Below, piece after piece: positions 1 to 64,000 of a DNA stretch of 64,000 nt. The DNA lies in the NCBI RefSeq assembly GCF_003709565.1, contig NZ_QNRC01000018.1, forward strand, positions 1 through 64,000. Direction: 5' to 3'. This stretch comes from Paracoccus sigandri. Its GTDB lineage: Bacteria > Pseudomonadota > Alphaproteobacteria > Rhodobacterales > Rhodobacteraceae. A program made the translations under genes and the position numbers. Numbering within the stretch: position 1 is the stretch's first letter; every line of letters starts with the position of its first letter. A model generated the notes under the pieces. That model was not told where the DNA came from. It was given only the letters and a program-made list of their open reading frames with translations, and did no database searches.

Positions 1-548
1 AGCTGACACCTGGATCATCGCCGAAGCTACCAGGCCGATATGCAAACTCCTCAGTCGAAAAACGACCAAACCGCCCGCATATCCCTTCAATGATACATCA
101 ATGTCAAAAAGCAAGAGGAAAAAAATCGCGGAAGATGCGCCTCTCTAGCGACGCCCCTACCGGTCGTTCATTCCCGAATTTTCTCCGAAGCTCCGAGCCA
201 TCCGGCCCGTCTCTCCGTCCCGTTCAGCGTCTCCGCCGTTCGGTGAAGCGGTATTTACGGATGACACCCGCGCCCTGCAAGGGGAAAATTCGCGCCTTGC
301 GCAAATTTTCTTCCATCCACCTGTAAAACAATGATAAATTGACGACACAAGGATGACAGTCCCGCGGCCCGGAAACCGGCGATCCGGCCGAAAACCACAT
401 GAACATGGTCGAGATTGCCCGAATCCGGCGGGAATCACGCCACCCGCCCCGCCGAAGAACGCCCGACTCGGCGCCGCGCCTCGCCGGGGAATCGGGCCTC
501 GGCGGCGCAAGACCCCGGCGAGTCGGGGAATCGCCCTGGCCGCAAATG
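1..548. other. Left-edge region without a supported gene
   Basis: No reading frame here looks like a real protein. The short open frames on both strands lack domain-like sequence and the codon bias of the neighbouring genes. The left part is more AT-rich than the rest of the window. It contains a strong dyad at 284-310, annotated separately, and may carry regulatory sequence for a gene beyond the left edge. The only clear functional boundary is the rpsI terminator at its right end. Confidence 0.5.
284..310. promoter_or_regulatory. 27-bp dyad, possible operator
   Basis: Two 12-base arms, GAAAATTCGCGC and GCGCAAATTTTC, flank a 3-base centre and match at all but one position. There is no T-tract beside it and no gene within 250 bases on the right, so it is more likely a protein-binding site or mRNA hairpin than a terminator. 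Its target gene, if any, probably lies left of the window. Confidence 0.35.
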
Positions 549-580
549 CAAAAGGCGCGACCCCAGGGGGCCGCGCCTTC
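549..580 (-). terminator. Intrinsic terminator of rplM-rpsI
   Basis: The arms AAGGCGCG (552-559) and CGCGCCTT (572-579) form a GC-rich hairpin. Read on the minus strand it is followed by TTTTGCATTTG. It lies 21 bases past the rpsI stop codon and ends the ribosomal protein operon. Confidence 0.8.
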
Positions 581-600
581 CGAAAGCCATGACGGCCAGA

Positions 601-1092
601 TCAGCGTTTCGAGAACTGGAAGCTGCGGCGGGCCTTCGCCTTGCCGTATTTCTTCCGCTCGACCACGCGCGAATCGCGGGTCAGGAAGCCGGCGGCCTTC
701 AGCGCGGCGCGCAGGCTGGGCTCATGCAGCTGCAGCGCCTGGCTGATGCCGTGCTTCACGGCGCCCGCCTGGCCCGACAGGCCGCCACCCTTCACGGTGG
801 CCTGCACGTCGTATTGCCCGGTCACGCCCGCGACCTCGAAGGGCTGGCGCAGGATCATCTGCAGCACCGGGCGCGCGAAATACTCGTTGATGTCCTTGCC
901 GTTCACGGTGACCTTGCCCGAACCCGGCTTGACCCAGACGCGGGCGACCGCGTCCTTGCGCTTGCCGGTGGCATAGGAACGGCCCAGCTCGTCGCGCTGC
1001 GCTTCGCGCCGGGGCGCGGTTTCGGCGACGACAGCCTCGCTGCCCGAAACCGCCGACTTCAGATCGTCCAGAGTTTTGATGTCTTCGGCCAT
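601..1092 (-). CDS. rpsI: 30S ribosomal protein S9
   Basis: This protein of the small ribosomal subunit contacts the P-site tRNA through its C-terminal tail. The 163-residue product has an acidic N-terminal extension of about 35 residues typical of alphaproteobacteria. It then shows the S9 core ([19 protein letters not shown]) and the conserved basic end [11 protein letters not shown]. The ATG at 1092 is preferred over an in-frame GTG six bases upstream because it matches the family start MAEDIK. It follows rplM after only two bases, so the genes form one operon, ending at the hairpin at 549-580. Confidence 0.97.
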
Positions 1093-1094
1093 AA

Positions 1095-1559
1095 TCACGC
1101 GCTCCGGGTGTTCTTGGCGTTCAGGACCTTCACGTCCAGAACTTCGGGCTGCTGTGCCTCATGCGGGTGCTCGGCCCCGGCATAGACGCGCAGATGGGTC
1201 ATCTGCTGCTTGCCCAGCTTGTTGCGGCTGATCATCCGCTCGACGGCCTTGACCACGACGCGCTCGGGATGCGCGCCTTCCAGGATCTGGCGCGCGGTGC
1301 GGTGCTTGATGCCGCCCGGATGGCCGGTATGCCAGTAGTATTTCTTGTCGTCGCGCTTGTTGCCGGTCATCTGCACCTTGTCGGCATTGATGACGATGAC
1401 ATTGTCACCCATGTCCATATGCGGGGTGAAGGTCGGCTTGTGCTTGCCGCGCAGGCGGTTGGCGACGATCGTGGCAAGGCGGCCCAGAACCACGCCCTCG
1501 GCGTCGATCAGGATCCACTTCTTCTCGATCTCCGCCGGTTTAGCGGTATAGGTCTTCAT
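1095..1559 (-). CDS. rplM: 50S ribosomal protein L13
   Basis: This is an early-assembly protein of the large ribosomal subunit. The 154-residue product starts [15 protein letters not shown] and contains the L13 signature region [18 protein letters not shown] and the motif YWHTGHPGG. Length and start match the family; a longer open frame upstream is not needed. It is the first gene of the rplM-rpsI pair and has a good sigma-70-like promoter at 1599-1627. Confidence 0.97.
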
Positions 1560-1598
1560 CTGTCGTCCCTTCAGGGTCGTGATAATTCGAGATGGCGG

Positions 1599-1627
1599 TA
1601 TATCCGGCATCCCCCGCGATCCGTCAA
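1599..1627 (-). promoter_or_regulatory. Predicted sigma-70-type promoter of rplM-rpsI
   Basis: On the minus strand, TTGACG (1627-1622) is followed by a 17-base spacer and GATATA (1604-1599). Transcription would start near 1592, giving a leader of about 33 bases before the rplM ATG at 1559. Spacing and the -35 box are near ideal; the -10 box is moderate. Confidence 0.6.
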
Positions 1628-1713
1628 GGGCAGCGCCCGTGAATTTCATACGCGATTTCAACGCGCTACGATTTAGGTATCAGAATACCCCGGCGCAGCG
1701 CCCCGAAATCCCG

Positions 1714-2133
1714 TCATTTCGGCGGAATCGAATAGGTCATCGAGCAGCGCGCCACCGGATCCTGCCCGCCATCGGAAAAGATCAGCGCCTCGGCCACGGC
1801 CAGCACGCGGCCCAGCTTCAGCAGCCGGCATTCGGCCAGCAGGTCGCGCCCCGCCGCGGGCTTGCGCATGAAGTCGATCGAGGCATTGGTCGTCACCGCC
1901 AGCGCCACCGGCCCGATCCGCGCCAGGATCGCGCAATAGATCGCCAGGTCGGCCAGGGCGAACATCGAGGGCCCGCTGACCGTGCCGCCGGGACGCAGAT
2001 GCGCCTCGTCCACCGCCAGCCGCGCCAGGATCCCCGCCGCGTCCGAGCGCTCGACCCGATAGCTGCCGGCCACCTGCGGAAACTCGCGCGCCAGAAATCC
2101 GTTCAGCGCCGCCGCATCCATGACGATCTCCAT
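1714..2133 (-). CDS. PaaI-type hotdog-fold thioesterase
   Basis: The 139-residue product is the usual length of a single hotdog domain of the PaaI/acyl-CoA thioesterase family. It has the helix region GGTVSGPSMFALADLAIYCAIL and the following strand AVTTNASIDFMRKPA, typical of the family. Such enzymes hydrolyse acyl-CoA or aryl-CoA thioesters; the substrate cannot be told from sequence. It lies upstream of rplM on the same strand and 57 bases from the divergent enoyl-CoA hydratase gene, which suggests a shared promoter region and a role in acyl-CoA metabolism. Confidence 0.85.
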   Translation of the reverse strand: MEIVMDAAALNGFLAREFPQVAGSYRVERSDAAGILARLAVDEAHLRPGGTVSGPSMFALADLAIYCAILARIGPVALAVTTNASIDFMRKPAAGRDLLAECRLLKLGRVLAVAEALIFSDGGQDPVARCSMTYSIPPK

Positions 2134-2190
2134 GCTTCCCCCCTGCCTCGTCGCGCCTTACGCTTCCCGGCAAATGAAGGAGAGATCAAG

Positions 2191-2976
2191 ATGCAAGAAC
2201 CGGTACTGCGCCAGGATCATGGCCATGTCGTGCGGCTGGTGCTGAACAGCCCGGCGAATTTCAACGCCCTGTCGCTGGAAATGATCGACGCGCTCTCCGC
2301 CGCCTTCCGCCGGATCGAATCCGACGAACATGTCCGGGCGGTGATCCTGGCGGCGACGGGCAAGGCCTTCTCGGCCGGCCACGACCTGCGGCAGATGCAG
2401 GCGGCGCGCGCCGATGACGATGCCGGCCGCGCCGCCTTCGAGCAGCTGTTCAGCCGCTGCGCGGGCATGATGCAGATGATCCCCGCCCTGCCCCAGCCGG
2501 TCATCGCCGAGGTGCAGGGCATCGCCACCGCCGCCGGCTGCCAGCTGGTCGCCTCCTGCGACCTGGCGGTGGCGGCCGAAGGCGTGCGCTTCGGGGTCAA
2601 CGGGGTGAATATCGGGCTGTTCTGCTCGACGCCGATGGTCGCGCTGACCCGCGCCATCGCCCCCAGGGCCGCCTTCGAGATGCTGGCCACCGGCGAATTC
2701 GTCACCGCGGACCGCGCGCGGGAACTGGGCCTCGTCAACCGCGTCGTGCCTGCCAAGGACCTGCCGCAGGCCGCGATGGAGCTGGCCCGGACCATCGCCG
2801 CGAAACTGCCCGCCGCCGTCCACATGGGCAAGCGCGCCTTCCACGAACAGCTTCGCCTCGGCCTCGGCGAGGCCTATGCCTGCGCCGGCGAGGTCATGTG
2901 CGAGAACATGCTGCTGCCCGACACCGACGAAGGCATCCGCGCCTTCCTGGAAAAACGCGCGCCCAACTGGGCGTGA
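2191..2976 (+). CDS. Enoyl-CoA hydratase/isomerase family protein
   Basis: The 261-residue crotonase-fold protein probably hydrates or isomerises a trans-2-enoyl-CoA. The oxyanion-hole segment AGHDLRQMQ lies near residue 65 and the second one around IATAAGCQLVASCDLAVA. The ATG at 2191 is chosen because AAGGAG lies 9 bases upstream and MQEPVLRQDHGHVVRLVLN matches the family start; the open frame extends further left without meaning. It is divergent from the PaaI-like thioesterase. An element of the dispersed repeat family follows the stop codon. Confidence 0.9.
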   Translation: MQEPVLRQDHGHVVRLVLNSPANFNALSLEMIDALSAAFRRIESDEHVRAVILAATGKAFSAGHDLRQMQAARADDDAGRAAFEQLFSRCAGMMQMIPALPQPVIAEVQGIATAAGCQLVASCDLAVAAEGVRFGVNGVNIGLFCSTPMVALTRAIAPRAAFEMLATGEFVTADRARELGLVNRVVPAKDLPQAAMELARTIAAKLPAAVHMGKRAFHEQLRLGLGEAYACAGEVMCENMLLPDTDEGIRAFLEKRAPNWA

Positions 2977-2985
2977 ACCCTTCGC

Positions 2986-3043
2986 GCTTTCATCTTGGCG
3001 AAAATATCCTCGGGGGGTCCGGGGGGCAGACAGCCCCCCGGCC
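2986..3043 (+). repeat. Dispersed intergenic repeat, copy 1
   Basis: The element reads GCTTTCATCTTGGCG then AAAATATCCTCGGGG, followed by the hairpin GGGGGGC-AGACA-GCCCCCC (3021-3039). It fills the gap between the converging enoyl-CoA hydratase and murD genes, overlapping the very end of neither. Copies 2 to 6 at other sites share the CATCTTGGCC/CAAATA core. Confidence 0.65.
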
Positions 3044-3044
3044 T

Positions 3045-4448
3045 TCAGCCGCCCTTCAGCGCCTCGACCAAGGCAGCGAAATGCTCGCCGCGTTTCTCGA
3101 AATTCGAATACTGGTCGAAACTGGCCGCGGCGGGGGCCAGCAGCACGGTGTCGCCCGGCTGGGCCTCGGCGCTGGCGCGGGCGACGGCTTCCTCCATCGT
3201 CCCCACCACCTCATGCGGCGTGGCGCCAAGCTCCAGGGCGAAATCGCGGGCGGAATGGCCGATCAGATAGGCCTTGCTGACCCGGTCCAGATGCGGCGCC
3301 AGCAGAGAGATGCCGCCGTCCTTGCCCATGCCGCCCGCGATCCAGCGGATCCGCTCGAAGGCCTGCAGAGCCTTCGCCGCCGCATCGACATTGGTCGCCT
3401 TCGAATCGTTGACATAGCGGACCCCGCCGATCTCGGCCACGGTCTGGCTGCGATGCGGCAGGCCCGAGAATGTGTGGAAGGCCGCCTCGATCTGGCGCGG
3501 CGCCAGCCCGACCGCGCGGCAGGCGGCATAGGCGGCGCAGGCGTTCTGGTGGTTATGCGCGCCCGGCAGGCCGGTCACCTCGCGCAGGTCGATCGAGGCC
3601 GCCTGCCGCCCCTTGCGGTATTCGGACAGAAAGCCCTTGCGCGCGAAGACCGACCAGCCCGGCCCGTCCAGCTTCTGCCCGGCCGAGACGCGGATCACCC
3701 GATCATCCGCCGGACCCATCTGCATCTGTCCCGCCAGATAGAGCCCCTCGGGCTCGTCGACGCCGATCACCGCGCGGTCCGGTCCACCTTCGGCGAACAG
3801 CCTGCGCTTGGCCGCGAAATAGCCGCCCAGGCCCCCATGGCGATCCAGGTGATCGGGCGAAAGATTGGTGAAGACCGCGACGTCGGGCGTCAGTGCGCGG
3901 GCCAGGTCGGTCTGGTAGCTGGACAGTTCCAGCACCACGACCTCGCCGTCGATCGCCGGCTCCAGCGACAGCACGCCGGTGCCGATATTGCCACCCATCT
4001 GCGTCGGCCGGCCACATTCCTGCAGGATATGGTGGATCAGCGCCGTGGTGGTCGATTTCCCGTTCGAGCCGGTCACGGCGATCACCTTGGGCGCGCAGTC
4101 GAACCCCTCCCAGTCGGGGGTGGCATAGCTGCGGAAGAACAGCCCGATATCATTGTCCACCGGCACACCCAGCGCGCAGGCCTTCGCGATCACCGGATGC
4201 GGCCGGGGGTAGAGATGCGGGATGCCGGGCGAGGTGATCAGCGCCGTCACGCCATGCCAGTTCGCGTCGCGGGTCAGGTCGACGATCGTCAATCCCTCGG
4301 CCTCGGCGGCCGCGCGCGTGTCGACGCCATCGTCCCAGGCTATGACCTGCGCGCCCCCGGCGGCAAGCGCCGCTGCGGTCGCCCGGCCCGAGCGCCCGAG
4401 GCCGAGAACGGCGATCTTCTGGTTTTCGACACCCTGGACCGGGATCAT
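3045..4448 (-). CDS. murD: UDP-N-acetylmuramoylalanine--D-glutamate ligase
   Basis: This cytoplasmic Mur ligase adds D-glutamate to UDP-MurNAc-L-alanine. The product has 467 residues. A Rossmann-like N-domain begins [12 protein letters not shown]. The ATP-binding P-loop [10 protein letters not shown] is at about residues 125-134 and the C-terminal domain carries [22 protein letters not shown]. The ATG at 4448 gives [16 protein letters not shown] and fits homologues; the same open frame runs on upstream through mraY in a wrong frame. It is the last dcw gene visible here, separated from mraY by 77 bases that hold a repeat element. Confidence 0.96.
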
Positions 4449-4470
4449 GCGGTGCACCTTTCCGATAGCG

Positions 4471-4520
4471 CCGGGGGCTTCGCGCCCCCGGACCCCCGCG
4501 GGATATTTGAAGACCAAAGC
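4471..4520 (-). repeat. Dispersed intergenic repeat, copy 2
   Basis: The hairpin CCGGGGGC-TTCGC-GCCCCCGG region (4471-4491) is followed by GGACCCCCGCGGGATATTTG and AAGACCAAAGCAGGA. On the minus strand this reads CTTTGGTCTTCAAATATCCC and then the hairpin, the same layout as copy 1. It sits between mraY and murD, inside the dcw transcription unit. Confidence 0.6.
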
Positions 4521-4525
4521 AGGAA

Positions 4526-5608
4526 CTAGCGCAGCTTCAGCGTCGCCAGGCCGATCAGCGCCAGCACCAGGGCGATGATCCAGAAGCGGATCACGATCTG
4601 CGCCTCGCCCCAGCCCTTCTTCTCGAAATGGTGGTGGATCGGCGCCATCAGAAAGACGCGCTTGCCGGTGCGCTTGAAATAGAGGACCTGGATGATGACC
4701 GACAGCGCCTCGACCACGAACAGGCCGCCGACGATGGCCAGCACGATCTCGTGCTTGGTGACGACCGCGATGGCGCCAAGCGCGCCGCCCAGGGCAAGGC
4801 TGCCGGTATCGCCCATGAAGACCGCCGCGGGCGGGGCGTTGTACCACAGGAAGCCCAGCCCCCCGCCGATCAGCGCGGCGATGAAGACCAGGATCTCGCC
4901 CGTGCCGGGGACGTGGTGGACGCCCAGGTAGTTGGTGAAATCGACCCGGCCGACCGTATAGGCGATGACGCCGAGCGTTCCGGCCGCGATCATCACCGGC
5001 ATGATCGCCAGCCCGTCCAGCCCGTCGGTCAGGTTCACCGCATTGGCGGAACCGACGATGACCAGCATCCCGAAGGGGATGAAGAAGATGCCAAGGCCGA
5101 TCAGCGCGTCCTTGAAGACCGGCAGCGCCAGTTGCCCGCTGAGCCCCGAGGGGTGCAGCCACATCGCCCAGCCGCTGGCGATCAGCGCCAGAGCCAGTCC
5201 CAGCCCCATGCGCACCCGGCCCGGCACGCCCCTGGTATTGTGCTTGCTGACCTTGGCATAGTCGTCTGCAAAGCCGATGGCGGCGAAGCCCGCCGTCACC
5301 AGCAGCACGATCCAGACATAGGCATTGTCCAGCCGCGCCCACAGCAGGGTAGAGACGAACAGCGCCGACAGGATCAGGATGCCGCCCATGGTGGGGGTGC
5401 CCGCCTTGACGAAATGGCCCTCCGGCCCGTCGTCACGGATCGGCTGGCCGCGCTTCTGCTTGCGGCGCAGGAAGTCGATCAGGGGACGCCCGAAGATGAA
5501 GCCGAAGATCAGCGCCGTGAAGAATGCCGCACCCGCCCGGAAGGTGATGTAGCGAAACAGGTTGAAGAGGTCGCCCCCCTCGGAAAGGCCGCTCAGCCAA
5601 TAGAGCAT
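4526..5608 (-). CDS. mraY: Phospho-N-acetylmuramoyl-pentapeptide-transferase
   Basis: MraY moves phospho-MurNAc-pentapeptide from UDP onto undecaprenyl phosphate, forming lipid I at the inner membrane. The 360-residue protein has about ten hydrophobic segments. Family motifs are [19 protein letters not shown] and [15 protein letters not shown], plus the histidine-rich loop [12 protein letters not shown] near the end. Start and length are standard. It follows murF after 31 bases and precedes murD. Confidence 0.97.
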
Positions 5609-5639
5609 TCGTCAATCCCTCGTTTCAAGGCGTGCCCCG

Positions 5640-7010
5640 TCAAGGCGTGGGTGTCTGCAAGGATTTGCGCAGGGCGTCAACCACCGTCGAGATCAGCGAC
5701 GATTTGGAGCCCTTGATCAAAATGATGTCGCCCGGTCGGGCAAGATGTGCGGCCTGGTCGGCCAGTTCGGCGGCGGTCTGGGCCCAGAGCCCGCGTTTCG
5801 CCGGCGGCAGCGCGTCGTGAAGGTGGCGCATCCGGGGGCCGGCGGCATGGACCAGGTCGATGCGGTCCATGGCGGGGTCAGTGGCGACAGCGCGATGCAG
5901 CGCCAGCTCGTCCGGGCCCAGTTCCAGCATGTCGCCCAGGATGGCGACGCGGCGCCCCCCCTCCAGCCCGGCAAGGGTCGCAAGCCCGGCGGCCAGCGAG
6001 GCCGGGTTGGCGTTGAAGGCGTCGTCGATCAGGCGGATGGCGCCCAGGTCCTCGACCGCGCCGCGGCCCTTGGGGGGCTGCCAGTCGCCCAGGCGCCTGC
6101 CCGCCTCGCGCAGGTCCGCCCCGGCGGCACCCAGCGCGGCCAGCACGCCCACCGCGTTCATCGCGAAATGCGCGCCGGTGGTCTGCAGCGTGAAATCGAC
6201 CGTCTCGCCGGTGATCCGCGCGCGGCAGGCCAGCGCGCCATCCACAGGCTTCGCCTGGGCCAGCCGCGCCATGCCGTGCTGGCCGAAGCCCAGGACGATC
6301 GCGCCGGCCGCATCGGCGCAGTCGCGCAGGATCTGCGTGACCGGCAGGTCCTCGGGGATGACCGCCGTGCCGACCGGCTGCAACCCCTGGAAGATCGCGC
6401 CCTTTTCGCGGGCGATGCCGTCGAGGCCGTCGAAAGCCTCCAGATGGGCGGCGGCGATGGTGGTGATCAGGGCGACATGCGGGCGGGCCATGCGCGACAG
6501 GGGCGCGATCTCGCCCGGATGGTTCATGCCGATCTCCACGATGGCGAAATCGGTGTGGCGCGGCATCCGCGCCAAGGTCAGCGGCACGCCCCAATGGTTG
6601 TTGTAGCTGGCCTCGGCCGCGTGGATGCGCCCCTGGCCGGCCAGCGCCACCCGCGCCATGTCCTTGGTCGAGGTCTTGCCCACCGAGCCGGTGATCGCGA
6701 TCACCTTGGCCTGCGTCCGGGCGCGGCCGGCGCGGCCCAGATCCTCCAGCCCGCGCAGCACGTCGGGCACGATCAGCAGCGGCGCGTCATGGGCCACGCC
6801 CTCGGGGATGCGGCTGACCAGCGCGGCGCTTGCGCCCCGCTCCAGCGCCTGGGCCACGAAATCATGCCCGTCCCGCGCCGCCTGCAGCGCCACGAACAGA
6901 TCGCCCTGCCGGATCGTGCGGCTGTCGATCGAGACGCCCGTCGCCTCCCAGTCGCCCTGCGCGCGCCCGCCGGTCGCGGCGGCGGCGTCGGCTGCGGTCC
7001 AGAGGCTCAT
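5640..7010 (-). CDS. murF: UDP-N-acetylmuramoyl-tripeptide--D-alanyl-D-alanine ligase
   Basis: MurF adds D-Ala-D-Ala to the UDP-MurNAc-tripeptide. The 456-residue product has the substrate-binding motif SIDSRTIRQGDLFVAL near residue 30 and the P-loop ITGSVGKTSTKD at about residues 106-117. The C-terminal domain includes DDAFNANPASLAAGL. Its ATG overlaps the murE stop codon by four bases, so translation is probably coupled. Confidence 0.96.
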   Translation of the reverse strand: MSLWTAADAAAATGGRAQGDWEATGVSIDSRTIRQGDLFVALQAARDGHDFVAQALERGASAALVSRIPEGVAHDAPLLIVPDVLRGLEDLGRAGRARTQAKVIAITGSVGKTSTKDMARVALAGQGRIHAAEASYNNHWGVPLTLARMPRHTDFAIVEIGMNHPGEIAPLSRMARPHVALITTIAAAHLEAFDGLDGIAREKGAIFQGLQPVGTAVIPEDLPVTQILRDCADAAGAIVLGFGQHGMARLAQAKPVDGALACRARITGETVDFTLQTTGAHFAMNAVGVLAALGAAGADLREAGRRLGDWQPPKGRGAVEDLGAIRLIDDAFNANPASLAAGLATLAGLEGGRRVAILGDMLELGPDELALHRAVATDPAMDRIDLVHAAGPRMRHLHDALPPAKRGLWAQTAAELADQAAHLARPGDIILIKGSKSSLISTVVDALRKSLQTPTP

Positions 7011-8506
7011 ATCCGGCCGTCCAGCGCGGCGACGGCCACCGAGGCCTGTTCGGCATCATCGAAGGGATAGACGTCCTGCCCGACGATCTGGCCGGTCTCA
7101 TGCCCCTTGCCGGCGATCAGCAGCGCGTCGCCCGGCTGCAGCGCATCGACGCCGCGCAGGATCGCCTCGGCCCGGTCGGCAACCTCGGTCGCGTCCGGCC
7201 CGGCCCCGGCCATGATTTCGGCCCGGATCGCGGCGGGATCCTCGGAGCGGGGATTGTCGTCGGTGACGATCACCACGTCGGCGAAATCGCGCGCCGCCTG
7301 CCCCATCAGCAGCCGCTTGCCCCGGTCGCGGTCGCCGCCCGCGCCGAAGACCACGACGATGCGGCCCATCACATGCGGGCGCAGCGACCCCAGCGCGGCA
7401 ATCAGCGCGCCGGGCTTGTGAGCGTAATCGACGAAGACCGCCGCACCGTTCTCGCGCTGCGCGACCAGCTGCATCCGGCCGCGCACGGTCTCCAGCTGCG
7501 GCAGCACCGCCAGGACCTGTTCGGGATCGTCGCCCGCGCCCATGGCAAGCCCCGCCGCCGCCAGCACGTTCTCGGCCTGGAAGCCGCCGATCAGCGGCAG
7601 CCGGACCAGATGCGCCCGCCCCAGCGCGAAGAAGCGCAAATCCTGCCCGGTCGCGTCATAGCGTTGCCCCAGGATGCGCAGATCGGCCTCGGGGCCCGTG
7701 CCGACGGTGGTCAGCACCAGCCCGCGGTCGCGGGCGATATCGGCCATCTGGCGGCCGCGCTCGCTGTCGACATTGACGACGGCAGCCGCGCCTTCGTCCA
7801 GGATATGGTTGAAAAGCAGCGCCTTGGCCGCGAAATATTCGTCGAAGCCCGCGTGATAGTCCAGGTGATCCTGGCTGAAATTAGTGAAGGCCGCGGCCTC
7901 GACGCTGACGCCGTCCAGCCTGCGCTGGTCCAGCCCGTGGCTGGAGGCCTCCATCGCGGCATGGGTCACGTCCGCGCCCGCGGCCTCGGCCAGGATGCGG
8001 TGCAAGGTCAGCGGATCGGGCGTCGTATGGGCCAGCCGGGCGTGGAAATCGCCCTCGACCCCCATCGTGCCCAGGCTGATCGCCTTGTGCCCCAGCGCCT
8101 GCCAGATCTGCCGGGTGAAGCTGGCCACCGAGGTCTTGCCCGAGGTGCCGGTGACGGCGACCACATGGGCGGGCTGGGCCTCGAACCACAGGGCGGCGGC
8201 GCCGGCCAGCGCGGCGCGCGGGTCCTCGGCCACGATCAGCGCGCCCTCCCAGCCCGACAGCGCCTCGGCCGCCATCTCGGCGCCGGCGCGGTCGGTCAGC
8301 ACGGCGGCGGCATCCATCCGCAGCGCATAGGGAATGAATTCCGCCCCATGCAGGGCCGAACCCGGCAGCGCGGCGAACAGATGCCCCGGCTTCACCGTCC
8401 GGCTGTCCAGCGACAGGCCGGTGATCTGCGGGTCGCGCCCGTCCCGTGCCCGAAATCCCAGTTGCGACAGCTTCTTTGCGCCTTGCCCCACCATGCCACC
8501 CGTCAT
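7007..8506 (-). CDS. murE: UDP-N-acetylmuramoyl-tripeptide synthetase (meso-DAP adding)
   Basis: MurE adds meso-diaminopimelate to UDP-MurNAc-L-Ala-D-Glu. The 499-residue product has the motif LDSRTVKPGHLFAALPG near residue 33 and the P-loop VTGTSGKTS at about 118-126. It carries the sequence DDNPRSEDP, whose DNPR motif marks meso-DAP rather than lysine specificity. It overlaps ftsI upstream and murF downstream by four bases each. Confidence 0.96.
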   Translation of the reverse strand: MTGGMVGQGAKKLSQLGFRARDGRDPQITGLSLDSRTVKPGHLFAALPGSALHGAEFIPYALRMDAAAVLTDRAGAEMAAEALSGWEGALIVAEDPRAALAGAAALWFEAQPAHVVAVTGTSGKTSVASFTRQIWQALGHKAISLGTMGVEGDFHARLAHTTPDPLTLHRILAEAAGADVTHAAMEASSHGLDQRRLDGVSVEAAAFTNFSQDHLDYHAGFDEYFAAKALLFNHILDEGAAAVVNVDSERGRQMADIARDRGLVLTTVGTGPEADLRILGQRYDATGQDLRFFALGRAHLVRLPLIGGFQAENVLAAAGLAMGAGDDPEQVLAVLPQLETVRGRMQLVAQRENGAAVFVDYAHKPGALIAALGSLRPHVMGRIVVVFGAGGDRDRGKRLLMGQAARDFADVVIVTDDNPRSEDPAAIRAEIMAGAGPDATEVADRAEAILRGVDALQPGDALLIAGKGHETGQIVGQDVYPFDDAEQASVAVAALDGRI

Positions 8507-10332
8507 TGATTTGCGACGAGCTTTATCTCATCGGGCGCGGGCGGTTCAACACGGGGCTGGAAGCGCGGCGCGATGGTCGGCAGGATTTCGTCGGTTTTCG
8601 GCTCCAGGCCGATCAGCGGCGCAAGGCGGCGGACCAGTTCGGCGGCGACCGGCACGGCGGTGGCGCCCGCGGTGCGGCTTTCGCCGGCAAGGCCGCGCAC
8701 CGAGGGTTCGTCCATCGTCACGATCAGCACATATTGCGGATTGCTGGCCGGAAAGACCGAGGCGAAGGTCGCCACGTTGCGGTCGCGGTAATAGCCGCCG
8801 CCGGGGCGCGGCTTATCGGCCGTGCCGGTCTTGCCGGCGATCTCGAAACCCGCGATCTCGGCCGTGCGGCCGGTGCCGCGCGTGACCACCTGGCGCAACA
8901 TGCTGACCGCCATGTTAGCGGCGCTGGTGGACAGGACCTGCTCGCCCTCGGGGCGCTGGCGGCCATGGACCAGCGTCGGCGTCACCTTCCTGCCGCCATT
9001 GGCGATGGTCGCATAGGCGGCGGCCAGGTGCAGCGGGCTGGCGGCAAGGCCGTGGCCGAAGGACACCGTGGCGGCGGTCACCGCAGGCCAGCGGGTCGGC
9101 ACCAGGGGCTTGCCGGTCGGAGCCTCGACCATCTCGATCTCGGTCGGGTCGAAGAAGCCCAGGTCGCGCAGGAATTCCCGCTGCCGCTCGACCCCGACCA
9201 TCTGGGCGATGCGCACCGTGCCCACGTTCGAGGATTTCACGATCACGTCGGTGGCCGAAAGCTGCGGCCCGTAATTCGAGAAGTCGTTGATGCGATACTT
9301 GCCGATCTGCATCGGTGTGCGGGTATTGATGCCGCTGTTGGGATTGATCAGCCCCAGGTCCAGCGCCTGCGCCACCGGGAAGATCTTGAAGGTGGAACCC
9401 AGCTCGTATTGCCCCTGCACGATGCGGTTGAACAGCGGGCTGTCCGAGGGATCGCCCGTCAGCAGCGGCCGCGGCCGGTCGTTGGGATCGAAATCCGGCA
9501 GGCTGGTCATGGCGACGATCTCGCCGGTGGCGATCTCCAGCAGGATGCCGCCGGCGCCCTTGGCATTCATCACCTTCATGCCCGAGGCCAGGACCTCCTC
9601 CATCGCCGATTGCACGGCCAGGTCGATCGACAGCGCCAGCGGCGCCCCCTCGTTCGCGGGATCGCGCAGCCAGCCGTCGAAGGCCTTCTCGACGCCCGCG
9701 ACGCCGACCACCTCGGCGCTGCTGACGCCCTCGTTGCCGAAGCCCGAGCCGCCCAGGATATGGCTGGCGATATGGCCGTTGGGATAGACGCGCATCTCGC
9801 GCGGGCCGAACAGCAGGCCCGGCTCGCCGATGTCATGGACGGCCTGCATCTGCTCGGGGCTGATCTTGCGCTTGATCCACATGAACTTGCGGTCGCCCGT
9901 GAAGTCGCGGATCAGCCGCTCCTCCTCCAGGTCGGGAAAGATCCGCGCCAGCCCCTTCGCCGCCCCCACCGGATCGACCATCTGGTGCGGATGGGCATAG
10001 ACCGAATGGGTCAGCAGGTTCGTCGCCAGCACCCGCCCGTGCCGGTCGGTGATGTCGGCGCGCTGCGACATGATCTGCGCGCTCAGCACCTGAGAGCGCG
10101 GCTCGCTGGGTTCGGACGAGGCCAGCATCCCCATGCGCACGCCCACCGTGCCGAAGGCAAGGATGAAGCAGCTGGCCATCAGCACGACCCGCACGCCGGA
10201 ACGGTTCTGCGCGCGTTCCTGGATGCGTTCATGCCGCAGGCGGCGGTTCTCGGCCTCGATATCGTCGGGATTCTCGCCCCGTTCGCGGGCGCGAAGGATG
10301 CGGGCCAGGGGGCGCAGGGGGGTGCGGATCAT
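8503..10332 (-). CDS. ftsI: Septal peptidoglycan transpeptidase, penicillin-binding protein 3
   Basis: FtsI cross-links septal peptidoglycan in the periplasm. The 609-residue protein has a cytoplasmic tail, one membrane segment near residues 47-67 (VRVVLMASCFILAFGTVGV), a PBP dimerisation domain starting RADITDRHGRVLA, and a transpeptidase domain. Catalytic motifs are S313-TFK, KSSNVGT and GKTGTADKP. The ATG at 10332 overlaps the ftsL stop by four bases and gives the expected length, whereas the open frame continues far upstream. It lacks the PASTA domains of some homologues. Confidence 0.96.
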   Translation of the reverse strand: MIRTPLRPLARILRARERGENPDDIEAENRRLRHERIQERAQNRSGVRVVLMASCFILAFGTVGVRMGMLASSEPSEPRSQVLSAQIMSQRADITDRHGRVLATNLLTHSVYAHPHQMVDPVGAAKGLARIFPDLEEERLIRDFTGDRKFMWIKRKISPEQMQAVHDIGEPGLLFGPREMRVYPNGHIASHILGGSGFGNEGVSSAEVVGVAGVEKAFDGWLRDPANEGAPLALSIDLAVQSAMEEVLASGMKVMNAKGAGGILLEIATGEIVAMTSLPDFDPNDRPRPLLTGDPSDSPLFNRIVQGQYELGSTFKIFPVAQALDLGLINPNSGINTRTPMQIGKYRINDFSNYGPQLSATDVIVKSSNVGTVRIAQMVGVERQREFLRDLGFFDPTEIEMVEAPTGKPLVPTRWPAVTAATVSFGHGLAASPLHLAAAYATIANGGRKVTPTLVHGRQRPEGEQVLSTSAANMAVSMLRQVVTRGTGRTAEIAGFEIAGKTGTADKPRPGGGYYRDRNVATFASVFPASNPQYVLIVTMDEPSVRGLAGESRTAGATAVPVAAELVRRLAPLIGLEPKTDEILPTIAPRFQPRVEPPAPDEIKLVANQ

Positions 10333-10664
10333 GGCTGTTGCTCCTCGGTTTCGCCTTCGGCCGCGGGCGGCGGCGGTGGGGCGGGATAATCGATATTGCC
10401 CAGGTCGACGGTCTGCCCCGCTTCCAGCGGGACCAGCTGCAGGCGGTCGAAATTCAGGTCGACCAGTTCGCGCAGCCGCGCCGGGCGGTTCAGATAGGAC
10501 CATTCGGCGCGCAAGACGCCCAGATCGTCGCGCAGCAGCGCGATCTCTCGCTGGACCTGCGCCATCTCGCTGATCGAGGCCTGGGTGCGGTAATTCTCGC
10601 GATAGGCCCAGAAGGCCAGCCCCATGACGACCAGGATGCAGCCCAGGAAGGTCAGCGTGCGCAT
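10329..10664 (-). CDS. ftsL: Cell division protein FtsL
   Basis: This is a small bitopic divisome protein of 111 residues. It has one N-terminal membrane segment (TLTFLGCILVVMGLAFWAY), then a leucine-zipper-like helix through ISEMAQVQREIALLRDDLGVLRAEWSYL, and an acidic proline-rich tail. FtsL proteins are poorly conserved, so identity rests on topology, coiled coil and position between rsmH and ftsI. Its start shares bases with the rsmH stop codon (TGATG). Confidence 0.9.
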   Translation of the reverse strand: MRTLTFLGCILVVMGLAFWAYRENYRTQASISEMAQVQREIALLRDDLGVLRAEWSYLNRPARLRELVDLNFDRLQLVPLEAGQTVDLGNIDYPAPPPPPAAEGETEEQQP

Positions 10665-11632
10665 CAGCGGTCCTCCTGTCCGGGCAGGCGCGGCATGGCC
10701 AGCGCGGCATCGCCCACGGCGGCGGCCGGGGCATCGGTGCGGATCGCCACGCGCAGCAGCGCCGATCGCGCGCGGGGATTGGCCGCCATTTCCTCGGGGT
10801 CGGGGCCGATGGCGCGGCGGAAGGGCAGCGTGAAGGCGGCGGGCGCCTGCACGGCCTGCGGCGCATAGCGGCTGCCGCCCCCGGCGCTGTTCGACCGCGC
10901 CTGCATGAAGCGCTTGACGATCCGGTCCTCCAGCGAATGGAAGCTGACCACGGCCAGCCTGCCGCCCGGCTTCAGCGCGCGCTCGGCCGCCGACAGGCCC
11001 TCGACCAGCTGGCGGAATTCGTCATTCACCCAGATGCGGATCGCCTGGAAGCTGCGGGTGGCCGGATGGCTCTGGCCCGGCTTGGCGCGGGGCAGGCACG
11101 AGGCCACGATCTCGGCCAGCTCCGAGGTGCGGGAAAGCGGCCGCGCCGCCACGATGGCCCGCGCGATGCGCCGCGACGCGCGTTCCTCGCCATAGTGATA
11201 GAGGACATCGGCGATCAGCGCCTCGTCGGCCCGGTTCAGCAGATCGGCGGCCGAGGGCCCGTCCTGGCCCATGCGCATGTCCAGCGGACCGTCGCGCAGG
11301 AAGGAAAAGCCGCGCTCGGCCAGGTCCAGCTGCATCGAGCTGACGCCCAGGTCCAGCACCACGCCGTCCAGCGGCTCGCCCGCCAGTTCGTCCAGGTCGG
11401 AAAACGTGCCGCCCACCAGCCGCAGCCGGTCGCCATATTGCCCGGCCCAGGCCGAGGCCATCTGCAGCACCATCGGATCGCGGTCGATGCCGATCACCCG
11501 CTCCGCGCCGGCCTCCAGCAGCCCGCGCGCATAGCCGCCCGCGCCGAAGGTGCCGTCCAGCCATGTGCCCGAAACGGGTGCGACCGCCCTGAGAAGCGGC
11601 TTCAGCAGGACGGGGATATGCGGGTCCGCCAT
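10664..11632 (-). CDS. rsmH: 16S rRNA (cytosine(1402)-N4)-methyltransferase
   Basis: RsmH (formerly MraW) methylates N4 of C1402 in the decoding centre of 16S rRNA. The 322-residue protein opens [10 protein letters not shown] and has the SAM-binding motif [14 protein letters not shown]. Later come [12 protein letters not shown] and [20 protein letters not shown], all family hallmarks. It starts four bases after the mraZ stop codon within the dcw operon. Confidence 0.96.
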
Positions 11633-11636
11633 CGCC

Positions 11637-12155
11637 CTATTCCCCGTCTTCCGCGCCGTCGCTCAGGAATTCGCGCGGGTCGAAGCCCGGCCCCTTCGAG
11701 GCGGCGTATTCCTCCAGCTCCTCGATGTCGCGGGGCGGCGATTCCGGCAGATAGACCTTGATATAGTCGCCATGCGAGGCGAAGACCGTCTCAACCCCGC
11801 TGTCCAGTCCCAGCTTTTCCCGCAGCTTCTGCGGCAGGACCAGCCGGCCCTCGCGGTCGATCTCCAGGTCCATCGACTGGCCGTTCATCAGCTGTTCCAG
11901 CCAGCGGCGCTCCTTGCTGCCGCGGGTCAGCCGGTCGATCTGTTCGTCGATTTCCTCGATGGCCTCGATGGTATAAAGCTCGATCCAGTTCCACCAGTCG
12001 GGGCCATAGACGGCGACAAGCTGGGTGCGGCCGGTATTGCCGGCGGCGAAGCCCGGATCGCCGGCATCGAAAACGCGACGCAGCCGGGCCGGGATCGACA
12101 TGCGACCCTTGCCATCGACCTTGACGGTTTCGGTGCCTCTGAATTTCCGCGCCAC
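11637..12155 (-). CDS. mraZ: Transcriptional regulator MraZ
   Basis: MraZ is a nucleoid-associated AbrB-like regulator of the dcw operon. The 172-residue product contains two SpoVT/AbrB-type repeats, [17 protein letters not shown] near residue 10 and [21 protein letters not shown] in the second half. I choose the GTG at 12155 ([17 protein letters not shown]) because this fits the family start; the frame stays open to 12254 with unlikely sequence that covers the terminator hairpin. It is the first gene of the dcw cluster and lies downstream of an unusually long leader. Confidence 0.93.
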
Positions 12156-12194
12156 CCTGCGCCCGCCCTCACTGTCCCGGCTCTTCCGCCCGCC

Positions 12195-12420
12195 CGAAAG
12201 AGAAAAGGCGGATCGGGCCGCTGCCACTGCCCGATCCGCCGCCCTCGTTCCCATGTCTGGGCCCCGTCATTGCGGGGTTGCCCTTTGCCGTCGCGTGCCA
12301 CCTGGGGGAGGTGCTGCTCGCACACGCGGCCGGGTCGATTTGGAAAACGGGTGCCTGTATGAAGCCTGCTTCGCCTTCGTGGGGTCTTGTCGCCCCTTGC
12401 ACTGCCCGCTTTCGTGATCT
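12195..12420 (-). ncRNA. Candidate UpsM-like leader sRNA of mraZ
   Basis: In R. sphaeroides the dcw cluster is preceded by a long 5' leader from which the sRNA UpsM (about 200 nt) is made by partial termination ahead of mraZ. Here a complete intrinsic terminator lies 40-85 bases upstream of the mraZ start, in the same position and with no gene to terminate. The 3' end is set by that hairpin. The 5' end given is only a guess from the known length. A second small hairpin with GAAGC/GCTTC arms lies near 12361-12372. Confidence 0.5.
12196..12240 (-). terminator. Terminator-like hairpin inside the mraZ leader
   Basis: The perfect 12-bp arms GGCGGATCGGGC (12207-12218) and GCCCGATCCGCC (12229-12240) enclose a 10-base loop. 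On the minus strand the hairpin is followed at once by TTTTCTCTTTC. It therefore has full intrinsic terminator form, yet mraZ starts only about 50 bases later. It should act as an attenuator. Confidence 0.75.
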
Positions 12421-12814
12421 TGTTGTGGCATGGGAATTCAAGGGAAGCAACGGTATTCTGCGGCAGCGGGCGCCATTATTTCCGGGCGGAACGGTTCAGA
12501 TTCTGTCACAAAATGGCCGGGATCGACCTGATTCCGCAATTATTGGTAAATGTGCCGCGCACAACCACAAGATATAGTCGCACCCGACTGTGGCAGAAAA
12601 TCCCAGTTTCGGCGGCCCGCTAAGCGGGACATCGCTCAAAAACCTTCAGCCATTCCTCATGTTCATGGATTAGACCGTTCGAATCACGGCGAATCACGAT
12701 CCCGAGACAGAAGGCGCAGCAGCAGCCGGCACGCGCCCTGGGGCATTCCCATGAAATCCCTGCCGTCCCGTGAATTCCCGTCCGCCGCCCCGTTCCCCGC
12801 CCGGACCCGACGCC

Positions 12815-13915
12815 TCAGGCCAGGCCGCGCTCGATCAGCTTGCGCGCCAGAGCGGCATAGGCGTCGGCCGCCGCGCCCTGTTCCAGGGCGATGGGCCGGC
12901 CCGAATCCGCGGCGATACGGACGTCCAGCTGCAGCGGGATCTCGGCCAGCAGCGGCGCGCCCATCGCCTCGGCCTCGGCGCGCACGCCGCCCTGGCCGAA
13001 CAGATGCGCCTCGTGGCCGCAATTGGGGCAGACATAGACCGACATGTTCTCGACCAGCCCCAGGACCGGGGTCTTCAGCTTGGCGAACATGTCGATGGCG
13101 CGGCGCGCGTCCAGAAGCGCGACATCCTGCGGGGTCGAGACGATGATCGCCCCGGTCACCGCCGCCTTCTGGCACAGGCTCAACTGTACGTCGCCGGTGC
13201 CGGGCGGCAGGTCGATCAGCAGAACGTCCAGTTCCCCCCACATCACCTGCTGCAGCAATTGCTGCATCGCGCCCATCAGCATCGGGCCGCGCCAGACGAC
13301 CGCCTCGCCCTCCTTCAGCATCAGCCCGATCGACATCATGGTGACGCCATGCGCCTGCAGGGGCTCGATCCGCTGGCCGTCGGGGCTGGCCGGGCGCGCC
13401 GAGACCCCCATCATGCGCGGCTGCGAGGGACCGTATATATCGGCGTCCAGCAGCCCGACCCGCCGCCCCGCCCGCGCCAGCGCCACCGCCAGGTTCGAGG
13501 TCACGGTGGATTTCCCGACCCCGCCCTTGCCCGAACCGATGGCGATGATGTTCCTGACGCCGGGAATCGGCTGCGGCCCGGCCTGCGGCGTCGCATGGCG
13601 GCCGACCTTCAGCGAGGGCGCCTCGCCCTGTCCGCCCGGCGCGCCTGATGCCCGCGCGGGCGCGGCCCCGGCCGCGGCGGTGGTCACGATTTGCACCTTC
13701 TCGATGCCGGGCAGCGCCAGCAGCCGGCGGCGCGCCTCTTCCTCGACCGGGGCCAGCGCGCGGGCGGCCTCGGCGCTGGCGACTTCCAGCACGAATCGGA
13801 TGGTGCCGCCATCGATCACCAGCGCACGGACGATATCCGCCTGGCCAAGGGTTTGACCGCCCGGCAGGGCAATGTCCGAGATTTCCCCAAGGGCAACTTC
13901 GCGCGTCACAGTCAT
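12815..13915 (-). CDS. mrp: Mrp/ApbC-type iron-sulfur cluster carrier
   Basis: Mrp family P-loop NTPases carry and deliver Fe-S clusters in the cytoplasm. The 366-residue product has an N-terminal MIP18/DUF59 domain (residues about 1-85), a variable linker, and the deviant Walker A GSGKGGVGKST near residue 135. A CxxC pair occurs in VYVCPNCGHE for binding the bridging cluster. The ATG at 13915 (MTVTREVALG) is chosen because the frame upstream to 14035 is not family-like. A dyad lies 13-33 bases upstream of the start. Confidence 0.93.
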   Translation of the reverse strand: MTVTREVALGEISDIALPGGQTLGQADIVRALVIDGGTIRFVLEVASAEAARALAPVEEEARRRLLALPGIEKVQIVTTAAAGAAPARASGAPGGQGEAPSLKVGRHATPQAGPQPIPGVRNIIAIGSGKGGVGKSTVTSNLAVALARAGRRVGLLDADIYGPSQPRMMGVSARPASPDGQRIEPLQAHGVTMMSIGLMLKEGEAVVWRGPMLMGAMQQLLQQVMWGELDVLLIDLPPGTGDVQLSLCQKAAVTGAIIVSTPQDVALLDARRAIDMFAKLKTPVLGLVENMSVYVCPNCGHEAHLFGQGGVRAEAEAMGAPLLAEIPLQLDVRIAADSGRPIALEQGAAADAYAALARKLIERGLA

Positions 13916-13927
13916 GTCATGGGCCTT

Positions 13928-13948
13928 GCTACTTGCGTCGCAAGCAGC
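13928..13948. promoter_or_regulatory. Dyad upstream of mrp
   Basis: GCTACTTGCG and CGCAAGCAGC are near-perfect inverted arms (one mismatch pair) around a single T. The centre is about 23 bases upstream of the mrp start codon, so it could be an operator or a leader hairpin that affects ribosome access. I do not recognise the motif. Confidence 0.35.
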
Positions 13949-14251
13949 ATGGAGCATGCGCGACGCGGCCACAACCACCCCCATGCGACAGCGCGCCGCA
14001 GTCCTGACAAACGCTTTCAAACACAGGGGAATCACCCGTTTTCCGTGATCGCTAACGGAAAATGCTGCACAATTTTCTGTTAATAATTCAGTAACAAACA
14101 GATGAATAGGTCAGCACCAGTCATGCGATTGCTGCATGGCAGCATTACTGAAACAGGCGTTGTGCAAACGCAGCATCAGGGCCATCTTTGTCTCACAGCG
14201 CCGGGCCATCCGGGAACGGTGCGGAAGATGAGATGTGAAAGGAATACGGAA
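13949..14251. other. Intergenic region between mrp and the DUF1127-hairpin locus
   Basis: About 300 bases, AT-richer than its surroundings, carry the divergent promoters of mrp and the DUF1127 gene. Small dyads occur at 14130-14144 (TGCTG-CATGG-CAGCA) and 14157-14171 (GCGTT-N5-AACGC). A weak sigma-70-like pair TTGTGC-N17-CATCTT (14160-14188) points towards the DUF1127 gene. I could not find a convincing heat-shock promoter, which is what drives the R. sphaeroides counterpart. No protein gene is supported. Confidence 0.4.
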
Positions 14252-14476
14252 ATGGCTGTCATCGCCCAGGCAAATGTTGTCGCCGCCGAATCCGGCCTGC
14301 GCGGCCGCCTGCTGAGCGCGATTCAGCGGATGCAGGAAAACCGGGCGCGTCGCGCCGTCTATCGCCAGACGGTCCGCGAACTGAACGCCCTGACTGCACG
14401 GGATCTGAACGACCTCGGCATCAGCCGCTCGATGATCCCCAGCCTGGCCCGCGAAGCGGCCTGGGGCTCGAAGTAA
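14252..14476 (+). CDS. DUF1127 small RNA-binding-type protein (CcaF1-like)
   Basis: This is a 74-residue basic protein. Its C-terminal half carries the DUF1127 arginine-rich motif (RRAVYRQTVRELNALTARDLNDLGISR, residues about 38-64). In R. sphaeroides a DUF1127 protein, CcaF1, is encoded directly ahead of the CcsR sRNAs and acts on RNA stability; the same arrangement is seen here. The ATG at 14252 has AAAGGA 9 bases upstream, and the longer open frame upstream is not family-like. The hairpin array starts 11 bases after the stop codon, so the sRNAs are probably processed from the mRNA's 3' part. Confidence 0.9.
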   Translation: MAVIAQANVVAAESGLRGRLLSAIQRMQENRARRAVYRQTVRELNALTARDLNDLGISRSMIPSLAREAAWGSK

Positions 14477-14487
14477 GAATTCGCTTT

Positions 14488-14554
14488 CCCGCCCCCTCCT
14501 CCTCCCGGGCGGGATCTGGCGGCACCCTCCTCTCCTCCTCCCCGGAGGGTGCCG
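14488..14554 (+). ncRNA. CcsR-like unit 1
   Basis: Hairpin 1 pairs CCCGCCC (14488-14494) with GGGCGGG (14507-14513). Hairpin 2 pairs CGGCACCCTCC (14520-14530) with GGAGGGTGCCG (14544-14554), a perfect 11-bp stem. The CCTCCTCCC loops are at 14498-14506 and 14534-14542. Confidence 0.8.
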
Positions 14555-14570
14555 CCCAAAGGACCGAGAC

Positions 14571-14639
14571 GGACCCACTCCTCCTCCCAGGGTCCCGATC
14601 GCAGGCGGCGGCCTCGTTCCTCCTCCCAGAGGCCGCCGC
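14571..14639 (+). ncRNA. CcsR-like unit 2
   Basis: Hairpin 3 pairs GGACCC (14571-14576) with GGGTCC (14590-14595). Hairpin 4 pairs GCGGCGGCCTC (14605-14615) with GAGGCCGCCGC (14629-14639), a perfect 11-bp stem. Motif copies are at 14580-14588 and 14619-14627. Confidence 0.8.
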
Positions 14640-14673
14640 GAAAACATAGCCGCCCCAATTGCGGCACAGCACA

Positions 14674-14747
14674 CGACCGGCTCTCTCCTCCTCCCTCCCG
14701 AGCCTGTCGTCAGCGGTGAAGCCTCTCCTCCTCCCTGGCTGCACCGC
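14674..14747 (+). ncRNA. CcsR-like unit 3
   Basis: Hairpin 5 pairs CGACCGGCTC (14674-14683) with GAGCCTGTCG (14700-14709), one mismatch. Hairpin 6 pairs GCGGTGAAGCC (14713-14723) with GGCTGCACCGC (14737-14747), one mismatch. Motif copies are at 14687-14695 and 14727-14735. Hairpin 5 has the largest loop (16 nt). A 34-base spacer containing CATAGCCGCCC precedes the unit, and a similar one follows it. Confidence 0.8.
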
Positions 14748-14780
14748 ACCCCATAGCCGCCCTGTTCGCGGCAACCCGAT

Positions 14781-14851
14781 GCGGCGCCCCTCTCCTCCTC
14801 CCAGGGCAGCCGCAAGCGGCAACGGCCTCTCCTCCTCCCGGCCCTTGCCGC
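14781..14851 (+). ncRNA. CcsR-like unit 4
   Basis: Hairpin 7 pairs GCGGCGCCCC (14781-14790) with GGGCAGCCGC (14804-14813) across an internal loop and is the weakest. Hairpin 8 pairs GCGGCAACGGCC (14816-14827) with GGCCCTTGCCGC (14840-14851), one mismatch. Motif copies are at 14794-14802 and 14831-14839. Confidence 0.78.
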
Positions 14852-14859
14852 ACCCCATA

Positions 14860-14940
14860 CGCGGCCCCTCCTCCTCCCTGGGCCAGCGTTGAGCGGCGGC
14901 GCCCCTCCTCCTCCCTGGGCGCCGCCGCGTTTCCTTTTCC
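14860..14940 (+). ncRNA. CcsR-like unit 5 with terminal terminator
   Basis: Hairpin 9 pairs CGCGGCCC (14860-14867) with GGGCCAGCG (14880-14888), one bulge. Hairpin 10 pairs GCGGCGGCGCCC (14893-14904) with GGGCGCCGCCGC (14917-14928), perfect over 12 bp, and is followed by GTTTCCTTTTCC. It probably doubles as the intrinsic terminator of the whole locus. Motif copies are at 14870-14878 and 14907-14915. Confidence 0.8.
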
Positions 14941-14976
14941 AGCGATGCGATCTTTCCGTCCGGTCCGCTTGGGGCT

Positions 14977-15768
14977 ATGGCTTTGTCCATGCTCAGCTAT
15001 CAGCACGCCTATCACGCCGGGAACCTGGCAGACCTGCACAAGCACGCCCTGCTGGCGGCGGCGCTGGACTATCTGACCGGGAAGCAAAAGCCGCTCAGCT
15101 ATCTGGAGACCCATGCCGGGCGCGGGCTCTATCACCTGCGCGGGGCCGAGGCCCGCAAGACCGGCGAGGCCGAGGCCGGCATCCTGCGGGCCGAAGCCGA
15201 ATCCTGGCTGCCCGCGGGCCATCCGCTGCTGCGCGCGCTGGCCGCCGTCCGGGCGGCGCATGGGCCGGACGCCTATCCCGGATCGCCGCTGGTCGCCGCG
15301 CATTTCCTGCGCCCCGGCGATTCGGCGCATCTGGCGGAACTGCACCCGGCCGAACACACGGCCCTGACCCGCAATGCCCCCTTCGCGACGATCCACCACC
15401 AGGACGGCTTCGCCATGGCGCAGGCCGTCTGCCCGCCGCAGCCGCGCCGGGGCATGTTGCTGATCGATCCCAGCTTCGAGGTAAAGGCGGATTACGCCGC
15501 CCTGCCGCGCTTCGTCGGCCAGATCGCCCGCAAGTGGAACGTGGGCGTGATCGCGCTGTGGTATCCGGTCCTGACCGATGCCCGCCACCGCCCGATGATC
15601 GGCGCCCTGCAGGACGCCCATCCCGAGGCGCTGCTGTCCGAGGTCGCCTTTCCGCCCGCCCGCGCGGGCCATTCGATGACGGGGTCGGGCATGTTCGTCC
15701 TCAACCCGCCCTGGGGCCTGGCCGAAGAGGCCGCCCGGCTGGGGGCGATCTTCCGCGACCGCGCCTGA
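14977..15768 (+). CDS. rlmJ: 23S rRNA (adenine(2030)-N6)-methyltransferase RlmJ-like
   Basis: RlmJ methylates A2030 of 23S rRNA. The 263-residue product shows the family start MLSYQHAYHAGNLADLHKHALL, SAM-region residues YLETHAGRGLYHL, and the amino-methylase motif IV region LLIDPSFEVKADY. The E. coli enzyme has DPPY there; this one has DPSF, keeping the catalytic aspartate. The ATG at 14977 has GGGG upstream, but the internal ATG at 14989 gives the canonical MLSYQHA start and is equally possible. It begins 37 bases after the hairpin array. Confidence 0.88.
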   Translation: MALSMLSYQHAYHAGNLADLHKHALLAAALDYLTGKQKPLSYLETHAGRGLYHLRGAEARKTGEAEAGILRAEAESWLPAGHPLLRALAAVRAAHGPDAYPGSPLVAAHFLRPGDSAHLAELHPAEHTALTRNAPFATIHHQDGFAMAQAVCPPQPRRGMLLIDPSFEVKADYAALPRFVGQIARKWNVGVIALWYPVLTDARHRPMIGALQDAHPEALLSEVAFPPARAGHSMTGSGMFVLNPPWGLAEEAARLGAIFRDRA

Positions 15769-15839
15769 GCGCCGCGCTTCCGGGATTCCCCTGCCCCGCC
15801 GCCTGTGGCATGATCGCCGGCAAAAATCTGGCAGGACAT

Positions 15840-16133
15840 ATGGCACAGCGCTTCTCGATCGGCACAATCGTCTTCTTCGTTCTGACCTTCCTGCTGGGGC
15901 TGTATTTCGCCTTCGCCGCCGTGCAGGGCCCCTCGGGCATCCTGCGCCGGGTGCAGATCGAATCCGAGACCGCCGAGCTTCAGGCCGAACGCGACAGGCT
16001 GAAGGCCGAGGTCGACGAGATGCGCAACCTGACGCGCCGCCTGTCGGACGATTACCTGGACCTGGACCTGCTGGACGAACGCGCCCGCGAGGTGCTGGGA
16101 ATGATCCGCACCGACGAGGTCATCCTGCGCTGA
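15840..16133 (+). CDS. FtsB-like septum formation initiator
   Basis: This 97-residue bitopic protein has one membrane segment (FSIGTIVFFVLTFLLGLYFAFAAV) followed by a coiled coil (IESETAELQAERDRLKAEVDEM), typical of FtsB/DivIC. FtsB joins FtsL and FtsQ in the divisome. The ATG at 15840 is chosen; an in-frame ATG at 15810 would add ten residues. The conserved C-terminal ERAREVLGMIRTDEVIL fits alphaproteobacterial homologues, which often sit next to pdhA as here. Confidence 0.85.
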   Translation: MAQRFSIGTIVFFVLTFLLGLYFAFAAVQGPSGILRRVQIESETAELQAERDRLKAEVDEMRNLTRRLSDDYLDLDLLDERAREVLGMIRTDEVILR

Positions 16134-16175
16134 CAGGGCCTTTTGCGCCCGCCTGCCGGCCGCCCAAGTCGCGGA

Positions 16176-16204
16176 TTGCGCCTTCCATGGTGATGCGCTA
16201 GGGA
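16176..16204 (+). promoter_or_regulatory. Weak sigma-70-like promoter candidate for pdhABC
   Basis: TTGCGC (16176-16181) is followed by a 17-base spacer and TAGGGA (16199-16204). The -10 element runs into the palindrome at 16201-16226, so a bound regulator would cover the start of transcription. Both boxes are poor matches, so this is tentative. Confidence 0.35.
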
Positions 16205-16226
16205 TAGTTTAACGCTGAACTATCCC
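16201..16226. promoter_or_regulatory. 26-bp palindrome at the pdhABC promoter
   Basis: The outer arms GGGATAGTT (16201-16209) and AACTATCCC (16218-16226) are perfect inverted repeats, and the 8-base centre TAACGCTG is itself partly symmetric around CG. In all 22 of 26 positions obey the dyad. It ends 26 bases before the pdhA ATG. A central CG in a long palindrome is typical of LacI-type operators, but the regulator is not identified. It does not resemble the E. coli PdhR site. Confidence 0.65.
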
Positions 16227-16252
16227 GACACGCATCGAGGAGGAGAGCCCGC

Positions 16253-17287
16253 ATGGCCAGAAAACCCGCCGCCAGTAAGGAGGCGCCGTCCAACACATCC
16301 AAGGACGAGCTGCTCCAATACTATCGCGACATGCTGTTGATCCGCCGGTTCGAGGAAAAGGCCGGCCAGCTTTACGGGATGGGCCTGATCGGCGGTTTCT
16401 GCCACCTCTATATCGGTCAGGAAGCCGTCGTGGTCGGGCTGGAAGCCTGCGCCAAGGAAGGCGACAAGCGCATCACCAGCTATCGCGACCACGGCCACAT
16501 GCTGGCCTGCGGCATGGACCCCAAGGGCGTCATGGCCGAGCTGACCGGCCGCGAGGGCGGCTATTCCAAGGGCAAGGGCGGCTCGATGCACATGTTCAGC
16601 CGCGAGAAGCATTTCTATGGCGGCCACGGCATCGTCGCCGCGCAGGTGCCGCTGGGGGCGGGGCTTGCCTTCGCCGACAAGTATCTGGGCAACGACAACG
16701 TCACCTTCACCTATTTCGGCGACGGCGCGGCCAACCAGGGCCAGGTCTACGAGACCTACAACATGGCCGAGCTGTGGGACCTGCCGGTGGTCTTCGTGAT
16801 CGAGAACAACCAGTATGCGATGGGCACCTCGGTCAAGCGCTCCACGAAATCCACGACGCTCTTCGGCCGGGGCGAGGCCTTCGGCATCCCCGGCGAACAG
16901 GTGGACGGCATGGACGTGCTGGCCGTCAAGGCCGCGGGTGAAAAGGCCGTGGCCCACTGCCGCGCCGGCAAGGGTCCCTACATCCTCGAGGTGATGACCT
17001 ATCGCTATCGCGGCCACTCGATGTCCGACCCGGCGAAATACCGCACCCGCGAGGAGGTGCAGAAGATGCGCGACGAACGCGACGCCATCGAACATGTGCG
17101 CGAGCTGATCCTGCAGGGCAAGCACGCCTCGGAAGACGAGCTGAAGGCCATCGACAAGGAGATCAAGGAAGTCGTGAACGAATCGGCCGAATTCGCCAAG
17201 GACAGCCCCGAGCCCGCTCTGGAAGAGCTGTGGACCGACATCTATGCCGAAGACCTGCCGCAGGGCAGCGCCGAAGAACACGCCTGA
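16253..17287 (+). CDS. pdhA: Pyruvate dehydrogenase E1 component, alpha subunit
   Basis: With PdhB it forms the thiamine-diphosphate E1 that decarboxylates pyruvate and reductively acetylates the lipoyl group. The 344-residue product has the ThDP-binding GDGAANQGQ to NNQYAMG span. It also has the phosphorylation-loop-like YRGHSMSDPAKYR, conserved in heterotetrameric E1s. The ribosome-binding site GAGGAGGAGAG (16237-16247) is very strong and exactly complementary to loops of the hairpin array at 14488-14928. First gene of pdhABC; a palindrome overlaps its promoter region. Confidence 0.97.
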   Translation: MARKPAASKEAPSNTSKDELLQYYRDMLLIRRFEEKAGQLYGMGLIGGFCHLYIGQEAVVVGLEACAKEGDKRITSYRDHGHMLACGMDPKGVMAELTGREGGYSKGKGGSMHMFSREKHFYGGHGIVAAQVPLGAGLAFADKYLGNDNVTFTYFGDGAANQGQVYETYNMAELWDLPVVFVIENNQYAMGTSVKRSTKSTTLFGRGEAFGIPGEQVDGMDVLAVKAAGEKAVAHCRAGKGPYILEVMTYRYRGHSMSDPAKYRTREEVQKMRDERDAIEHVRELILQGKHASEDELKAIDKEIKEVVNESAEFAKDSPEPALEELWTDIYAEDLPQGSAEEHA

Positions 17288-17302
17288 GGGAGGGTTGAAC
17301 GA

Positions 17303-18679
17303 ATGGCTACCGAAATCCTGATGCCCGCCCTGTCGCCGACCATGGAGGAAGGCACGCTGGCGAAATGGCTGAAGAAGGAAGGCGACGAGGTCAAGGCCGG
17401 CGACATCATCGCCGAGATCGAGACCGACAAGGCGACGATGGAGTTCGAGGCGGTGGACGAGGGCATCCTCGGCAAGATCCTGATCGACGAGGGCACCCAG
17501 GGCGTGAAGGTCAACACCCCCATCGCCGTGCTGGTCGAGGAAGGCGAAAGCGCCGACGACATCAAGGCCCCCGCCCCTGCCAAGGCAGATGATGGCGAGA
17601 AGCCCGCCGAACAGGCAGAGGCCCCCGCAGCCTCGGCCGTCGAGGAGGTCAGGACCCCCGAGCCCGACCGCAGCCCCGACTGGCCGGAAGGCACCAAGAT
17701 GAAGTCGATGACCGTGCGCGAGGCCCTGCGCGAGGCCATGGAAGAGGAAATGGCCCGCGACGAGACGGTCTTCCTGATGGGCGAGGAAGTCGGCGAATAC
17801 CAGGGCGCCTACAAGATCTCGCAGGGCCTGCTGGACAAGTTCGGCCCCCGCCGCGTGGTCGACACCCCGATTTCCGAGATCGGCTTCGCCGGCATCGGCA
17901 CCGGCGCCGCGCTGGCCGGGCTGCGCCCCATCGTCGAGTTCATGACCTTCAACTTCGCCATGCAGGCGATCGACCACATCATCAACTCGGCCGCCAAGAC
18001 GCTCTACATGTCCGGCGGCCAGATGGGCTGCCCGATCGTGTTCCGCGGCCCGAACGGCGCCGCCGCCCGCGTGGGGGCGCAGCACAGCCAGGACTATGCC
18101 GCCTGGTATGCCCAGATCCCCGGCCTGAAGGTGGTCATGCCCTATTCGGCGGCCGATGCGAAGGGGTTGCTGAAACAGGCGATCCGCGATCCGAACCCGG
18201 TGATCTTCCTGGAAAACGAGATCCTCTACGGCCGCAGCTTCGAGGTCCCGGATCTCGAGGATTTCACCATCCCCTTCGGCAAGGCCCGCATCGCGCGGGC
18301 GGGCCGCGACGTGACGATCGTCAGCTTCGGCATCGGCATGGCCCATGCGCTGGAGGCCGCCGACAAGCTGGCCGGCGAGGGCATCGAGGCCGAGGTGATC
18401 GACCTGCGCACCCTGCGCCCGCTGGATTACGGCACGATCCTCGAATCGGTGAAGAAGACCAACCGCTGCGTGACGGTCGAGGAAGGCTTCCCCGTCGCCT
18501 CGATCGGCAACCATGTCTCGGCCCATATCATGGAGAACGCGTTCGATTACCTCGACGCCCCGGTGATCAACTGCACCGGCAAGGACGTGCCGATGCCCTA
18601 TGCCGCCAATCTTGAGAAACACGCCCTGATCACCGCCGCCGAAGTGGTCGAGGCGGTGAAGAAAGTCACCTACAAATAA
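17303..18679 (+). CDS. pdhB: Pyruvate dehydrogenase E1 beta subunit with N-terminal lipoyl domain
   Basis: E1 beta completes the ThDP site. The 458-residue product begins with a full lipoyl domain (residues 1-about 80) with the lipoylated lysine in ETDKATMEF. An Ala/Pro/Glu-rich linker follows, then the transketolase-like beta domain from about residue 130. The fused lipoyl domain is known in alphaproteobacterial E1 beta. Its DNA is almost the same as the pdhC lipoyl domain, including a 55-base identical stretch. It starts 15 bases after pdhA. Confidence 0.97.
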
Positions 18680-18692
18680 GGGGATAAGCGAG

Positions 18693-19982
18693 ATGCCGAC
18701 AGAAATCCTGATGCCCGCGCTGTCTCCGACGATGGAGGAAGGCACGCTGGCCAAATGGCTGGTGAAGGAAGGCGACGAGGTCAAATCCGGCGACATCATC
18801 GCCGAGATCGAGACCGACAAGGCGACGATGGAGTTCGAGGCCGTCGACGAGGGCACGATGGGCAAGATCCTGGTCGCCGAGGGCTCGGCGGGGGTGAAGG
18901 TCAACACGCTCATCGCGGTGCTGCTGGAAGACGGCGAAAGCGCCGACGACATCGGCGCGGCGCCGGCCCCCAAGGCGGAGGCCAAGCCCGAGGCGCCGAA
19001 AGCCGAGGCCGCCCCGGCTGCGGCAACCCCTGCCCCGGCCGCACCGAGATCGGCCGATGGCGGGCGCATCTTCGCCTCGCCGCTGGCGCGGCGCATCGCG
19101 GCGGAAAAGGGCATCGACCTCGCCTCGGTCAAGGGCTCGGGCCCGCGGGGCCGGATCGTCAAGGCGGATGTCGAGGGCGCGAAACCCGGCGCGGCCAAGC
19201 CCGCCGCCGATGCGCCGAAAGCCGCGCCGGCCCCGGCCGCCGCCGCGCCCGCCGGCCCCTCCGCTGAAACCATCCTCAAGATCTATGCCGACCGCCAGAC
19301 CGAGGAAGTCGCGCTGGACGGGATGCGCCGCACCATCGCCGCGCGGCTGGGCGAGGCCAAGCAGACCATCCCGCATTTCTACCTGCGCCGCTCGGCCAGG
19401 CTGGACGAGCTGATGAAGTTCCGCGCGACCCTGAACAAGCAGCTGGAAGGCCGCGGCGTGAAGCTCAGCGTCAACGACTTCATCATCAAGGCCTGCGCCC
19501 TGGCCCTGCAAGAAGTGCCGGATGCGAATGCCGTCTGGGCCGGCGACCGGATCCTGAAGCTGAAACCCTCGGACGTGGCCGTCGCCGTCGCGGTCGAGGG
19601 CGGCCTCTTCACCCCGGTGCTGAAGGACGCGCAGCAAAAGACCCTCTCGGCGCTCTCGGCCGAGATGAAGGACCTGGCGGGCCGCGCCAAGTCGAAGAAG
19701 CTCGCGCCCCACGAATACCAGGGCGGCAGCTTCGCCATCTCGAATCTCGGCATGTTCGGGATCGAGAATTTCGACGCGGTCATCAACCCGCCCCATGGCG
19801 CGATCCTGGCCGTCGGCGCGGGCATCAAGACCCCGGTGGTCGAGGGCGACGAGGTGGTCATCCGCAACGTCATGTCGATGACCCTCTCGGTCGATCACCG
19901 CGTCATCGACGGCGCGCTCGGCGCCCAGCTTCTGGCGGCCATCGTCGCCCATCTGGAAAACCCGATGGGCATGCTGGCCTGA
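18693..19982 (+). CDS. pdhC: Pyruvate dehydrogenase E2, dihydrolipoamide acetyltransferase
   Basis: E2 is the core of the complex and transfers the acetyl group to CoA. The 429-residue product has one lipoyl domain (ETDKATMEF near residue 40). A linker and the subunit-binding domain ([24 protein letters not shown], about 130-165) follow. The acyltransferase domain has the active-site motif [11 protein letters not shown] near the C-terminus. The pdhB-pdhC gap is 13 bases. No E3 gene (lpd) follows; a strong terminator closes the operon. Confidence 0.97.
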
Positions 19983-20006
19983 TCCCCGGGCAGCCGATAC
20001 CGACAG

Positions 20007-20034
20007 CAAGGGGGCCGCGCGGCCCCCTTTTTTT
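20007..20034 (+). terminator. Intrinsic terminator of pdhABC
   Basis: The 18-base perfect palindrome GGGGGCCGCGCGGCCCCC (20010-20027) is followed by seven Ts. It lies 27 bases after the pdhC stop codon and ends the operon. Confidence 0.9.
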
Positions 20035-20046
20035 CACGCCCCGCCG

Positions 20047-20070
20047 CTTCTTCGTTGTCCAAATACCCCA
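20047..20070 (+). repeat. Dispersed intergenic repeat, copy 3
   Basis: The element reads CTTCTTCGTTGTCC then AAATACCCCA, the GTTGTCCAAATACCC variant of the repeat core. It sits between the pdhC terminator and the end of the convergent RND permease gene, and has no own hairpin. Confidence 0.5.
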
Positions 20071-20092
20071 AAGCGCATCGCGGGCCGCAAGC

Positions 20093-23000
20093 CTATTCGG
20101 CCGGCAGTTCGCGCGGCCGGTTCAGCCCCACGCGGCGGCCCAGCCAGCCCCCCAGCCGCGACGTGCCGCCATGGATCAGCGAGAACAGCGAGGGCACGAA
20201 CAGCAGCGACAGCACCGTGGACAGGGCCAGCCCGCCGATCACCGCGATGGCCATCGGCGCGCGGAACTCGCCCCCCTCGCCGGTGGCAAGCGCCGAGGGC
20301 ACCATGCCCGCACTCATCGCGATGGTGGTCATGACGATGGGCCGGGCGCGCTTGTGGACCGCGTCCAGGATCGCCTCACGCTTCGGCGTGCCCGCCTCCA
20401 TCGCCGCCAATGCGAATTCCACCAGCATGATCGAGTTCTTGGTGACGATCCCCATCAGCATCAGGAAGCCGATCACCACCGCCATGCTGATCGAATGGCC
20501 GGTGACGAACAGCGCCAGGATCGCCCCGCCGATGGCCAGGGGCAGCGACAGGAGGATCGAGATCGGCGTGACGAAGTTGTGGAACAGCAGCACCAGCACG
20601 ACATAGACCAGCAGGATCCCCGCCCCCATCGCCGTGCCGAAGGCCTCGAAGACCTCGCCCATGATCTCGGCGTCCCCCGCCGTCTGGATCGAGGTGCCGG
20701 GCGGCAGCTCGATCTGGCCCTGCAATTGCGTCACCTGCGCGCTGACCGGCCCCAACAGCGCGCCATCGGCCAGGTTGGCGCTGACCGTGGTACGATATTG
20801 CCGGTCATAGCGCCCGATCTCGGTCGCCCCCGCCGACAGGCTGATATCGGCCACCGAGACCAGCGGGATCTGGCCATTGGCGCTGCGGACGCGCAGGTTC
20901 TGGACCTCCATCAGATCGGCCCGCGCCTCGCGGTTCAGCCGCACCACGATCGGGATCTGCTCGTCCCCGGCGCTGAACTTGGCCAGATCGGCCTCGTCGG
21001 CGCCAAGCGTCGCGACCCGCAACGTCACCGCCATGTCGCTGGCCGAGACGCCCAGCTGCGCGGCCAGGTCGGCGCGCGGGCGGATCTGGATCTCGGGGCG
21101 CTGCAGGTTGGCCGAACTGGAAACATTTTCCAGCGACGGCAGGCGGCTCATCGCGGCGGCCAGTCGCTCGGCGGCCAGCGCCGCGCCCTCTTCGGTCTCG
21201 CCCAGCACGCTGATCGACAGGTCGTTCTCGCCATTCTCGTTCTGGAAATTGATCCGCAGGTCGGGCGTCTCGGCCAGCCGCTCCTTCAACTCGGCCTCCA
21301 GCACGAATTGCGACCTCTCGCGGGTCTCCTTCTTGCCATAGTTGATCATCAGCCGCGCCTCGGTCACGTCCGTGCCGTCGTTATAGACGAAGACCGACTG
21401 CACCTCGGGCGTCTCGGCGATCTGCCGGGTCAGGCGGCGGCCGGCATCCTCGGTGTCGGATATGGTCGAGCCGGGCGGCAGCTCCAGCTGGATCTGGCTG
21501 CGGCCGACATCCGAGGCCGGGATGAATTCCGTCGGCAACAGCGTCGCCGAATAGATCGAGCCGGCGAAGATCCCGACGCCCATCAGCAGCGTCAGCCCGC
21601 GATGGCGCATGGTCCAGCGCACGACCGCCATCAGCCGGCGCATGACGAAGCCGTCCTTCACATGCTCGGGTAGAACCTTGCCGCGCATCAGATAGGCGGC
21701 CATCATCGGCGTGATGATCCGCGCCACCAGCAGCGAGAACAGGACCGAGACCGCGACCGTCAGGCCGAACTGCTTGAAATACTGCCCGGCGATGCCGCCC
21801 ATGAAGCTGACCGGGGCGAAGACCGCCACGATGGAAAAGCTGATCGCGATGACGGTCAGGCCGATCTCGTTCGCCGCTTCCTCGGCCGCCTCGTAGGGGG
21901 GCGAGCCCATGCCGATATGGCGCACGATGTTCTCGATCTCGACGATGGCGTCATCGACCAGGATGCCCGTCACCAGCGTGATGCCCAAGAGGCTGATCCC
22001 GTTCAGGGTGAAGCCCAGCCAGTGCATGACGAAGAAGGTCGGGATGATCGACAGGGGCAGCGCGACCGCGGCGACCAGCGTGGCGCGCCAGTTGCGCAGG
22101 AACAGGAACACCACGATCACCGCCAGCGCCGCGCCCTCATACAGCGTCTCCATCGCGCTGTGATAGCTGGAGGCGGTATAGGTCGTGGCATCGTCGATCA
22201 GGCTGATCGTCACGTCCGGGTATCGCTGCCGCAGCTCCTCCAGCCGCTCCTTGACGCCGTCGCCCGCGCTGAGATCCGAGGCTCCGGTGGCGCGCCAGAC
22301 CCCGAAGGCCACCACCGGTTGGCCGTCCAGCAGCGCGAAGCTGCGTTCCTCGCTGGCGCCGTCGATCACCTCGCCCAACTGGTCCAGGCGGATCACCCTG
22401 CCGTCGGCGATGGAAACCGGCGTGGCGGCCAGCCCCTCGACCGTGTCGGCCGAACCCAGGGTGCGGATCGAATATTCCGTCCCCGCCAGGTCGCCGCGCC
22501 CGCCGCCCATGTTGATGTTGCGCGCCCGAAGCTGTTCCGAGATCTCGGCCGCGGTCAGCCCGTGGGCCAGCAGCCGGTCGGGGTCCAGCTCGACCTTGAT
22601 CTGCCGCTCGGCCCCGCCGATGCGGTTGGTCCTGGCCACGCCGCTGACCGTGGTCAGCTCGCGCCCGATCACGTCGTCGACGAATTTCGACAGCTGCTCG
22701 ATGCTCTGGCCGGGATCGCTGACCGCATAGGTCAGGATCGGATAGCCGGTCACGTCCAGCCGCTGCACGATCGGCTCGACGATGCCGTCGGGCAGTTCCG
22801 CTCGGACATTGGCCACCGCGTCCTTCACGTCGTTGACGGCGCGGTCGCTGTTGGTCTCCAGCTCGAATTCGACGGTGATCGTGGCCGCGCTGTCCGAGGC
22901 GGTCGAGCTGATATGGCGCACATTGGTGACCGAGGCGATGCTGTCCTCGATCGGCTGGATGATCTGGCTGATCAGCTCGGCCGGGGCGGCGCCGGGCTGG

Positions 23001-23149
23001 ACGATGGAGACCTCGACGATGGGCAGGTCGATATTCGGCATCGCCGTGACCGCCAGCCGGTTGAAGCTGTGCAGGCCCATGACCAGCAGGACCAGGAAGA
23101 TCGCCAGCGGCGGGACCGGATTGCGGATCGACCAGGTCGCGAAATTCAT
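20093..23149 (-). CDS. RND-family efflux permease (AcrB/HAE1-like)
   Basis: This is a proton-driven inner-membrane pump subunit of 1018 residues, the usual length for AcrB-type permeases. The start MNFATWSIRNPVPPLAIFLVLLVMGL is the first of about twelve membrane helices in two repeats. The fourth helix region contains the family sequence GISLLGITLVTGILVDDAIVEIENI with its paired aspartates. Two large periplasmic loops carry porter-domain sequence. Its ATG overlaps the adaptor stop codon by four bases. No outer-membrane channel gene lies nearby, so it presumably uses one encoded elsewhere. The substrate is unknown. Confidence 0.93.
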   Translation of the reverse strand: MNFATWSIRNPVPPLAIFLVLLVMGLHSFNRLAVTAMPNIDLPIVEVSIVQPGAAPAELISQIIQPIEDSIASVTNVRHISSTASDSAATITVEFELETNSDRAVNDVKDAVANVRAELPDGIVEPIVQRLDVTGYPILTYAVSDPGQSIEQLSKFVDDVIGRELTTVSGVARTNRIGGAERQIKVELDPDRLLAHGLTAAEISEQLRARNINMGGGRGDLAGTEYSIRTLGSADTVEGLAATPVSIADGRVIRLDQLGEVIDGASEERSFALLDGQPVVAFGVWRATGASDLSAGDGVKERLEELRQRYPDVTISLIDDATTYTASSYHSAMETLYEGAALAVIVVFLFLRNWRATLVAAVALPLSIIPTFFVMHWLGFTLNGISLLGITLVTGILVDDAIVEIENIVRHIGMGSPPYEAAEEAANEIGLTVIAISFSIVAVFAPVSFMGGIAGQYFKQFGLTVAVSVLFSLLVARIITPMMAAYLMRGKVLPEHVKDGFVMRRLMAVVRWTMRHRGLTLLMGVGIFAGSIYSATLLPTEFIPASDVGRSQIQLELPPGSTISDTEDAGRRLTRQIAETPEVQSVFVYNDGTDVTEARLMINYGKKETRERSQFVLEAELKERLAETPDLRINFQNENGENDLSISVLGETEEGAALAAERLAAAMSRLPSLENVSSSANLQRPEIQIRPRADLAAQLGVSASDMAVTLRVATLGADEADLAKFSAGDEQIPIVVRLNREARADLMEVQNLRVRSANGQIPLVSVADISLSAGATEIGRYDRQYRTTVSANLADGALLGPVSAQVTQLQGQIELPPGTSIQTAGDAEIMGEVFEAFGTAMGAGILLVYVVLVLLFHNFVTPISILLSLPLAIGGAILALFVTGHSISMAVVIGFLMLMGIVTKNSIMLVEFALAAMEAGTPKREAILDAVHKRARPIVMTTIAMSAGMVPSALATGEGGEFRAPMAIAVIGGLALSTVLSLLFVPSLFSLIHGGTSRLGGWLGRRVGLNRPRELPAE

Positions 23150-24330
23150 GGATCGGCCGCCTGTTCCGGCGCCTGCTGTGCCGCCGCCGCCTCGCGCACC
23201 CGGTCGCCCTCGCGGAAGAAGGCGCCGGACCGCGCGATCACCGTCTCGCCCTCCTCGACCCCCTCCAGGATCTCGCGCTGGCCGTCCCACAACAGGCCGG
23301 CCCGGACCTCGCGGGTGCGCACCACGCCGTCCTCGACCACCTGCACGCGGTCGCCGCCGCTGTCGGACAGGACCGCGCCGGCAGGAATCGCCACCGATTG
23401 GCGCCGCGCGGTGATGACCCAGCCGCTGGCGAACAGCCCGGTGCGCAAGCGCGGATCGGGGTCCAGCGCGATGCGCGCCAGCCCCAGCCGCGTCACCGGA
23501 TCGACGGTGGCCGGGACCAGTCGCACCTCGCCCTCGATCCGGCCCAGCCCGGCCACGCTGATTTCCGCCGGGGCGCCCACGGCAAGCCCCGGCAGCGCGG
23601 TTTCGATGACCTCGGCCGCCAATTCGACGCTGCCCTCGGCGATCAGCGAGAACAGCGGCTCGGAGCCCGCCCCCGACAGCGCGCCCAGTTCGGCATTGCG
23701 CGCCGAGACCAGCCCGGCCACCGGCGCCACGATCTCGGCGCGCTGCATGTTCAGCCGCGCCACCCGCCGCGAGGCCTCGGCCAGGGCCAGCGCCGCGCGC
23801 GCCACGCCCACCCCGTCCGCCGCCGACGCCGCCTCGGCCCGCGCCGCGGCCTCGGCGGCGACCGCCTCGTCCAGCACCGCCTGCGAGACATTGCCGCTTT
23901 CGCGCAGCTGCCGCATCCGCCGCAGGCTGGTCTCGGCCTGGGTCAGCGCCGCCGCGGTGGCGTCGATGGCGCTTTGCGCCTGGCTGACGCCGGCCTCGGC
24001 GCGCTGATACTCGGCCTCGGCCTGGGCCAAAAGGGCCGACAGGGTCTCGCTGTCCAGCCGCGCCAGGACCGCGCCCTTCTCGACCGTGTCGCCGGCCTCG
24101 ACCAGGATTTCGGTGATCTCATAGCCGGAAACCTGCGGGAAGATCTGCACCGGCTGGCGCGCGACCAGGGTGCCCGAGACGGGCACCCGCGCCTGCATCT
24201 CGGCGATCCGGGCCGTGGCCAGCGTCACCGCCGGAATCGCCCGGCCGCTGTCCTCGGCCGGGGCTGCGTCTTCGGCGAAGGCCGACAGGGCCAGCCCGGC
24301 TGCGACGAGGAAAGAGAACAGGGCGCGCAT
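23146..24330 (-). CDS. RND efflux periplasmic adaptor (HlyD/MFP family)
   Basis: This membrane-fusion protein of 394 residues links the RND permease to an outer-membrane channel. A signal peptide (MRALFSFLVAAGLALSAFA) is followed by the barrel-sandwich hybrid segment VSGYEITEILVEAGDTVEKGAVLARLD. A long alanine-rich coiled-coil hairpin spans about 100-210, then beta-barrel and membrane-proximal domains. The ATG at 24330 is chosen because it starts the signal peptide; the open frame extends 21 codons more. Confidence 0.92.
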   Translation of the reverse strand: MRALFSFLVAAGLALSAFAEDAAPAEDSGRAIPAVTLATARIAEMQARVPVSGTLVARQPVQIFPQVSGYEITEILVEAGDTVEKGAVLARLDSETLSALLAQAEAEYQRAEAGVSQAQSAIDATAAALTQAETSLRRMRQLRESGNVSQAVLDEAVAAEAAARAEAASAADGVGVARAALALAEASRRVARLNMQRAEIVAPVAGLVSARNAELGALSGAGSEPLFSLIAEGSVELAAEVIETALPGLAVGAPAEISVAGLGRIEGEVRLVPATVDPVTRLGLARIALDPDPRLRTGLFASGWVITARRQSVAIPAGAVLSDSGGDRVQVVEDGVVRTREVRAGLLWDGQREILEGVEEGETVIARSGAFFREGDRVREAAAAQQAPEQAADP

Positions 24331-24423
24331 GCAACCGCCTGAATTTGTGATCGTCAGCCCGCCGAACATAGTCAAAGCGGCTGCCGCCAACAATCCTGCA
24401 GGGCGCCCGCAGGCGGCACCTTG

Positions 24424-25194
24424 CTAGAACGTGACCGAGACGCCGGGCAGGTGCAGTTCCCCGATCAGGTCGCGCAGTTCCTGCCGGGCGGCGATGTTGG
24501 ACATCGACAGCTGCTCGGTCCCCAGATCCTTCAGGTCCAGCAGCGTCAGCCCGCGCGGGAAAAGCTCGCGGAAGATCACCCGTTCGGAAAAGCCCGGCGC
24601 GACGCGGAAGCCGATGCGTTTGGACAGCGTGTCCAGTGCGCCCCCGACCTTGCGCTTGTTGTGCATGGCCTGCGTGCCCAGCCGGTTGCGCAGCACCAGC
24701 CAGTCGATCGGCCCCGCCCCGGCCTGCGCCCGCATCTGCCGCGCCGCCCAGACCATCTCGGCATAGATCGAGGGGCCAAGCACCTTGCCCTCGGGCGACA
24801 TCCGCGCCAGCAGGTCGAAATCGACGAAGCTGTCATTCATCGGCGTGATCAGCGTGTCGGCGACCGTATGGGCCATCTGGCTCAGCGTGGTATGCGATCC
24901 GGGGCAGTCCAGCAGGATGAAGTCGCATTGCGCCTCCAGCGCGGTCAGCGCGGGCGTCAGCGGATCGGACCCCTGCCCCAGTTCCGCCATGACCGGGGTC
25001 GGCAGGGCCAGCCCGTTGCGCGCGACGAAGGCCGCGCGGTTTTCCAGATAGCGGCCGAAGCTGCGCTGGCGCACGTCCAGATCCAGCCCGCCGACCCGGT
25101 GCCCCATCCGCGCCAGCGCGGTCGCCACATGCATCGACGTGGTCGATTTCCCCGACCCGCCCTTTTCGTTGCCAACAACGATGATATGCGCCAC
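24424..25194 (-). CDS. mipZ: MipZ-type division plane positioning ATPase
   Basis: MipZ is a ParA-like ATPase that forms a gradient from the poles and keeps FtsZ at midcell in alphaproteobacteria. The 256-residue product has the deviant Walker A GNEKGGSGKSTTSMHVA at residues about 8-24 and the aspartate motif LDLDVRQRSFGRYLENR. It also has the Walker B-like FILLDCPGSHTTLSQMAHTVADTLITPMNDSFVDFDLLA, characteristic of MipZ rather than ParA. The start is a GTG at 25194 with AAGGGG upstream; no in-frame ATG lies nearby. It stands alone between the RND pair and a divergent uncharacterised operon. Confidence 0.92.
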   Translation of the reverse strand: MAHIIVVGNEKGGSGKSTTSMHVATALARMGHRVGGLDLDVRQRSFGRYLENRAAFVARNGLALPTPVMAELGQGSDPLTPALTALEAQCDFILLDCPGSHTTLSQMAHTVADTLITPMNDSFVDFDLLARMSPEGKVLGPSIYAEMVWAARQMRAQAGAGPIDWLVLRNRLGTQAMHNKRKVGGALDTLSKRIGFRVAPGFSERVIFRELFPRGLTLLDLKDLGTEQLSMSNIAARQELRDLIGELHLPGVSVTF

Positions 25195-25417
25195 CGGCTG
25201 CCCCTTGATCCATTCTTCGCGGCGGAACCTAACGACAGCGTGAGCCGATGAAAAGCCGCGCCGGTCCGCCCGCGCCGCATTCTGCCCCCGCCCGCGCGTC
25301 ACGCATGGCCGGATCGCCGTGATTCGCCCCTTCCAGCAGCCCGTCTTTCGCCCGGTATCGGCCGAAACCCTTAAAATCGCGTTAAAATTAATACACGATG
25401 CGCTGAGTCGTTTTTTC

Positions 25418-25446
25418 TTGCATAACACGACAAAGTTTGTCGTAAT
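25418..25446 (+). promoter_or_regulatory. Promoter with embedded palindromic operator
   Basis: A perfect 17-base palindrome ACGACAAAGTTTGTCGT (25427-25443) lies between TTGCAT (25418-25423) and the AT-rich segment CGTAATAA from 25441. The geometry (about 17-base spacer) suggests a repressor that blocks RNA polymerase. A second imperfect dyad CTGTCAG-N6-CTGACGG follows at about 25451-25470. The regulator is unknown. Confidence 0.5.
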
Positions 25447-25492
25447 AAACCTGTCAGGACGGACTGACGGTTTCCGGAGGAAAGGAGACAGC

Positions 25493-25735
25493 ATGAACAT
25501 GACGACAGGTCTCAGCCGGATCGCCTCGGGCATCAGCCGGGTCGTGCGGCCAGAGCCGCGCTGCTACGCCATCCACCTGGTCGACCGGGTCTCGGGCGCG
25601 CCCTACCGGATCGCCGGGACGCCGATGGTCATCTACAGCCGCGAACCGATGCAGACCGCGACGCGGCTGATGGAAAACCGCGATCCCCGCAAATGGGTCG
25701 CCTTCGCCGAAATCGTGAAAGGACCGCTGCAATGA
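25493..25735 (+). CDS. Conserved-looking small hypothetical protein, 80 residues
   Basis: I do not recognise this protein. The sequence is ordered and soluble-looking: a central stretch CYAIHLVDRVSGAPYRIAG resembles a beta-rich core, and there is no signal peptide or membrane segment. Support for a real gene comes from a strong ribosome-binding site (GGAGGAAAGGAG), codon use like the neighbours, an ATGA overlap with the next gene, and a palindrome-containing promoter upstream. Confidence 0.7.
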   Translation: MNMTTGLSRIASGISRVVRPEPRCYAIHLVDRVSGAPYRIAGTPMVIYSREPMQTATRLMENRDPRKWVAFAEIVKGPLQ

Positions 25736-26013
25736 CCCCGAACCACCTGACCGGCCTGGTCCCGATGTCCCCCGTCGATCCCCTGGCCGCCATGATCGCG
25801 GCCGAGCTTTCGGCCCGCCCCGAACCCGCGCGCGACCTGGGCTATGCGGTGATCGCCATCGGCCGCAACCAGCAGGCCCAGGGCCCGGTGATGCATCGCT
25901 TCCGCGACGGCCGCGTCACCATCGATGCCGGCGGCCATGAGGTCACCGGCCATCCGGTCGGGGCGACAGCATCGAAGGGCTGGTGGGCCTGGCTGGCCAC
26001 GCGCCCGATCTGA
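25732..26013 (+). CDS. Small hypothetical protein, 93 residues
   Basis: I do not recognise this product. It has a possible beta segment around DLGYAVIAIGRNQQAQGPVMHRFRDGRVTIDAGGHEV and ends WWAWLATRPI. No signal peptide or clear membrane segment is seen. It is translationally coupled to the 80-residue gene upstream by an ATGA overlap. A perfect GC-rich hairpin (26024-26051) separates it from the convergent permease gene. Confidence 0.65.
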   Translation: MTPNHLTGLVPMSPVDPLAAMIAAELSARPEPARDLGYAVIAIGRNQQAQGPVMHRFRDGRVTIDAGGHEVTGHPVGATASKGWWAWLATRPI

Positions 26014-26023
26014 CGCCCCGCAT

Positions 26024-26051
26024 GCCGCCGCCCGGTCCCTTGGGCGGCGGC
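26024..26051. terminator. GC-rich hairpin between convergent genes
   Basis: GCCGCCGCCC (26024-26033) and GGGCGGCGGC (26042-26051) pair perfectly around GGTCCCTT. It lies between the converging hypothetical operon and the EamA gene, touching the latter's stop codon. There is no T-tract, so termination may be Rho-assisted or the hairpin may protect both 3' ends. Confidence 0.5.
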
Positions 26052-26971
26052 TATTCCTCGCCCTTCAGCAGCATCAGTAGCGCCACCAGCGTCGCGATGA
26101 TACCCGGCAGCACCGCCAGGCCGGGCAGGCCCTGGCCCAGCATCGCCTCCAGCGCGATCACCCATGCCGGCGTCAGATAGGTATAGGCCATGACCTTGGC
26201 CGAGGGCAGCCGCAGCGTCGCATATTGCACCAGCACCGCCGTCGCCGCGCTGGCGAAGATGGCGACGTAAAGCAGGGTGATCCAGACGATGGCGGGCAGG
26301 CCGGCCCAGTCGGTCTCGCGGATCGCGCCCCAGCCCCAGACCAGCATCACCAGACTGCCCGCCAGCATCGTCCCGAAGCTCAGCACCAGCGCGCTTTCGC
26401 CGCGGTTCAGCTTGCGCACCATCGGCGTGTACAGCGCATGGGCCGCGCAGCCGACCAGATAGATCGCCTCGCCCCGGCCCAGATGCAGCCGGGCCATGGC
26501 CGCCAGGTCGCCGCGAAAGATCACCCACAGCGCCCCGAAGCCGCCCAGCCCCAGCGCCAGCCCGATCCGCGCCGTCATCCGCTGCCGCAGCAGCAGCCAG
26601 CCGAAACCCGCCGCCATCAGCGGGGTCAGCGTGAAGACGGCGCTGGCCGAGACCGCGGGGGCGGTCTTCAGCCCCTCGAACATCAGCACGAAATAGGCCG
26701 CGAACATGCCGCCCAGCAGCAGATAGCGCCAGGGCGCCCGCAGGGCCCGCCGCGACAGGCCCGGCCCCGCCGCCATCGCCACCCCGCCGATCACCCCGGC
26801 GGCGATGACGAAACGCGCCGCCGTGATCGCCTCGGGATGGATCAGGTTGGCCGCCCGCACCCCCAGCGAGAAGGACCCCGCCACCAGCACCGAGAACAGC
26901 AGCATCGCGGCATGGCCGCGCAGGGCCTCGCGCCGGGCGCCGGCGAGGCTGTCGGTCATGGTCGCGCTCAC
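26051..26971 (-). CDS. EamA/DMT-family membrane transporter
   Basis: This 306-residue protein has ten predicted membrane helices arranged as two EamA repeats, the fold of drug/metabolite transporters. The second repeat includes AIYLVGCAAHALYTPMVRKLNRGESALVLSFGTMLAGSLVML. The substrate cannot be inferred. A GTG start at 26971 overlaps the stop codon of the upstream AhpD-like gene (GTGA); an ATG four codons later is an alternative. Confidence 0.85.
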   Translation of the reverse strand: MSATMTDSLAGARREALRGHAAMLLFSVLVAGSFSLGVRAANLIHPEAITAARFVIAAGVIGGVAMAAGPGLSRRALRAPWRYLLLGGMFAAYFVLMFEGLKTAPAVSASAVFTLTPLMAAGFGWLLLRQRMTARIGLALGLGGFGALWVIFRGDLAAMARLHLGRGEAIYLVGCAAHALYTPMVRKLNRGESALVLSFGTMLAGSLVMLVWGWGAIRETDWAGLPAIVWITLLYVAIFASAATAVLVQYATLRLPSAKVMAYTYLTPAWVIALEAMLGQGLPGLAVLPGIIATLVALLMLLKGEE

Positions 26972-27543
26972 TGCCGCCCCAGCATGTAGAATTCGTCATT
27001 GGGCCGGATGTCGCCGGCATTCACCAGCCGGTTCGACATGCCGAAAAAGGCGGCGATGGCGCCGATGTCCCAGATCTCATCTTCGGAAAAACCCGCGTCA
27101 TGCAGGGCCGCATGGTCGCGGTCGTCGATCTGCTGGGCGTTCAGCGCCACCTTTTCGGCGTAAGTCAGCATGGCGCGCTGGCGCGGCGTCAGGTCGGCCT
27201 TGCGCCAGTTGGTGGCGACCTGGTCGGCGATCTGCGGGTTCTTCGCCCGGATGCGCAGGATCGCGCCATGGGCGATCACGCAATACTGGCACTGGTTCAG
27301 CCCGCTGGTCGCGACCACGATCAGCTCGCGCTCGGCCTTGCTCAGCCCCTCGTCCTTGTCCATCAGCGCGTCGTGATAGGCAAAGAAGGCGCGGAACTCG
27401 GCCGGCCTGTGGGCCAGCGCCAGAAAGACATTGGGAACGAAGCCCGATTTCTCGGCCACCTTCTCGATCGCCGCGCGGATGTCCTGCGGCAGGCTGGCCA
27501 GATCGGGGACCGGAAAGCGGCTGATCGGATGGGATTGGGTCAT
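26968..27543 (-). CDS. AhpD-like peroxidase-related protein
   Basis: The 191-residue protein belongs to the carboxymuconolactone decarboxylase/AhpD superfamily, peroxidase-related branch. It has the redox motif SGLNQCQYCVIAHGAI (CxxC with downstream histidine, residues about 85-95) and a C-terminal region DEIWDIGAIAAFFGMSNRLVNAGDIRPNDEFY typical of this branch. It probably reduces an organic peroxide or acts with a thiol partner. The ATG at 27543 gives MTQSHPISRF; the open frame is longer. It heads a two-gene unit with the EamA transporter. Confidence 0.87.
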   Translation of the reverse strand: MTQSHPISRFPVPDLASLPQDIRAAIEKVAEKSGFVPNVFLALAHRPAEFRAFFAYHDALMDKDEGLSKAERELIVVATSGLNQCQYCVIAHGAILRIRAKNPQIADQVATNWRKADLTPRQRAMLTYAEKVALNAQQIDDRDHAALHDAGFSEDEIWDIGAIAAFFGMSNRLVNAGDIRPNDEFYMLGRQ

Positions 27544-27668
27544 GGGATGCCTCCTTGCGCGCCACTCTGGCCGAGCCGCCGGGCGGATGGAAGCCCCGGT
27601 GCGGGACGCGGGCTTGCAATCCCGCCCGCGCCGCCGCACAAATCCGGGGACAGGACAGGGGGCAGAGG

Positions 27669-27932
27669 ATGAGGACCGTTCTTCTATTCGCACCGCTGAT
27701 CGCGGTCGCGGCCTGCGGCGTGACCGTGCCGCGCTTCACGCAGACGCCCGAGGAAAGGGCGCTGTCGATGCCCAACCCGGCCTCGGCCCATTGCGTGCGG
27801 CTGGGCGGCCGGGTCGAGATCCAGAGCGAATCCGGCGGCCAGGTCGGCTATTGCCACCTTCCCGACGGCCGCGTGATCGAGGAATGGCTGCTGTTTCGCG
27901 CCAGCGAATCCGGGACGGGCCAGGCAGGCTGA
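27669..27932 (+). CDS. DUF333 lipoprotein
   Basis: This is an 87-residue predicted lipoprotein. The signal peptide MRTVLLFAPLIAVAAC ends in a lipobox (VAAC, Cys16). The mature part holds the DUF333 motif NPASAHCVRLGGRVEIQSESGGQVGYCHLPDGRVIEEWLLFR, with two cysteines that could form a disulfide. The DUF333 function is unknown. AGAGGA just upstream serves as ribosome-binding site. It converges with the epimerase homologue, with a 42-base gap. Confidence 0.85.
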   Translation: MRTVLLFAPLIAVAACGVTVPRFTQTPEERALSMPNPASAHCVRLGGRVEIQSESGGQVGYCHLPDGRVIEEWLLFRASESGTGQAG

Positions 27933-27974
27933 GGCGCGGGGCAGAGCGTCACGATCCGCTCGTCGCCCATCGCC

Positions 27975-28946
27975 TCATCCCCAGATGTCGGGCGTTGCCG
28001 GGCAGATCAGCGGACCCACGGTTCGTATCGCCCCGGCGCCATCCTCCTGCAGCAGCAGCGGGCCGTCCAGGTCCACATAATCCGCGCCTTGCGCCACCAG
28101 GATCGCCGGCGCCGTCGCCAGGGACGAGGAGATCAGGCTGCCCGCCATGACCTTCAGCCCCTCCCGTCGCGCCGCATCGCGCAGGGCAAGCGCCGCCGTC
28201 AGCCCCCCGGCCTTGTCGAGCTTGATGTTGACGGCGTCATAGCGGCCCCGCAGCCGCGGCAGCGCCAGGATTTCGTGGCAGCTCTCGTCGGCGCAGACCG
28301 GCAGGGGACGCCGGATGCCGGCCAGCAGCTCGTCATCCTTCGCCGGCAAGGGCTGCTCGATCATGATCACCTTCAGCCTGGCCAGCCGGGGCGCCAGCGA
28401 CAGATAGTCGTCCAGGGTCCAGCTCTCGCGCGCGTCGACGACGATCGAGGCGGATGGCGCGGCCGCGTGCACAAGCTCGACCAGCGGCAGGATGTCGGGG
28501 CCGTTGAGCAGCAGCTTGAGAATGTGGTGGATCCTGCCGAAGCGGGCCGCGTCGCGGGCCAGCTGCTCGGGGGTCTCGGTCGAGAGGGTGCGCATCGTGG
28601 CCACGGGCCTGGGCTTTTCCAGCCCGGCCAGCTGCCAGACCGGCCGTCCCGCCAGCTTCGCCTCCAGGTCCCACAGCGCGCAGTCCAGCGCGTTGCGCGC
28701 GGGCCCCGCCCGCAGAAGCGTCGGCAGGTCCTGCCGGGTGAACGTGGGCGGCAACTGGTCCAGCTGCCCCTGCACGCTGGCGATCGACTCGCCATAGCGG
28801 GGATAGGGCACGCATTCCCCCCTGCCCCGACAACCCTGCCGAGTGACGACCACCTCGATCGAATCGACATGCTCCAGCCTGCGGTCGCAAATGGTAAAGC
28901 TGCCCGCGCGATAGAGGAGACGACGGTGAAAGGTTTCGATGCGCAT
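27975..28946 (-). CDS. Dipeptide epimerase homologue (enolase superfamily), altered active site
   Basis: The 323-residue protein resembles L-Ala-D/L-Glu epimerases used in murein peptide recycling. Seen motifs are the metal-binding series VVDARESW, MIEQPLP and CADESCH, the catalytic-lysine loop NIKLDKAGGL, and the C-terminal GSLISSSLATAPA and DLDGPLLL. However, the first catalytic motif, normally KxK, reads ILKLLLNG: its second lysine is leucine. One-base-pair proton transfer would be impaired, so the protein may be inactive, racemise differently, or catalyse another reaction. ATG at 28946 fits MRIETFHRRLLYRAGSFTI. It borders a decayed region. Confidence 0.8.
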   Translation of the reverse strand: MRIETFHRRLLYRAGSFTICDRRLEHVDSIEVVVTRQGCRGRGECVPYPRYGESIASVQGQLDQLPPTFTRQDLPTLLRAGPARNALDCALWDLEAKLAGRPVWQLAGLEKPRPVATMRTLSTETPEQLARDAARFGRIHHILKLLLNGPDILPLVELVHAAAPSASIVVDARESWTLDDYLSLAPRLARLKVIMIEQPLPAKDDELLAGIRRPLPVCADESCHEILALPRLRGRYDAVNIKLDKAGGLTAALALRDAARREGLKVMAGSLISSSLATAPAILVAQGADYVDLDGPLLLQEDGAGAIRTVGPLICPATPDIWG

Positions 28947-31473
28947 GGGGGAATGAAAGCACGAACCGCCGGGAAAGTGTGAGAGCCTGTCGGGTATGTT
29001 GCGTCCGCAATCCGGCTCATGCGTCCGAGAAACCACGCATGGACGACTGTTTCCGGGCCAGCGGATGCCGACAGGGGCGGCGGCAGGTGGGTCGCCCTGC
29101 CGCCTGTGGGGATCTCTCGCCCCTGCCCTTCCGGTCAGAGCGCAGCGCGCCGGTTGGCCGCGGCAACTGGCCCGCCCAGACACTGGCGAAACCGCGGATG
29201 GCGCCGCCACCCTGCGCCGGCCGGTGACGCGGCGGCAGGGCGAACGGTGCGATCATCCGGCCGGCGGCCATCGGGGACGAAATCGCCATCTGCTGCTGCG
29301 CCAAGCAAGCCCATGCCTGCCATGTCCAACCCGCGCGGACGGAGGCGGATCACAGCGCAGTTCGCGAAACGCCATACCCAAGTCGCCACCGACGGCAAGC
29401 GCCTGCAGGCCGCCTACGCCATCCACCTCCCGCAGGGCGTTTCCATGCCGCTTGAAAATATCGCGGTGAGGGTCGCCGCCAGCCGTGGCATCGGCGAGGC
29501 GCCGCCTCGGCCTCGGATCGATCCGGCTTTACCGATGCGAAGTTGGCCGAGGATCTGGCAATCGATCTCCACCTCGATCATGCAAGCCAGCCGCAGCACG
29601 GCTTCACCCACAAGCTGTTCAATAGGGCTGCGGCGCCCCCCTTGCCCACCGATTTTCCACGAGAGACGGACCGTCAGCCGGAAATGACGGCATCCTGGCG
29701 CGAAGGACACGGCCAGGCATCCGCCAGCCAGGCAGCCCATGCCAGTAGACCGGCCGGGACGGCATCGATGCCGCCACGCCGGAAATGTCGCAGCATGGCG
29801 GCAAGCCTGATCTCGCAAGCGATCCGACATCTTTCGTCTTGATCCCCGACCATACGTCCAACTCCGGCCGTCCCGGAGGCGTTGAGGCGACCCATGCCTG
29901 AACAGGCAACCGCCATTCCTTCAAGAGCGGTCGCGAGGGCTGCAAATCTGGGTGCCATTGCTCCATCAGCCAAGTGTATGCATGGCGCCTTCAGTACGAT
30001 CGACAGTGACCAACCGGGGCGATCCGGTCCCCAATGGCTTGAGGGATCACATCATGGCCGCAACCCGGCTGCAGATATGACGGCCAGGCCAACCCTCCGG
30101 ATCGCCCAGCCGAAGCGCCCAATCATCCGCAGGACATCGCCCATGCGCCCCGGCGGCAGAACAGTCCGTTCTCTCCGAGGCCCATTCTTTCGGCCGAACA
30201 TGATGCCCGTGCCATCACGCCCACAGATCGCGGCACGATACCTGCGAGCATCGAAAACATCATCCCCGCCACGAGACCGATCTGTTCATCGGCCCGGTTC
30301 TGCTCCAGCGGACCGGACAGGAGGGGACTGTCGCCCTTGCGCCTTGAGCTCGGTTCCACCGCCCGAATACCCCGATTGCCCCTTCATCACCAGAGGACCT
30401 CGCGATTCCGGCATCGGCAATGCACGCCATGCTTGCAGATCAGTCATGCACCATCGCCCGGACACCTGATCCCGATGCTGTCCACCAGCAGATTGAACGG
30501 GCCGGCCCACTGCGGTTCGTTATCCGCGTCACAATGGCCCTCGCCTGCGGCTCAGAGTAAAAAACGCTGATATTATCCGATCCAGACCCACCATCTGCAA
30601 CCTTGCTGGGGCAACATCCCCACCGTGTGCCGCAGCGGCAAGCCGCGCAGAACCGCTACCATCAGGCCGAGCCGGATCGTCGCGCAGGAGAAGACCGGAG
30701 TTCCGCGGGGCGGGCAGCCTTGCGGTTTCGCCTGCCCCTTGCTCAGCCAGATCAGCAGGTTGTCGATTCATTTGAATGAAACGACATCCGAGCGCATCGT
30801 TACGGAATTTCGAGTTCATGATGCGGTAACGCATGGGTGCTAGCCTGATCATGGTGGTATCTCCAGCCGCCGCTCTCGCCTCGTGAATCCCGCGGAAGGC
30901 GGGGTTCCGTGAGAAAGCCGACCAGCAGATTCCAAGATCGAGAAGCCGGCCCAAAGCATCATGAGCGTCAAGCTTCATGGCAGGGCGAGCCATGACACCG
31001 ATTGCCGGTTCAACATATTCTCTGTTAATATGAACAAGGCTGATCACTTCTTGAGGTTCTTCTTTTCGGTGCCGTATCTTCCTCATCCGGATCTCGGCCA
31101 AGTAACGACTCCGCGCGGATAAAATATGGCCCTCGCGCAACAAGGAGCCGAAATCCGACCCATAAATGGATCATTCCGTGAAAACCCAACCAAAGCAGGA
31201 AGAACAACGAAATACCATCTCAGATCAGACAGCGAAAAGCCGATTGACATCTCGCCAAATTACCGCTCCAAGATATCTTTGGAGATGCCATATTCTTCAT
31301 GCTCTGCGCTTGCGACCACATCACCCGCAAGATTCTCGCCTTCACCCCGCCGATATCGGGCGCTTTGTCCCATCATCATCCAGCTGGCGGCGCGGGTCGT
31401 CGGGCCCGACAGGCGTGAGATGAACGTAGCCCCGGCCAGCTGGTCGAGTTGTCCGAAACCGACGACAGATATT
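28947..31473. other. 2.5-kb region without supported genes, probably decayed
   Basis: No open frame here exceeds about 220 residues, and frames on both strands overlap without any showing family motifs, good ribosome-binding sites or the strong GC3 bias of real genes nearby. The left part (to about 30.5 kb) is GC-rich; the right part is clearly more AT-rich. I looked for transposase, integrase and flagellar remnants and recognised none with confidence. Its place downstream of an isolated flagellar block suggests remnants of a deleted or degraded segment. Confidence 0.6.
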
Positions 31474-32574
31474 CTATTCGACCACCAGATCCGCGTGCAA
31501 AGCACCTGCCGAATGAATGGATTTCAAGATATCAATCATATCCCTGGGACGCACGCCCAATGCATTCAACCCTTCGACCAGGTCACCAAGCGAAGCCTCA
31601 CTCCCAACTTCGGCAAATCCGATACCAGGCTCATCGCCGATCTCAGCATAAGTCCGCGGAACCGTAATCGTTTCGCCGATCGCAAATGGATTTGGCTGCG
31701 ACACCTGCAAAGCCTCGCTGACCTTGAGTGTAAGATTTCCTTGGGATACCGCCACGCGGGATATACGAACTTGATCGCCCATCACAATCGTTCCCGTCTT
31801 GTGATCGATGACCACCCTGGCACGATTCTCCGGTTGAATGAGAATGTTTTCGATACGGCTCAGAACGCGCGATGGATTGACCTGGCCAAGCTGGCGAAAC
31901 CCCACGATAACTGTTCCACTGTCATGCGCAAGCGCAATCTGACGCCTGAAATCCCTGTTTATGGCATCTTCGATACGGGTTGCTGTCGTGAAATCTGCAT
32001 TTCTCAACGCAATTCTAATGTTGTTTATCAAGGAGAAATCAAAACTCACCTCTCGTTCGACTCGTGCGCCAACTGGTATCTTACCTGCGGTCGGCACCCC
32101 CTCCACAACCCTAGCCGCGTCCCCCGACACGGATACGCCACCAGCAATAATAGAGCCCTGAGCCACAGCATAAATATTCCCATCTGCTGCTTTTAGAGGC
32201 GTCATCACAAGCGTGCCCCCAAGCAAACTTTTCGCATCTCCGATTGTCGAGACGCTGGCGTCTATCCTGCTACCCGAGCGCGCAAACTCAGGCAATGTCG
32301 CTGTAACGATCACCGCAGCAACGTTCTTTGAACGCAACGCGTCATCAGTTACATTCACCCCAAGACGTTCCAGGAAACCGGCCAGCATTTCTTCCGTAAA
32401 GGGCGCGTTCCGCATGCTGTCGCCAGTACCATCCAGACCAACAACCAACCCATACCCAACCAGATCATTGCCGCGGACTCCATCGAAGTCTGCCAGGTCC
32501 TTGATACGAACTGGTGTCGCCTCGGCAAAAACCGTAGAGAACAGCATCGCCAGTATAAGAAATATACCCTTCAC
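31474..32574 (-). CDS. flgI: Flagellar P-ring protein
   Basis: FlgI forms the periplasmic P ring around the flagellar rod. The 366-residue precursor has a signal peptide (MKGIFLILAMLFSTVFA) and the FlgI start VRIKDLADFDGVRGNDLVGYGLVVGLDGTGD. It continues with family sequence to the conserved end LVEGLNALGVRPRDMIDILKSIHSAGALHADLVVE, so it appears complete. It overlaps flgL by four bases. Its base composition is much lower in GC than the window average. It is the last intact gene of the block; the L-ring and other flagellar genes do not follow. Confidence 0.95.
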   Translation of the reverse strand: MKGIFLILAMLFSTVFAEATPVRIKDLADFDGVRGNDLVGYGLVVGLDGTGDSMRNAPFTEEMLAGFLERLGVNVTDDALRSKNVAAVIVTATLPEFARSGSRIDASVSTIGDAKSLLGGTLVMTPLKAADGNIYAVAQGSIIAGGVSVSGDAARVVEGVPTAGKIPVGARVEREVSFDFSLINNIRIALRNADFTTATRIEDAINRDFRRQIALAHDSGTVIVGFRQLGQVNPSRVLSRIENILIQPENRARVVIDHKTGTIVMGDQVRISRVAVSQGNLTLKVSEALQVSQPNPFAIGETITVPRTYAEIGDEPGIGFAEVGSEASLGDLVEGLNALGVRPRDMIDILKSIHSAGALHADLVVE

Positions 32575-33584
32575 CGAACATAATCCACAAGCTTGAGCTT
32601 CGACAGACGATTAGTAACTGCGTATAGTGCTTGCAGTCGGCTCTCCACATCGCTCAGCGCCAGAGATGTTTCATAAGGGTTAGCAGAACGAATATCGTTT
32701 CGCGAGATCTTCAGTGAGTCCGATAGCGTTGAGTTTTCTGCGATATTCCTCTCGATGGATTGAGCAAAATGGCCAATCTTGGCTTGCGCCGAGATCAGCA
32801 AAGGATCACTGTCATAGATGATTCCTCCCCCAAGGCGCATCAGCTCACGCTGCTGAGAAACATCGGTGGAAAGAACGCCTCTACTCACCAGGGAAGATAT
32901 CGCCATACCTTTCAAGGTATCGCGTATTTCCGGAGCACCTGCATTTACATCGAGAACAACGACGCGCCCCTCAGAAACCATGAATTGCCGGCCATCATCA
33001 TTACCTCTATAGGCGATGTCCAGAAACCCACCAGAACCAGAAGGAGAATCAAACCAATCGCTTACCGCCTGGACAATGTCGCTAGCGATGGTTAGCCCCG
33101 AAATCATTCCTTGAATAATATCCAGAATCTCGGGACCGGACATAAGCGGAGGCTGATCCGTGGCCGTGCCCGAAAACACATGATAACTGCCGAAGCTCGT
33201 ATTCAATCGAGTCACAATCAGATCGAGATTTTTTGCAACCTGACCAGAGCGTTCCAGCAGTAGCGAGGCACTTTCTCCGACAGGTTCATTGATCAGATTG
33301 ATCGCAATATTCGACGAAACTGACTGAATTGAATCGAGTGCAGCACCCATCATTTTCGCCAGGCCATCAGCCTCGACGGAGATGCGATGAAACTCTTCCG
33401 CCACCGAAATCTTGTCTTCGATCGCACGCAAGGATTGGGTGTTCCCCAAAACACGCTGGCCGATATCCGAAACTTCGCCACTTGCGAGCTCCTCGGTCAG
33501 GACGTTCAGGGTCGTCTTCAAGCGACCAGCCGCGGATTGCAGTGCGAGGGCGCGGGCCTGATCGCCAACGGAGTAGATGCTCAT
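32571..33584 (-). CDS. flgL: Flagellar hook-filament junction protein FlgL
   Basis: FlgL (HAP3) joins hook and filament. The 337-residue protein has flagellin-like helical ends, N-terminal DQARALALQSAAGRLKTTLNVLTEELASGEVSDIG and C-terminal ISRNDIRSANPYETSLALSDVESRLQALYAVTNRLSKLKLVDYV, with a variable middle. Its start is two bases past the flgK stop, and it overlaps flgI. GC content is visibly lower than in flgE and motB. Confidence 0.9.
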   Translation of the reverse strand: MSIYSVGDQARALALQSAAGRLKTTLNVLTEELASGEVSDIGQRVLGNTQSLRAIEDKISVAEEFHRISVEADGLAKMMGAALDSIQSVSSNIAINLINEPVGESASLLLERSGQVAKNLDLIVTRLNTSFGSYHVFSGTATDQPPLMSGPEILDIIQGMISGLTIASDIVQAVSDWFDSPSGSGGFLDIAYRGNDDGRQFMVSEGRVVVLDVNAGAPEIRDTLKGMAISSLVSRGVLSTDVSQQRELMRLGGGIIYDSDPLLISAQAKIGHFAQSIERNIAENSTLSDSLKISRNDIRSANPYETSLALSDVESRLQALYAVTNRLSKLKLVDYVR

Positions 33585-33586
33585 CT

Positions 33587-35032
33587 TCAGATCCTCAGTA
33601 TATGATCCATCATTTCATCAATTGCCTGAATGACCCGAGCGTTCGCGGCATAGGCATGTTCGTACTGAAGAAGTCTTTGCATTTCGAAATCACTGTCGAC
33701 TCCAAGCGACATGAAACGCCAGGTGATCGTTTCGTAACGGCTATTGCGAATGGTGCTGTCGGATTCCGCAAAGACACGTCTCGTCACGATACGCGATTCG
33801 AGCTCTGCCATACGCTTCGAAAGCGTACCCTGCCCTTCGAAAGCACCAGAGGAGGGAGGGGCTGCAACCGCATCAAGCGCCGTAATCCATCGCAAGAGTT
33901 GCGCTGGGTCTGCCACCTCGCCGGGTGTCGTCGCGGCCAATCCAGCCCGGATCCTCCAGGGCTCCGTAACGGCGGCAGAATTGACGGAGATGCGGCCAGC
34001 CAATCCGGTCATCGTCGAGAGCGAGACCGCGCCGCCTGCATTGGTGAAAAGCCCCGGCTCGCCATTTGCCAAGCTGGGATCGGCATCGGGGCCGGAAAGC
34101 CTGTTGTAGAGTTCCAGCGCGATCGAATCGATCTCGTGCTGCAGCTGGGGCGCAAGCTCATCGCGGATCGCAAAATTCGCGGCCAGGGATCCCCCGGCGA
34201 ACAGGCGCATCCCGCCGGCGGAAAGATCGACGCTATCCTGTTGCAACACGCCGACTGGCGGCGTGCCCACCGTCATCTCTGGCGTCAGTTGTCCCGCCGG
34301 CTGAAAACCCAACCGGATCGGTTTGCTGCCGTCAAGCAGGACCGCACCTTCGGTGGTGAACAGGGCGACCTGGTCGTTGTCTCGCAGGACCTCCTGCACG
34401 GGCACGATACTGGCGATCTGGCCGATCACGGCCTGCCTTTCATCCTTCAGGGAAGAGGCATCCGAACCTTCGGCAGAGATGATCGCAATGCGCCGGTTGA
34501 GATAGGCGACACGTTCCAGGCTGGCATTGAGACGTGCGACCTCCGAGGCGATGGCCGCATCGGCTTTCGTGCGCGCCTCCTGAACCACCTTGCTCGTGGT
34601 GTTCAGCTGGTGCGCAAGATCCTCGGCGGCGGCGATCACCGTGGACAGGCGCAGATTGTCATCCGGCCGTGCGCTGGCAGAAAGCAGGGCGGCCTGGAAG
34701 GCGGTCAGCACATTGCCCAAGCTGCCTGCCTCTCCCGGCAATCCTATCACCGTTTCCATATCCTTCGTGAAGGCCAGCTTCACCGCGGCCTCGGAACGGG
34801 CGGCCTCGGCAAGCCGCGTCTCTGCCAGAAGCCCCGCATTGACGATGCGTGCGATGCCGTGAATCCGCACCCCGCCACTATTCGCGCCGAGGCTCTGGGG
34901 CGACAACTCGACCTCGCGGCGCGCGTAGCCCGGCGTGGAGGCGTTGGCGAGGTTTGCCGCAACCGTTTCGGTTCCCCTGGAGACCGCCGTCAGACCCGAC
35001 ATGGCGTTGGACAGGGCGCGCGCTATGCTCAT
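33587..35032 (-). CDS. flgK: Flagellar hook-associated protein FlgK
   Basis: FlgK (HAP1) caps the hook and joins it to FlgL. The 481-residue product starts MSIARALSNAMSGLTAVSRGTETVAANLANASTPGYARREVEL, the flagellar rod/hook N-terminal motif. It ends with the matching C-terminal motif LQRLLQYEHAYAANARVIQAIDEMMDHILRI. ATG at 35032 is chosen since upstream in-frame sequence overlaps flgE out of frame. Composition changes along the gene: the 5' two-thirds are GC-rich, the 3' end is AT-richer like flgL. Confidence 0.92.
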   Translation of the reverse strand: MSIARALSNAMSGLTAVSRGTETVAANLANASTPGYARREVELSPQSLGANSGGVRIHGIARIVNAGLLAETRLAEAARSEAAVKLAFTKDMETVIGLPGEAGSLGNVLTAFQAALLSASARPDDNLRLSTVIAAAEDLAHQLNTTSKVVQEARTKADAAIASEVARLNASLERVAYLNRRIAIISAEGSDASSLKDERQAVIGQIASIVPVQEVLRDNDQVALFTTEGAVLLDGSKPIRLGFQPAGQLTPEMTVGTPPVGVLQQDSVDLSAGGMRLFAGGSLAANFAIRDELAPQLQHEIDSIALELYNRLSGPDADPSLANGEPGLFTNAGGAVSLSTMTGLAGRISVNSAAVTEPWRIRAGLAATTPGEVADPAQLLRWITALDAVAAPPSSGAFEGQGTLSKRMAELESRIVTRRVFAESDSTIRNSRYETITWRFMSLGVDSDFEMQRLLQYEHAYAANARVIQAIDEMMDHILRI

Positions 35033-35075
35033 GCTCGGTTCCTCTTTGTCATCTCTCGGCCGGTCACGACGGCCC

Positions 35076-36392
35076 TCAGCGCTTGATATTCGTGGTTTCC
35101 TGCAGCATCTCGTCCACGGTCTGGATGACCTTGGCATTGGACGAATAGGCGCGTTGCGTCGTGATCATGTGGGTCAGTTCCTGGGCGATATCGGTGGTCG
35201 ATGCCTCCAGCGCATGGCCCATGATGGCGCCGGTCGGCCCGTCGCCCGCATCCCACATGAACATGCTGCCGGAATGGGGCGAGATCTTGTAGGTCTGTGC
35301 ATCAAGCGCCAGCAGCCCGTCGGGATTCGGGACGTCCACCAGCGGGATCTGATAGAGCGTCTTAACGAAACCGGTATCGTAGGTGGCGCGCAGGAAGCCG
35401 TCCTCGTTGATCTCGACCGTGACGAGATTGCCGACAGGCGAGCCGTTCTTCGAAATCGGGGAAGGCGAGAAGCTGGCGGAAAGCTGGCGCATGCCCGTCG
35501 TCCCGCCCGGCGCGCCGATGACCATGCTCAGCGGTCCGCCGGCCACCTGCAGATCGAGTGTCCCCGCCACCGGGTCATAGGCACCGCCGGACAGGACAGT
35601 CACCGAGGAAATGCTGCCGCCATTCGCCTGGCTGTCATCAAAGACGATCCGGTAGGATCCGACAAGGTTCGAGGCCGGGTCCGACGCCGAATCCCGCACC
35701 TCCATCACCCAGGTGTTTGACATGCCGCTGGCGACGCTGGTGTCGGGAATGAAGGTCAGATCGAGCGATTCGGATGTCCCGAGATTTCCGAAATATTCGA
35801 TCTTCAGGGGCAGCGAATCGCCGGTCGCATCCGGGCGGGTCTGCGCCGCGGGCAGGGTCACCGCCATCGAGATCCGGGTCGTCGGATCGCCGACGGTCTG
35901 GTGGGGCGAGATCTGCACCGGCTCAAGCGTGCCCATCGTGTCGCGCGGCATGACCGGGACGGTCCCGTCCGACTGCGCCGGCCAGCCCAGCAGCACCAGC
36001 CCCGAGGCGGTGCGCAGAATGCCGGCATCGTCGGGACGGAAAGAGCCGGTCCGGGTCATCATCATCGGCAATGTCTCGAAGCCGTTGTCCAGGTCGACCG
36101 CCGAGGTCACCGGCAGCATCCCGCGCCCGTCGATCGCGATATCCAGCGGATGGGTGGTGGTGATCAGGGCGCCGTCCTCGGCGATGATACGCTTCGTCGT
36201 GGCGCGAACGCCGCCCGCCGAATAATGGCCGCTGGTGCGATGCTGGTTCAGGACCAGCGAGTCGAATTCCGCCTCCATCCGCTTGTAGCCGTTGGTGCCG
36301 GAATTCGCGATATTGTCCGAGATCGTCGCCAGCCGGGTGGCATTGGCCGCAAGCCCGGCGACACCGGCATTCATGGCAGAGGACATGGACAT
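35076..36392 (-). CDS. flgE: Flagellar hook protein FlgE
   Basis: FlgE builds the hook. The 438-residue protein has the N-terminal rod/hook motif MNAGVAGLAANATRLATISDNIANSGTNGYKRMEAEF and the C-terminal motif ALEASTTDIAQELTHMITTQRAYSSNAKVIQTVDEMLQETTNIKR. The middle holds the FlgE D1/D2 domains. It lies 43 bases upstream of flgK. A tandem TTCGGGGCAG repeat occurs 27-48 bases upstream of its start. Confidence 0.94.
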   Translation of the reverse strand: MSMSSAMNAGVAGLAANATRLATISDNIANSGTNGYKRMEAEFDSLVLNQHRTSGHYSAGGVRATTKRIIAEDGALITTTHPLDIAIDGRGMLPVTSAVDLDNGFETLPMMMTRTGSFRPDDAGILRTASGLVLLGWPAQSDGTVPVMPRDTMGTLEPVQISPHQTVGDPTTRISMAVTLPAAQTRPDATGDSLPLKIEYFGNLGTSESLDLTFIPDTSVASGMSNTWVMEVRDSASDPASNLVGSYRIVFDDSQANGGSISSVTVLSGGAYDPVAGTLDLQVAGGPLSMVIGAPGGTTGMRQLSASFSPSPISKNGSPVGNLVTVEINEDGFLRATYDTGFVKTLYQIPLVDVPNPDGLLALDAQTYKISPHSGSMFMWDAGDGPTGAIMGHALEASTTDIAQELTHMITTQRAYSSNAKVIQTVDEMLQETTNIKR

Positions 36393-36418
36393 GGAAGCGG
36401 ACCTTTCACTATCTGATG

Positions 36419-36440
36419 TTCGGGGCAGTATTCGGGGCAG
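36419..36440. repeat. Tandem decamer upstream of flgE
   Basis: TTCGGGGCAG occurs at 36419-36428 and again at 36431-36440, one helical turn apart (12-base period). It lies between motB and flgE, upstream of flgE, and could be a regulator site; I do not recognise the factor. Confidence 0.3.
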
Positions 36441-36478
36441 AGCTTAAGATTCGCCTAATGCGCGCGGGCCTCTGCGCG

Positions 36479-37243
36479 CTATCTCAGTAAAATCAGCTCG
36501 ATCCGGTTGTTTTCCGGGTCCATCGGGTTCGGATTGCGCCGCTTGCGGTCGGCATAGCCGCTGACGCGCTGGACGCGCATGGGGTCGAATCCCGCGCGCT
36601 CCAGAAGATTGCGCACCGCATGGGCGCGGGCATCCGACAGCGCCCAGACCGGCGAGGAGACCAGCATTTCCGGATAGGCGCGGACATGGCCCGACAGCGC
36701 CACATCGTTGCGCACATGGCCCAGAACCCGCGTCAGGATCGCCGCCAGCTCGGTCAGGACGGGCTGCGGCTGCGCGGTATCCTCGACGAAAAGCGGCTGG
36801 CCGGCCAGGTCGGTCAGCTCGATCACCAGCCCCTCGTCGGTCATGCGGGTCACCACATGGCGCAGGATGTTGGTCAGCTGCATCGATTCAGCGCCGGTCC
36901 CGGTCAGCTGATCCTGCACCTGCTGGGCCAGCCGTTCGAAATCGGCCTGCTTCATGCTGTCCGGCGTCAGCTGCTGGACGGCCTGCCGGGTTCCGTCCTC
37001 GACCCCGTCGCCCGCGGCGCCGGGACGATGCACGATGGTCGGGTTGAAATATTCGGCCAGGCCCTGCCGCTGCTTTTCCGTGGTCGCATTCAGCAGCCAC
37101 ATCAGCAGGAAGAAGGCCATCATCGCGGTCACGAAATCCGCATAGGCCACCTTCCAGGCGCCGCCGTGATGGCCCGCTTCGCCGCCGCCCTCGCCGCGCT
37201 TGATGATGATCGTGGCCCCGGTCGAGCCTTTCCCAGCGGCCAT
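36479..37243 (-). CDS. motB: Flagellar motor stator protein MotB
   Basis: MotB anchors the stator to peptidoglycan and carries the proton path. The 254-residue protein has one N-terminal membrane helix with the proton-accepting aspartate in AYADFVTAMMAFFLLMWLL (Asp36), a plug/linker region, and an OmpA-like C-terminal domain (SDARAHAVRNLLERAGFDPMRVQRVSGYADRKRRNPN). No motA is next to it in this window. It leads the flagellar block; flgE follows after 86 bases. Confidence 0.93.
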   Translation of the reverse strand: MAAGKGSTGATIIIKRGEGGGEAGHHGGAWKVAYADFVTAMMAFFLLMWLLNATTEKQRQGLAEYFNPTIVHRPGAAGDGVEDGTRQAVQQLTPDSMKQADFERLAQQVQDQLTGTGAESMQLTNILRHVVTRMTDEGLVIELTDLAGQPLFVEDTAQPQPVLTELAAILTRVLGHVRNDVALSGHVRAYPEMLVSSPVWALSDARAHAVRNLLERAGFDPMRVQRVSGYADRKRRNPNPMDPENNRIELILLR

Positions 37244-37333
37244 GCCACCACTCCGTCACTATGAACCGGAGCGAATGTCGGGCCATGGTGCCGATGAAAC
37301 AAGTTAACGGATCAAATGCCGTGTAATTCGGGC

Positions 37334-38554
37334 TCAGTCGTAACTGCGCCGGTCCTCGATCACCTTGCCGTCATTGGGCAGGCTGCCGGGGGTGACGATC
37401 TCGATCCGGCCCTTCAGCTTCAGCGTGTCGGCGACGCTGGCGGCATAGGCCTCGCCGCTGTCGGCGGTGGATTCCAGCTGCACGGTCATCACGTCCATCT
37501 CGCCCGAGCGGTCGGCGATGACGCGGGCGCGGGCGATCTCGGGATGGCGGGCGACCAGCGCGGCGACCTGTTCGGGGCGCACGAACATGCCCTTGATCTT
37601 GGTCGTCTGGTCGGCGCGGCCCATCCAGCCCTTGATGCGCATGTTCGTGCGGCCACAAGGGCTTGTGCCGGACATGACCGCGGACAGGTCGCCCGTCGCG
37701 AAGCGGATCAGCGGATAGTCGGGGTTGAAGCTGGTCACGACGACCTCGCCGACCTCGCCTTCGGGGACCGGGTCGCCGGTGCCGGGGCGGACGATCTCGA
37801 CGATGACGCCCTCGTCGACGATCATCCCCTCCATCGCCTCGCTTTCATAGGCGATATTGCCCAGATCGGCGGTGGCATAGCATTGCCGCGTCACGATGCC
37901 GCGATCCGCATAGGCCTGCCGCAGCGACGGAAACAGCGCCCCCCCGCCCACGGCCGCGCGGGTGATCGACAGCCGCTCGCCCATCTCGTCGGCGCGGTCC
38001 AGGATCACCTTCAGGAAATCCGGCGTCCCGGCATAGACCGTGGTGCCGATATCGACGGCGGCGCGGACCTGCAATTCGGTCTGGCCGGTGCCGGCGGGCA
38101 GGACGGCGGCATCGACGGCGCGCGCGCCCGATTCGAACATCATCCCCGCCGGGGTCAGGTGATAGCCGAAGCAGTTCTGCACGATGTCGCCCTGGCGCAC
38201 GCCGGCCGCGAACAGGAAGCGGCCCAGGCGCCACCAGTCGCCGTCGCGCCGGCCGGGCTCGTAGATCGGGCCGGGGCTCTGGAAGATATGGTCGAACTCG
38301 GCTGCCAGCCGCGTCGCATAGCCCCCGAAAGGCGGCGATTTCTTCTGCGCCTCGGACAGCTCGGCCTTGCGGATCACCGGCAGCGAAGCCAGCGCGGCGC
38401 GGTCGCGAACCTGCTGCGGATCAACCTCGCGCAGCAGCCGCGCCAGCGCCGGCGCGGTCCTGGCCCGCTGGATCGCGGCGGGAAGCGCCTCGGCCAGCGC
38501 CTCCTCGCGCTCGGCGGGATCGCGGGTCTCCAGATCGTCGTAATGGGCGGTCAT
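37334..38554 (-). CDS. Phenylacetate-CoA ligase-like adenylating enzyme
   Basis: This 406-residue protein belongs to the AMP-binding PaaK-like branch that makes acyl- or aryl-CoA thioesters. It has QNCFGYHLTPAGMMFESGARAVDAAVLPAGTGQTE, the later YATADLGNIAYE and RFATGDLSAVM segments, and a C-terminal subdomain with KIKGMFVRPEQVAALV and a final GKVIEDRR lysine. ATG at 38554 is chosen over a GTG three codons upstream. It is the last gene of the Liv-type ABC operon, 43 bases after the second ATPase gene, which suggests it activates the imported acid. Confidence 0.85.
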   Translation of the reverse strand: MTAHYDDLETRDPAEREEALAEALPAAIQRARTAPALARLLREVDPQQVRDRAALASLPVIRKAELSEAQKKSPPFGGYATRLAAEFDHIFQSPGPIYEPGRRDGDWWRLGRFLFAAGVRQGDIVQNCFGYHLTPAGMMFESGARAVDAAVLPAGTGQTELQVRAAVDIGTTVYAGTPDFLKVILDRADEMGERLSITRAAVGGGALFPSLRQAYADRGIVTRQCYATADLGNIAYESEAMEGMIVDEGVIVEIVRPGTGDPVPEGEVGEVVVTSFNPDYPLIRFATGDLSAVMSGTSPCGRTNMRIKGWMGRADQTTKIKGMFVRPEQVAALVARHPEIARARVIADRSGEMDVMTVQLESTADSGEAYAASVADTLKLKGRIEIVTPGSLPNDGKVIEDRRSYD

Positions 38555-38597
38555 CCCTGTCACCTTGTCCGTGCTGCTTCGTTTGCGGGTCCGTCAC

Positions 38598-39428
38598 TCA
38601 CGCCAGCCAGCGCTTGCGGCGGCGATAGCTGCGAACGTCGCGGAAGGACTTGCGGCCCTCGTCCGACATGCCCAGGTAGAATTCCTTCACGTCCGGATTC
38701 TCGCGCAGCGCATCGGCCGGGCCGTCCATGACCACGCGGCCGCTTTCCAGGATATAGCCGTAATGGGCATAGCGCAGGGCGACATTGGTGTTCTGCTCGG
38801 CCAGCAGGAAGGTCACGCCCTCGCCCTCGTTCACGGCCTTCACGATCTGGAAGATCTGCTCGACCAGTTGCGGCGCCAGGCCCATCGAGGGCTCGTCCAG
38901 GAGGATCGTCTCGGGGCGGCTCATCAGCGCGCGGCCCATCGCGACCATCTGCTGCTCGCCGCCCGAGGTATAGCCCGCCTGGCTTTTCCGCCGTTCCATC
39001 AGGCGCGGGAAATAGCTGTAGACCATCTCCAGGTCCTGCCGGATCGCGGCCGCGCCGTCGCGGCGGGTATAGGCGCCGGTCAGCAGGTTCTCCTCGACGG
39101 TCAGGTGCTCGAAGCAATGGCGGCCCTCCATCACCTGGATGACGCCGCGCTTGACCAGCGCGGCCGGGTCCAGGTCGGTCACCCGGTCGCCGCGATAGGT
39201 GATGCTGCCCTTCGTCACCTCGCCCCGTTCGCTGGCCAGAAGGTTCGAGATCGCCTTCAGCGTCGTGGTCTTGCCCGCGCCGTTGCCGCCCAGGAGCGCG
39301 GTGATGCCGCCCTTCGGAACCGAGAGGCTGACGCCCTTCAGCACCAGAATGACGTGATTGTAGATCACCTCGATATTGTTGACCTCAAGAAGGGTCTCTT
39401 TCTGCGCGTCGGTCATGGCGTCCAGCAT
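38598..39428 (-). CDS. Branched-chain amino-acid-type ABC transporter ATPase (LivF-like)
   Basis: This ABC ATPase of 276 residues has Walker A GGNGAGKTT (about 45-53), the signature YTSGGEQQMVAMGRALMSRP (the family's altered LSGGQ) and Walker B TILLDEPSMGLAP. It ends in a long LivF-type tail with DVKEFYLGMSDEGRKSF. ATG at 39428 chosen (MLDAMTDAQKETLLEVNNIEVIYNHVILVLKGVSL). It follows the binding-protein gene across a hairpin. It forms the ATPase dimer with the LivG-like protein at 43076-43897. Confidence 0.9.
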   Translation of the reverse strand: MLDAMTDAQKETLLEVNNIEVIYNHVILVLKGVSLSVPKGGITALLGGNGAGKTTTLKAISNLLASERGEVTKGSITYRGDRVTDLDPAALVKRGVIQVMEGRHCFEHLTVEENLLTGAYTRRDGAAAIRQDLEMVYSYFPRLMERRKSQAGYTSGGEQQMVAMGRALMSRPETILLDEPSMGLAPQLVEQIFQIVKAVNEGEGVTFLLAEQNTNVALRYAHYGYILESGRVVMDGPADALRENPDVKEFYLGMSDEGRKSFRDVRSYRRRKRWLA

Positions 39429-39446
39429 GGCATTCCCCCGGAGAGA

Positions 39447-39473
39447 CCCCCGGCGACCCATCGGCCGCCGGGG
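39447..39473 (-). terminator. Hairpin between binding-protein and ATPase genes
   Basis: CCCCGGCG (39447-39454) pairs with CGCCGGGG (39466-39473). It lies 10 bases past the binding-protein stop codon, inside the operon and without a T-tract. Such hairpins often protect the 3' end of abundant binding-protein mRNA or lower downstream expression. Confidence 0.45.
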
Positions 39474-39482
39474 CGTTGCGGA

Positions 39483-40763
39483 TCAGCAGCGCGGCTCGAT
39501 GCCGGCTTCCTTCGCATAGGCTTCGCTGTCCTCGGCGATCAGCGGGCCCAGAACGTCCTGGTCCGGCTCGGTGAAGTCGGTGATCAGGGTCCATTTGCGC
39601 TCGGTCGCGTCCCATTGCTGCACGCGGGCCATGCCGCTGCCGCCGTGGTTCTCGCAGCTCATGGTGATCGCGGGGCCGAAATCGGGCAGGCCCAGCTCCT
39701 CCAGCCGCTCGGCCGAGATCTCCAGCGCCTCGAACCCGTCGCGCAGCTGCGCCGGGGTGATCTGCGAGGTGCCGGCCAGCTCCTGCGCCTTGGCGATGGC
39801 CTCGGCGATGACCACGGCCGCATACATGCCGCGCGAATACAGCACCGAGCCGACGAACTGGCCGCCCTGCGACGCCTTGCCGGGATCGATGACATATTGC
39901 TTCATGTCGTCATAGATCGGATAATCCATGCCGACGCCGTGGAAGGTCAGCGCCTTGTAGCCATTGGCCGCGGCCCCCACCGGCTGCACGTCGACCTCGG
40001 ATCCCGACCAGTAGGTGCCGATGAAGTTCTCCATCGGGAAGCGGATGTTGGCGGCCTCCTGGATCGCGGTCTGGTTCATCACCCCCCAGCCCCACATCAG
40101 CACGTAATCCGGCCGGTCGCGGCGGGTCTGCAGCCACTGGCTCTTCTGCTCCTGCCCCGGCGGGTCGATGGGCAGCGCCGAGAAGGTGAAGCCGTGCTTC
40201 TCGGCCAGTTCCTCCAGCGTGCGGATCGGCTCCTTGCCATAGGCCGAGTTGTGATAGACCAGCGCGATCTTCTTGCCGCTCAGGTCGCCGCCATTCTCGT
40301 CCAGCAGGTATTTCACCGCGACCGAGGCGCCGTCCCAGTAATTGGCGGGCGCGTTGAAGACCCATTCGAACACCGCGCCGTTCTTGGCCGAGGTCCGCCC
40401 ATAGCCCGGCGTGTAAAGCGGGATCTGGTCGGCGGCGGCCTTCGGGATCAGCTGATAGGTGATGCCGGTGGACAGCGGGTTGTAGACCAGCGCGCCGCCG
40501 CCCTTGGTCGCCTCATAGCATTCGACGCCCTTCTCGGTGTTATAGGCGGTCTCGCATTCCGGGACCCGGATCGTCTCGCCGCCGATGCCGCCGTCGCGTT
40601 CGTTCAGCAGGGTGAAATAGTCGTTGAACCCGTCGGCATATTGCGTGCCGTTCGCGCCGTAAGGGCCGGTGCGATAGGACAGGTTCGGCACGACCAGATC
40701 GGCCATCGCCGGCGCCGCGGCCATGAAGGCGCCTGCGGCCAGGGTGGTGAATTTCAGTTTCAT
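39483..40763 (-). CDS. Periplasmic substrate-binding protein of Liv-type ABC transporter
   Basis: The 426-residue precursor has a signal peptide (MKLKFTTLAAGAFMAAAPAMA) and a type I periplasmic-binding fold beginning DLVVPNLSYRTGPYGANGTQYADGFNDYFTLLNERDGGIGG. The C-terminal MSCENHGGSGMARVQQWD is typical of the LivK-like branch found next to acyl-CoA ligases. Ligand residues cannot be assigned; the flanking ligases suggest an organic acid rather than an amino acid. Second cysteine pair positions (CETAYNTEKGVEC) could form a disulfide. Confidence 0.9.
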   Translation of the reverse strand: MKLKFTTLAAGAFMAAAPAMADLVVPNLSYRTGPYGANGTQYADGFNDYFTLLNERDGGIGGETIRVPECETAYNTEKGVECYEATKGGGALVYNPLSTGITYQLIPKAAADQIPLYTPGYGRTSAKNGAVFEWVFNAPANYWDGASVAVKYLLDENGGDLSGKKIALVYHNSAYGKEPIRTLEELAEKHGFTFSALPIDPPGQEQKSQWLQTRRDRPDYVLMWGWGVMNQTAIQEAANIRFPMENFIGTYWSGSEVDVQPVGAAANGYKALTFHGVGMDYPIYDDMKQYVIDPGKASQGGQFVGSVLYSRGMYAAVVIAEAIAKAQELAGTSQITPAQLRDGFEALEISAERLEELGLPDFGPAITMSCENHGGSGMARVQQWDATERKWTLITDFTEPDQDVLGPLIAEDSEAYAKEAGIEPRC

Positions 40764-40816
40764 TCGGGTCTCCTCCCCAAGATGAGATATGCCGGTTCGC
40801 CCGGTTCTGTCGGAAA

Positions 40817-41893
40817 TCAGTGCGGGAACGGCCACAGCCGCAGCTTCTCCTTGGTCAGCTGCCACAGCCGGGCAAGGCCATGCGGCTCGACGATCAGGAA
40901 GAACACGATCAGCGCGCCGACGATCATCAGCTCGATATGGGCGGCCAGGTTGGTGGGCCAGCCGAAGCTGCCGACCAGGATGTTCTTCAGCAGCACCGGC
41001 AGCAGCACCAGGAAGGCCGCGCCCGCGAAGCTGCCGAAGATGCTGCCCAGCCCGCCGATGATGATCATGAACAGCACCAGGAAGCTCTTGTTGATGCCGA
41101 AGGCCTCGTTGGCATCGGCCGCGCCCAGATAGACCGCGAAGAGCAGCGCCCCCGCGATGCCGATCAGGAAGCTGGAGACCGCGAAGGCCGACAGCTTCGC
41201 GGTCAGCGGGTTCACCCCGATGATCTCGGCCGCGATGTCCATGTCGCGGATCGCCATCCACTTGCGCCCCAGCGTGCCGCGCGTCAGGTTGCGCACCGCC
41301 CAGGCCAGCACGAACAGGAAGCACAGGCAGATCAGGTACTTGGCCGGTGCGCTGGTGGTCGGCCCGGTCACCGCATAGCCGAAGACCCGCCGCGTCGGCG
41401 CGGTGATCTGGCCCGAGGCGGAATAGTTGTAGAACCACGGCACCTTGTTGAACAGCCAGACCAGGAAGAACTGCGCGGCCAGCGTCGCCACCGCCAGGTA
41501 GAACCCCTTGATCCGCAGCGAGGGCAGCCCGAACAGCACCCCCACCGCCGCGGTGATGCCCCCGGCCAGCAGGATGTGGATGACGATGCTGACCTCGGGG
41601 AACGAGGTCATCAGCTTGTAGACCGCATAGGCGCCCACCGCCATGAAGCCGCCGGTCCCCAGGCTGACCTGCCCGGCATAGCCGGTCAGCACGTTCAGCC
41701 CCAGCGCCGCGATCGCATAGATCAGGAACGGCACCAGCACGGCATTGGCCCAATAGGCGTCGATATAGATCGGGACGACCAGGAAGGCCGCGGCCAGGAT
41801 GACGTAATAGCCCCAGCGATCCAGCCGGATCGGGAATGTCTGGCCGTCGTCGCGATAGGTGGTCTTGAAGTCGCCTGCCTCACGGTAGAACAT
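40817..41893 (-). CDS. Liv-type ABC transporter permease (LivM-like)
   Basis: This inner-membrane permease of 358 residues has eight to ten hydrophobic helices and the LivM hallmark LNVLTGYAGQVSLGTGGFMAVGAYAVYKL near residues 65-95. The C-terminal part has the loop GALLFAVYLGAADANEAFGINKSFLVLFMIIIGGLGSIFGSFAGA. ATG at 41893 lies just after GAGGAG; that site is inside the tail of a 47-residue open frame that fills the gap to livH. Confidence 0.92.
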   Translation of the reverse strand: MFYREAGDFKTTYRDDGQTFPIRLDRWGYYVILAAAFLVVPIYIDAYWANAVLVPFLIYAIAALGLNVLTGYAGQVSLGTGGFMAVGAYAVYKLMTSFPEVSIVIHILLAGGITAAVGVLFGLPSLRIKGFYLAVATLAAQFFLVWLFNKVPWFYNYSASGQITAPTRRVFGYAVTGPTTSAPAKYLICLCFLFVLAWAVRNLTRGTLGRKWMAIRDMDIAAEIIGVNPLTAKLSAFAVSSFLIGIAGALLFAVYLGAADANEAFGINKSFLVLFMIIIGGLGSIFGSFAGAAFLVLLPVLLKNILVGSFGWPTNLAAHIELMIVGALIVFFLIVEPHGLARLWQLTKEKLRLWPFPH

Positions 41894-41897
41894 CGCG

Positions 41898-42041
41898 TTA
41901 CTCCTCGCTCGGGCTGTCTGCGGCGGCGTCGCGCCCCATCGCCGGATCGGCCTCCGAAGCGACGGCAAGCCCTGCCGCTTCCGCCCTCCGGGCCTTCTCT
42001 GTTGTCCAAATACCCCCGCCGGAGGCGTCGAAATCCATCAT
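41898..42041 (-). CDS. Possible 47-residue protein between livH and livM
   Basis: A small open frame begins two bases after the livH stop codon (ATGATG at 42041) and ends four bases before the livM start. Its product is acidic and alanine-rich, with N-terminal MMDFDASGGGIWTTEKARR; the GIWTTEK part is the translation of dispersed repeat copy 4. There is no recognised family. The tight packing fits a translated coupler, but it could equally be a chance frame over a repeat element. Confidence 0.35.
   Translation of the reverse strand: MMDFDASGGGIWTTEKARRAEAAGLAVASEADPAMGRDAAADSPSEE
41995..42017 (+). repeat. Dispersed intergenic repeat, copy 4
   Basis: The core TTCTCTGTTGTCC then AAATACCCCC matches copy 3 (GTTGTCCAAATACCC). 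It lies between livM and livH within the operon and is read through by the small open frame at 41898-42041. Confidence 0.5.
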
Positions 42042-42043
42042 GG

Positions 42044-43027
42044 TCACACCCGCTCGATGATCCGCTCGCCGAACAGGCCCTGCGGCCGGAAGACGAGGAA
42101 GACCAGCGCCAGCACATAGGCGAACCAGTTCTCGGTGGCGCCGCCGACCAGCGGGCCGATCCAGAATTCGAACAGCTTCTCGCCCACGCCGATGATCAGC
42201 CCGCCGACGATGGCGCCGGGGATCGAGGTGAAGCCGCCCAGCATCAGGACCGGCAGCGCCTTCAGCGCGATCAGCGACAGGCTGAACTGCACGCCCGACT
42301 TGGTGCCCCACATGATGCCCGCGACCAGCGCGACGAAGCCGGCGATCGACCAGACCATCACCCAGATGAAGCGCAGGCTGATGCCGACCGACAGGGCCGC
42401 CTGGTGGTCGTCGGCCACGGCGCGCATCGCCCGGCCCTGCTTGGTATATTGGGCGAAGGCCACCAGCGCCGCGACCAGCAGCGCCGCGATCATCGTGGCC
42501 CAGATGTCCAGCCGGTCCAGGAAGAAGCCATAGCCCAGCCAGTCCGCGGTCATCGTCTCGACCGTGTCCGAGATCCCCTGCGGCAGGCCGACATCCAGCG
42601 TCTTGATGTCCGCGCCCCACATCACGTCGCCCATGCCCTCCAGGAAATAGGCCAGGCCGATGGTGGCCATGAACAGGATGATCGGCTCCTGCCCGACCAG
42701 GTGCTGCAGCACCAGCTTCTCGATCAGGAAGGCCAGCAGCACCATGATCCCCGCGGTCAGCGCGATGGCCAGGATCGAGGGCACGGTCCAGCCGAAATGG
42801 TGCAGGTTGGTGCCGAACATGGCGTTGATCAGATGCGCGAAGGGCACCTGGCCCTGCTGGATGCCGACCAGCGTCAGCGCCGCGAACAGCGCCAGCACCC
42901 CCTGCGCATAGTTGAACACGCCCGAGGCCTTGAAGATCAGCACGAAGCCAAGCGCGACCAGCGAATACATCACGCCGGCCATCAGCCCGTTCAGGAACAC
43001 CTCGGCGGCGAAGAAAAGCTGGTCCAT
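42044..43027 (-). CDS. Liv-type ABC transporter permease (LivH-like)
   Basis: This 327-residue permease starts MDQLFFAAEVFLNGLMAGVMYSLVALGFVLIFKASGVFNYAQG, the LivH hallmark. The cytoplasmic coupling loop contains GRAMRAVADDHQAALSVGI. It lies 48 bases from the LivG-like ATPase gene and forms the membrane channel with the LivM-like protein. Confidence 0.93.
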   Translation of the reverse strand: MDQLFFAAEVFLNGLMAGVMYSLVALGFVLIFKASGVFNYAQGVLALFAALTLVGIQQGQVPFAHLINAMFGTNLHHFGWTVPSILAIALTAGIMVLLAFLIEKLVLQHLVGQEPIILFMATIGLAYFLEGMGDVMWGADIKTLDVGLPQGISDTVETMTADWLGYGFFLDRLDIWATMIAALLVAALVAFAQYTKQGRAMRAVADDHQAALSVGISLRFIWVMVWSIAGFVALVAGIMWGTKSGVQFSLSLIALKALPVLMLGGFTSIPGAIVGGLIIGVGEKLFEFWIGPLVGGATENWFAYVLALVFLVFRPQGLFGERIIERV

Positions 43028-43075
43028 CAGAGGGTCCTCCGGCGGGGTTGCGGCTGGGTGTTCAGGTGGGCGCGG

Positions 43076-43897
43076 TCAGTCATGGGCCACCCCCAGATAG
43101 GCGTCGATGACTTCCTGGTTGCTGCGCACCTCGTCGGGGGTGCCGTCGCCGATCTTGCGGCCGTAATCCATCACCACCACCCGGTCCGACAGGTCCATGA
43201 CCACGCCCATGTCATGCTCGATCAGCGCGATGGTCGTGCCGAATTCGTCGTTCACGTCCAGGATGAAGCGGCTCATGTCCTCCTTCTCCTCGACATTCAT
43301 GCCCGCCATCGGCTCGTCCAGAAGCAGAAGCTGCGGCTCGGCCGCCAGGGCGCGGGCCAGCTCGACCCGCTTCTTCAGCCCGTAGGGCAGCCGGCCGACC
43401 GGGGTCTTGCGGATGTTCTGGATCTCCAGGAAGTCGATGATCTTCTCGACCTGCTCGCGGTTCTCGTTCTCCTCGCGCTCGGCCCGGCCCCACCACAAAG
43501 CCTGGCTGAAGAAGCCCGCCTTCATGCGGTTCAGCCGCCCGGTCATGATGTTGTCCAGCACCGTCATGCCGTCGAACAGGGCGATGTTCTGGAAGGTCCG
43601 GGCAATGCCCAGGCGCGCGACCTGGTAGGGCCTCATCGGCCCGCGCTTCTCGCCGCGGAACCAGACCTCGCCCTCCTGCGGGACGTAGAAGCCCGAGATC
43701 ACGTTCAGCATCGAGGACTTGCCGGCGCCGTTGGGGCCGATGATGGCGCGGATCTCTCCCTGCCGGATGTCGAAGCTGATGTCCTTGATCGCCACCACGC
43801 CGCCAAAGCGCAGGGTGATGTTCTTCATGTCCATCAGCACGCCGCCGATCTGGCGGCCGTCCGCGGTGACATGGCCGTCTTGCATCTGCTGGTTCAT
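43076..43897 (-). CDS. Liv-type ABC transporter ATPase (LivG-like)
   Basis: The 273-residue ATPase has Walker A GPNGAGKSS (about 54-62), the Q-loop region IARTFQNIALF, a signature segment LPYGLKKRVELARALAAEPQ and Walker B LLLLDEPMAGM. The switch histidine lies in ALIEHDMGVVMDLSDRVVVMDYGRKI. Its ATG overlaps the ligase stop codon by four bases, coupling transport to the ligase gene. Confidence 0.92.
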   Translation of the reverse strand: MNQQMQDGHVTADGRQIGGVLMDMKNITLRFGGVVAIKDISFDIRQGEIRAIIGPNGAGKSSMLNVISGFYVPQEGEVWFRGEKRGPMRPYQVARLGIARTFQNIALFDGMTVLDNIMTGRLNRMKAGFFSQALWWGRAEREENENREQVEKIIDFLEIQNIRKTPVGRLPYGLKKRVELARALAAEPQLLLLDEPMAGMNVEEKEDMSRFILDVNDEFGTTIALIEHDMGVVMDLSDRVVVMDYGRKIGDGTPDEVRSNQEVIDAYLGVAHD

Positions 43898-45867
43898 TGC
43901 GCCGCCACCTTCTGTTCCGCGCCCGGAAAGACCTGCGCATCCTCGATCTTCAGCGTCGCCTTGATGCGGCCCTTGCGGCCGTCCTCGTAGGTCACCTCGG
44001 TTTCCGTGTAGATGCTGGGCGAGCCGTCATAGAGCGCGCCGACCAGGTCGGCGAATTTCTCGCTGATGACGGCGCGGCGGACCTTGCGGGTGCGGGTCAT
44101 CTCGCCGTCGTCGGGGTCCAGTTCCTTGTGCAGCACCAGGAAGCGGTGGATCTGGCAGCCCGACAGCATCGCATCCTCGGCGATGGATCGGTTGACCTCC
44201 TCGACATGGCTCTTGATCGTCGCATAGACCTGCGGATGGCCCGCCAGTTCCTGGTAGGAGGCATAGGCGATGTTGTTCCGCTCGGCCCAGTTGCCGACGG
44301 CGCCCAGGTCGATATTGATCATCGCGGTGCAATAGTCGCGGCCGTTGCCGATCACCACGGCTTCCAGGATGTTGGGATAGAACTTCAGCTTGTTCTCGAC
44401 ATATTTGGGCGCGAACATGCTGCCATCGGCCATCTTGCCCACGTCCTTGGCGCGGTCGATGATGCGCAGATGGCCGCTGCCCGGCTCGAAGAAGCCGGCA
44501 TCGCCCGTCGCCACCCAGCCCTGCGCATCCTTGGTCGATGCCGTGCTTTCGGGATTGTTGAAATATTCCACGAAGGTGCCGGGGCCGCGATAGAAGACCT
44601 CGCCGTTCTCGGCGATCTTCACCTCGACGCCGGGGCTGGGCACGCCCACCGTGTCCGAGCGCACCTGCCCGTCGGGCTGCTGGGTGATGAAGACCGAGGC
44701 CTCGGTCTGGCCGTAGAGCTGCTTCAGGTTGATCCCCAGGCTGCGGTAGAAATCGAAGATCTCGGGGCCGATCGCCTCGCCGGCGGTATAGCCGACGCGG
44801 ATGCGGCTGAACCCCAGCGTGTTCTTCAGCGGGCCATAGACGAGGAATTTCCCCAGCGCGTAAGAGATCCGGTCGCCGAACCCGACCGGCTGGCCGTCCA
44901 GCAGCGCCGGGCCGACGCGGCGGGCGACAGCCATGAAATGGCGGAACAGGCGCTGCTTCAGGCGGCTGGCATCCTCCATGCGGATCATCACGCTGGTCAG
45001 CTGGCCCTCGAAGACGCGGGGCGGGGCGAAGAAATAGGTCGGGCCGATCTCGCGCAGGTCGGTCATCATCGTCTGCGCGCTTTCGGGGCAGTTGACGGTG
45101 AAGCCCGCCGAATAGGCCTGCGCGATGGAAAAGATGAAATCGCCGACCCAGGCCATCGGCAGATAGGCCAGGACCTCTTCCTTCTCGGTCAGGCGGTCGA
45201 ATTCGCAGGTATTGCGGCCGGTCTCGATGATGTTGCGGTTCGACAGCACCACGCCCTTGGGCTTGCCGGTCGTCCCCGAGGTATACAGCATCACGCAGGT
45301 GTCGTCGTAGCCCAAGGCGGCGATGCGGCCGTCCAGCTCGTCGCCCAGGCGCGCCGCGGCGGCGCGGCCCTCGGCCTGAACGTCGGCCAGGGCGTTCATG
45401 TGGCTGTGGTCGTATTTGCGCATCCCGCGCTTGTCGGTATAGACGATATGCTCGATCGCGGGGGCGCGGGCGCCAACCTCCAGCACCTTGTCGACCTGTT
45501 CCTGGTCGCCGCAGATCACGAAGCGCGCGCCGCAATGGTCCAGCACATAGGCCATCTCTTCGGCGACGGCGTCCTGATACAGCGGCACCGGCACCGCGCC
45601 GCACATCTGCGCGGCCACCATCGCCCAGTAGTGGGCCGGACGGTTGCGCCCGATCACCGCGACATAATCGCCCTGCCGCAGTCCCAGCACCAGGAAACCC
45701 AGCGCCAGCGCGCGGATCTCGTCGGCGGCCTCGGCCCAGGTCCAGCTTTGCCAGATCCCGAATTCCTTCTCGCGATAGGCGGGCCGGTTGCCGAAACGGG
45801 CCACATTCCGCGCCAGCAGCGCGGGAACAGAGTGCAATTCGCCCCGGGGCGCCTGCCGTTCGGTCAT
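43894..45867 (-). CDS. Long-chain-type acyl-CoA synthetase (AMP-binding)
   Basis: This 657-residue adenylate-forming enzyme activates a carboxylic acid to its CoA thioester. It has the AMP-binding motif YTSGTTGKPKGVVLSNRN (P-loop), the motif LYGQTEASVFIT, and the aspartate motif WVATGDAGFFEPGSGHLRIIDRAKD. The C-terminal catalytic lysine lies in TRTRKVRRAVISEKF or the following GRKGRIKATLK. Length and domain order match the long-chain branch. First gene of the operon with LivG, LivH, LivM, binding protein, LivF and a PaaK-like enzyme; GGGAGGA precedes its ATG. It diverges from a two-component system. Confidence 0.9.
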   Translation of the reverse strand: MTERQAPRGELHSVPALLARNVARFGNRPAYREKEFGIWQSWTWAEAADEIRALALGFLVLGLRQGDYVAVIGRNRPAHYWAMVAAQMCGAVPVPLYQDAVAEEMAYVLDHCGARFVICGDQEQVDKVLEVGARAPAIEHIVYTDKRGMRKYDHSHMNALADVQAEGRAAAARLGDELDGRIAALGYDDTCVMLYTSGTTGKPKGVVLSNRNIIETGRNTCEFDRLTEKEEVLAYLPMAWVGDFIFSIAQAYSAGFTVNCPESAQTMMTDLREIGPTYFFAPPRVFEGQLTSVMIRMEDASRLKQRLFRHFMAVARRVGPALLDGQPVGFGDRISYALGKFLVYGPLKNTLGFSRIRVGYTAGEAIGPEIFDFYRSLGINLKQLYGQTEASVFITQQPDGQVRSDTVGVPSPGVEVKIAENGEVFYRGPGTFVEYFNNPESTASTKDAQGWVATGDAGFFEPGSGHLRIIDRAKDVGKMADGSMFAPKYVENKLKFYPNILEAVVIGNGRDYCTAMINIDLGAVGNWAERNNIAYASYQELAGHPQVYATIKSHVEEVNRSIAEDAMLSGCQIHRFLVLHKELDPDDGEMTRTRKVRRAVISEKFADLVGALYDGSPSIYTETEVTYEDGRKGRIKATLKIEDAQVFPGAEQKVAAQ

Positions 45868-46068
45868 GTATCCTCCCTGTCGCGCCGGTTGCGCGTCGCG
45901 CCGCAGGGGTCCCCCTCCCCTTCGGCTGCCCGCAATCTCACCGGCAATCTTTGCCGCAGTTTTGCCTGATTCCAACAAAATGTTACAGACTTCCGCCGGC
46001 GCCGCCGCGATGCTAACCCTGCCCGCGAGAGAGGAGATCGACATGCGCCCCCAGACCGGCCCAAGACC

Positions 46069-47943
46069 ATGATTTCCGACCAGCTTCGGACGGAACTGAC
46101 GCGCTCGGGGCTGAACCTGATCGGCCAGGCGCTGTCGATCTTCGATGCCGGATTGCGGCTGGCCGTGGCCAATCGCCAGTACCAGGCGATGTTCGAGCTG
46201 CCCGAGGAACTGACCCGCCCCGGCGCCAGCTTCGAGGACACGATCCGCTTCCTGGTCCGGCGCGGCGAATACGGGCCGCAGGACGACCCCGAGGCCGCCG
46301 TGGCCCTGCGCGTGGCCCAGGCCCGCACCTTCCAGCCGCATTACTTCGAACGCGAGCGCGCCAATGGCCGCTGGATCGCGGTCGAGGGCGCGCCGCTGTC
46401 GCAGGGCGGCTGGATCGCGGTCTATACCGACATCACCCCGATCAAGCGGCAAGAGGCGCTGCTGCGCGCCCATTCGGCCGAACTGTCCGAGCAGGTGCTG
46501 GAAAACGCCGAGCGCCTGGCCGCCGCCAACCGCGAACTGGCCGCGACCAACGCCGCCCTGCAGGAAACCCAGCGCGTCCTGACCCGCAACGAGGCCCGCA
46601 CCCGGCAGGTGACGGAAATGGTGCCCGCCCATATCGCCCATATGGACGCGGAATACCGCTATACCTTCTCGAACCGGCAGCTGCCGCTGGTCTTTCCCGG
46701 CGCCTCGGACCAGATCGTCGGGCGCCGCATCGAGGAGGCCCTGGGATCCGAGACCTTCACCCGCCTGCGCCCGCATCTGGACCGCGCGCTGTCGGGCGAG
46801 CCGCAGGTCTTCGAGATCACCCACCCGACCTCGGGCCGCCGCATCCGCATCGCGCTGACCCCGGACCGCGACGGGCATGGCGTCTATATCCTGTCCACCG
46901 ATGTCAGCGCCGAGGTGCAGGCCCGCGAGGCGCTGGCCCATGCCTCGCGCCGGTCGCTGGCCGCGCAGCTGACCTCGGGTCTGGCGCATGATTTCGGCAA
47001 CCTGCTGACCATCATCCTGGCGCTTCAGGGCCGGCTGCAGGCGATGGATCTGCCCGAGGCCGCGCAGGTCGATGTCGAGGCGACGCTGAGCGCCGCCCGC
47101 CGCGGCGTGGCGCTGCTGGACCGGCTGGCGCGGATCAGCGCCCCGCGGGAACCCTCGTTCCAGCCCACCGACCTGCCGGCCCTGCTGCGCGACCTGGGCT
47201 CGATGGCGCGCCCCTCGCTGACCGAGGGGACGGTGCTGGACATCCGCATGGACCTGCCGCCCGGCCCGCTGCTTCTGGATCCCGGCGCGCTGCAGGATTC
47301 GCTGCTGAACCTGATCCTGAACGCCGATGCCGCCATGGCCGGCCCCGGCCGGATCACCCTCAGCGCCCGCACCAGCGGCGACTGGATCGAGATCTCGGTC
47401 GAGGATACAGGCCCCGGCTTCTCGGACGAGGCGCTGCGCCGCGCGACCGAGCCCTTCTATTCGACCAAGAAGGGACAGGGCTCGGGCCTCGGGCTGTCGA
47501 TGGTCTATGACCAGACCAAGCTGGCCGACGGCACCCTGCGGCTGGGCAATACCGCGCATGGCGCCCGCGTCAGCCTGCGCCTGCCGCTGCGCCCGGTCGC
47601 CCCGCAGATGGTGCTGCTGGTCGAGGACGACGACACCATCCGGGCCGAGGTCCGCTCGATGCTGACCGGGCTGGGCCATTCGGTGATCGAGGCCGCCAGC
47701 CTGTCCGAGGCCCGCGCCCTGACCGACCTGCCCGGCCTCAGCCTGGTGCTTTCGGACATCCAGCTCGGCGACGGGCTGGGCCGGGACCTGGTCGGCGGCC
47801 CGCTGCCGGCGCTGCTGATGACCTCGCTGCAGCCGGGCGACCCGCTGCGCGCGGATCCCGGCTGCCCGGTGCTGACCAAGCCCTTCACCGCCACCCGCCT
47901 CGCCGCCGCCCTGGCCGAGGCGGCACCCAAGGATCCCGCATGA
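46069..47943 (+). CDS. Hybrid PAS sensor histidine kinase
   Basis: This 624-residue kinase has no membrane segment. Domains in order: a PAS-type sensor (1-130), a coiled coil with repeated RxLAAANRELAATNAAL (145-185), a second PAS (190-290), and the phospho-accepting histidine in LAHDFGNLLTIILAL. A HATPase domain follows with N-box LLNLILNADAAM, DTGPGF and GSGLGLSMVY, then a receiver domain from about 525 with the phospho-acceptor in LVLSDIQLG. It overlaps the response-regulator gene by four bases and diverges from the ABC operon, which it may control. Confidence 0.88.
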   Translation: MISDQLRTELTRSGLNLIGQALSIFDAGLRLAVANRQYQAMFELPEELTRPGASFEDTIRFLVRRGEYGPQDDPEAAVALRVAQARTFQPHYFERERANGRWIAVEGAPLSQGGWIAVYTDITPIKRQEALLRAHSAELSEQVLENAERLAAANRELAATNAALQETQRVLTRNEARTRQVTEMVPAHIAHMDAEYRYTFSNRQLPLVFPGASDQIVGRRIEEALGSETFTRLRPHLDRALSGEPQVFEITHPTSGRRIRIALTPDRDGHGVYILSTDVSAEVQAREALAHASRRSLAAQLTSGLAHDFGNLLTIILALQGRLQAMDLPEAAQVDVEATLSAARRGVALLDRLARISAPREPSFQPTDLPALLRDLGSMARPSLTEGTVLDIRMDLPPGPLLLDPGALQDSLLNLILNADAAMAGPGRITLSARTSGDWIEISVEDTGPGFSDEALRRATEPFYSTKKGQGSGLGLSMVYDQTKLADGTLRLGNTAHGARVSLRLPLRPVAPQMVLLVEDDDTIRAEVRSMLTGLGHSVIEAASLSEARALTDLPGLSLVLSDIQLGDGLGRDLVGGPLPALLMTSLQPGDPLRADPGCPVLTKPFTATRLAAALAEAAPKDPA

Positions 47944-48641
47944 CCGACGCGCCCCTGATCGCGATTCTGGACGACGAGCCGGAAATCCGCCGCCTGCTCT
48001 CCTCGGCGCTGGAGGAGGCGGGCTTCCGCACCACCGCCTTCGCCCGCGCCACCGAATTCGAGGCCGCCCTGCGCCGCATCACCCCCGATGCCTGCCTGAT
48101 CGACCTGGGCCTGCCCGACCGCGACGGGCTGGCGCTGGTCCACCGGCTGGCCACCGAATCCGGCGCCGCGATCATCATCATCTCGGGGCGCGCGCAGGTG
48201 CAGGACCGGGTGACGGGGCTGGAGCTGGGCGCCGACGACTACATCATCAAGCCCTTCGAGCCCGCCGAGGTCATCGCCCGCATCCGCGCCCGCCTGCGCC
48301 GCCCGGCCCAGCCCGCCGGCCGCGCCAACCAGACCGTCCGCTTCGCCGGCTGGACCGCCGATTTCGACCGCTACATGCTGACCGCCCCGGACGGCGCCGA
48401 AACCCCGCTCAGCCATGCCGAGGCCGAGGTCTTGCGCATGTTCACCGACAATCCGCGCCGGCTGATCACCCGCGGCCAGATGCTGGAAACCCTGGGCGGC
48501 GCGGCGGGCGACAGCTTCGACCGGGCCATGGACGTCCGCATCTCGCGGCTGCGCACCAAGCTGGGCGAGGACCCGAAGAACCCGCGCCTGATCAAGACGA
48601 TCTACGGCGCGGGCTATATCTTCCTGGCCGAGATCGCCTGA
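47940..48641 (+). CDS. OmpR-family response regulator
   Basis: This 233-residue DNA-binding regulator has a receiver domain (phospho-acceptor in ACLIDLGLPDRDG, switch lysine in DDYIIKPFEP). The winged-helix output domain has the typical MDVRISRLRTKLGEDPKNPRLIKTIYGAGYIF end. It is translationally coupled to the hybrid kinase and is its likely partner. Target genes are not shown by the sequence; the neighbouring transporter and aldehyde dehydrogenase operons are candidates. Confidence 0.9.
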   Translation: MTDAPLIAILDDEPEIRRLLSSALEEAGFRTTAFARATEFEAALRRITPDACLIDLGLPDRDGLALVHRLATESGAAIIIISGRAQVQDRVTGLELGADDYIIKPFEPAEVIARIRARLRRPAQPAGRANQTVRFAGWTADFDRYMLTAPDGAETPLSHAEAEVLRMFTDNPRRLITRGQMLETLGGAAGDSFDRAMDVRISRLRTKLGEDPKNPRLIKTIYGAGYIFLAEIA

Positions 48642-48649
48642 CCGCCCCC

Positions 48650-48728
48650 GCTTTCATCGTGGCCGCTTTCATCTTGGCCCAAATATCCCGGGGGGGTCGC
48701 CGGAACGGCGACGGGGGCAGAGCCCCCA
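48650..48728 (+). repeat. Dispersed intergenic repeat, copy 5
   Basis: This is the fullest copy: GCTTTCATCGTGGCC is followed at once by its near-duplicate GCTTTCATCTTGGCC, then CAAATATCCCGGGGGGGTC. The hairpins GTCGCC-GGAA-CGGCGAC and GGGGGC-AGA-GCCCCC follow. It lies between the converging response regulator and aldehyde dehydrogenase genes and could act as a two-way terminator. Confidence 0.65.
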
Positions 48729-48741
48729 GCGCCCTCCGACG

Positions 48742-50193
48742 TCAGGCGTCGCGGTCCCAGCCCGAGATGAACTTGGAATCCATGAATTCCTCGATCCCCC
48801 AGACGCCGCCCTCGCGCGCCCGCCCCGACGCACCGACGCCGCCGAAGGCCGATCCCGCGCCGCGCGGCTCGCCGTTCATCTCGACCATGCCCGCCCGCAG
48901 CCGCCGCGCCAGCCGGTTGCGCCGCGCGCCGTCCTGCGACTGGACATAGTTGGTCAGCCCGTAGATCGTGTCATTGGCGATCTCGACCGCCTCGTCCTCG
49001 CTGTCGAAGGGGATGATCGACAGGACCGGGCCGAAGATCTCCTGCCGGGCGATGGTCATGTCGTTCGTCACGTCGGCAAAGACCGTCGGGCGCACGAAAT
49101 AGCCGCGGTTGACGCCCTCGGGCAGGCCGGGGCCGCCCGCGACCAGCCGCGCGCCCTCATCGATGCCCGCCTGGATCAGGTCCTGGATCTTGTCCCATTG
49201 CTGCTTGCTGACCACCGGCCCGATATGCCGGCCCGGCTGGTGGGCGGTGGCCACCGCGGTCTCCTGGGCCACCGTCGCCGCCGTCTCGACCGCCCGATCA
49301 TAGACCGAGCGCTCGACAAGCATCCGTGTCGGCGCGTTGCAGGACTGGCCGCTGTTGTTGAAGCAATGCCGCGCGCCGCGCCGGACAGCCTCGTCGTCGG
49401 CATCGGCAAAGACCAGGTTCGCCCCCTTGCCGCCCAGTTCCAGCACCACCTTCTTCTGCGTATCGGCGGCCGCCTTGGTGATGGCGATGCCCGCGCGGGT
49501 CGAGCCGGTGAAGCTGATCATCTCGACGTCGGGATGAACCGAAAGCTGCGTGCCCACGCCCGGCCCGTCGCCATTGACCATGTTGTAGACGCCCTTCGGC
49601 AGCCCGGCCTCGTCCAGGATCTCGGTCCAGACGATCGAGGACAGCGGCGCGATCTCGGACGGCTTCAGCACCACCGTGTTCCCCGCCAGAAGCGCCGGGA
49701 TCACCTTCAGCGTCACCTGGTTCATCGGCCAGTTCCAGGGGGTGATCAGGCCGACCACGCCGACCGGCTCCCACGCGACCATGGTGGTCGGCGCATGATC
49801 GCCAAGCGGGCGGATGAATTCGAAATCCCGGAAGGCGGTGATGAAGTTCTGGATGTGATAGATGCCCGCGCCGGTCTGGTCCCCCAGCGCCATGTCCTGC
49901 GGCGCGCCCATCTCGGAGGTGATCGCGGCGGCCATGTCGGGCGCGCGGCGCTTGTAGATTTCCAGGATCTTCTCGACATAAGCCAGCCGTTCGGAGGCCG
50001 GGACCGCCGACCAGGCCGGGAAGGCCGCCTTCGCCGCCACCACCGCGCGATCCGTATCGGCCTGGTCGCCCAGGCTGATGACCGCCACCGGCTCCTCGGT
50101 CGAGGGGTCGATGACCTCCAGGTCCTTCGGCCGGGCCGGGTCCACCCAGGCACCGTCGATATAGAATTTGCGCTTGTCCATGATCTCGGTCAT
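48742..50193 (-). CDS. Aldehyde dehydrogenase family protein
   Basis: This NAD(P)-dependent enzyme of 483 residues oxidises an aldehyde to its acid. Conserved parts are the cofactor region PWNWPMNQVTLKVIPALLAGNTVVLKPSE, FTGSTRAGIAI, the general base in ELGGKGANLVF, and the catalytic cysteine in NNSGQSCNAPTRM. It ends with the oligomerisation tail. ATG at 50193 gives MTEIMDKRKFYIDG. It is convergent with the response regulator. The substrate is not evident; proximity to two acyl-CoA ligases suggests the same pathway. Confidence 0.92.
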   Translation of the reverse strand: MTEIMDKRKFYIDGAWVDPARPKDLEVIDPSTEEPVAVISLGDQADTDRAVVAAKAAFPAWSAVPASERLAYVEKILEIYKRRAPDMAAAITSEMGAPQDMALGDQTGAGIYHIQNFITAFRDFEFIRPLGDHAPTTMVAWEPVGVVGLITPWNWPMNQVTLKVIPALLAGNTVVLKPSEIAPLSSIVWTEILDEAGLPKGVYNMVNGDGPGVGTQLSVHPDVEMISFTGSTRAGIAITKAAADTQKKVVLELGGKGANLVFADADDEAVRRGARHCFNNSGQSCNAPTRMLVERSVYDRAVETAATVAQETAVATAHQPGRHIGPVVSKQQWDKIQDLIQAGIDEGARLVAGGPGLPEGVNRGYFVRPTVFADVTNDMTIARQEIFGPVLSIIPFDSEDEAVEIANDTIYGLTNYVQSQDGARRNRLARRLRAGMVEMNGEPRGAGSAFGGVGASGRAREGGVWGIEEFMDSKFISGWDRDA

Positions 50194-50353
50194 CGGGTTC
50201 TCCTGTCTTGCGGTCGTGGCGGAGGGTGGCACCCCGTCCCGCCGGCTGCAAGGCCCCCGCCCCAACGTCCCGCCGCGGCGGTGCGAGTCACTGGCATTTC
50301 CCCGCGGCGCGCCTATGTTGTGGCCGAGGCAACCAACCGAAAGGACGCGCCCC

Positions 50354-51010
50354 ATGTCCCTGCGTATCAACGACACCGCCCCCGATTTCACCGCGAATTC
50401 GACCGAGGGCGAGATCCGATTCCATGAATGGCTGGGCGACAGCTATGCCATCATCTTCAGCCATCCGCGGGACTTCACGCCGGTCTGCACGACCGAATTC
50501 GGCGCCGTCGCGCAGCTGATCCCGGAATTCGAGAAGCGCAACACCAAGGTCATCGGCGTCTCGGTCGATTCGGTCGACGACCACCAGAAATGGAAGCGCG
50601 ACATCGAATCCGTCGCCGGCACGCCCGCGAATTTCGCGGTCATCGACGACAGCGACCTGACCGTGGCCAAGGCCTTCAACATGCTGCCCGCCGACTATTA
50701 CCTGCCGACCGAGGGCCGCACGCCGCAGCATTCGGCCACCGTGCGGACCGTCTTCATCATCGGCCCGGACAAGAAGATCCGCCTGACCATGACCTATCCG
50801 ATGTCGGTCGGCCGCAACTTCGCCGAGATCCTGCGCGCGCTGGACGCGGTGCAGAAGACCGACGGCGTGCCCCTGGCCACGCCCGCGAACTGGGTGCCCG
50901 GCCAGGACGTGATCGTGGCCCTGGCGCTGGACGACAAGGCGGCCGAGGAGAAATACGGCGCGCTGGACATCAAGCTGCCCTATCTGCGCTATGCCAAGGA
51001 CCCGGCCTAG
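50354..51010 (+). CDS. 1-Cys peroxiredoxin (Prx6 type)
   Basis: This 218-residue thiol peroxidase has the Prx6 active site SHPRDFTPVCTTEFGAV (peroxidatic Cys near residue 45). The family's long C-terminal arm includes TPANWVPGQDVIVALALDDKAAEEKYG. No resolving cysteine is seen, so an external thiol must reduce it. The start ATG follows GAAAGGACG. It diverges from the aldehyde dehydrogenase gene with a 160-base gap that holds both promoters. Confidence 0.93.
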   Translation: MSLRINDTAPDFTANSTEGEIRFHEWLGDSYAIIFSHPRDFTPVCTTEFGAVAQLIPEFEKRNTKVIGVSVDSVDDHQKWKRDIESVAGTPANFAVIDDSDLTVAKAFNMLPADYYLPTEGRTPQHSATVRTVFIIGPDKKIRLTMTYPMSVGRNFAEILRALDAVQKTDGVPLATPANWVPGQDVIVALALDDKAAEEKYGALDIKLPYLRYAKDPA

Positions 51011-51028
51011 GCCCGGCGCGAACCACAT

Positions 51029-51054
51029 GGAACGGCGGGCCATCCCGCCGTTCC
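51029..51054. terminator. Two-way hairpin between peroxiredoxin and glycosyltransferase
   Basis: GGAACGGCGGG (51029-51039) and CCCGCCGTTCC (51044-51054) are perfect 11-bp arms around CCAT. It sits between convergent genes, 18 bases after the peroxiredoxin stop and one base before the other stop. There is no strong T-tract. Confidence 0.6.
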
Positions 51055-51055
51055 G

Positions 51056-51997
51056 CTAGCGCGCCGCAGCGGCGGCCTTTTCCAGGTATTCCCGCGCCAC
51101 GACCTCGTTCATGTAGCGCACCACCTTGCGCCGAACGCAGTATTTCCGCTGCATCGTCAGCTGGCCCAGGACCTGCTTGCGTTCCCGGTTGAACAGCGAA
51201 AGCCGGCGGCGAATGCTGATCGGACGCCGCGGGGGCAGGAGGTCGGCGATCCGGTCCGCGTGAAACTGCCAGATCTGCGCCAGGTTGGTCTGCCAGTTCC
51301 ACGGCTTGTTGTTGACGACATAATGCAGCACGGCCGGGTGATGCGGAAAATCCTCGGGCCGCTTGTAGCTGGCAGGATCGGAATACACGTTGAAACGCAG
51401 GGGCAGCAAGGTCATGCGGTCCCGGGCGACGATGTTGATCGCCGACTGGTCCTCGCTCAGCAGCGGTTTCTGCGGGTCCGAAAGGCAGGCGACGCACAGA
51501 TCGGCCACCTTCTCGGCGCGCCAGACCGGCAGGTTCATGACCAGCAGCCCCGCATTCACATAGCTGCCGATGACATGCCCGGTCGCGTTCACCTCGATCG
51601 GGTCGGGGCTGGGGCAAGGCACCGCCGCGACGATATTCCGCCCCAGTTCGACCTCATTAAGCGGGCTCAGGTCGTCCATCACCACCATGTCGCAATCCAT
51701 GTAGATCACGCGATCCTCGGCCGGAAACAGTTGCGGGATCAGCAGGCGAAGATAGGTGCTGCATGTCAGGTGACGGCGCTTGACCATCAGACCGGAAAAG
51801 GCCGTTTCGCCCACCTCGACCCGTTGGATATCGACCTGCAGCCGTTCGGCAAGCCGGTCGATGCGCGCGCGGTTTTCGGGCGAGATGCCCATATCGAGCA
51901 CCGCAAAGCGCGCATCCGGGTTGTGAAATGCCGCCGAGGCGACAAGCACCAGCACGCCGGGGACGTAATTGTCGTCAGAGCCTGTGATGATAAGCAT
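51056..51997 (-). CDS. Family 8-type glycosyltransferase
   Basis: This 313-residue protein resembles the GT8 family (LgtC/GspA-like sugar transferases). It has the nucleotide-sugar start LIITGSDDNYVPGVLVLVASA, the DxD-type motif VIYMDCDMVVMDDLSPL, GSYVNAGLLVMNLPVWR and SEDQSAINIV. The basic C-terminal region is rich in Arg. ATG at 51997 is chosen; a TTG three codons upstream is closer to an AGGA. Acceptor and sugar are unknown. It follows another glycosyltransferase-like gene, so the pair may decorate a surface glycan. Confidence 0.82.
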   Translation of the reverse strand: MLIITGSDDNYVPGVLVLVASAAFHNPDARFAVLDMGISPENRARIDRLAERLQVDIQRVEVGETAFSGLMVKRRHLTCSTYLRLLIPQLFPAEDRVIYMDCDMVVMDDLSPLNEVELGRNIVAAVPCPSPDPIEVNATGHVIGSYVNAGLLVMNLPVWRAEKVADLCVACLSDPQKPLLSEDQSAINIVARDRMTLLPLRFNVYSDPASYKRPEDFPHHPAVLHYVVNNKPWNWQTNLAQIWQFHADRIADLLPPRRPISIRRRLSLFNRERKQVLGQLTMQRKYCVRRKVVRYMNEVVAREYLEKAAAAAR

Positions 51998-52030
51998 GGA
52001 AAGCAATCGTCCTGACCAACCGTGTAAACG

Positions 52031-52813
52031 TCACTCTCCGGCCCATGCCCGGCGGAGCCAGTCGACGTTTCCGACGCGGCGGTACCACTTGCCTCCTTTT
52101 CCGGCAAGGACCTCCGCCATCTTCGGGGCGCCTGCGAAAAGCACAATCCTGGCATCGGCAGGACAGCGCGGCTCGCTCAGATAGCTGCGCAACCCCCGGC
52201 CGACGCAATCGTTCTTGAAACTGACGCACCAGCCGCGCGGCCAGTAGCCAAGCTTGCCCTGCCGGTCAAGCAGATCGCTGACCATCTGCTGTTCATGTTC
52301 ATAGCTGGCGGCGGCGGCGATCGGGTCGGCCAGATAGGTTTCCAGGATCTCGGCATGGTTCCCGATCCGGAAGCGGAACACCGAGGTATTGCCGACCATG
52401 TGCAGGAACCTGTCGCGCGCCGGACGCAGGCGACGCAGCGGCTTGGGGCGGAACAGGTCATCGTCGCGGATGATCAGCACCTCTCCGGGCAGGCTGAAGA
52501 AAGGATCCAGCCCGCCCACGATCACCAGATCGAGGTCCAGAAACAGCGCCGTGCCCTGCAGCCCGCCCAGGTCGCGCCTGAACAGGGACAGCTTGCGCCA
52601 GCGGGTATCCGCGCTGCCCTGGGGCAGGCCAAGATCCGGCAGCGGCATCGACGTGATCTGCGGGTCGAGGTCCCGCGCATCATCCGTGAAGCAGACGAAG
52701 CGAAACGGCCGCGCCAGGTTGCGGCGCACGCCATGGAAAAGGTTGTTCACATCCTGCGCCGTGTAGAGCGTTCCCCATTTCATGCAGAGGATGTTGACGG
52801 GGATGTCTGCCAT
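52031..52813 (-). CDS. Glycosyltransferase-like protein
   Basis: This 260-residue protein has features of nucleotide-sugar-dependent transferases: N-terminal VNILCMKWGTLYTAQDVNNLFHGVRRNL, the aspartate motif TALFLDLDLVIVGGLDPFF, and IRDDDLF plus a later FKNDCVGRGL segment. I cannot assign a donor or acceptor. It lies 33 bases upstream of the GT8-type gene on the same strand. Confidence 0.72.
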   Translation of the reverse strand: MADIPVNILCMKWGTLYTAQDVNNLFHGVRRNLARPFRFVCFTDDARDLDPQITSMPLPDLGLPQGSADTRWRKLSLFRRDLGGLQGTALFLDLDLVIVGGLDPFFSLPGEVLIIRDDDLFRPKPLRRLRPARDRFLHMVGNTSVFRFRIGNHAEILETYLADPIAAAASYEHEQQMVSDLLDRQGKLGYWPRGWCVSFKNDCVGRGLRSYLSEPRCPADARIVLFAGAPKMAEVLAGKGGKWYRRVGNVDWLRRAWAGE

Positions 52814-52892
52814 GCGTGCCCATCCTGCAGAATTCGCATCATCGCCACTGTGCCCCACCCGGAACATCGCCACAAGCGCGAGGGGATCACAG

Positions 52893-52923
52893 GAAAAAGC
52901 CCCGCACAAGGCGGGGCTTTTCC
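52893..52923. terminator. Bidirectional terminator at the end of pnp
   Basis: AAAAGCCCCGC (52895-52905) and GCGGGGCTTTT (52911-52921) are perfect arms with A-runs and T-runs on both sides. On the minus strand it ends pnp, 17 bases after its stop codon. On the plus strand it could stop read-through. Confidence 0.85.
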
Positions 52924-52939
52924 ACGAATCAACCGCCGA

Positions 52940-55081
<2,142 letters not shown>

Positions 55082-55307
55082 CTGATTTCCTCTGGCGACG
55101 CGCCGGCCCTTCCGGTCGCGTCCCGTGTCCTATGGCGGCCCCATTGCCGCCGCCCCGATCCTTTCGCATGTGCCCCGGGGCCGGGCCTCACGTCACAGAT
55201 TGGGGGGCCATACAGCAAAACAAGGGATTTGGGAAGCCAAAGCGGAAGCGCCGCCCCCTTGCGAATCGCGCCCCGCGCCACCGGCCCCCACGCCCCCCAG
55301 ACTCAAT

Positions 55308-55341
55308 GCAAAACGCCCGCGGCGGTGGCCACGGGCGTTTG
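55308..55341 (-). terminator. Intrinsic terminator of rpsO
   Basis: AAACGCCCG (55311-55319) and CGGGCGTTT (55332-55340) form the stem. On the minus strand GGGCGTTTTGC follows. It lies 20 bases after the rpsO stop, between rpsO and pnp, so some read-through is needed if pnp shares the rpsO promoter. Confidence 0.7.
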
Positions 55342-55360
55342 GACAGTCAACCGGATCGGG

Positions 55361-55630
55361 TCAGCGGCGCAGGCCCAGCTTGCCGATCAGCGCGGTATAG
55401 CGCGACTCGTCCTTGCGCTTCAGGTAGTCCAGCAGCTTGCGGCGCTGCGCGACCATCATCAGCAGACCACGGCGCGAATGGTTGTCTTTCTTGTGGGTCT
55501 TGAAATGCTCGGTCAGCGTGGCGATGCGCGACGACAGAATCGCCACCTGCACCTCGGGCGAGCCGGTATCGCCGGCCGTGGTGCCGTATTCCTTGATGAC
55601 GCGGGCCTTTTCCTCGACAGTGATCGACAT
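55361..55630 (-). CDS. rpsO: 30S ribosomal protein S15
   Basis: This primary 16S rRNA-binding protein of 89 residues is complete: [36 protein letters not shown] to [24 protein letters not shown]. The ATG at 55630 matches all homologues. A terminator follows, then pnp. Confidence 0.97.
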
Positions 55631-55837
55631 CGGGGTCTCCTTTCGGATCAGAGGGTTATGGCGCAGGCCGGGATGTCGTCCAGCACTGGCCCATGGAGTG
55701 TCGCCGCAGGGGCGAGGCCCCGGCGGATGAGCGCCTATAGGGGATAACGCCGGCAAAGGCAACGAATTCGAGACAGGGCCGCGAAAATCCCCCCTCCTCG
55801 CAGCTGGTCCCGCAGCCGGTCCCGGCCAGCGCCCGGA

Positions 55838-56740
55838 TCAGTCCCGCAGCGGAACGATCGAGATGCTGTCCACCGTCAGGCCACCGTCCTGCAGCAGGCG
55901 GCCGACCGGCTCTCCGTTCACGCGAACCAGCAGGGTGCCGTCCAGGTCGCGATGCAGGTCCACCACGGCGCTCTCCAGGATGCCGGCGGGCAGGTGCAGC
56001 TCCATCCGATCCTCGCGCGCGTCGAAATCGGCGATGATCGGCGCCTCGGCGACGGCCGTGCGCAGCACGAAGGTATCGGCCCCCTCCAGCCCCTCGGCGA
56101 AATCGCCCGAGCCGGGGACCAGCGTGTCGTCCCCCTCGCCGCCATGCAGCCAGTTCATCTGCGGGCCGTCATGGCCGATCAGCAGGTCGTTGCCGCGCCC
56201 GCCGTCCAGATCGCTCATGCCGGGACCGGCGATCAGCACGTCGTCGCCGTCATGGCCCGACAGCCAGTCGTTGCCGGGACCGCCATGAAGCGTGTCGTTG
56301 CCCTCGCCGCCCAGCAGCGTGTCATTGCCCGGCCCGCCATGGATCAGGTCGTCGCCGCCCTGCCCGCACAGCGAATCATCGCCCGCGCCGCCCCAGATGA
56401 CGTCATCGCCGCCCGGCCCATAGATGCCGTCGCCCTGCACCCAGTCATCCCCCGCGCCCGCGAAGATCGTGTCGTTGCCCAGCCCGCCGCGAATGTCGTC
56501 ATGGCCCGCGCCGCCCCGGATCAGGTCGTCGCCGTCGCCGCCATGCAGCAGGTCGTCACCGTCACTGCCCAGAAAGGTCTCTCCGCCCGTGTCGGGATCG
56601 GGCATCACCGGCGGAAGGGCATCGCCGTCCGTGGGCAGGTCGTCCCCTTCGTCATCGGTCTTTCCGGCGGGGGTCAGCCCGGTCATGTCGACGGCAAGGC
56701 CCGCCATCAGCAGCGTCATCAATCCCGCGAACAAAAACAT
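55838..56740 (-). CDS. Small RTX-type calcium-binding repeat protein
   Basis: This 300-residue protein has a hydrophobic N-terminus (MFLFAGLMTLLMAGLAVDM), an acidic spacer, and about ten RTX nonapeptides of the form GGxGxDxUx between residues 60 and 200, such as GGDGDDLIRGGAGHDDIRGG. These would fold as a calcium-bound beta roll. The C-terminal 80 residues (ADTFVLRTAVAEAPIIADFDAREDRMEL) resemble the end domain of many RTX proteins. No type I secretion genes lie nearby. Its role is unknown. Confidence 0.83.
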   Translation of the reverse strand: MFLFAGLMTLLMAGLAVDMTGLTPAGKTDDEGDDLPTDGDALPPVMPDPDTGGETFLGSDGDDLLHGGDGDDLIRGGAGHDDIRGGLGNDTIFAGAGDDWVQGDGIYGPGGDDVIWGGAGDDSLCGQGGDDLIHGGPGNDTLLGGEGNDTLHGGPGNDWLSGHDGDDVLIAGPGMSDLDGGRGNDLLIGHDGPQMNWLHGGEGDDTLVPGSGDFAEGLEGADTFVLRTAVAEAPIIADFDAREDRMELHLPAGILESAVVDLHRDLDGTLLVRVNGEPVGRLLQDGGLTVDSISIVPLRD

Positions 56741-56833
56741 GACACAACATCCCGAAACACATGGGTGGCAATCCGGCCCGGACCGAACATAGCCCAACCC
56801 TTACCGTTAAGGAAATCTTTTCCTAAGAAAGGG

Positions 56834-57337
56834 TTAAGGCCAGGCGACCGGCGCGACGGCATAGCCGACATAGAGCGGATGGCGCGGCGCGCCCTGCCGG
56901 GTCAGGCCCAGATGCCACAGCCCGCAGCCGCTGTCGCGCAGCATCGCCTCGACCTGGGCGCCGCGGCCCAGATGGCTGCCATGCGCGCCCCAGGCACAAA
57001 GCACCATATCCGCCCAGCCCACCGATTCGCGCAGGATCCGGTCGTTCTCGGGGCCGATCGGCGCGGCGGCGGCCTTCAGGTCCCTCGGCGAGGTCGCGCA
57101 CCAGGCGAAGATGTTGACGACGCGAAAGGCGCCATGGCCAAGCGCCACCGCCCGGCGCTCGCAGCGTTCGACCGTCGGGTCGTTGCGCCGCTCATCGGCG
57201 GTCGATGGGTTCAGCATCACGAAAAGCAGCCGCCGGCCCGGCCCCCATTGCCGGGTCAGCGCATAGCGATAGGCGCCGCATTCGGAATAGAGCGCGACCG
57301 AATGCCGCCCGCCCTGCCGATGCCGCCTTTCGATCAT
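56834..57337 (-). CDS. DUF1643 protein
   Basis: This 167-residue protein has the DUF1643 core RRLLFVMLNPSTADERRNDPTVERCERRAVALGHGAFRVVNIFAWCATSPRDLK and a second conserved part WADMVLCAWGAHG. The domain's function is unknown; homologues are often found on mobile or phage DNA but the codon use here matches the chromosome. An ATG at 57337 is chosen; a GTG two codons upstream is possible. It follows the rpmJ terminator. Confidence 0.82.
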   Translation of the reverse strand: MIERRHRQGGRHSVALYSECGAYRYALTRQWGPGRRLLFVMLNPSTADERRNDPTVERCERRAVALGHGAFRVVNIFAWCATSPRDLKAAAAPIGPENDRILRESVGWADMVLCAWGAHGSHLGRGAQVEAMLRDSGCGLWHLGLTRQGAPRHPLYVGYAVAPVAWP

Positions 57338-57382
57338 CGCCACCGGCCCATCCCCGTCATCGCCATGAAAGTCATCGCCACG

Positions 57383-57406
57383 AAAAAACCCGCCATTGCG
57401 GGCGGG
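57383..57406 (-). terminator. Intrinsic terminator of rpmJ
   Basis: CCCGCC (57389-57394) and GGCGGG (57401-57406) form a hairpin; on the minus strand it is followed by TTTTTTCG. It lies 43 bases after the rpmJ stop codon. Confidence 0.85.
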
Positions 57407-57449
57407 TCGTTTCGTCTTCGCGGTGATCGTTGACCCGATCGCGCCGGTC

Positions 57450-57575
57450 TCAGCCCTGGCGGGCCTTGAAGCGGCGGTTGGTCTTGTTGATCACGTAAAT
57501 GCGGCCCTTGCGGCGCACGACCTGGCAGTCGCGGTGCCGGCTCTTGAGCGAGCGGAGCGAATTGCGAACCTTCAT
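57450..57575 (-). CDS. rpmJ: 50S ribosomal protein L36
   Basis: This 41-residue basic protein of the large subunit reads [41 protein letters not shown]. It is the longer zinc-free type: only one cysteine remains of the usual CCCH metal site. The ATG at 57575 matches homologues; the longer open frame overlaps the tRNA. It lies downstream of tRNA-Val and ends with a strong terminator. Confidence 0.95.
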
Positions 57576-57620
57576 CGGTCTTCTCCATCGTCGCGGCTCG
57601 CAGCCGCCTGGAAAACGAAA

Positions 57621-57645
57621 TGCCCCCGACGCCATAGCCGGGGGC
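57621..57645 (-). terminator. Terminator of tRNA-Val
   Basis: GCCCCCG (57622-57628) and CGGGGGC (57639-57645) pair; on the minus strand ATTTCGTTTTCC follows. It starts 11 bases past the tRNA 3' end and separates it from rpmJ. Confidence 0.65.
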
Positions 57646-57655
57646 GGCGAAATAA

Positions 57656-57730
57656 TGGTGGGCGGTACTGGGATCGAACCAGTGGCCACTACGATGTCAA
57701 CGTAGTGCTCTACCGCTGAGCTAACCGCCC
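57656..57730 (-). tRNA. tRNA-Val (anticodon GAC)
   Basis: The 75-base gene folds as a complete cloverleaf. The acceptor stem is GGGCGGT/ACCGCCC, the D-arm region TTAGCTCAGCGGTAGAGC, and the anticodon stem CTACG/CGTAG with loop TTGACAT (GAC reads valine codons GUC/GUU). The T-arm is CTGGTTCGATCCCAG. The 3' CCA is encoded. A TTGAAA-N17-TATAGA promoter lies upstream and a terminator hairpin downstream. Confidence 0.95.
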
Positions 57731-57792
57731 GTTCCTTGCGATCCCGTCGGCGTTTCAGGGAAACACCGGGCCGGAACCCCTCGGTCCGCGTG

Positions 57793-57821
57793 TCTATATA
57801 GTTCCGCCGCGGGGGTTTCAA
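57793..57821 (-). promoter_or_regulatory. Predicted promoter of tRNA-Val
   Basis: On the minus strand TTGAAA (57821-57816) is followed by 17 bases and TATAGA (57798-57793). Transcription would begin near 57786, about 55 bases before the mature tRNA. Confidence 0.65.
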
Positions 57822-57846
57822 GACCTATTGGCGAGGTCTTTTTTTG
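57820..57846 (+). terminator. Terminator-like hairpin ahead of the amidohydrolase gene
   Basis: AAGACCT (57820-57826) and AGGTCTT (57834-57840) pair around ATTGGCG, followed by a run of Ts to 57845. It is oriented to stop plus-strand transcription, but no plus-strand gene precedes it. It overlaps the -35 box of the tRNA promoter and lies 41 bases before the next gene's start. Confidence 0.5.
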
Positions 57847-57886
57847 GTCTATAACGGAAGGAACCTTCGGCTGCCGGGACGCGACC

Positions 57887-58753
57887 TTGACTGCCCCAGA
57901 CCTGCCTGTCTTCCTGACGCGCCCCAAGCACTGGGCAAGCGGCGTGATCTTCGGCTCTCCGCATTCCGGCAATCATTATCCCGACTGGTTCCTGGCCGAA
58001 ACCAGCCTTCCCATGCCCGTGCTGCGCAGTTCCGAGGACGCCTTCGTGGACCGGCTGATCGCCTCGGCCCCGGATTTCGGCGCCGTCACGCTCTGCGCCC
58101 GGCTGCCGCGCTGCATCGTCGACCTGAACCGCGGCCCCGACGAGATCGACCCGCTGGTGGTGCGCGGCGTGCCGCGCCATCCGCTGAACCAGCGCACCCT
58201 GGCCGGGCTGGGGGTGATTCCCCGCGTCGTCTCGCAGGGGCGGCAGATCCTCGACCGGCCGATCGAGCGCGCCGAGGCCGAGCGCCGCATCGGCGCCTAT
58301 TGGCGCCCCTATCACGACGCGCTGGCCGGGCTGATCGCCGAAGCCAAGGCGCGGTTCGGGCAGGCGATCCTGATCGACATGCATTCGATGCCGCGCGAGG
58401 CGCTGTCGCATCTGCACGGGCAGCGCCCGGACATGGTGCTGGGCAACCGCCACGGATTGTCGGCCGCCGCCCGGATCACCGATGCCGTCGCCGACGCGAT
58501 CGAGGCCGAGGGCTGGCGGCTGCGGCGCAATTCGCCCTTTTCGGGCGCCTTCATCACCCAGGCCTATGGCCGTCCGGGCCAGAACATCCATGTCGTGCAG
58601 CTGGAAATCGACCGCTCGCTCTACATGGACGAAGGCAGCATCGAGCCGCGCCCCGACTTCGCCGAATTCGCGCAGCGGATGCAGCGCGTGGTCCGCAAAC
58701 TGTCCAGGCTGGAAGCCGACGGCGCGGCCGGGGACCGGATCGCCGCCGAATAG
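57887..58753 (+). CDS. N-formylglutamate amidohydrolase family protein
   Basis: This 288-residue protein belongs to the FGase family (HutG-type) that hydrolyses N-formyl-L-glutamate or related N-formyl amino acids. Seen motifs are FGSPHSGNHYPDWF, LCARLPRCIVDLNRGPDEIDP, and IDMHSMP, probable metal and catalytic residues, plus NSPFSGAFITQAYGRPGQNIHVVQLEIDRSLYM. No ATG fits; the start is a TTG at 57887 (MTAPDLPVF). It is not near other histidine-degradation genes. Confidence 0.82.
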   Translation: MTAPDLPVFLTRPKHWASGVIFGSPHSGNHYPDWFLAETSLPMPVLRSSEDAFVDRLIASAPDFGAVTLCARLPRCIVDLNRGPDEIDPLVVRGVPRHPLNQRTLAGLGVIPRVVSQGRQILDRPIERAEAERRIGAYWRPYHDALAGLIAEAKARFGQAILIDMHSMPREALSHLHGQRPDMVLGNRHGLSAAARITDAVADAIEAEGWRLRRNSPFSGAFITQAYGRPGQNIHVVQLEIDRSLYMDEGSIEPRPDFAEFAQRMQRVVRKLSRLEADGAAGDRIAAE

Positions 58754-58925
58754 CCGCGGCGGGACCGGCCCCGCCCCGTTCGGATCCCGTTCGGATATGG
58801 CGTCCGGCGGCATTTCGGCTTACCACTCTGGCGATTGCAATCCGTATCCGATCGGTTCCGACAGCTTGATTTCGCATCATTTCCGCGCCTGAGATCCCGC
58901 AAAGCGCCCCAGAAGGAGTTATGTG

Positions 58926-59822
58926 ATGGACGACCTGACCCTTGCCCTGACCGATCTGCTCAGCCGGAACCTGGCGCTGATCGTCCTGGCCATCGTGATC
59001 TTCCTGGCGGTCAGCTCGGCCGTGCGGATCGTGCCGCAATCCGAGAAATTCGTGGTCGAGCGATTCGGCCGCCTGCGCGCCGTGCTGGGGCCGGGGATCA
59101 ACTTCATCGTGCCCTTCCTCGACCGGGTGGCCCACAAGATCTCGGTGCTGGAACGGCAGCTGCCGACCAACAGCCAGGATGCCATCACCGCCGACAACGT
59201 GCTGGTCGAGGTCGAGACCAGCGTCTTCTACCGCATCATCGAGCCGGAAAAGACCGTCTATCGCATCCGCGACGTGGATGCGGCCATCGCCACCACGGTC
59301 GCGGGCATCGTGCGCTCCGAGATCGGCACGATGGAGCTGGACCAGGTCCAGTCGAACCGCGCCCCGCTGATCAACCGGATCCGCGAATCGCTGGCCAATG
59401 TGGTCGACGACTGGGGCATCGAGGTGACGCGGGCCGAGATCCTGGACGTCAACCTGGACGACGCCACCCGCGCCGCCATGCTGCAGCAGCTGAATGCCGA
59501 ACGCGCGCGGCGCGCGCAGGTGACCGAGGCCGAGGGCAAGCGCCGCGCGGTCGAACTGGCCGCCGATGGCGAGCTTTATGCCGCCGAGCAGCAGGCCAAG
59601 GCCCGGCGCGTGCTGGCCGAGGCCGAGGCCTATGCGACCACCGCCATCGCCGAAGCCATCGCGAAGAACGGGCTGGAGGCCGCGCAATACCAGGTGGCGC
59701 TGAAACAGGTCGAGGCCTTGACCGAGGTCGGGCGCGGCGAGGGCCGGCAGACGGTGATCGTGCCCGCCGCCGCGCTGGACGCGTTTTCCGATGCCTTCGG
59801 GCTGCTGAAAGGACGGGGATGA
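58926..59822 (+). CDS. SPFH/stomatin-like membrane protein (QmcA type)
   Basis: This 298-residue protein has an N-terminal membrane helix (LALIVLAIVIFLAVSSAV) and an SPFH/band-7 domain beginning VRIVPQSEKFVVERFGRLRAVLGPGINFIVPFLDRVAHKISVLE. An alanine/glutamate-rich coiled coil (about 190-260) follows. Such proteins scaffold membrane microdomains and work with NfeD proteins. ATG at 58926 with AAGGAG 9 bases upstream. It overlaps the NfeD-like gene by four bases. Confidence 0.9.
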   Translation: MDDLTLALTDLLSRNLALIVLAIVIFLAVSSAVRIVPQSEKFVVERFGRLRAVLGPGINFIVPFLDRVAHKISVLERQLPTNSQDAITADNVLVEVETSVFYRIIEPEKTVYRIRDVDAAIATTVAGIVRSEIGTMELDQVQSNRAPLINRIRESLANVVDDWGIEVTRAEILDVNLDDATRAAMLQQLNAERARRAQVTEAEGKRRAVELAADGELYAAEQQAKARRVLAEAEAYATTAIAEAIAKNGLEAAQYQVALKQVEALTEVGRGEGRQTVIVPAAALDAFSDAFGLLKGRG

Positions 59823-60085
59823 TGCTGAACGGCTGGTGGTGGCTGATCGCGGCGCTGGTCCTGGCGGCGCTGGAGCTTTTCGCGCCCGGCTGGGTGTTCC
59901 TGGGCATCGCCGGGGCCGTCGCGGTGATGGGCCTGGCGCTGCTGTCGGGCCTGTGGACGGCGGGGCTGCCGGTCACGCTGGTCGCCACCGCGATCCTGTC
60001 GGGGGTGATCTGGCTGCTGCTGCGCCGCCTGATCGGGGTGCGCGAGGGGCAGGTGCGGATCTGGGACCGCGACATCAACGACTGA
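59819..60085 (+). CDS. NfeD-like membrane protein (short form)
   Basis: This 88-residue protein has two to three hydrophobic helices (LIAALVLAALELFAPGWVFLGIAGAVAVMGLALL and VTLVATAILSGVIWLLLRRL) and a short tail. It is the truncated NfeD type that lacks both the ClpP-like protease and the full C-terminal OB domain. It partners the SPFH protein upstream. An alternative ATG follows one codon later. Its stop overlaps the start of the NUDIX gene (TGATG). Confidence 0.85.
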   Translation: MMLNGWWWLIAALVLAALELFAPGWVFLGIAGAVAVMGLALLSGLWTAGLPVTLVATAILSGVIWLLLRRLIGVREGQVRIWDRDIND

Positions 60086-60531
60086 TGGCGCGGGGATCGG
60101 CCGCGGATGGGTATTTGGGCAACGAAGAAACGCCCTTTCACGGCGCGAAGCTGCTGCTGACCCAGGGCGGGCGACTGCTGACGCTGCTGCGCGACGATTT
60201 TGGCCATATCCCCTTTCCCGCCCATTGGGACCTGCCCGGCGGCGGCCGCGAGGGCGAGGAGAGCGCGCTGGCCTGTGCCCTGCGCGAGCTGGAGGAGGAA
60301 TTCGGCTTGCGGCTTCCCGCCCGGCGGCTGAGCGGGCGGGCCTTTCCCTCGCATCAGCGGCCCGGCATGGTGTCCTGGCTGTTCAGCGGCACGATCCGCG
60401 CCGCCGAGATCGCCGCCATCCGCTTCGGCCCCGAGGGGCAGGAGTGGCGGATGATGGCGATCAGGGATTTCCTGGCCCATCCGCGCGCCGTCCCGCATTT
60501 CAGGGACTGGGTGCGGGCGGTCATCGGCTGA
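60085..60531 (+). CDS. NUDIX hydrolase
   Basis: This 148-residue protein has the NUDIX box GGGREGEESALACALRELEEEFG (about 52-74, close to GX5EX7REUXEEXGU). It hydrolyses a nucleoside-diphosphate-linked compound; the substrate is unknown. The ATG at 60085 overlaps the nfeD stop. The first ~20 codons read through dispersed repeat copy 6 (GYLGNEET), so the functional domain starts after it (PFHGAKLLLTQGGRLLTLLRDD). Confidence 0.87.
   Translation: MARGSAADGYLGNEETPFHGAKLLLTQGGRLLTLLRDDFGHIPFPAHWDLPGGGREGEESALACALRELEEEFGLRLPARRLSGRAFPSHQRPGMVSWLFSGTIRAAEIAAIRFGPEGQEWRMMAIRDFLAHPRAVPHFRDWVRAVIG
60106..60134 (-). repeat. Dispersed intergenic repeat, copy 6
   Basis: On the minus strand this reads GGCGTTTCTTCGTTGCCC then AAATACCC, the same core as copies 3 and 4. 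Here it lies inside the 5' end of the NUDIX reading frame rather than between genes. Confidence 0.5.
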
Positions 60532-60540
60532 GGGGGGCCG

Positions 60541-61221
60541 TCAGGGCAGTTCGGCCAGGATCGCCTGCGCGGCGGCGCGGGGATCGTCGGCCTTCCAGAC
60601 CGGGCGGCCGACGACGATGTGGTCGGCCCCGGCGGCGATGGCGCTGGCCGGGGTCTCCACCCGCTTCTGGTCGCCCAAGGCCGCGCCCGCCGGCCGCACG
60701 CCCGGCGTCACGATCAGCCGCGATCCGGGCAGGGCGCGGATCGCCGCGGCCTCGCGCGGGGAACAGATGATGCCGTCGGCGCCGGCATCAAAAGCGCGGG
60801 CGGCGCGTTCCACGGTGATCTGGTGCAGATCGCCCGGCCGGATCATCCCGGCATCCAGGTCAGCACGGTCCAGCGAGGTCAGGATGGTCACGCCGAGAAT
60901 CTTCAGATTGCTGCCCGCGGCGCCCTGTTTCGCGGCGCGGACCACATGCGGATCGCCATGCACGGTCAGGAAATCCAGATCGAACCGGGCCAGCCCGCGC
61001 ACCGCGGCCTCGATGGTGGCGCCGATGTCGAACAGCTTCATGTCCAGGAAGATGCGCTTGCCGCGTTCCTGCTTCAGCTCGTTGGCCAGCGCCAGCCCGC
61101 CGCCGGTCAGCATCCCCAGCCCGATCTTGTAGAAGCCGACGGCATCGCCCAACCGGTCCGCCAGATCCAGCCCCGCCACCGCGTCCGGCACGTCCAGCGC
61201 CACGATCAGCCGATCATCCAT
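60541..61221 (-). CDS. pyrF: Orotidine 5'-phosphate decarboxylase
   Basis: PyrF makes UMP from OMP. The 226-residue TIM-barrel protein has LIVALDVPDAVAGLDLADRLGDAVGFYKIGLGM, the catalytic tetrad region FLDMKLFDIGATIEAAVRG (Lys/Asp) with FLTVHGDP, and the phosphate-binding VTPGVRP and ADHIVVGRPVW. ATG at 61221 has GAGGGCAGGG directly upstream and matches the family; in-frame ATGs lie at 61233 and 61236. It diverges from clpB. Confidence 0.95.
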   Translation of the reverse strand: MDDRLIVALDVPDAVAGLDLADRLGDAVGFYKIGLGMLTGGGLALANELKQERGKRIFLDMKLFDIGATIEAAVRGLARFDLDFLTVHGDPHVVRAAKQGAAGSNLKILGVTILTSLDRADLDAGMIRPGDLHQITVERAARAFDAGADGIICSPREAAAIRALPGSRLIVTPGVRPAGAALGDQKRVETPASAIAAGADHIVVGRPVWKADDPRAAAQAILAELP

Positions 61222-61273
61222 CCCTGCCCTCATCATCCATGAAATCGCGGCGTTATGACACAAGCGGAAGCGG

Positions 61274-61301
61274 CTTGAAAGCGCCGGGAAAGATCCCAAA
61301 T
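61274..61301 (+). promoter_or_regulatory. Heat-shock (sigma-32-type) promoter of clpB
   Basis: CTTGAAA (61274-61280) is followed by a 14-base spacer and CCCAAAT (61295-61301), close to the RpoH consensus CTTGAAA-N11-16-CCCATNT. The start of transcription would be near 61308, about 70 bases before the clpB ATG. Confidence 0.7.
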
Positions 61302-61379
61302 CTATCTCGAAGACCCGGACAGGGGGCGTGCCGAAGCCGGGCGTCCGCGACACGGGGGCTAGTGAAAGGAGAAGAACCG

Positions 61380-64000
<2,621 letters not shown>

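Follow-up and report, generated by a model that had tools for sequence, protein, structure and literature searches.

Anatomy of the locus

Downstream of a short, ccaF1-like DUF1127 gene, the window (the whole stretch of 64,000 nt analyzed here) carries a row of ten hairpins on the plus strand (Table 1). The gene lies directly upstream of the array, with 22 nt from its stop codon to the first loop motif, and a DUF1127 gene likewise precedes the array in 26 of the 31 Paracoccus loci that we examined, as well as in other Rhodobacteraceae. In Paracoccus, the array is nearly always found between rlmJ on one side and the DUF1127 gene with a divergent mrp ATPase gene on the other; the order mrp(−)/DUF1127/array is common to several genera, and rlmJ is the addition seen in Paracoccus. 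By motif scan, five further DUF1127 genes of this genome stand without a hairpin array. Second, shorter copies of a DUF1127 gene plus array, with 2–5 hairpins, occur at eight loci in several Paracoccus genomes; they have no mrp or rlmJ neighbors but share the promoter block. DUF1127 proteins may work via contacts with other proteins instead of by binding RNA (PMC12501420), a point that counts against the interpretation given below.

The array is also close to the dcw cluster, with mraZ at 11637–12254 on the minus strand. The mraZ leader of R. sphaeroides yields the sRNA UpsM. A UpsM-like sRNA in the neighboring mraZ leader (12255–12814) was considered and set aside, as no convincing terminator was found there.

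Table 1. Features of the DUF1127 gene, its upstream block and the hairpin array, in window coordinates
Feature	Coordinates	Strand	Evidence
TGC-N7-GCAT, predicted LsrB-type T-N11-A box	14124–14137	+	about −70 to −57, assuming a transcription start ~7 nt past 14187
Palindrome TGCTGCATGGCAGCA with CTGCATGGCAG (14132–14142), candidate PhaR-type operator	14130–14144	+	match to PhaR site
RpoH-like promoter core TTGTGC-N16-CCATCT	14160–14187	+	aligned block in 26 Paracoccus loci; R. sphaeroides operon transcribed under RpoHI/RpoHII (PMC10253847)
DUF1127 gene (ccaF1-like), 74 aa	14252–14476	+	Pfam PF06568, E 5e-13, over cut-off
Hairpin 1, CCTCCTCCC in loop	14487–14514	+	fold
Hairpin 2; unit 1 with hairpin 1	14518–14556	+	fold; CcsR1 match 14483–14560, 34.5 bits
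Hairpin 3	14565–14601	+	fold
Hairpin 4; unit 2 with hairpin 3	14605–14639	+	fold; CcsR1 match 14561–14644, 40.1 bits
Short motif-free linker hairpin after unit 2	14649–14665	+	fold
Hairpin 5	14673–14710	+	fold
Hairpin 6; unit 3 with hairpin 5	14713–14747	+	fold; CcsR1 match 14669–14752, 29.2 bits
Short motif-free linker hairpin after unit 3	14756–14772	+	fold
Hairpin 7	14780–14814	+	fold
Hairpin 8; unit 4 with hairpin 7	14816–14851	+	fold; ar14 (RF02344) match 14774–14894 spans hairpins 7–9, 47.4 bits
Hairpin 9	14859–14891	+	fold
Hairpin 10 (14893–14928), then GTTTCCTTTT; probable intrinsic terminator	14893–14937	+	fold, Rfam, compensatory changes in relatives
Unit 5 (hairpins 9 and 10)	CcsR1 match 14852–14933	+	39 bits

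A fixed loop on freely varying stems

The motif CCTCCTCCC occurs exactly ten times on the plus strand between 14498 and 14915 (positions 14498, 14534, 14580, 14619, 14687, 14727, 14794, 14831, 14870 and 14907) and nowhere else on either strand of the window, whereas 1.08 copies on average, and never more than 4, occur in 100 sequence shuffles. In the MFE fold of the plus strand, all ten copies are unpaired, each within a separate hairpin loop, and the individual hairpins range from −13 to −30 kcal/mol. The ten motif-bearing hairpins described in the initial annotation are thus reproduced, as is their placement, with adjustment of the ends from 14488–14940 to a first core stem starting at ~14487 and a last one reaching 14928. 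The layout proposed there is incomplete in one respect, which is that two additional short hairpins without the motif occupy linkers. The last motif hairpin and the GTTTCCTTTT that follows it probably form an intrinsic terminator, although a simple terminator scan with a loop limit of 8 does not detect hairpin 10, the loop of which exceeds 8.

Because register shifts in the loop flanks spoiled plain MAFFT alignments of the hairpins, from which usable pair counts were obtained for the terminal hairpin only, we relied instead on an arm-swap test, in which the 5′ arm of each hairpin is paired with the 3′ arms of the other hairpins. Within the window, own arms pair with a mean of −21.3 kcal/mol versus −13.9 kcal/mol for swapped arms, and not one of 10,000 permutations reaches the stability of the real arm pairing. 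The same difference is seen across the genus (−20.5 own versus −13.5 kcal/mol swapped, for 400 of 565 distinct Paracoccus hairpins), and when the arms of the terminal hairpin are aligned separately across relatives, 45 compensatory cells are counted versus 14 in shuffles. This is direct evidence for an RNA structure in which the loop is fixed and the stems are free to vary, and it bears out the earlier claim that the stems differ and yet remain paired. The arm-swap test alone is strand-blind, and we therefore assign the array to the plus strand on the basis of gene order, the terminator and homologues.

Relationship to the CcsR and cuckoo RNAs

At gathering level, an Rfam scan returns no match at the array. 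A permissive scan returns CcsR1 (RF02791) four times (E 2e-4 to 1e-7) and ar14 (RF02344) once (E 6e-7), with the best CcsR1 score (40.1 bits, E 1e-7) lying below the gathering threshold of 65.3 bits and the ar14 score (47 bits) below that of 59 bits. We file the array under the broader cuckoo family rather than as an Rfam-grade CcsR1. The CcsR1 model consists of two hairpins, and the array therefore reads as five two-hairpin units; this predicted grouping, which agrees with the initial annotation, derives from the sub-threshold CcsR1 and ar14 matches and from the mostly even hairpin counts in relatives.

The closest known system is that of R. sphaeroides, in which RNase E, with the involvement of CcaF1, releases four CcsR RNAs from the ccaF1 3′ UTR, and in which the operon is preceded by an RpoHI/RpoHII promoter and closed by a terminator (PMC10253847, PMC8625941). 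The present locus resembles it in having a DUF1127 gene followed, on what would be the same transcript, by a tandem series of RNAs of two hairpins each with CCUCCUCCC in the loops, as well as in its RpoH-like promoter and probable end terminator, and the mrp neighbor is also present in Cereibacter changlensis, a near relative of R. sphaeroides. It differs in having five predicted units rather than four, motif-free short hairpins in two linkers, and rlmJ downstream; its stems and linkers have diverged from those of CcsR1–4, and the Rfam scores therefore fall under the curated threshold. Cuckoo RNAs (the CIN1 locus) are defined by 2–4 hairpins with the loop motif and unconserved helices (PMC4504443). 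The present locus shares with that definition (Reinkensmeier and Giegerich 2015) the loop motif, the variable stems and the adjoining short DUF1127 gene, whereas its ten hairpins stand in one uninterrupted row that is presumably cut into pairs. Rfam, synteny, structure and the literature together support the earlier proposal of a CcsR/cuckoo RNA locus; it corresponds to the ccaF1-CcsR/cuckoo (CIN1) locus of R. sphaeroides.

Two further RNA systems are informative by comparison. ar14, or NfeR1 (SmelA075), of Sinorhizobium has the identical loop motif on variable stems and an LsrB-type box TGC-N7-GCA at an equal distance upstream of the start, but it is a free-standing three-hairpin sRNA with a sigma-70 promoter rather than an array in a DUF1127 3′ UTR. 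The alphaproteobacterial sRNAs AbcR1/2 similarly have anti-Shine–Dalgarno loops, mostly transport and metabolism targets, and LsrB/VtlR control; they are nonetheless different in sequence and structure, and their locus is linked to lsrB.

Copy number across Paracoccus and the Rhodobacteraceae

At least one pair of the motif is found in 98/101 Paracoccus genomes and in 219/296 genomes sampled across the family. The array is thus kept across both genus and family, and the locus is real, well conserved and an ordinary member of an already known RNA family. Hairpin counts in 57 distinct Paracoccus loci range from 3 to 17 with a median of 10, and 46 of these loci have 8, 10, 12 or 14. Other Rhodobacteraceae loci have 2–13 hairpins, including 13 in Cereibacter changlensis, 11 in Rhodobacter ruber, 10 in Gemmobacter lanyuensis and 10–11 in Nioella. 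The description of the array as “expanded” in the initial annotation is therefore not upheld: with ten hairpins, the locus sits at the Paracoccus median and has equals outside the genus, and it is larger only when set against the eight hairpins of R. sphaeroides. These counts settle that arrays of many hairpins are the norm for Paracoccus as well as for its relatives, with the four CcsR units of R. sphaeroides being one point within the range of 3–17 hairpins. The largest array that we observed (L050) belongs to a Rhodobacteraceae genome outside Paracoccus (G264, contig C1, ~334949–335565 and beyond), in which 25 motif pairs are arranged in near-exact three-hairpin repeats of ~142 nt.

We see an even chance that copy number is a neutral outcome of tandem duplication and loss, with no division of labor among the units. 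Block duplications are visible, with a ~183-nt period in genome G088 and a 142-nt period in G264, and counts vary between close species; moreover, the three loops of NfeR1 are redundant in action (PMC10746234). On the other hand, the even counts and the narrow mode of 8–14 suggest some constraint. Neutrality of this kind would concern the number of units only and is compatible with a role of the units as anti-Shine–Dalgarno sRNAs. With this natural copy-number series, one can ask whether it is dose that matters or division of labor.

Targets and the probable function of the loops

The sequence complementary to the loop is GGGAGGAGG. We looked for targets by pattern search, bearing in mind that any strong Shine–Dalgarno (SD) sequence is a possible partner; in this genome, GGGAGGAGG lies 3–10 nt upstream of an ATG at 11 sites, which belong to 10 genes, versus 1 for the reversed pattern. 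Six of these ten genes encode transport proteins (three ABC ATPases, a purine/cytosine-type permease, TctB and DctP). Among 64 non-redundant GGGAGGAGG-N-ATG genes from 31 genomes, 20 are transporter parts, compared with 2/62 behind the control SD AAAGGAGAA and 9/68 behind GAAAGGAGG (one-sided Fisher, 2e-5 and 0.01, respectively), and because the transporter classes were assigned non-blind, by Pfam and by reading of N-termini, this enrichment behind complementary SDs is suggestive. It agrees with what is described for NfeR1, which pairs at translation initiation regions through the identical motif and for which ABC transporter mRNAs are predicted targets, two of them confirmed (PMC10746234).

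With a probability of roughly 0.8, we interpret the locus as the Paracoccus ccaF1-CcsR (cuckoo, CIN1) operon, from whose stress-induced transcript about five two-hairpin anti-SD sRNAs would arise and lower the translation of uptake and catabolism genes. By analogy with R. sphaeroides, a single transcript induced by stress would comprise the DUF1127 mRNA with the ten hairpins as its 3′ UTR, and RNase E and CcaF1 would process these hairpins into about five RNAs of two hairpins each. Every loop would then present CCUCCUCCC, an anti-SD sequence, and pairing of these loops with ribosome-binding sites, mainly on uptake and catabolism mRNAs, would reduce translation.

It is unlikely that the ten identical loops serve instead as a sponge that titrates a protein, such as the DUF1127 protein, Hfq or RNase E, rather than pairing with many mRNAs. 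The loop is precisely anti-SD, transporter genes are enriched behind complementary SDs, and NfeR1, with identical loops, acts by pairing according to reporter assays in S. meliloti (PMC10746234), all of which count against a sponge even though identical loops on free stems resemble one binding site in many copies, CcsR RNAs are bound by Hfq and affected by CcaF1 (PMC8307010, PMC10253847), and counts of 3–17 leave the locus intact, as expected if total dose alone matters. Highly improbable is that the hairpins serve only the processing, stability or termination of the DUF1127 mRNA and that their loops have no targets in trans, since, for all that the array sits directly in the 3′ UTR and its last hairpin is terminator-like, one hairpin suffices for a terminator, ten identical 9-nt loops with diverging stems and family-wide conservation demand selection on the loop, and in R. 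sphaeroides CcsR1–4 have a trans effect on flhR (PMC8307010).

Within the window, the ribosome site GAGGAGGAG of pdhA (pyruvate dehydrogenase E1 alpha; 16235–16252) is complementary over 9 nt to the extended loop sequence (−18.6 kcal/mol). CcsR reportedly lowers PDH in R. sphaeroides. We nevertheless do not count pdhA as a direct target, since many relatives keep only an ordinary SD there and several do not have it.

A conserved composite block upstream of the promoter

The promoter core, which we take to resemble the sigma-32 consensus of heat-shock sigma promoters, is retained in most named loci. By homology with the R. sphaeroides operon, the array would come under RpoH control. Immediately upstream of the core lies the block CATGCGATTGCTGCATGGCAGCATT. 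TGC-N7-GCA is present in 60/61 array promoters, including those of genera with ~50% DUF1127 protein identity, versus 88/4750 background windows (1.9%). The exact form TGCA-N6-GCAT, which is the LsrB motif of nfeR1 at −72 to −57 from the start (PMC10746234), is found in 34/61 promoters, with the window having TGCG in place of TGCA. The overlapping CTGCATGGCAG exactly matches the PhaR site CTGCNNNGCAG that PMC12542648 quotes for R. sphaeroides, and CTGCN3GCAG occurs upstream of 53/61 arrays versus 4/615 background windows. Since 9/61 array promoters are without an exact PhaR-type site, binding of PhaR is uncertain, and a reading of the palindrome as purely a PhaR operator is weakened by the stricter retention of TGC-N7-GCA (60 versus 52 of 61). 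It is possible that the predicted LsrB-type box and PhaR-type palindrome both serve, as overlapping sites.

We tentatively suggest, as a proposal that we hold to be rather less than probable, that the DUF1127-cuckoo arrays of Rhodobacteraceae carry a composite switch, in which a box for an LsrB-type LysR activator overlaps a PhaR operator ahead of a heat-shock promoter. If so, stress, redox and carbon-store (PHB) signals would converge on anti-Shine–Dalgarno RNAs that damp nutrient uptake. We found no description of composite LsrB/PhaR control of CcsR RNAs in the accessible literature, and this conserved upstream block is the one point here that may be new. Along with the transporter-rich list of SDs, it suggests ways in which stress and carbon storage might be tied to nutrient uptake, and these can be tested.

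This genome has five copies of the pattern TGCTGCANNGCAGCA: one in the array promoter, one preceding phaP of the phaC-phaP-phaR cluster, one preceding a phaJ-like gene, and two at other places. It recurs before phaJ in two other Paracoccus. The PhaR-type palindromes located directly before phaP and the MaoC-like phaJ gene (L091:1501–1515 and L092:1501–1515) are useful PhaR reference sites in this genome.
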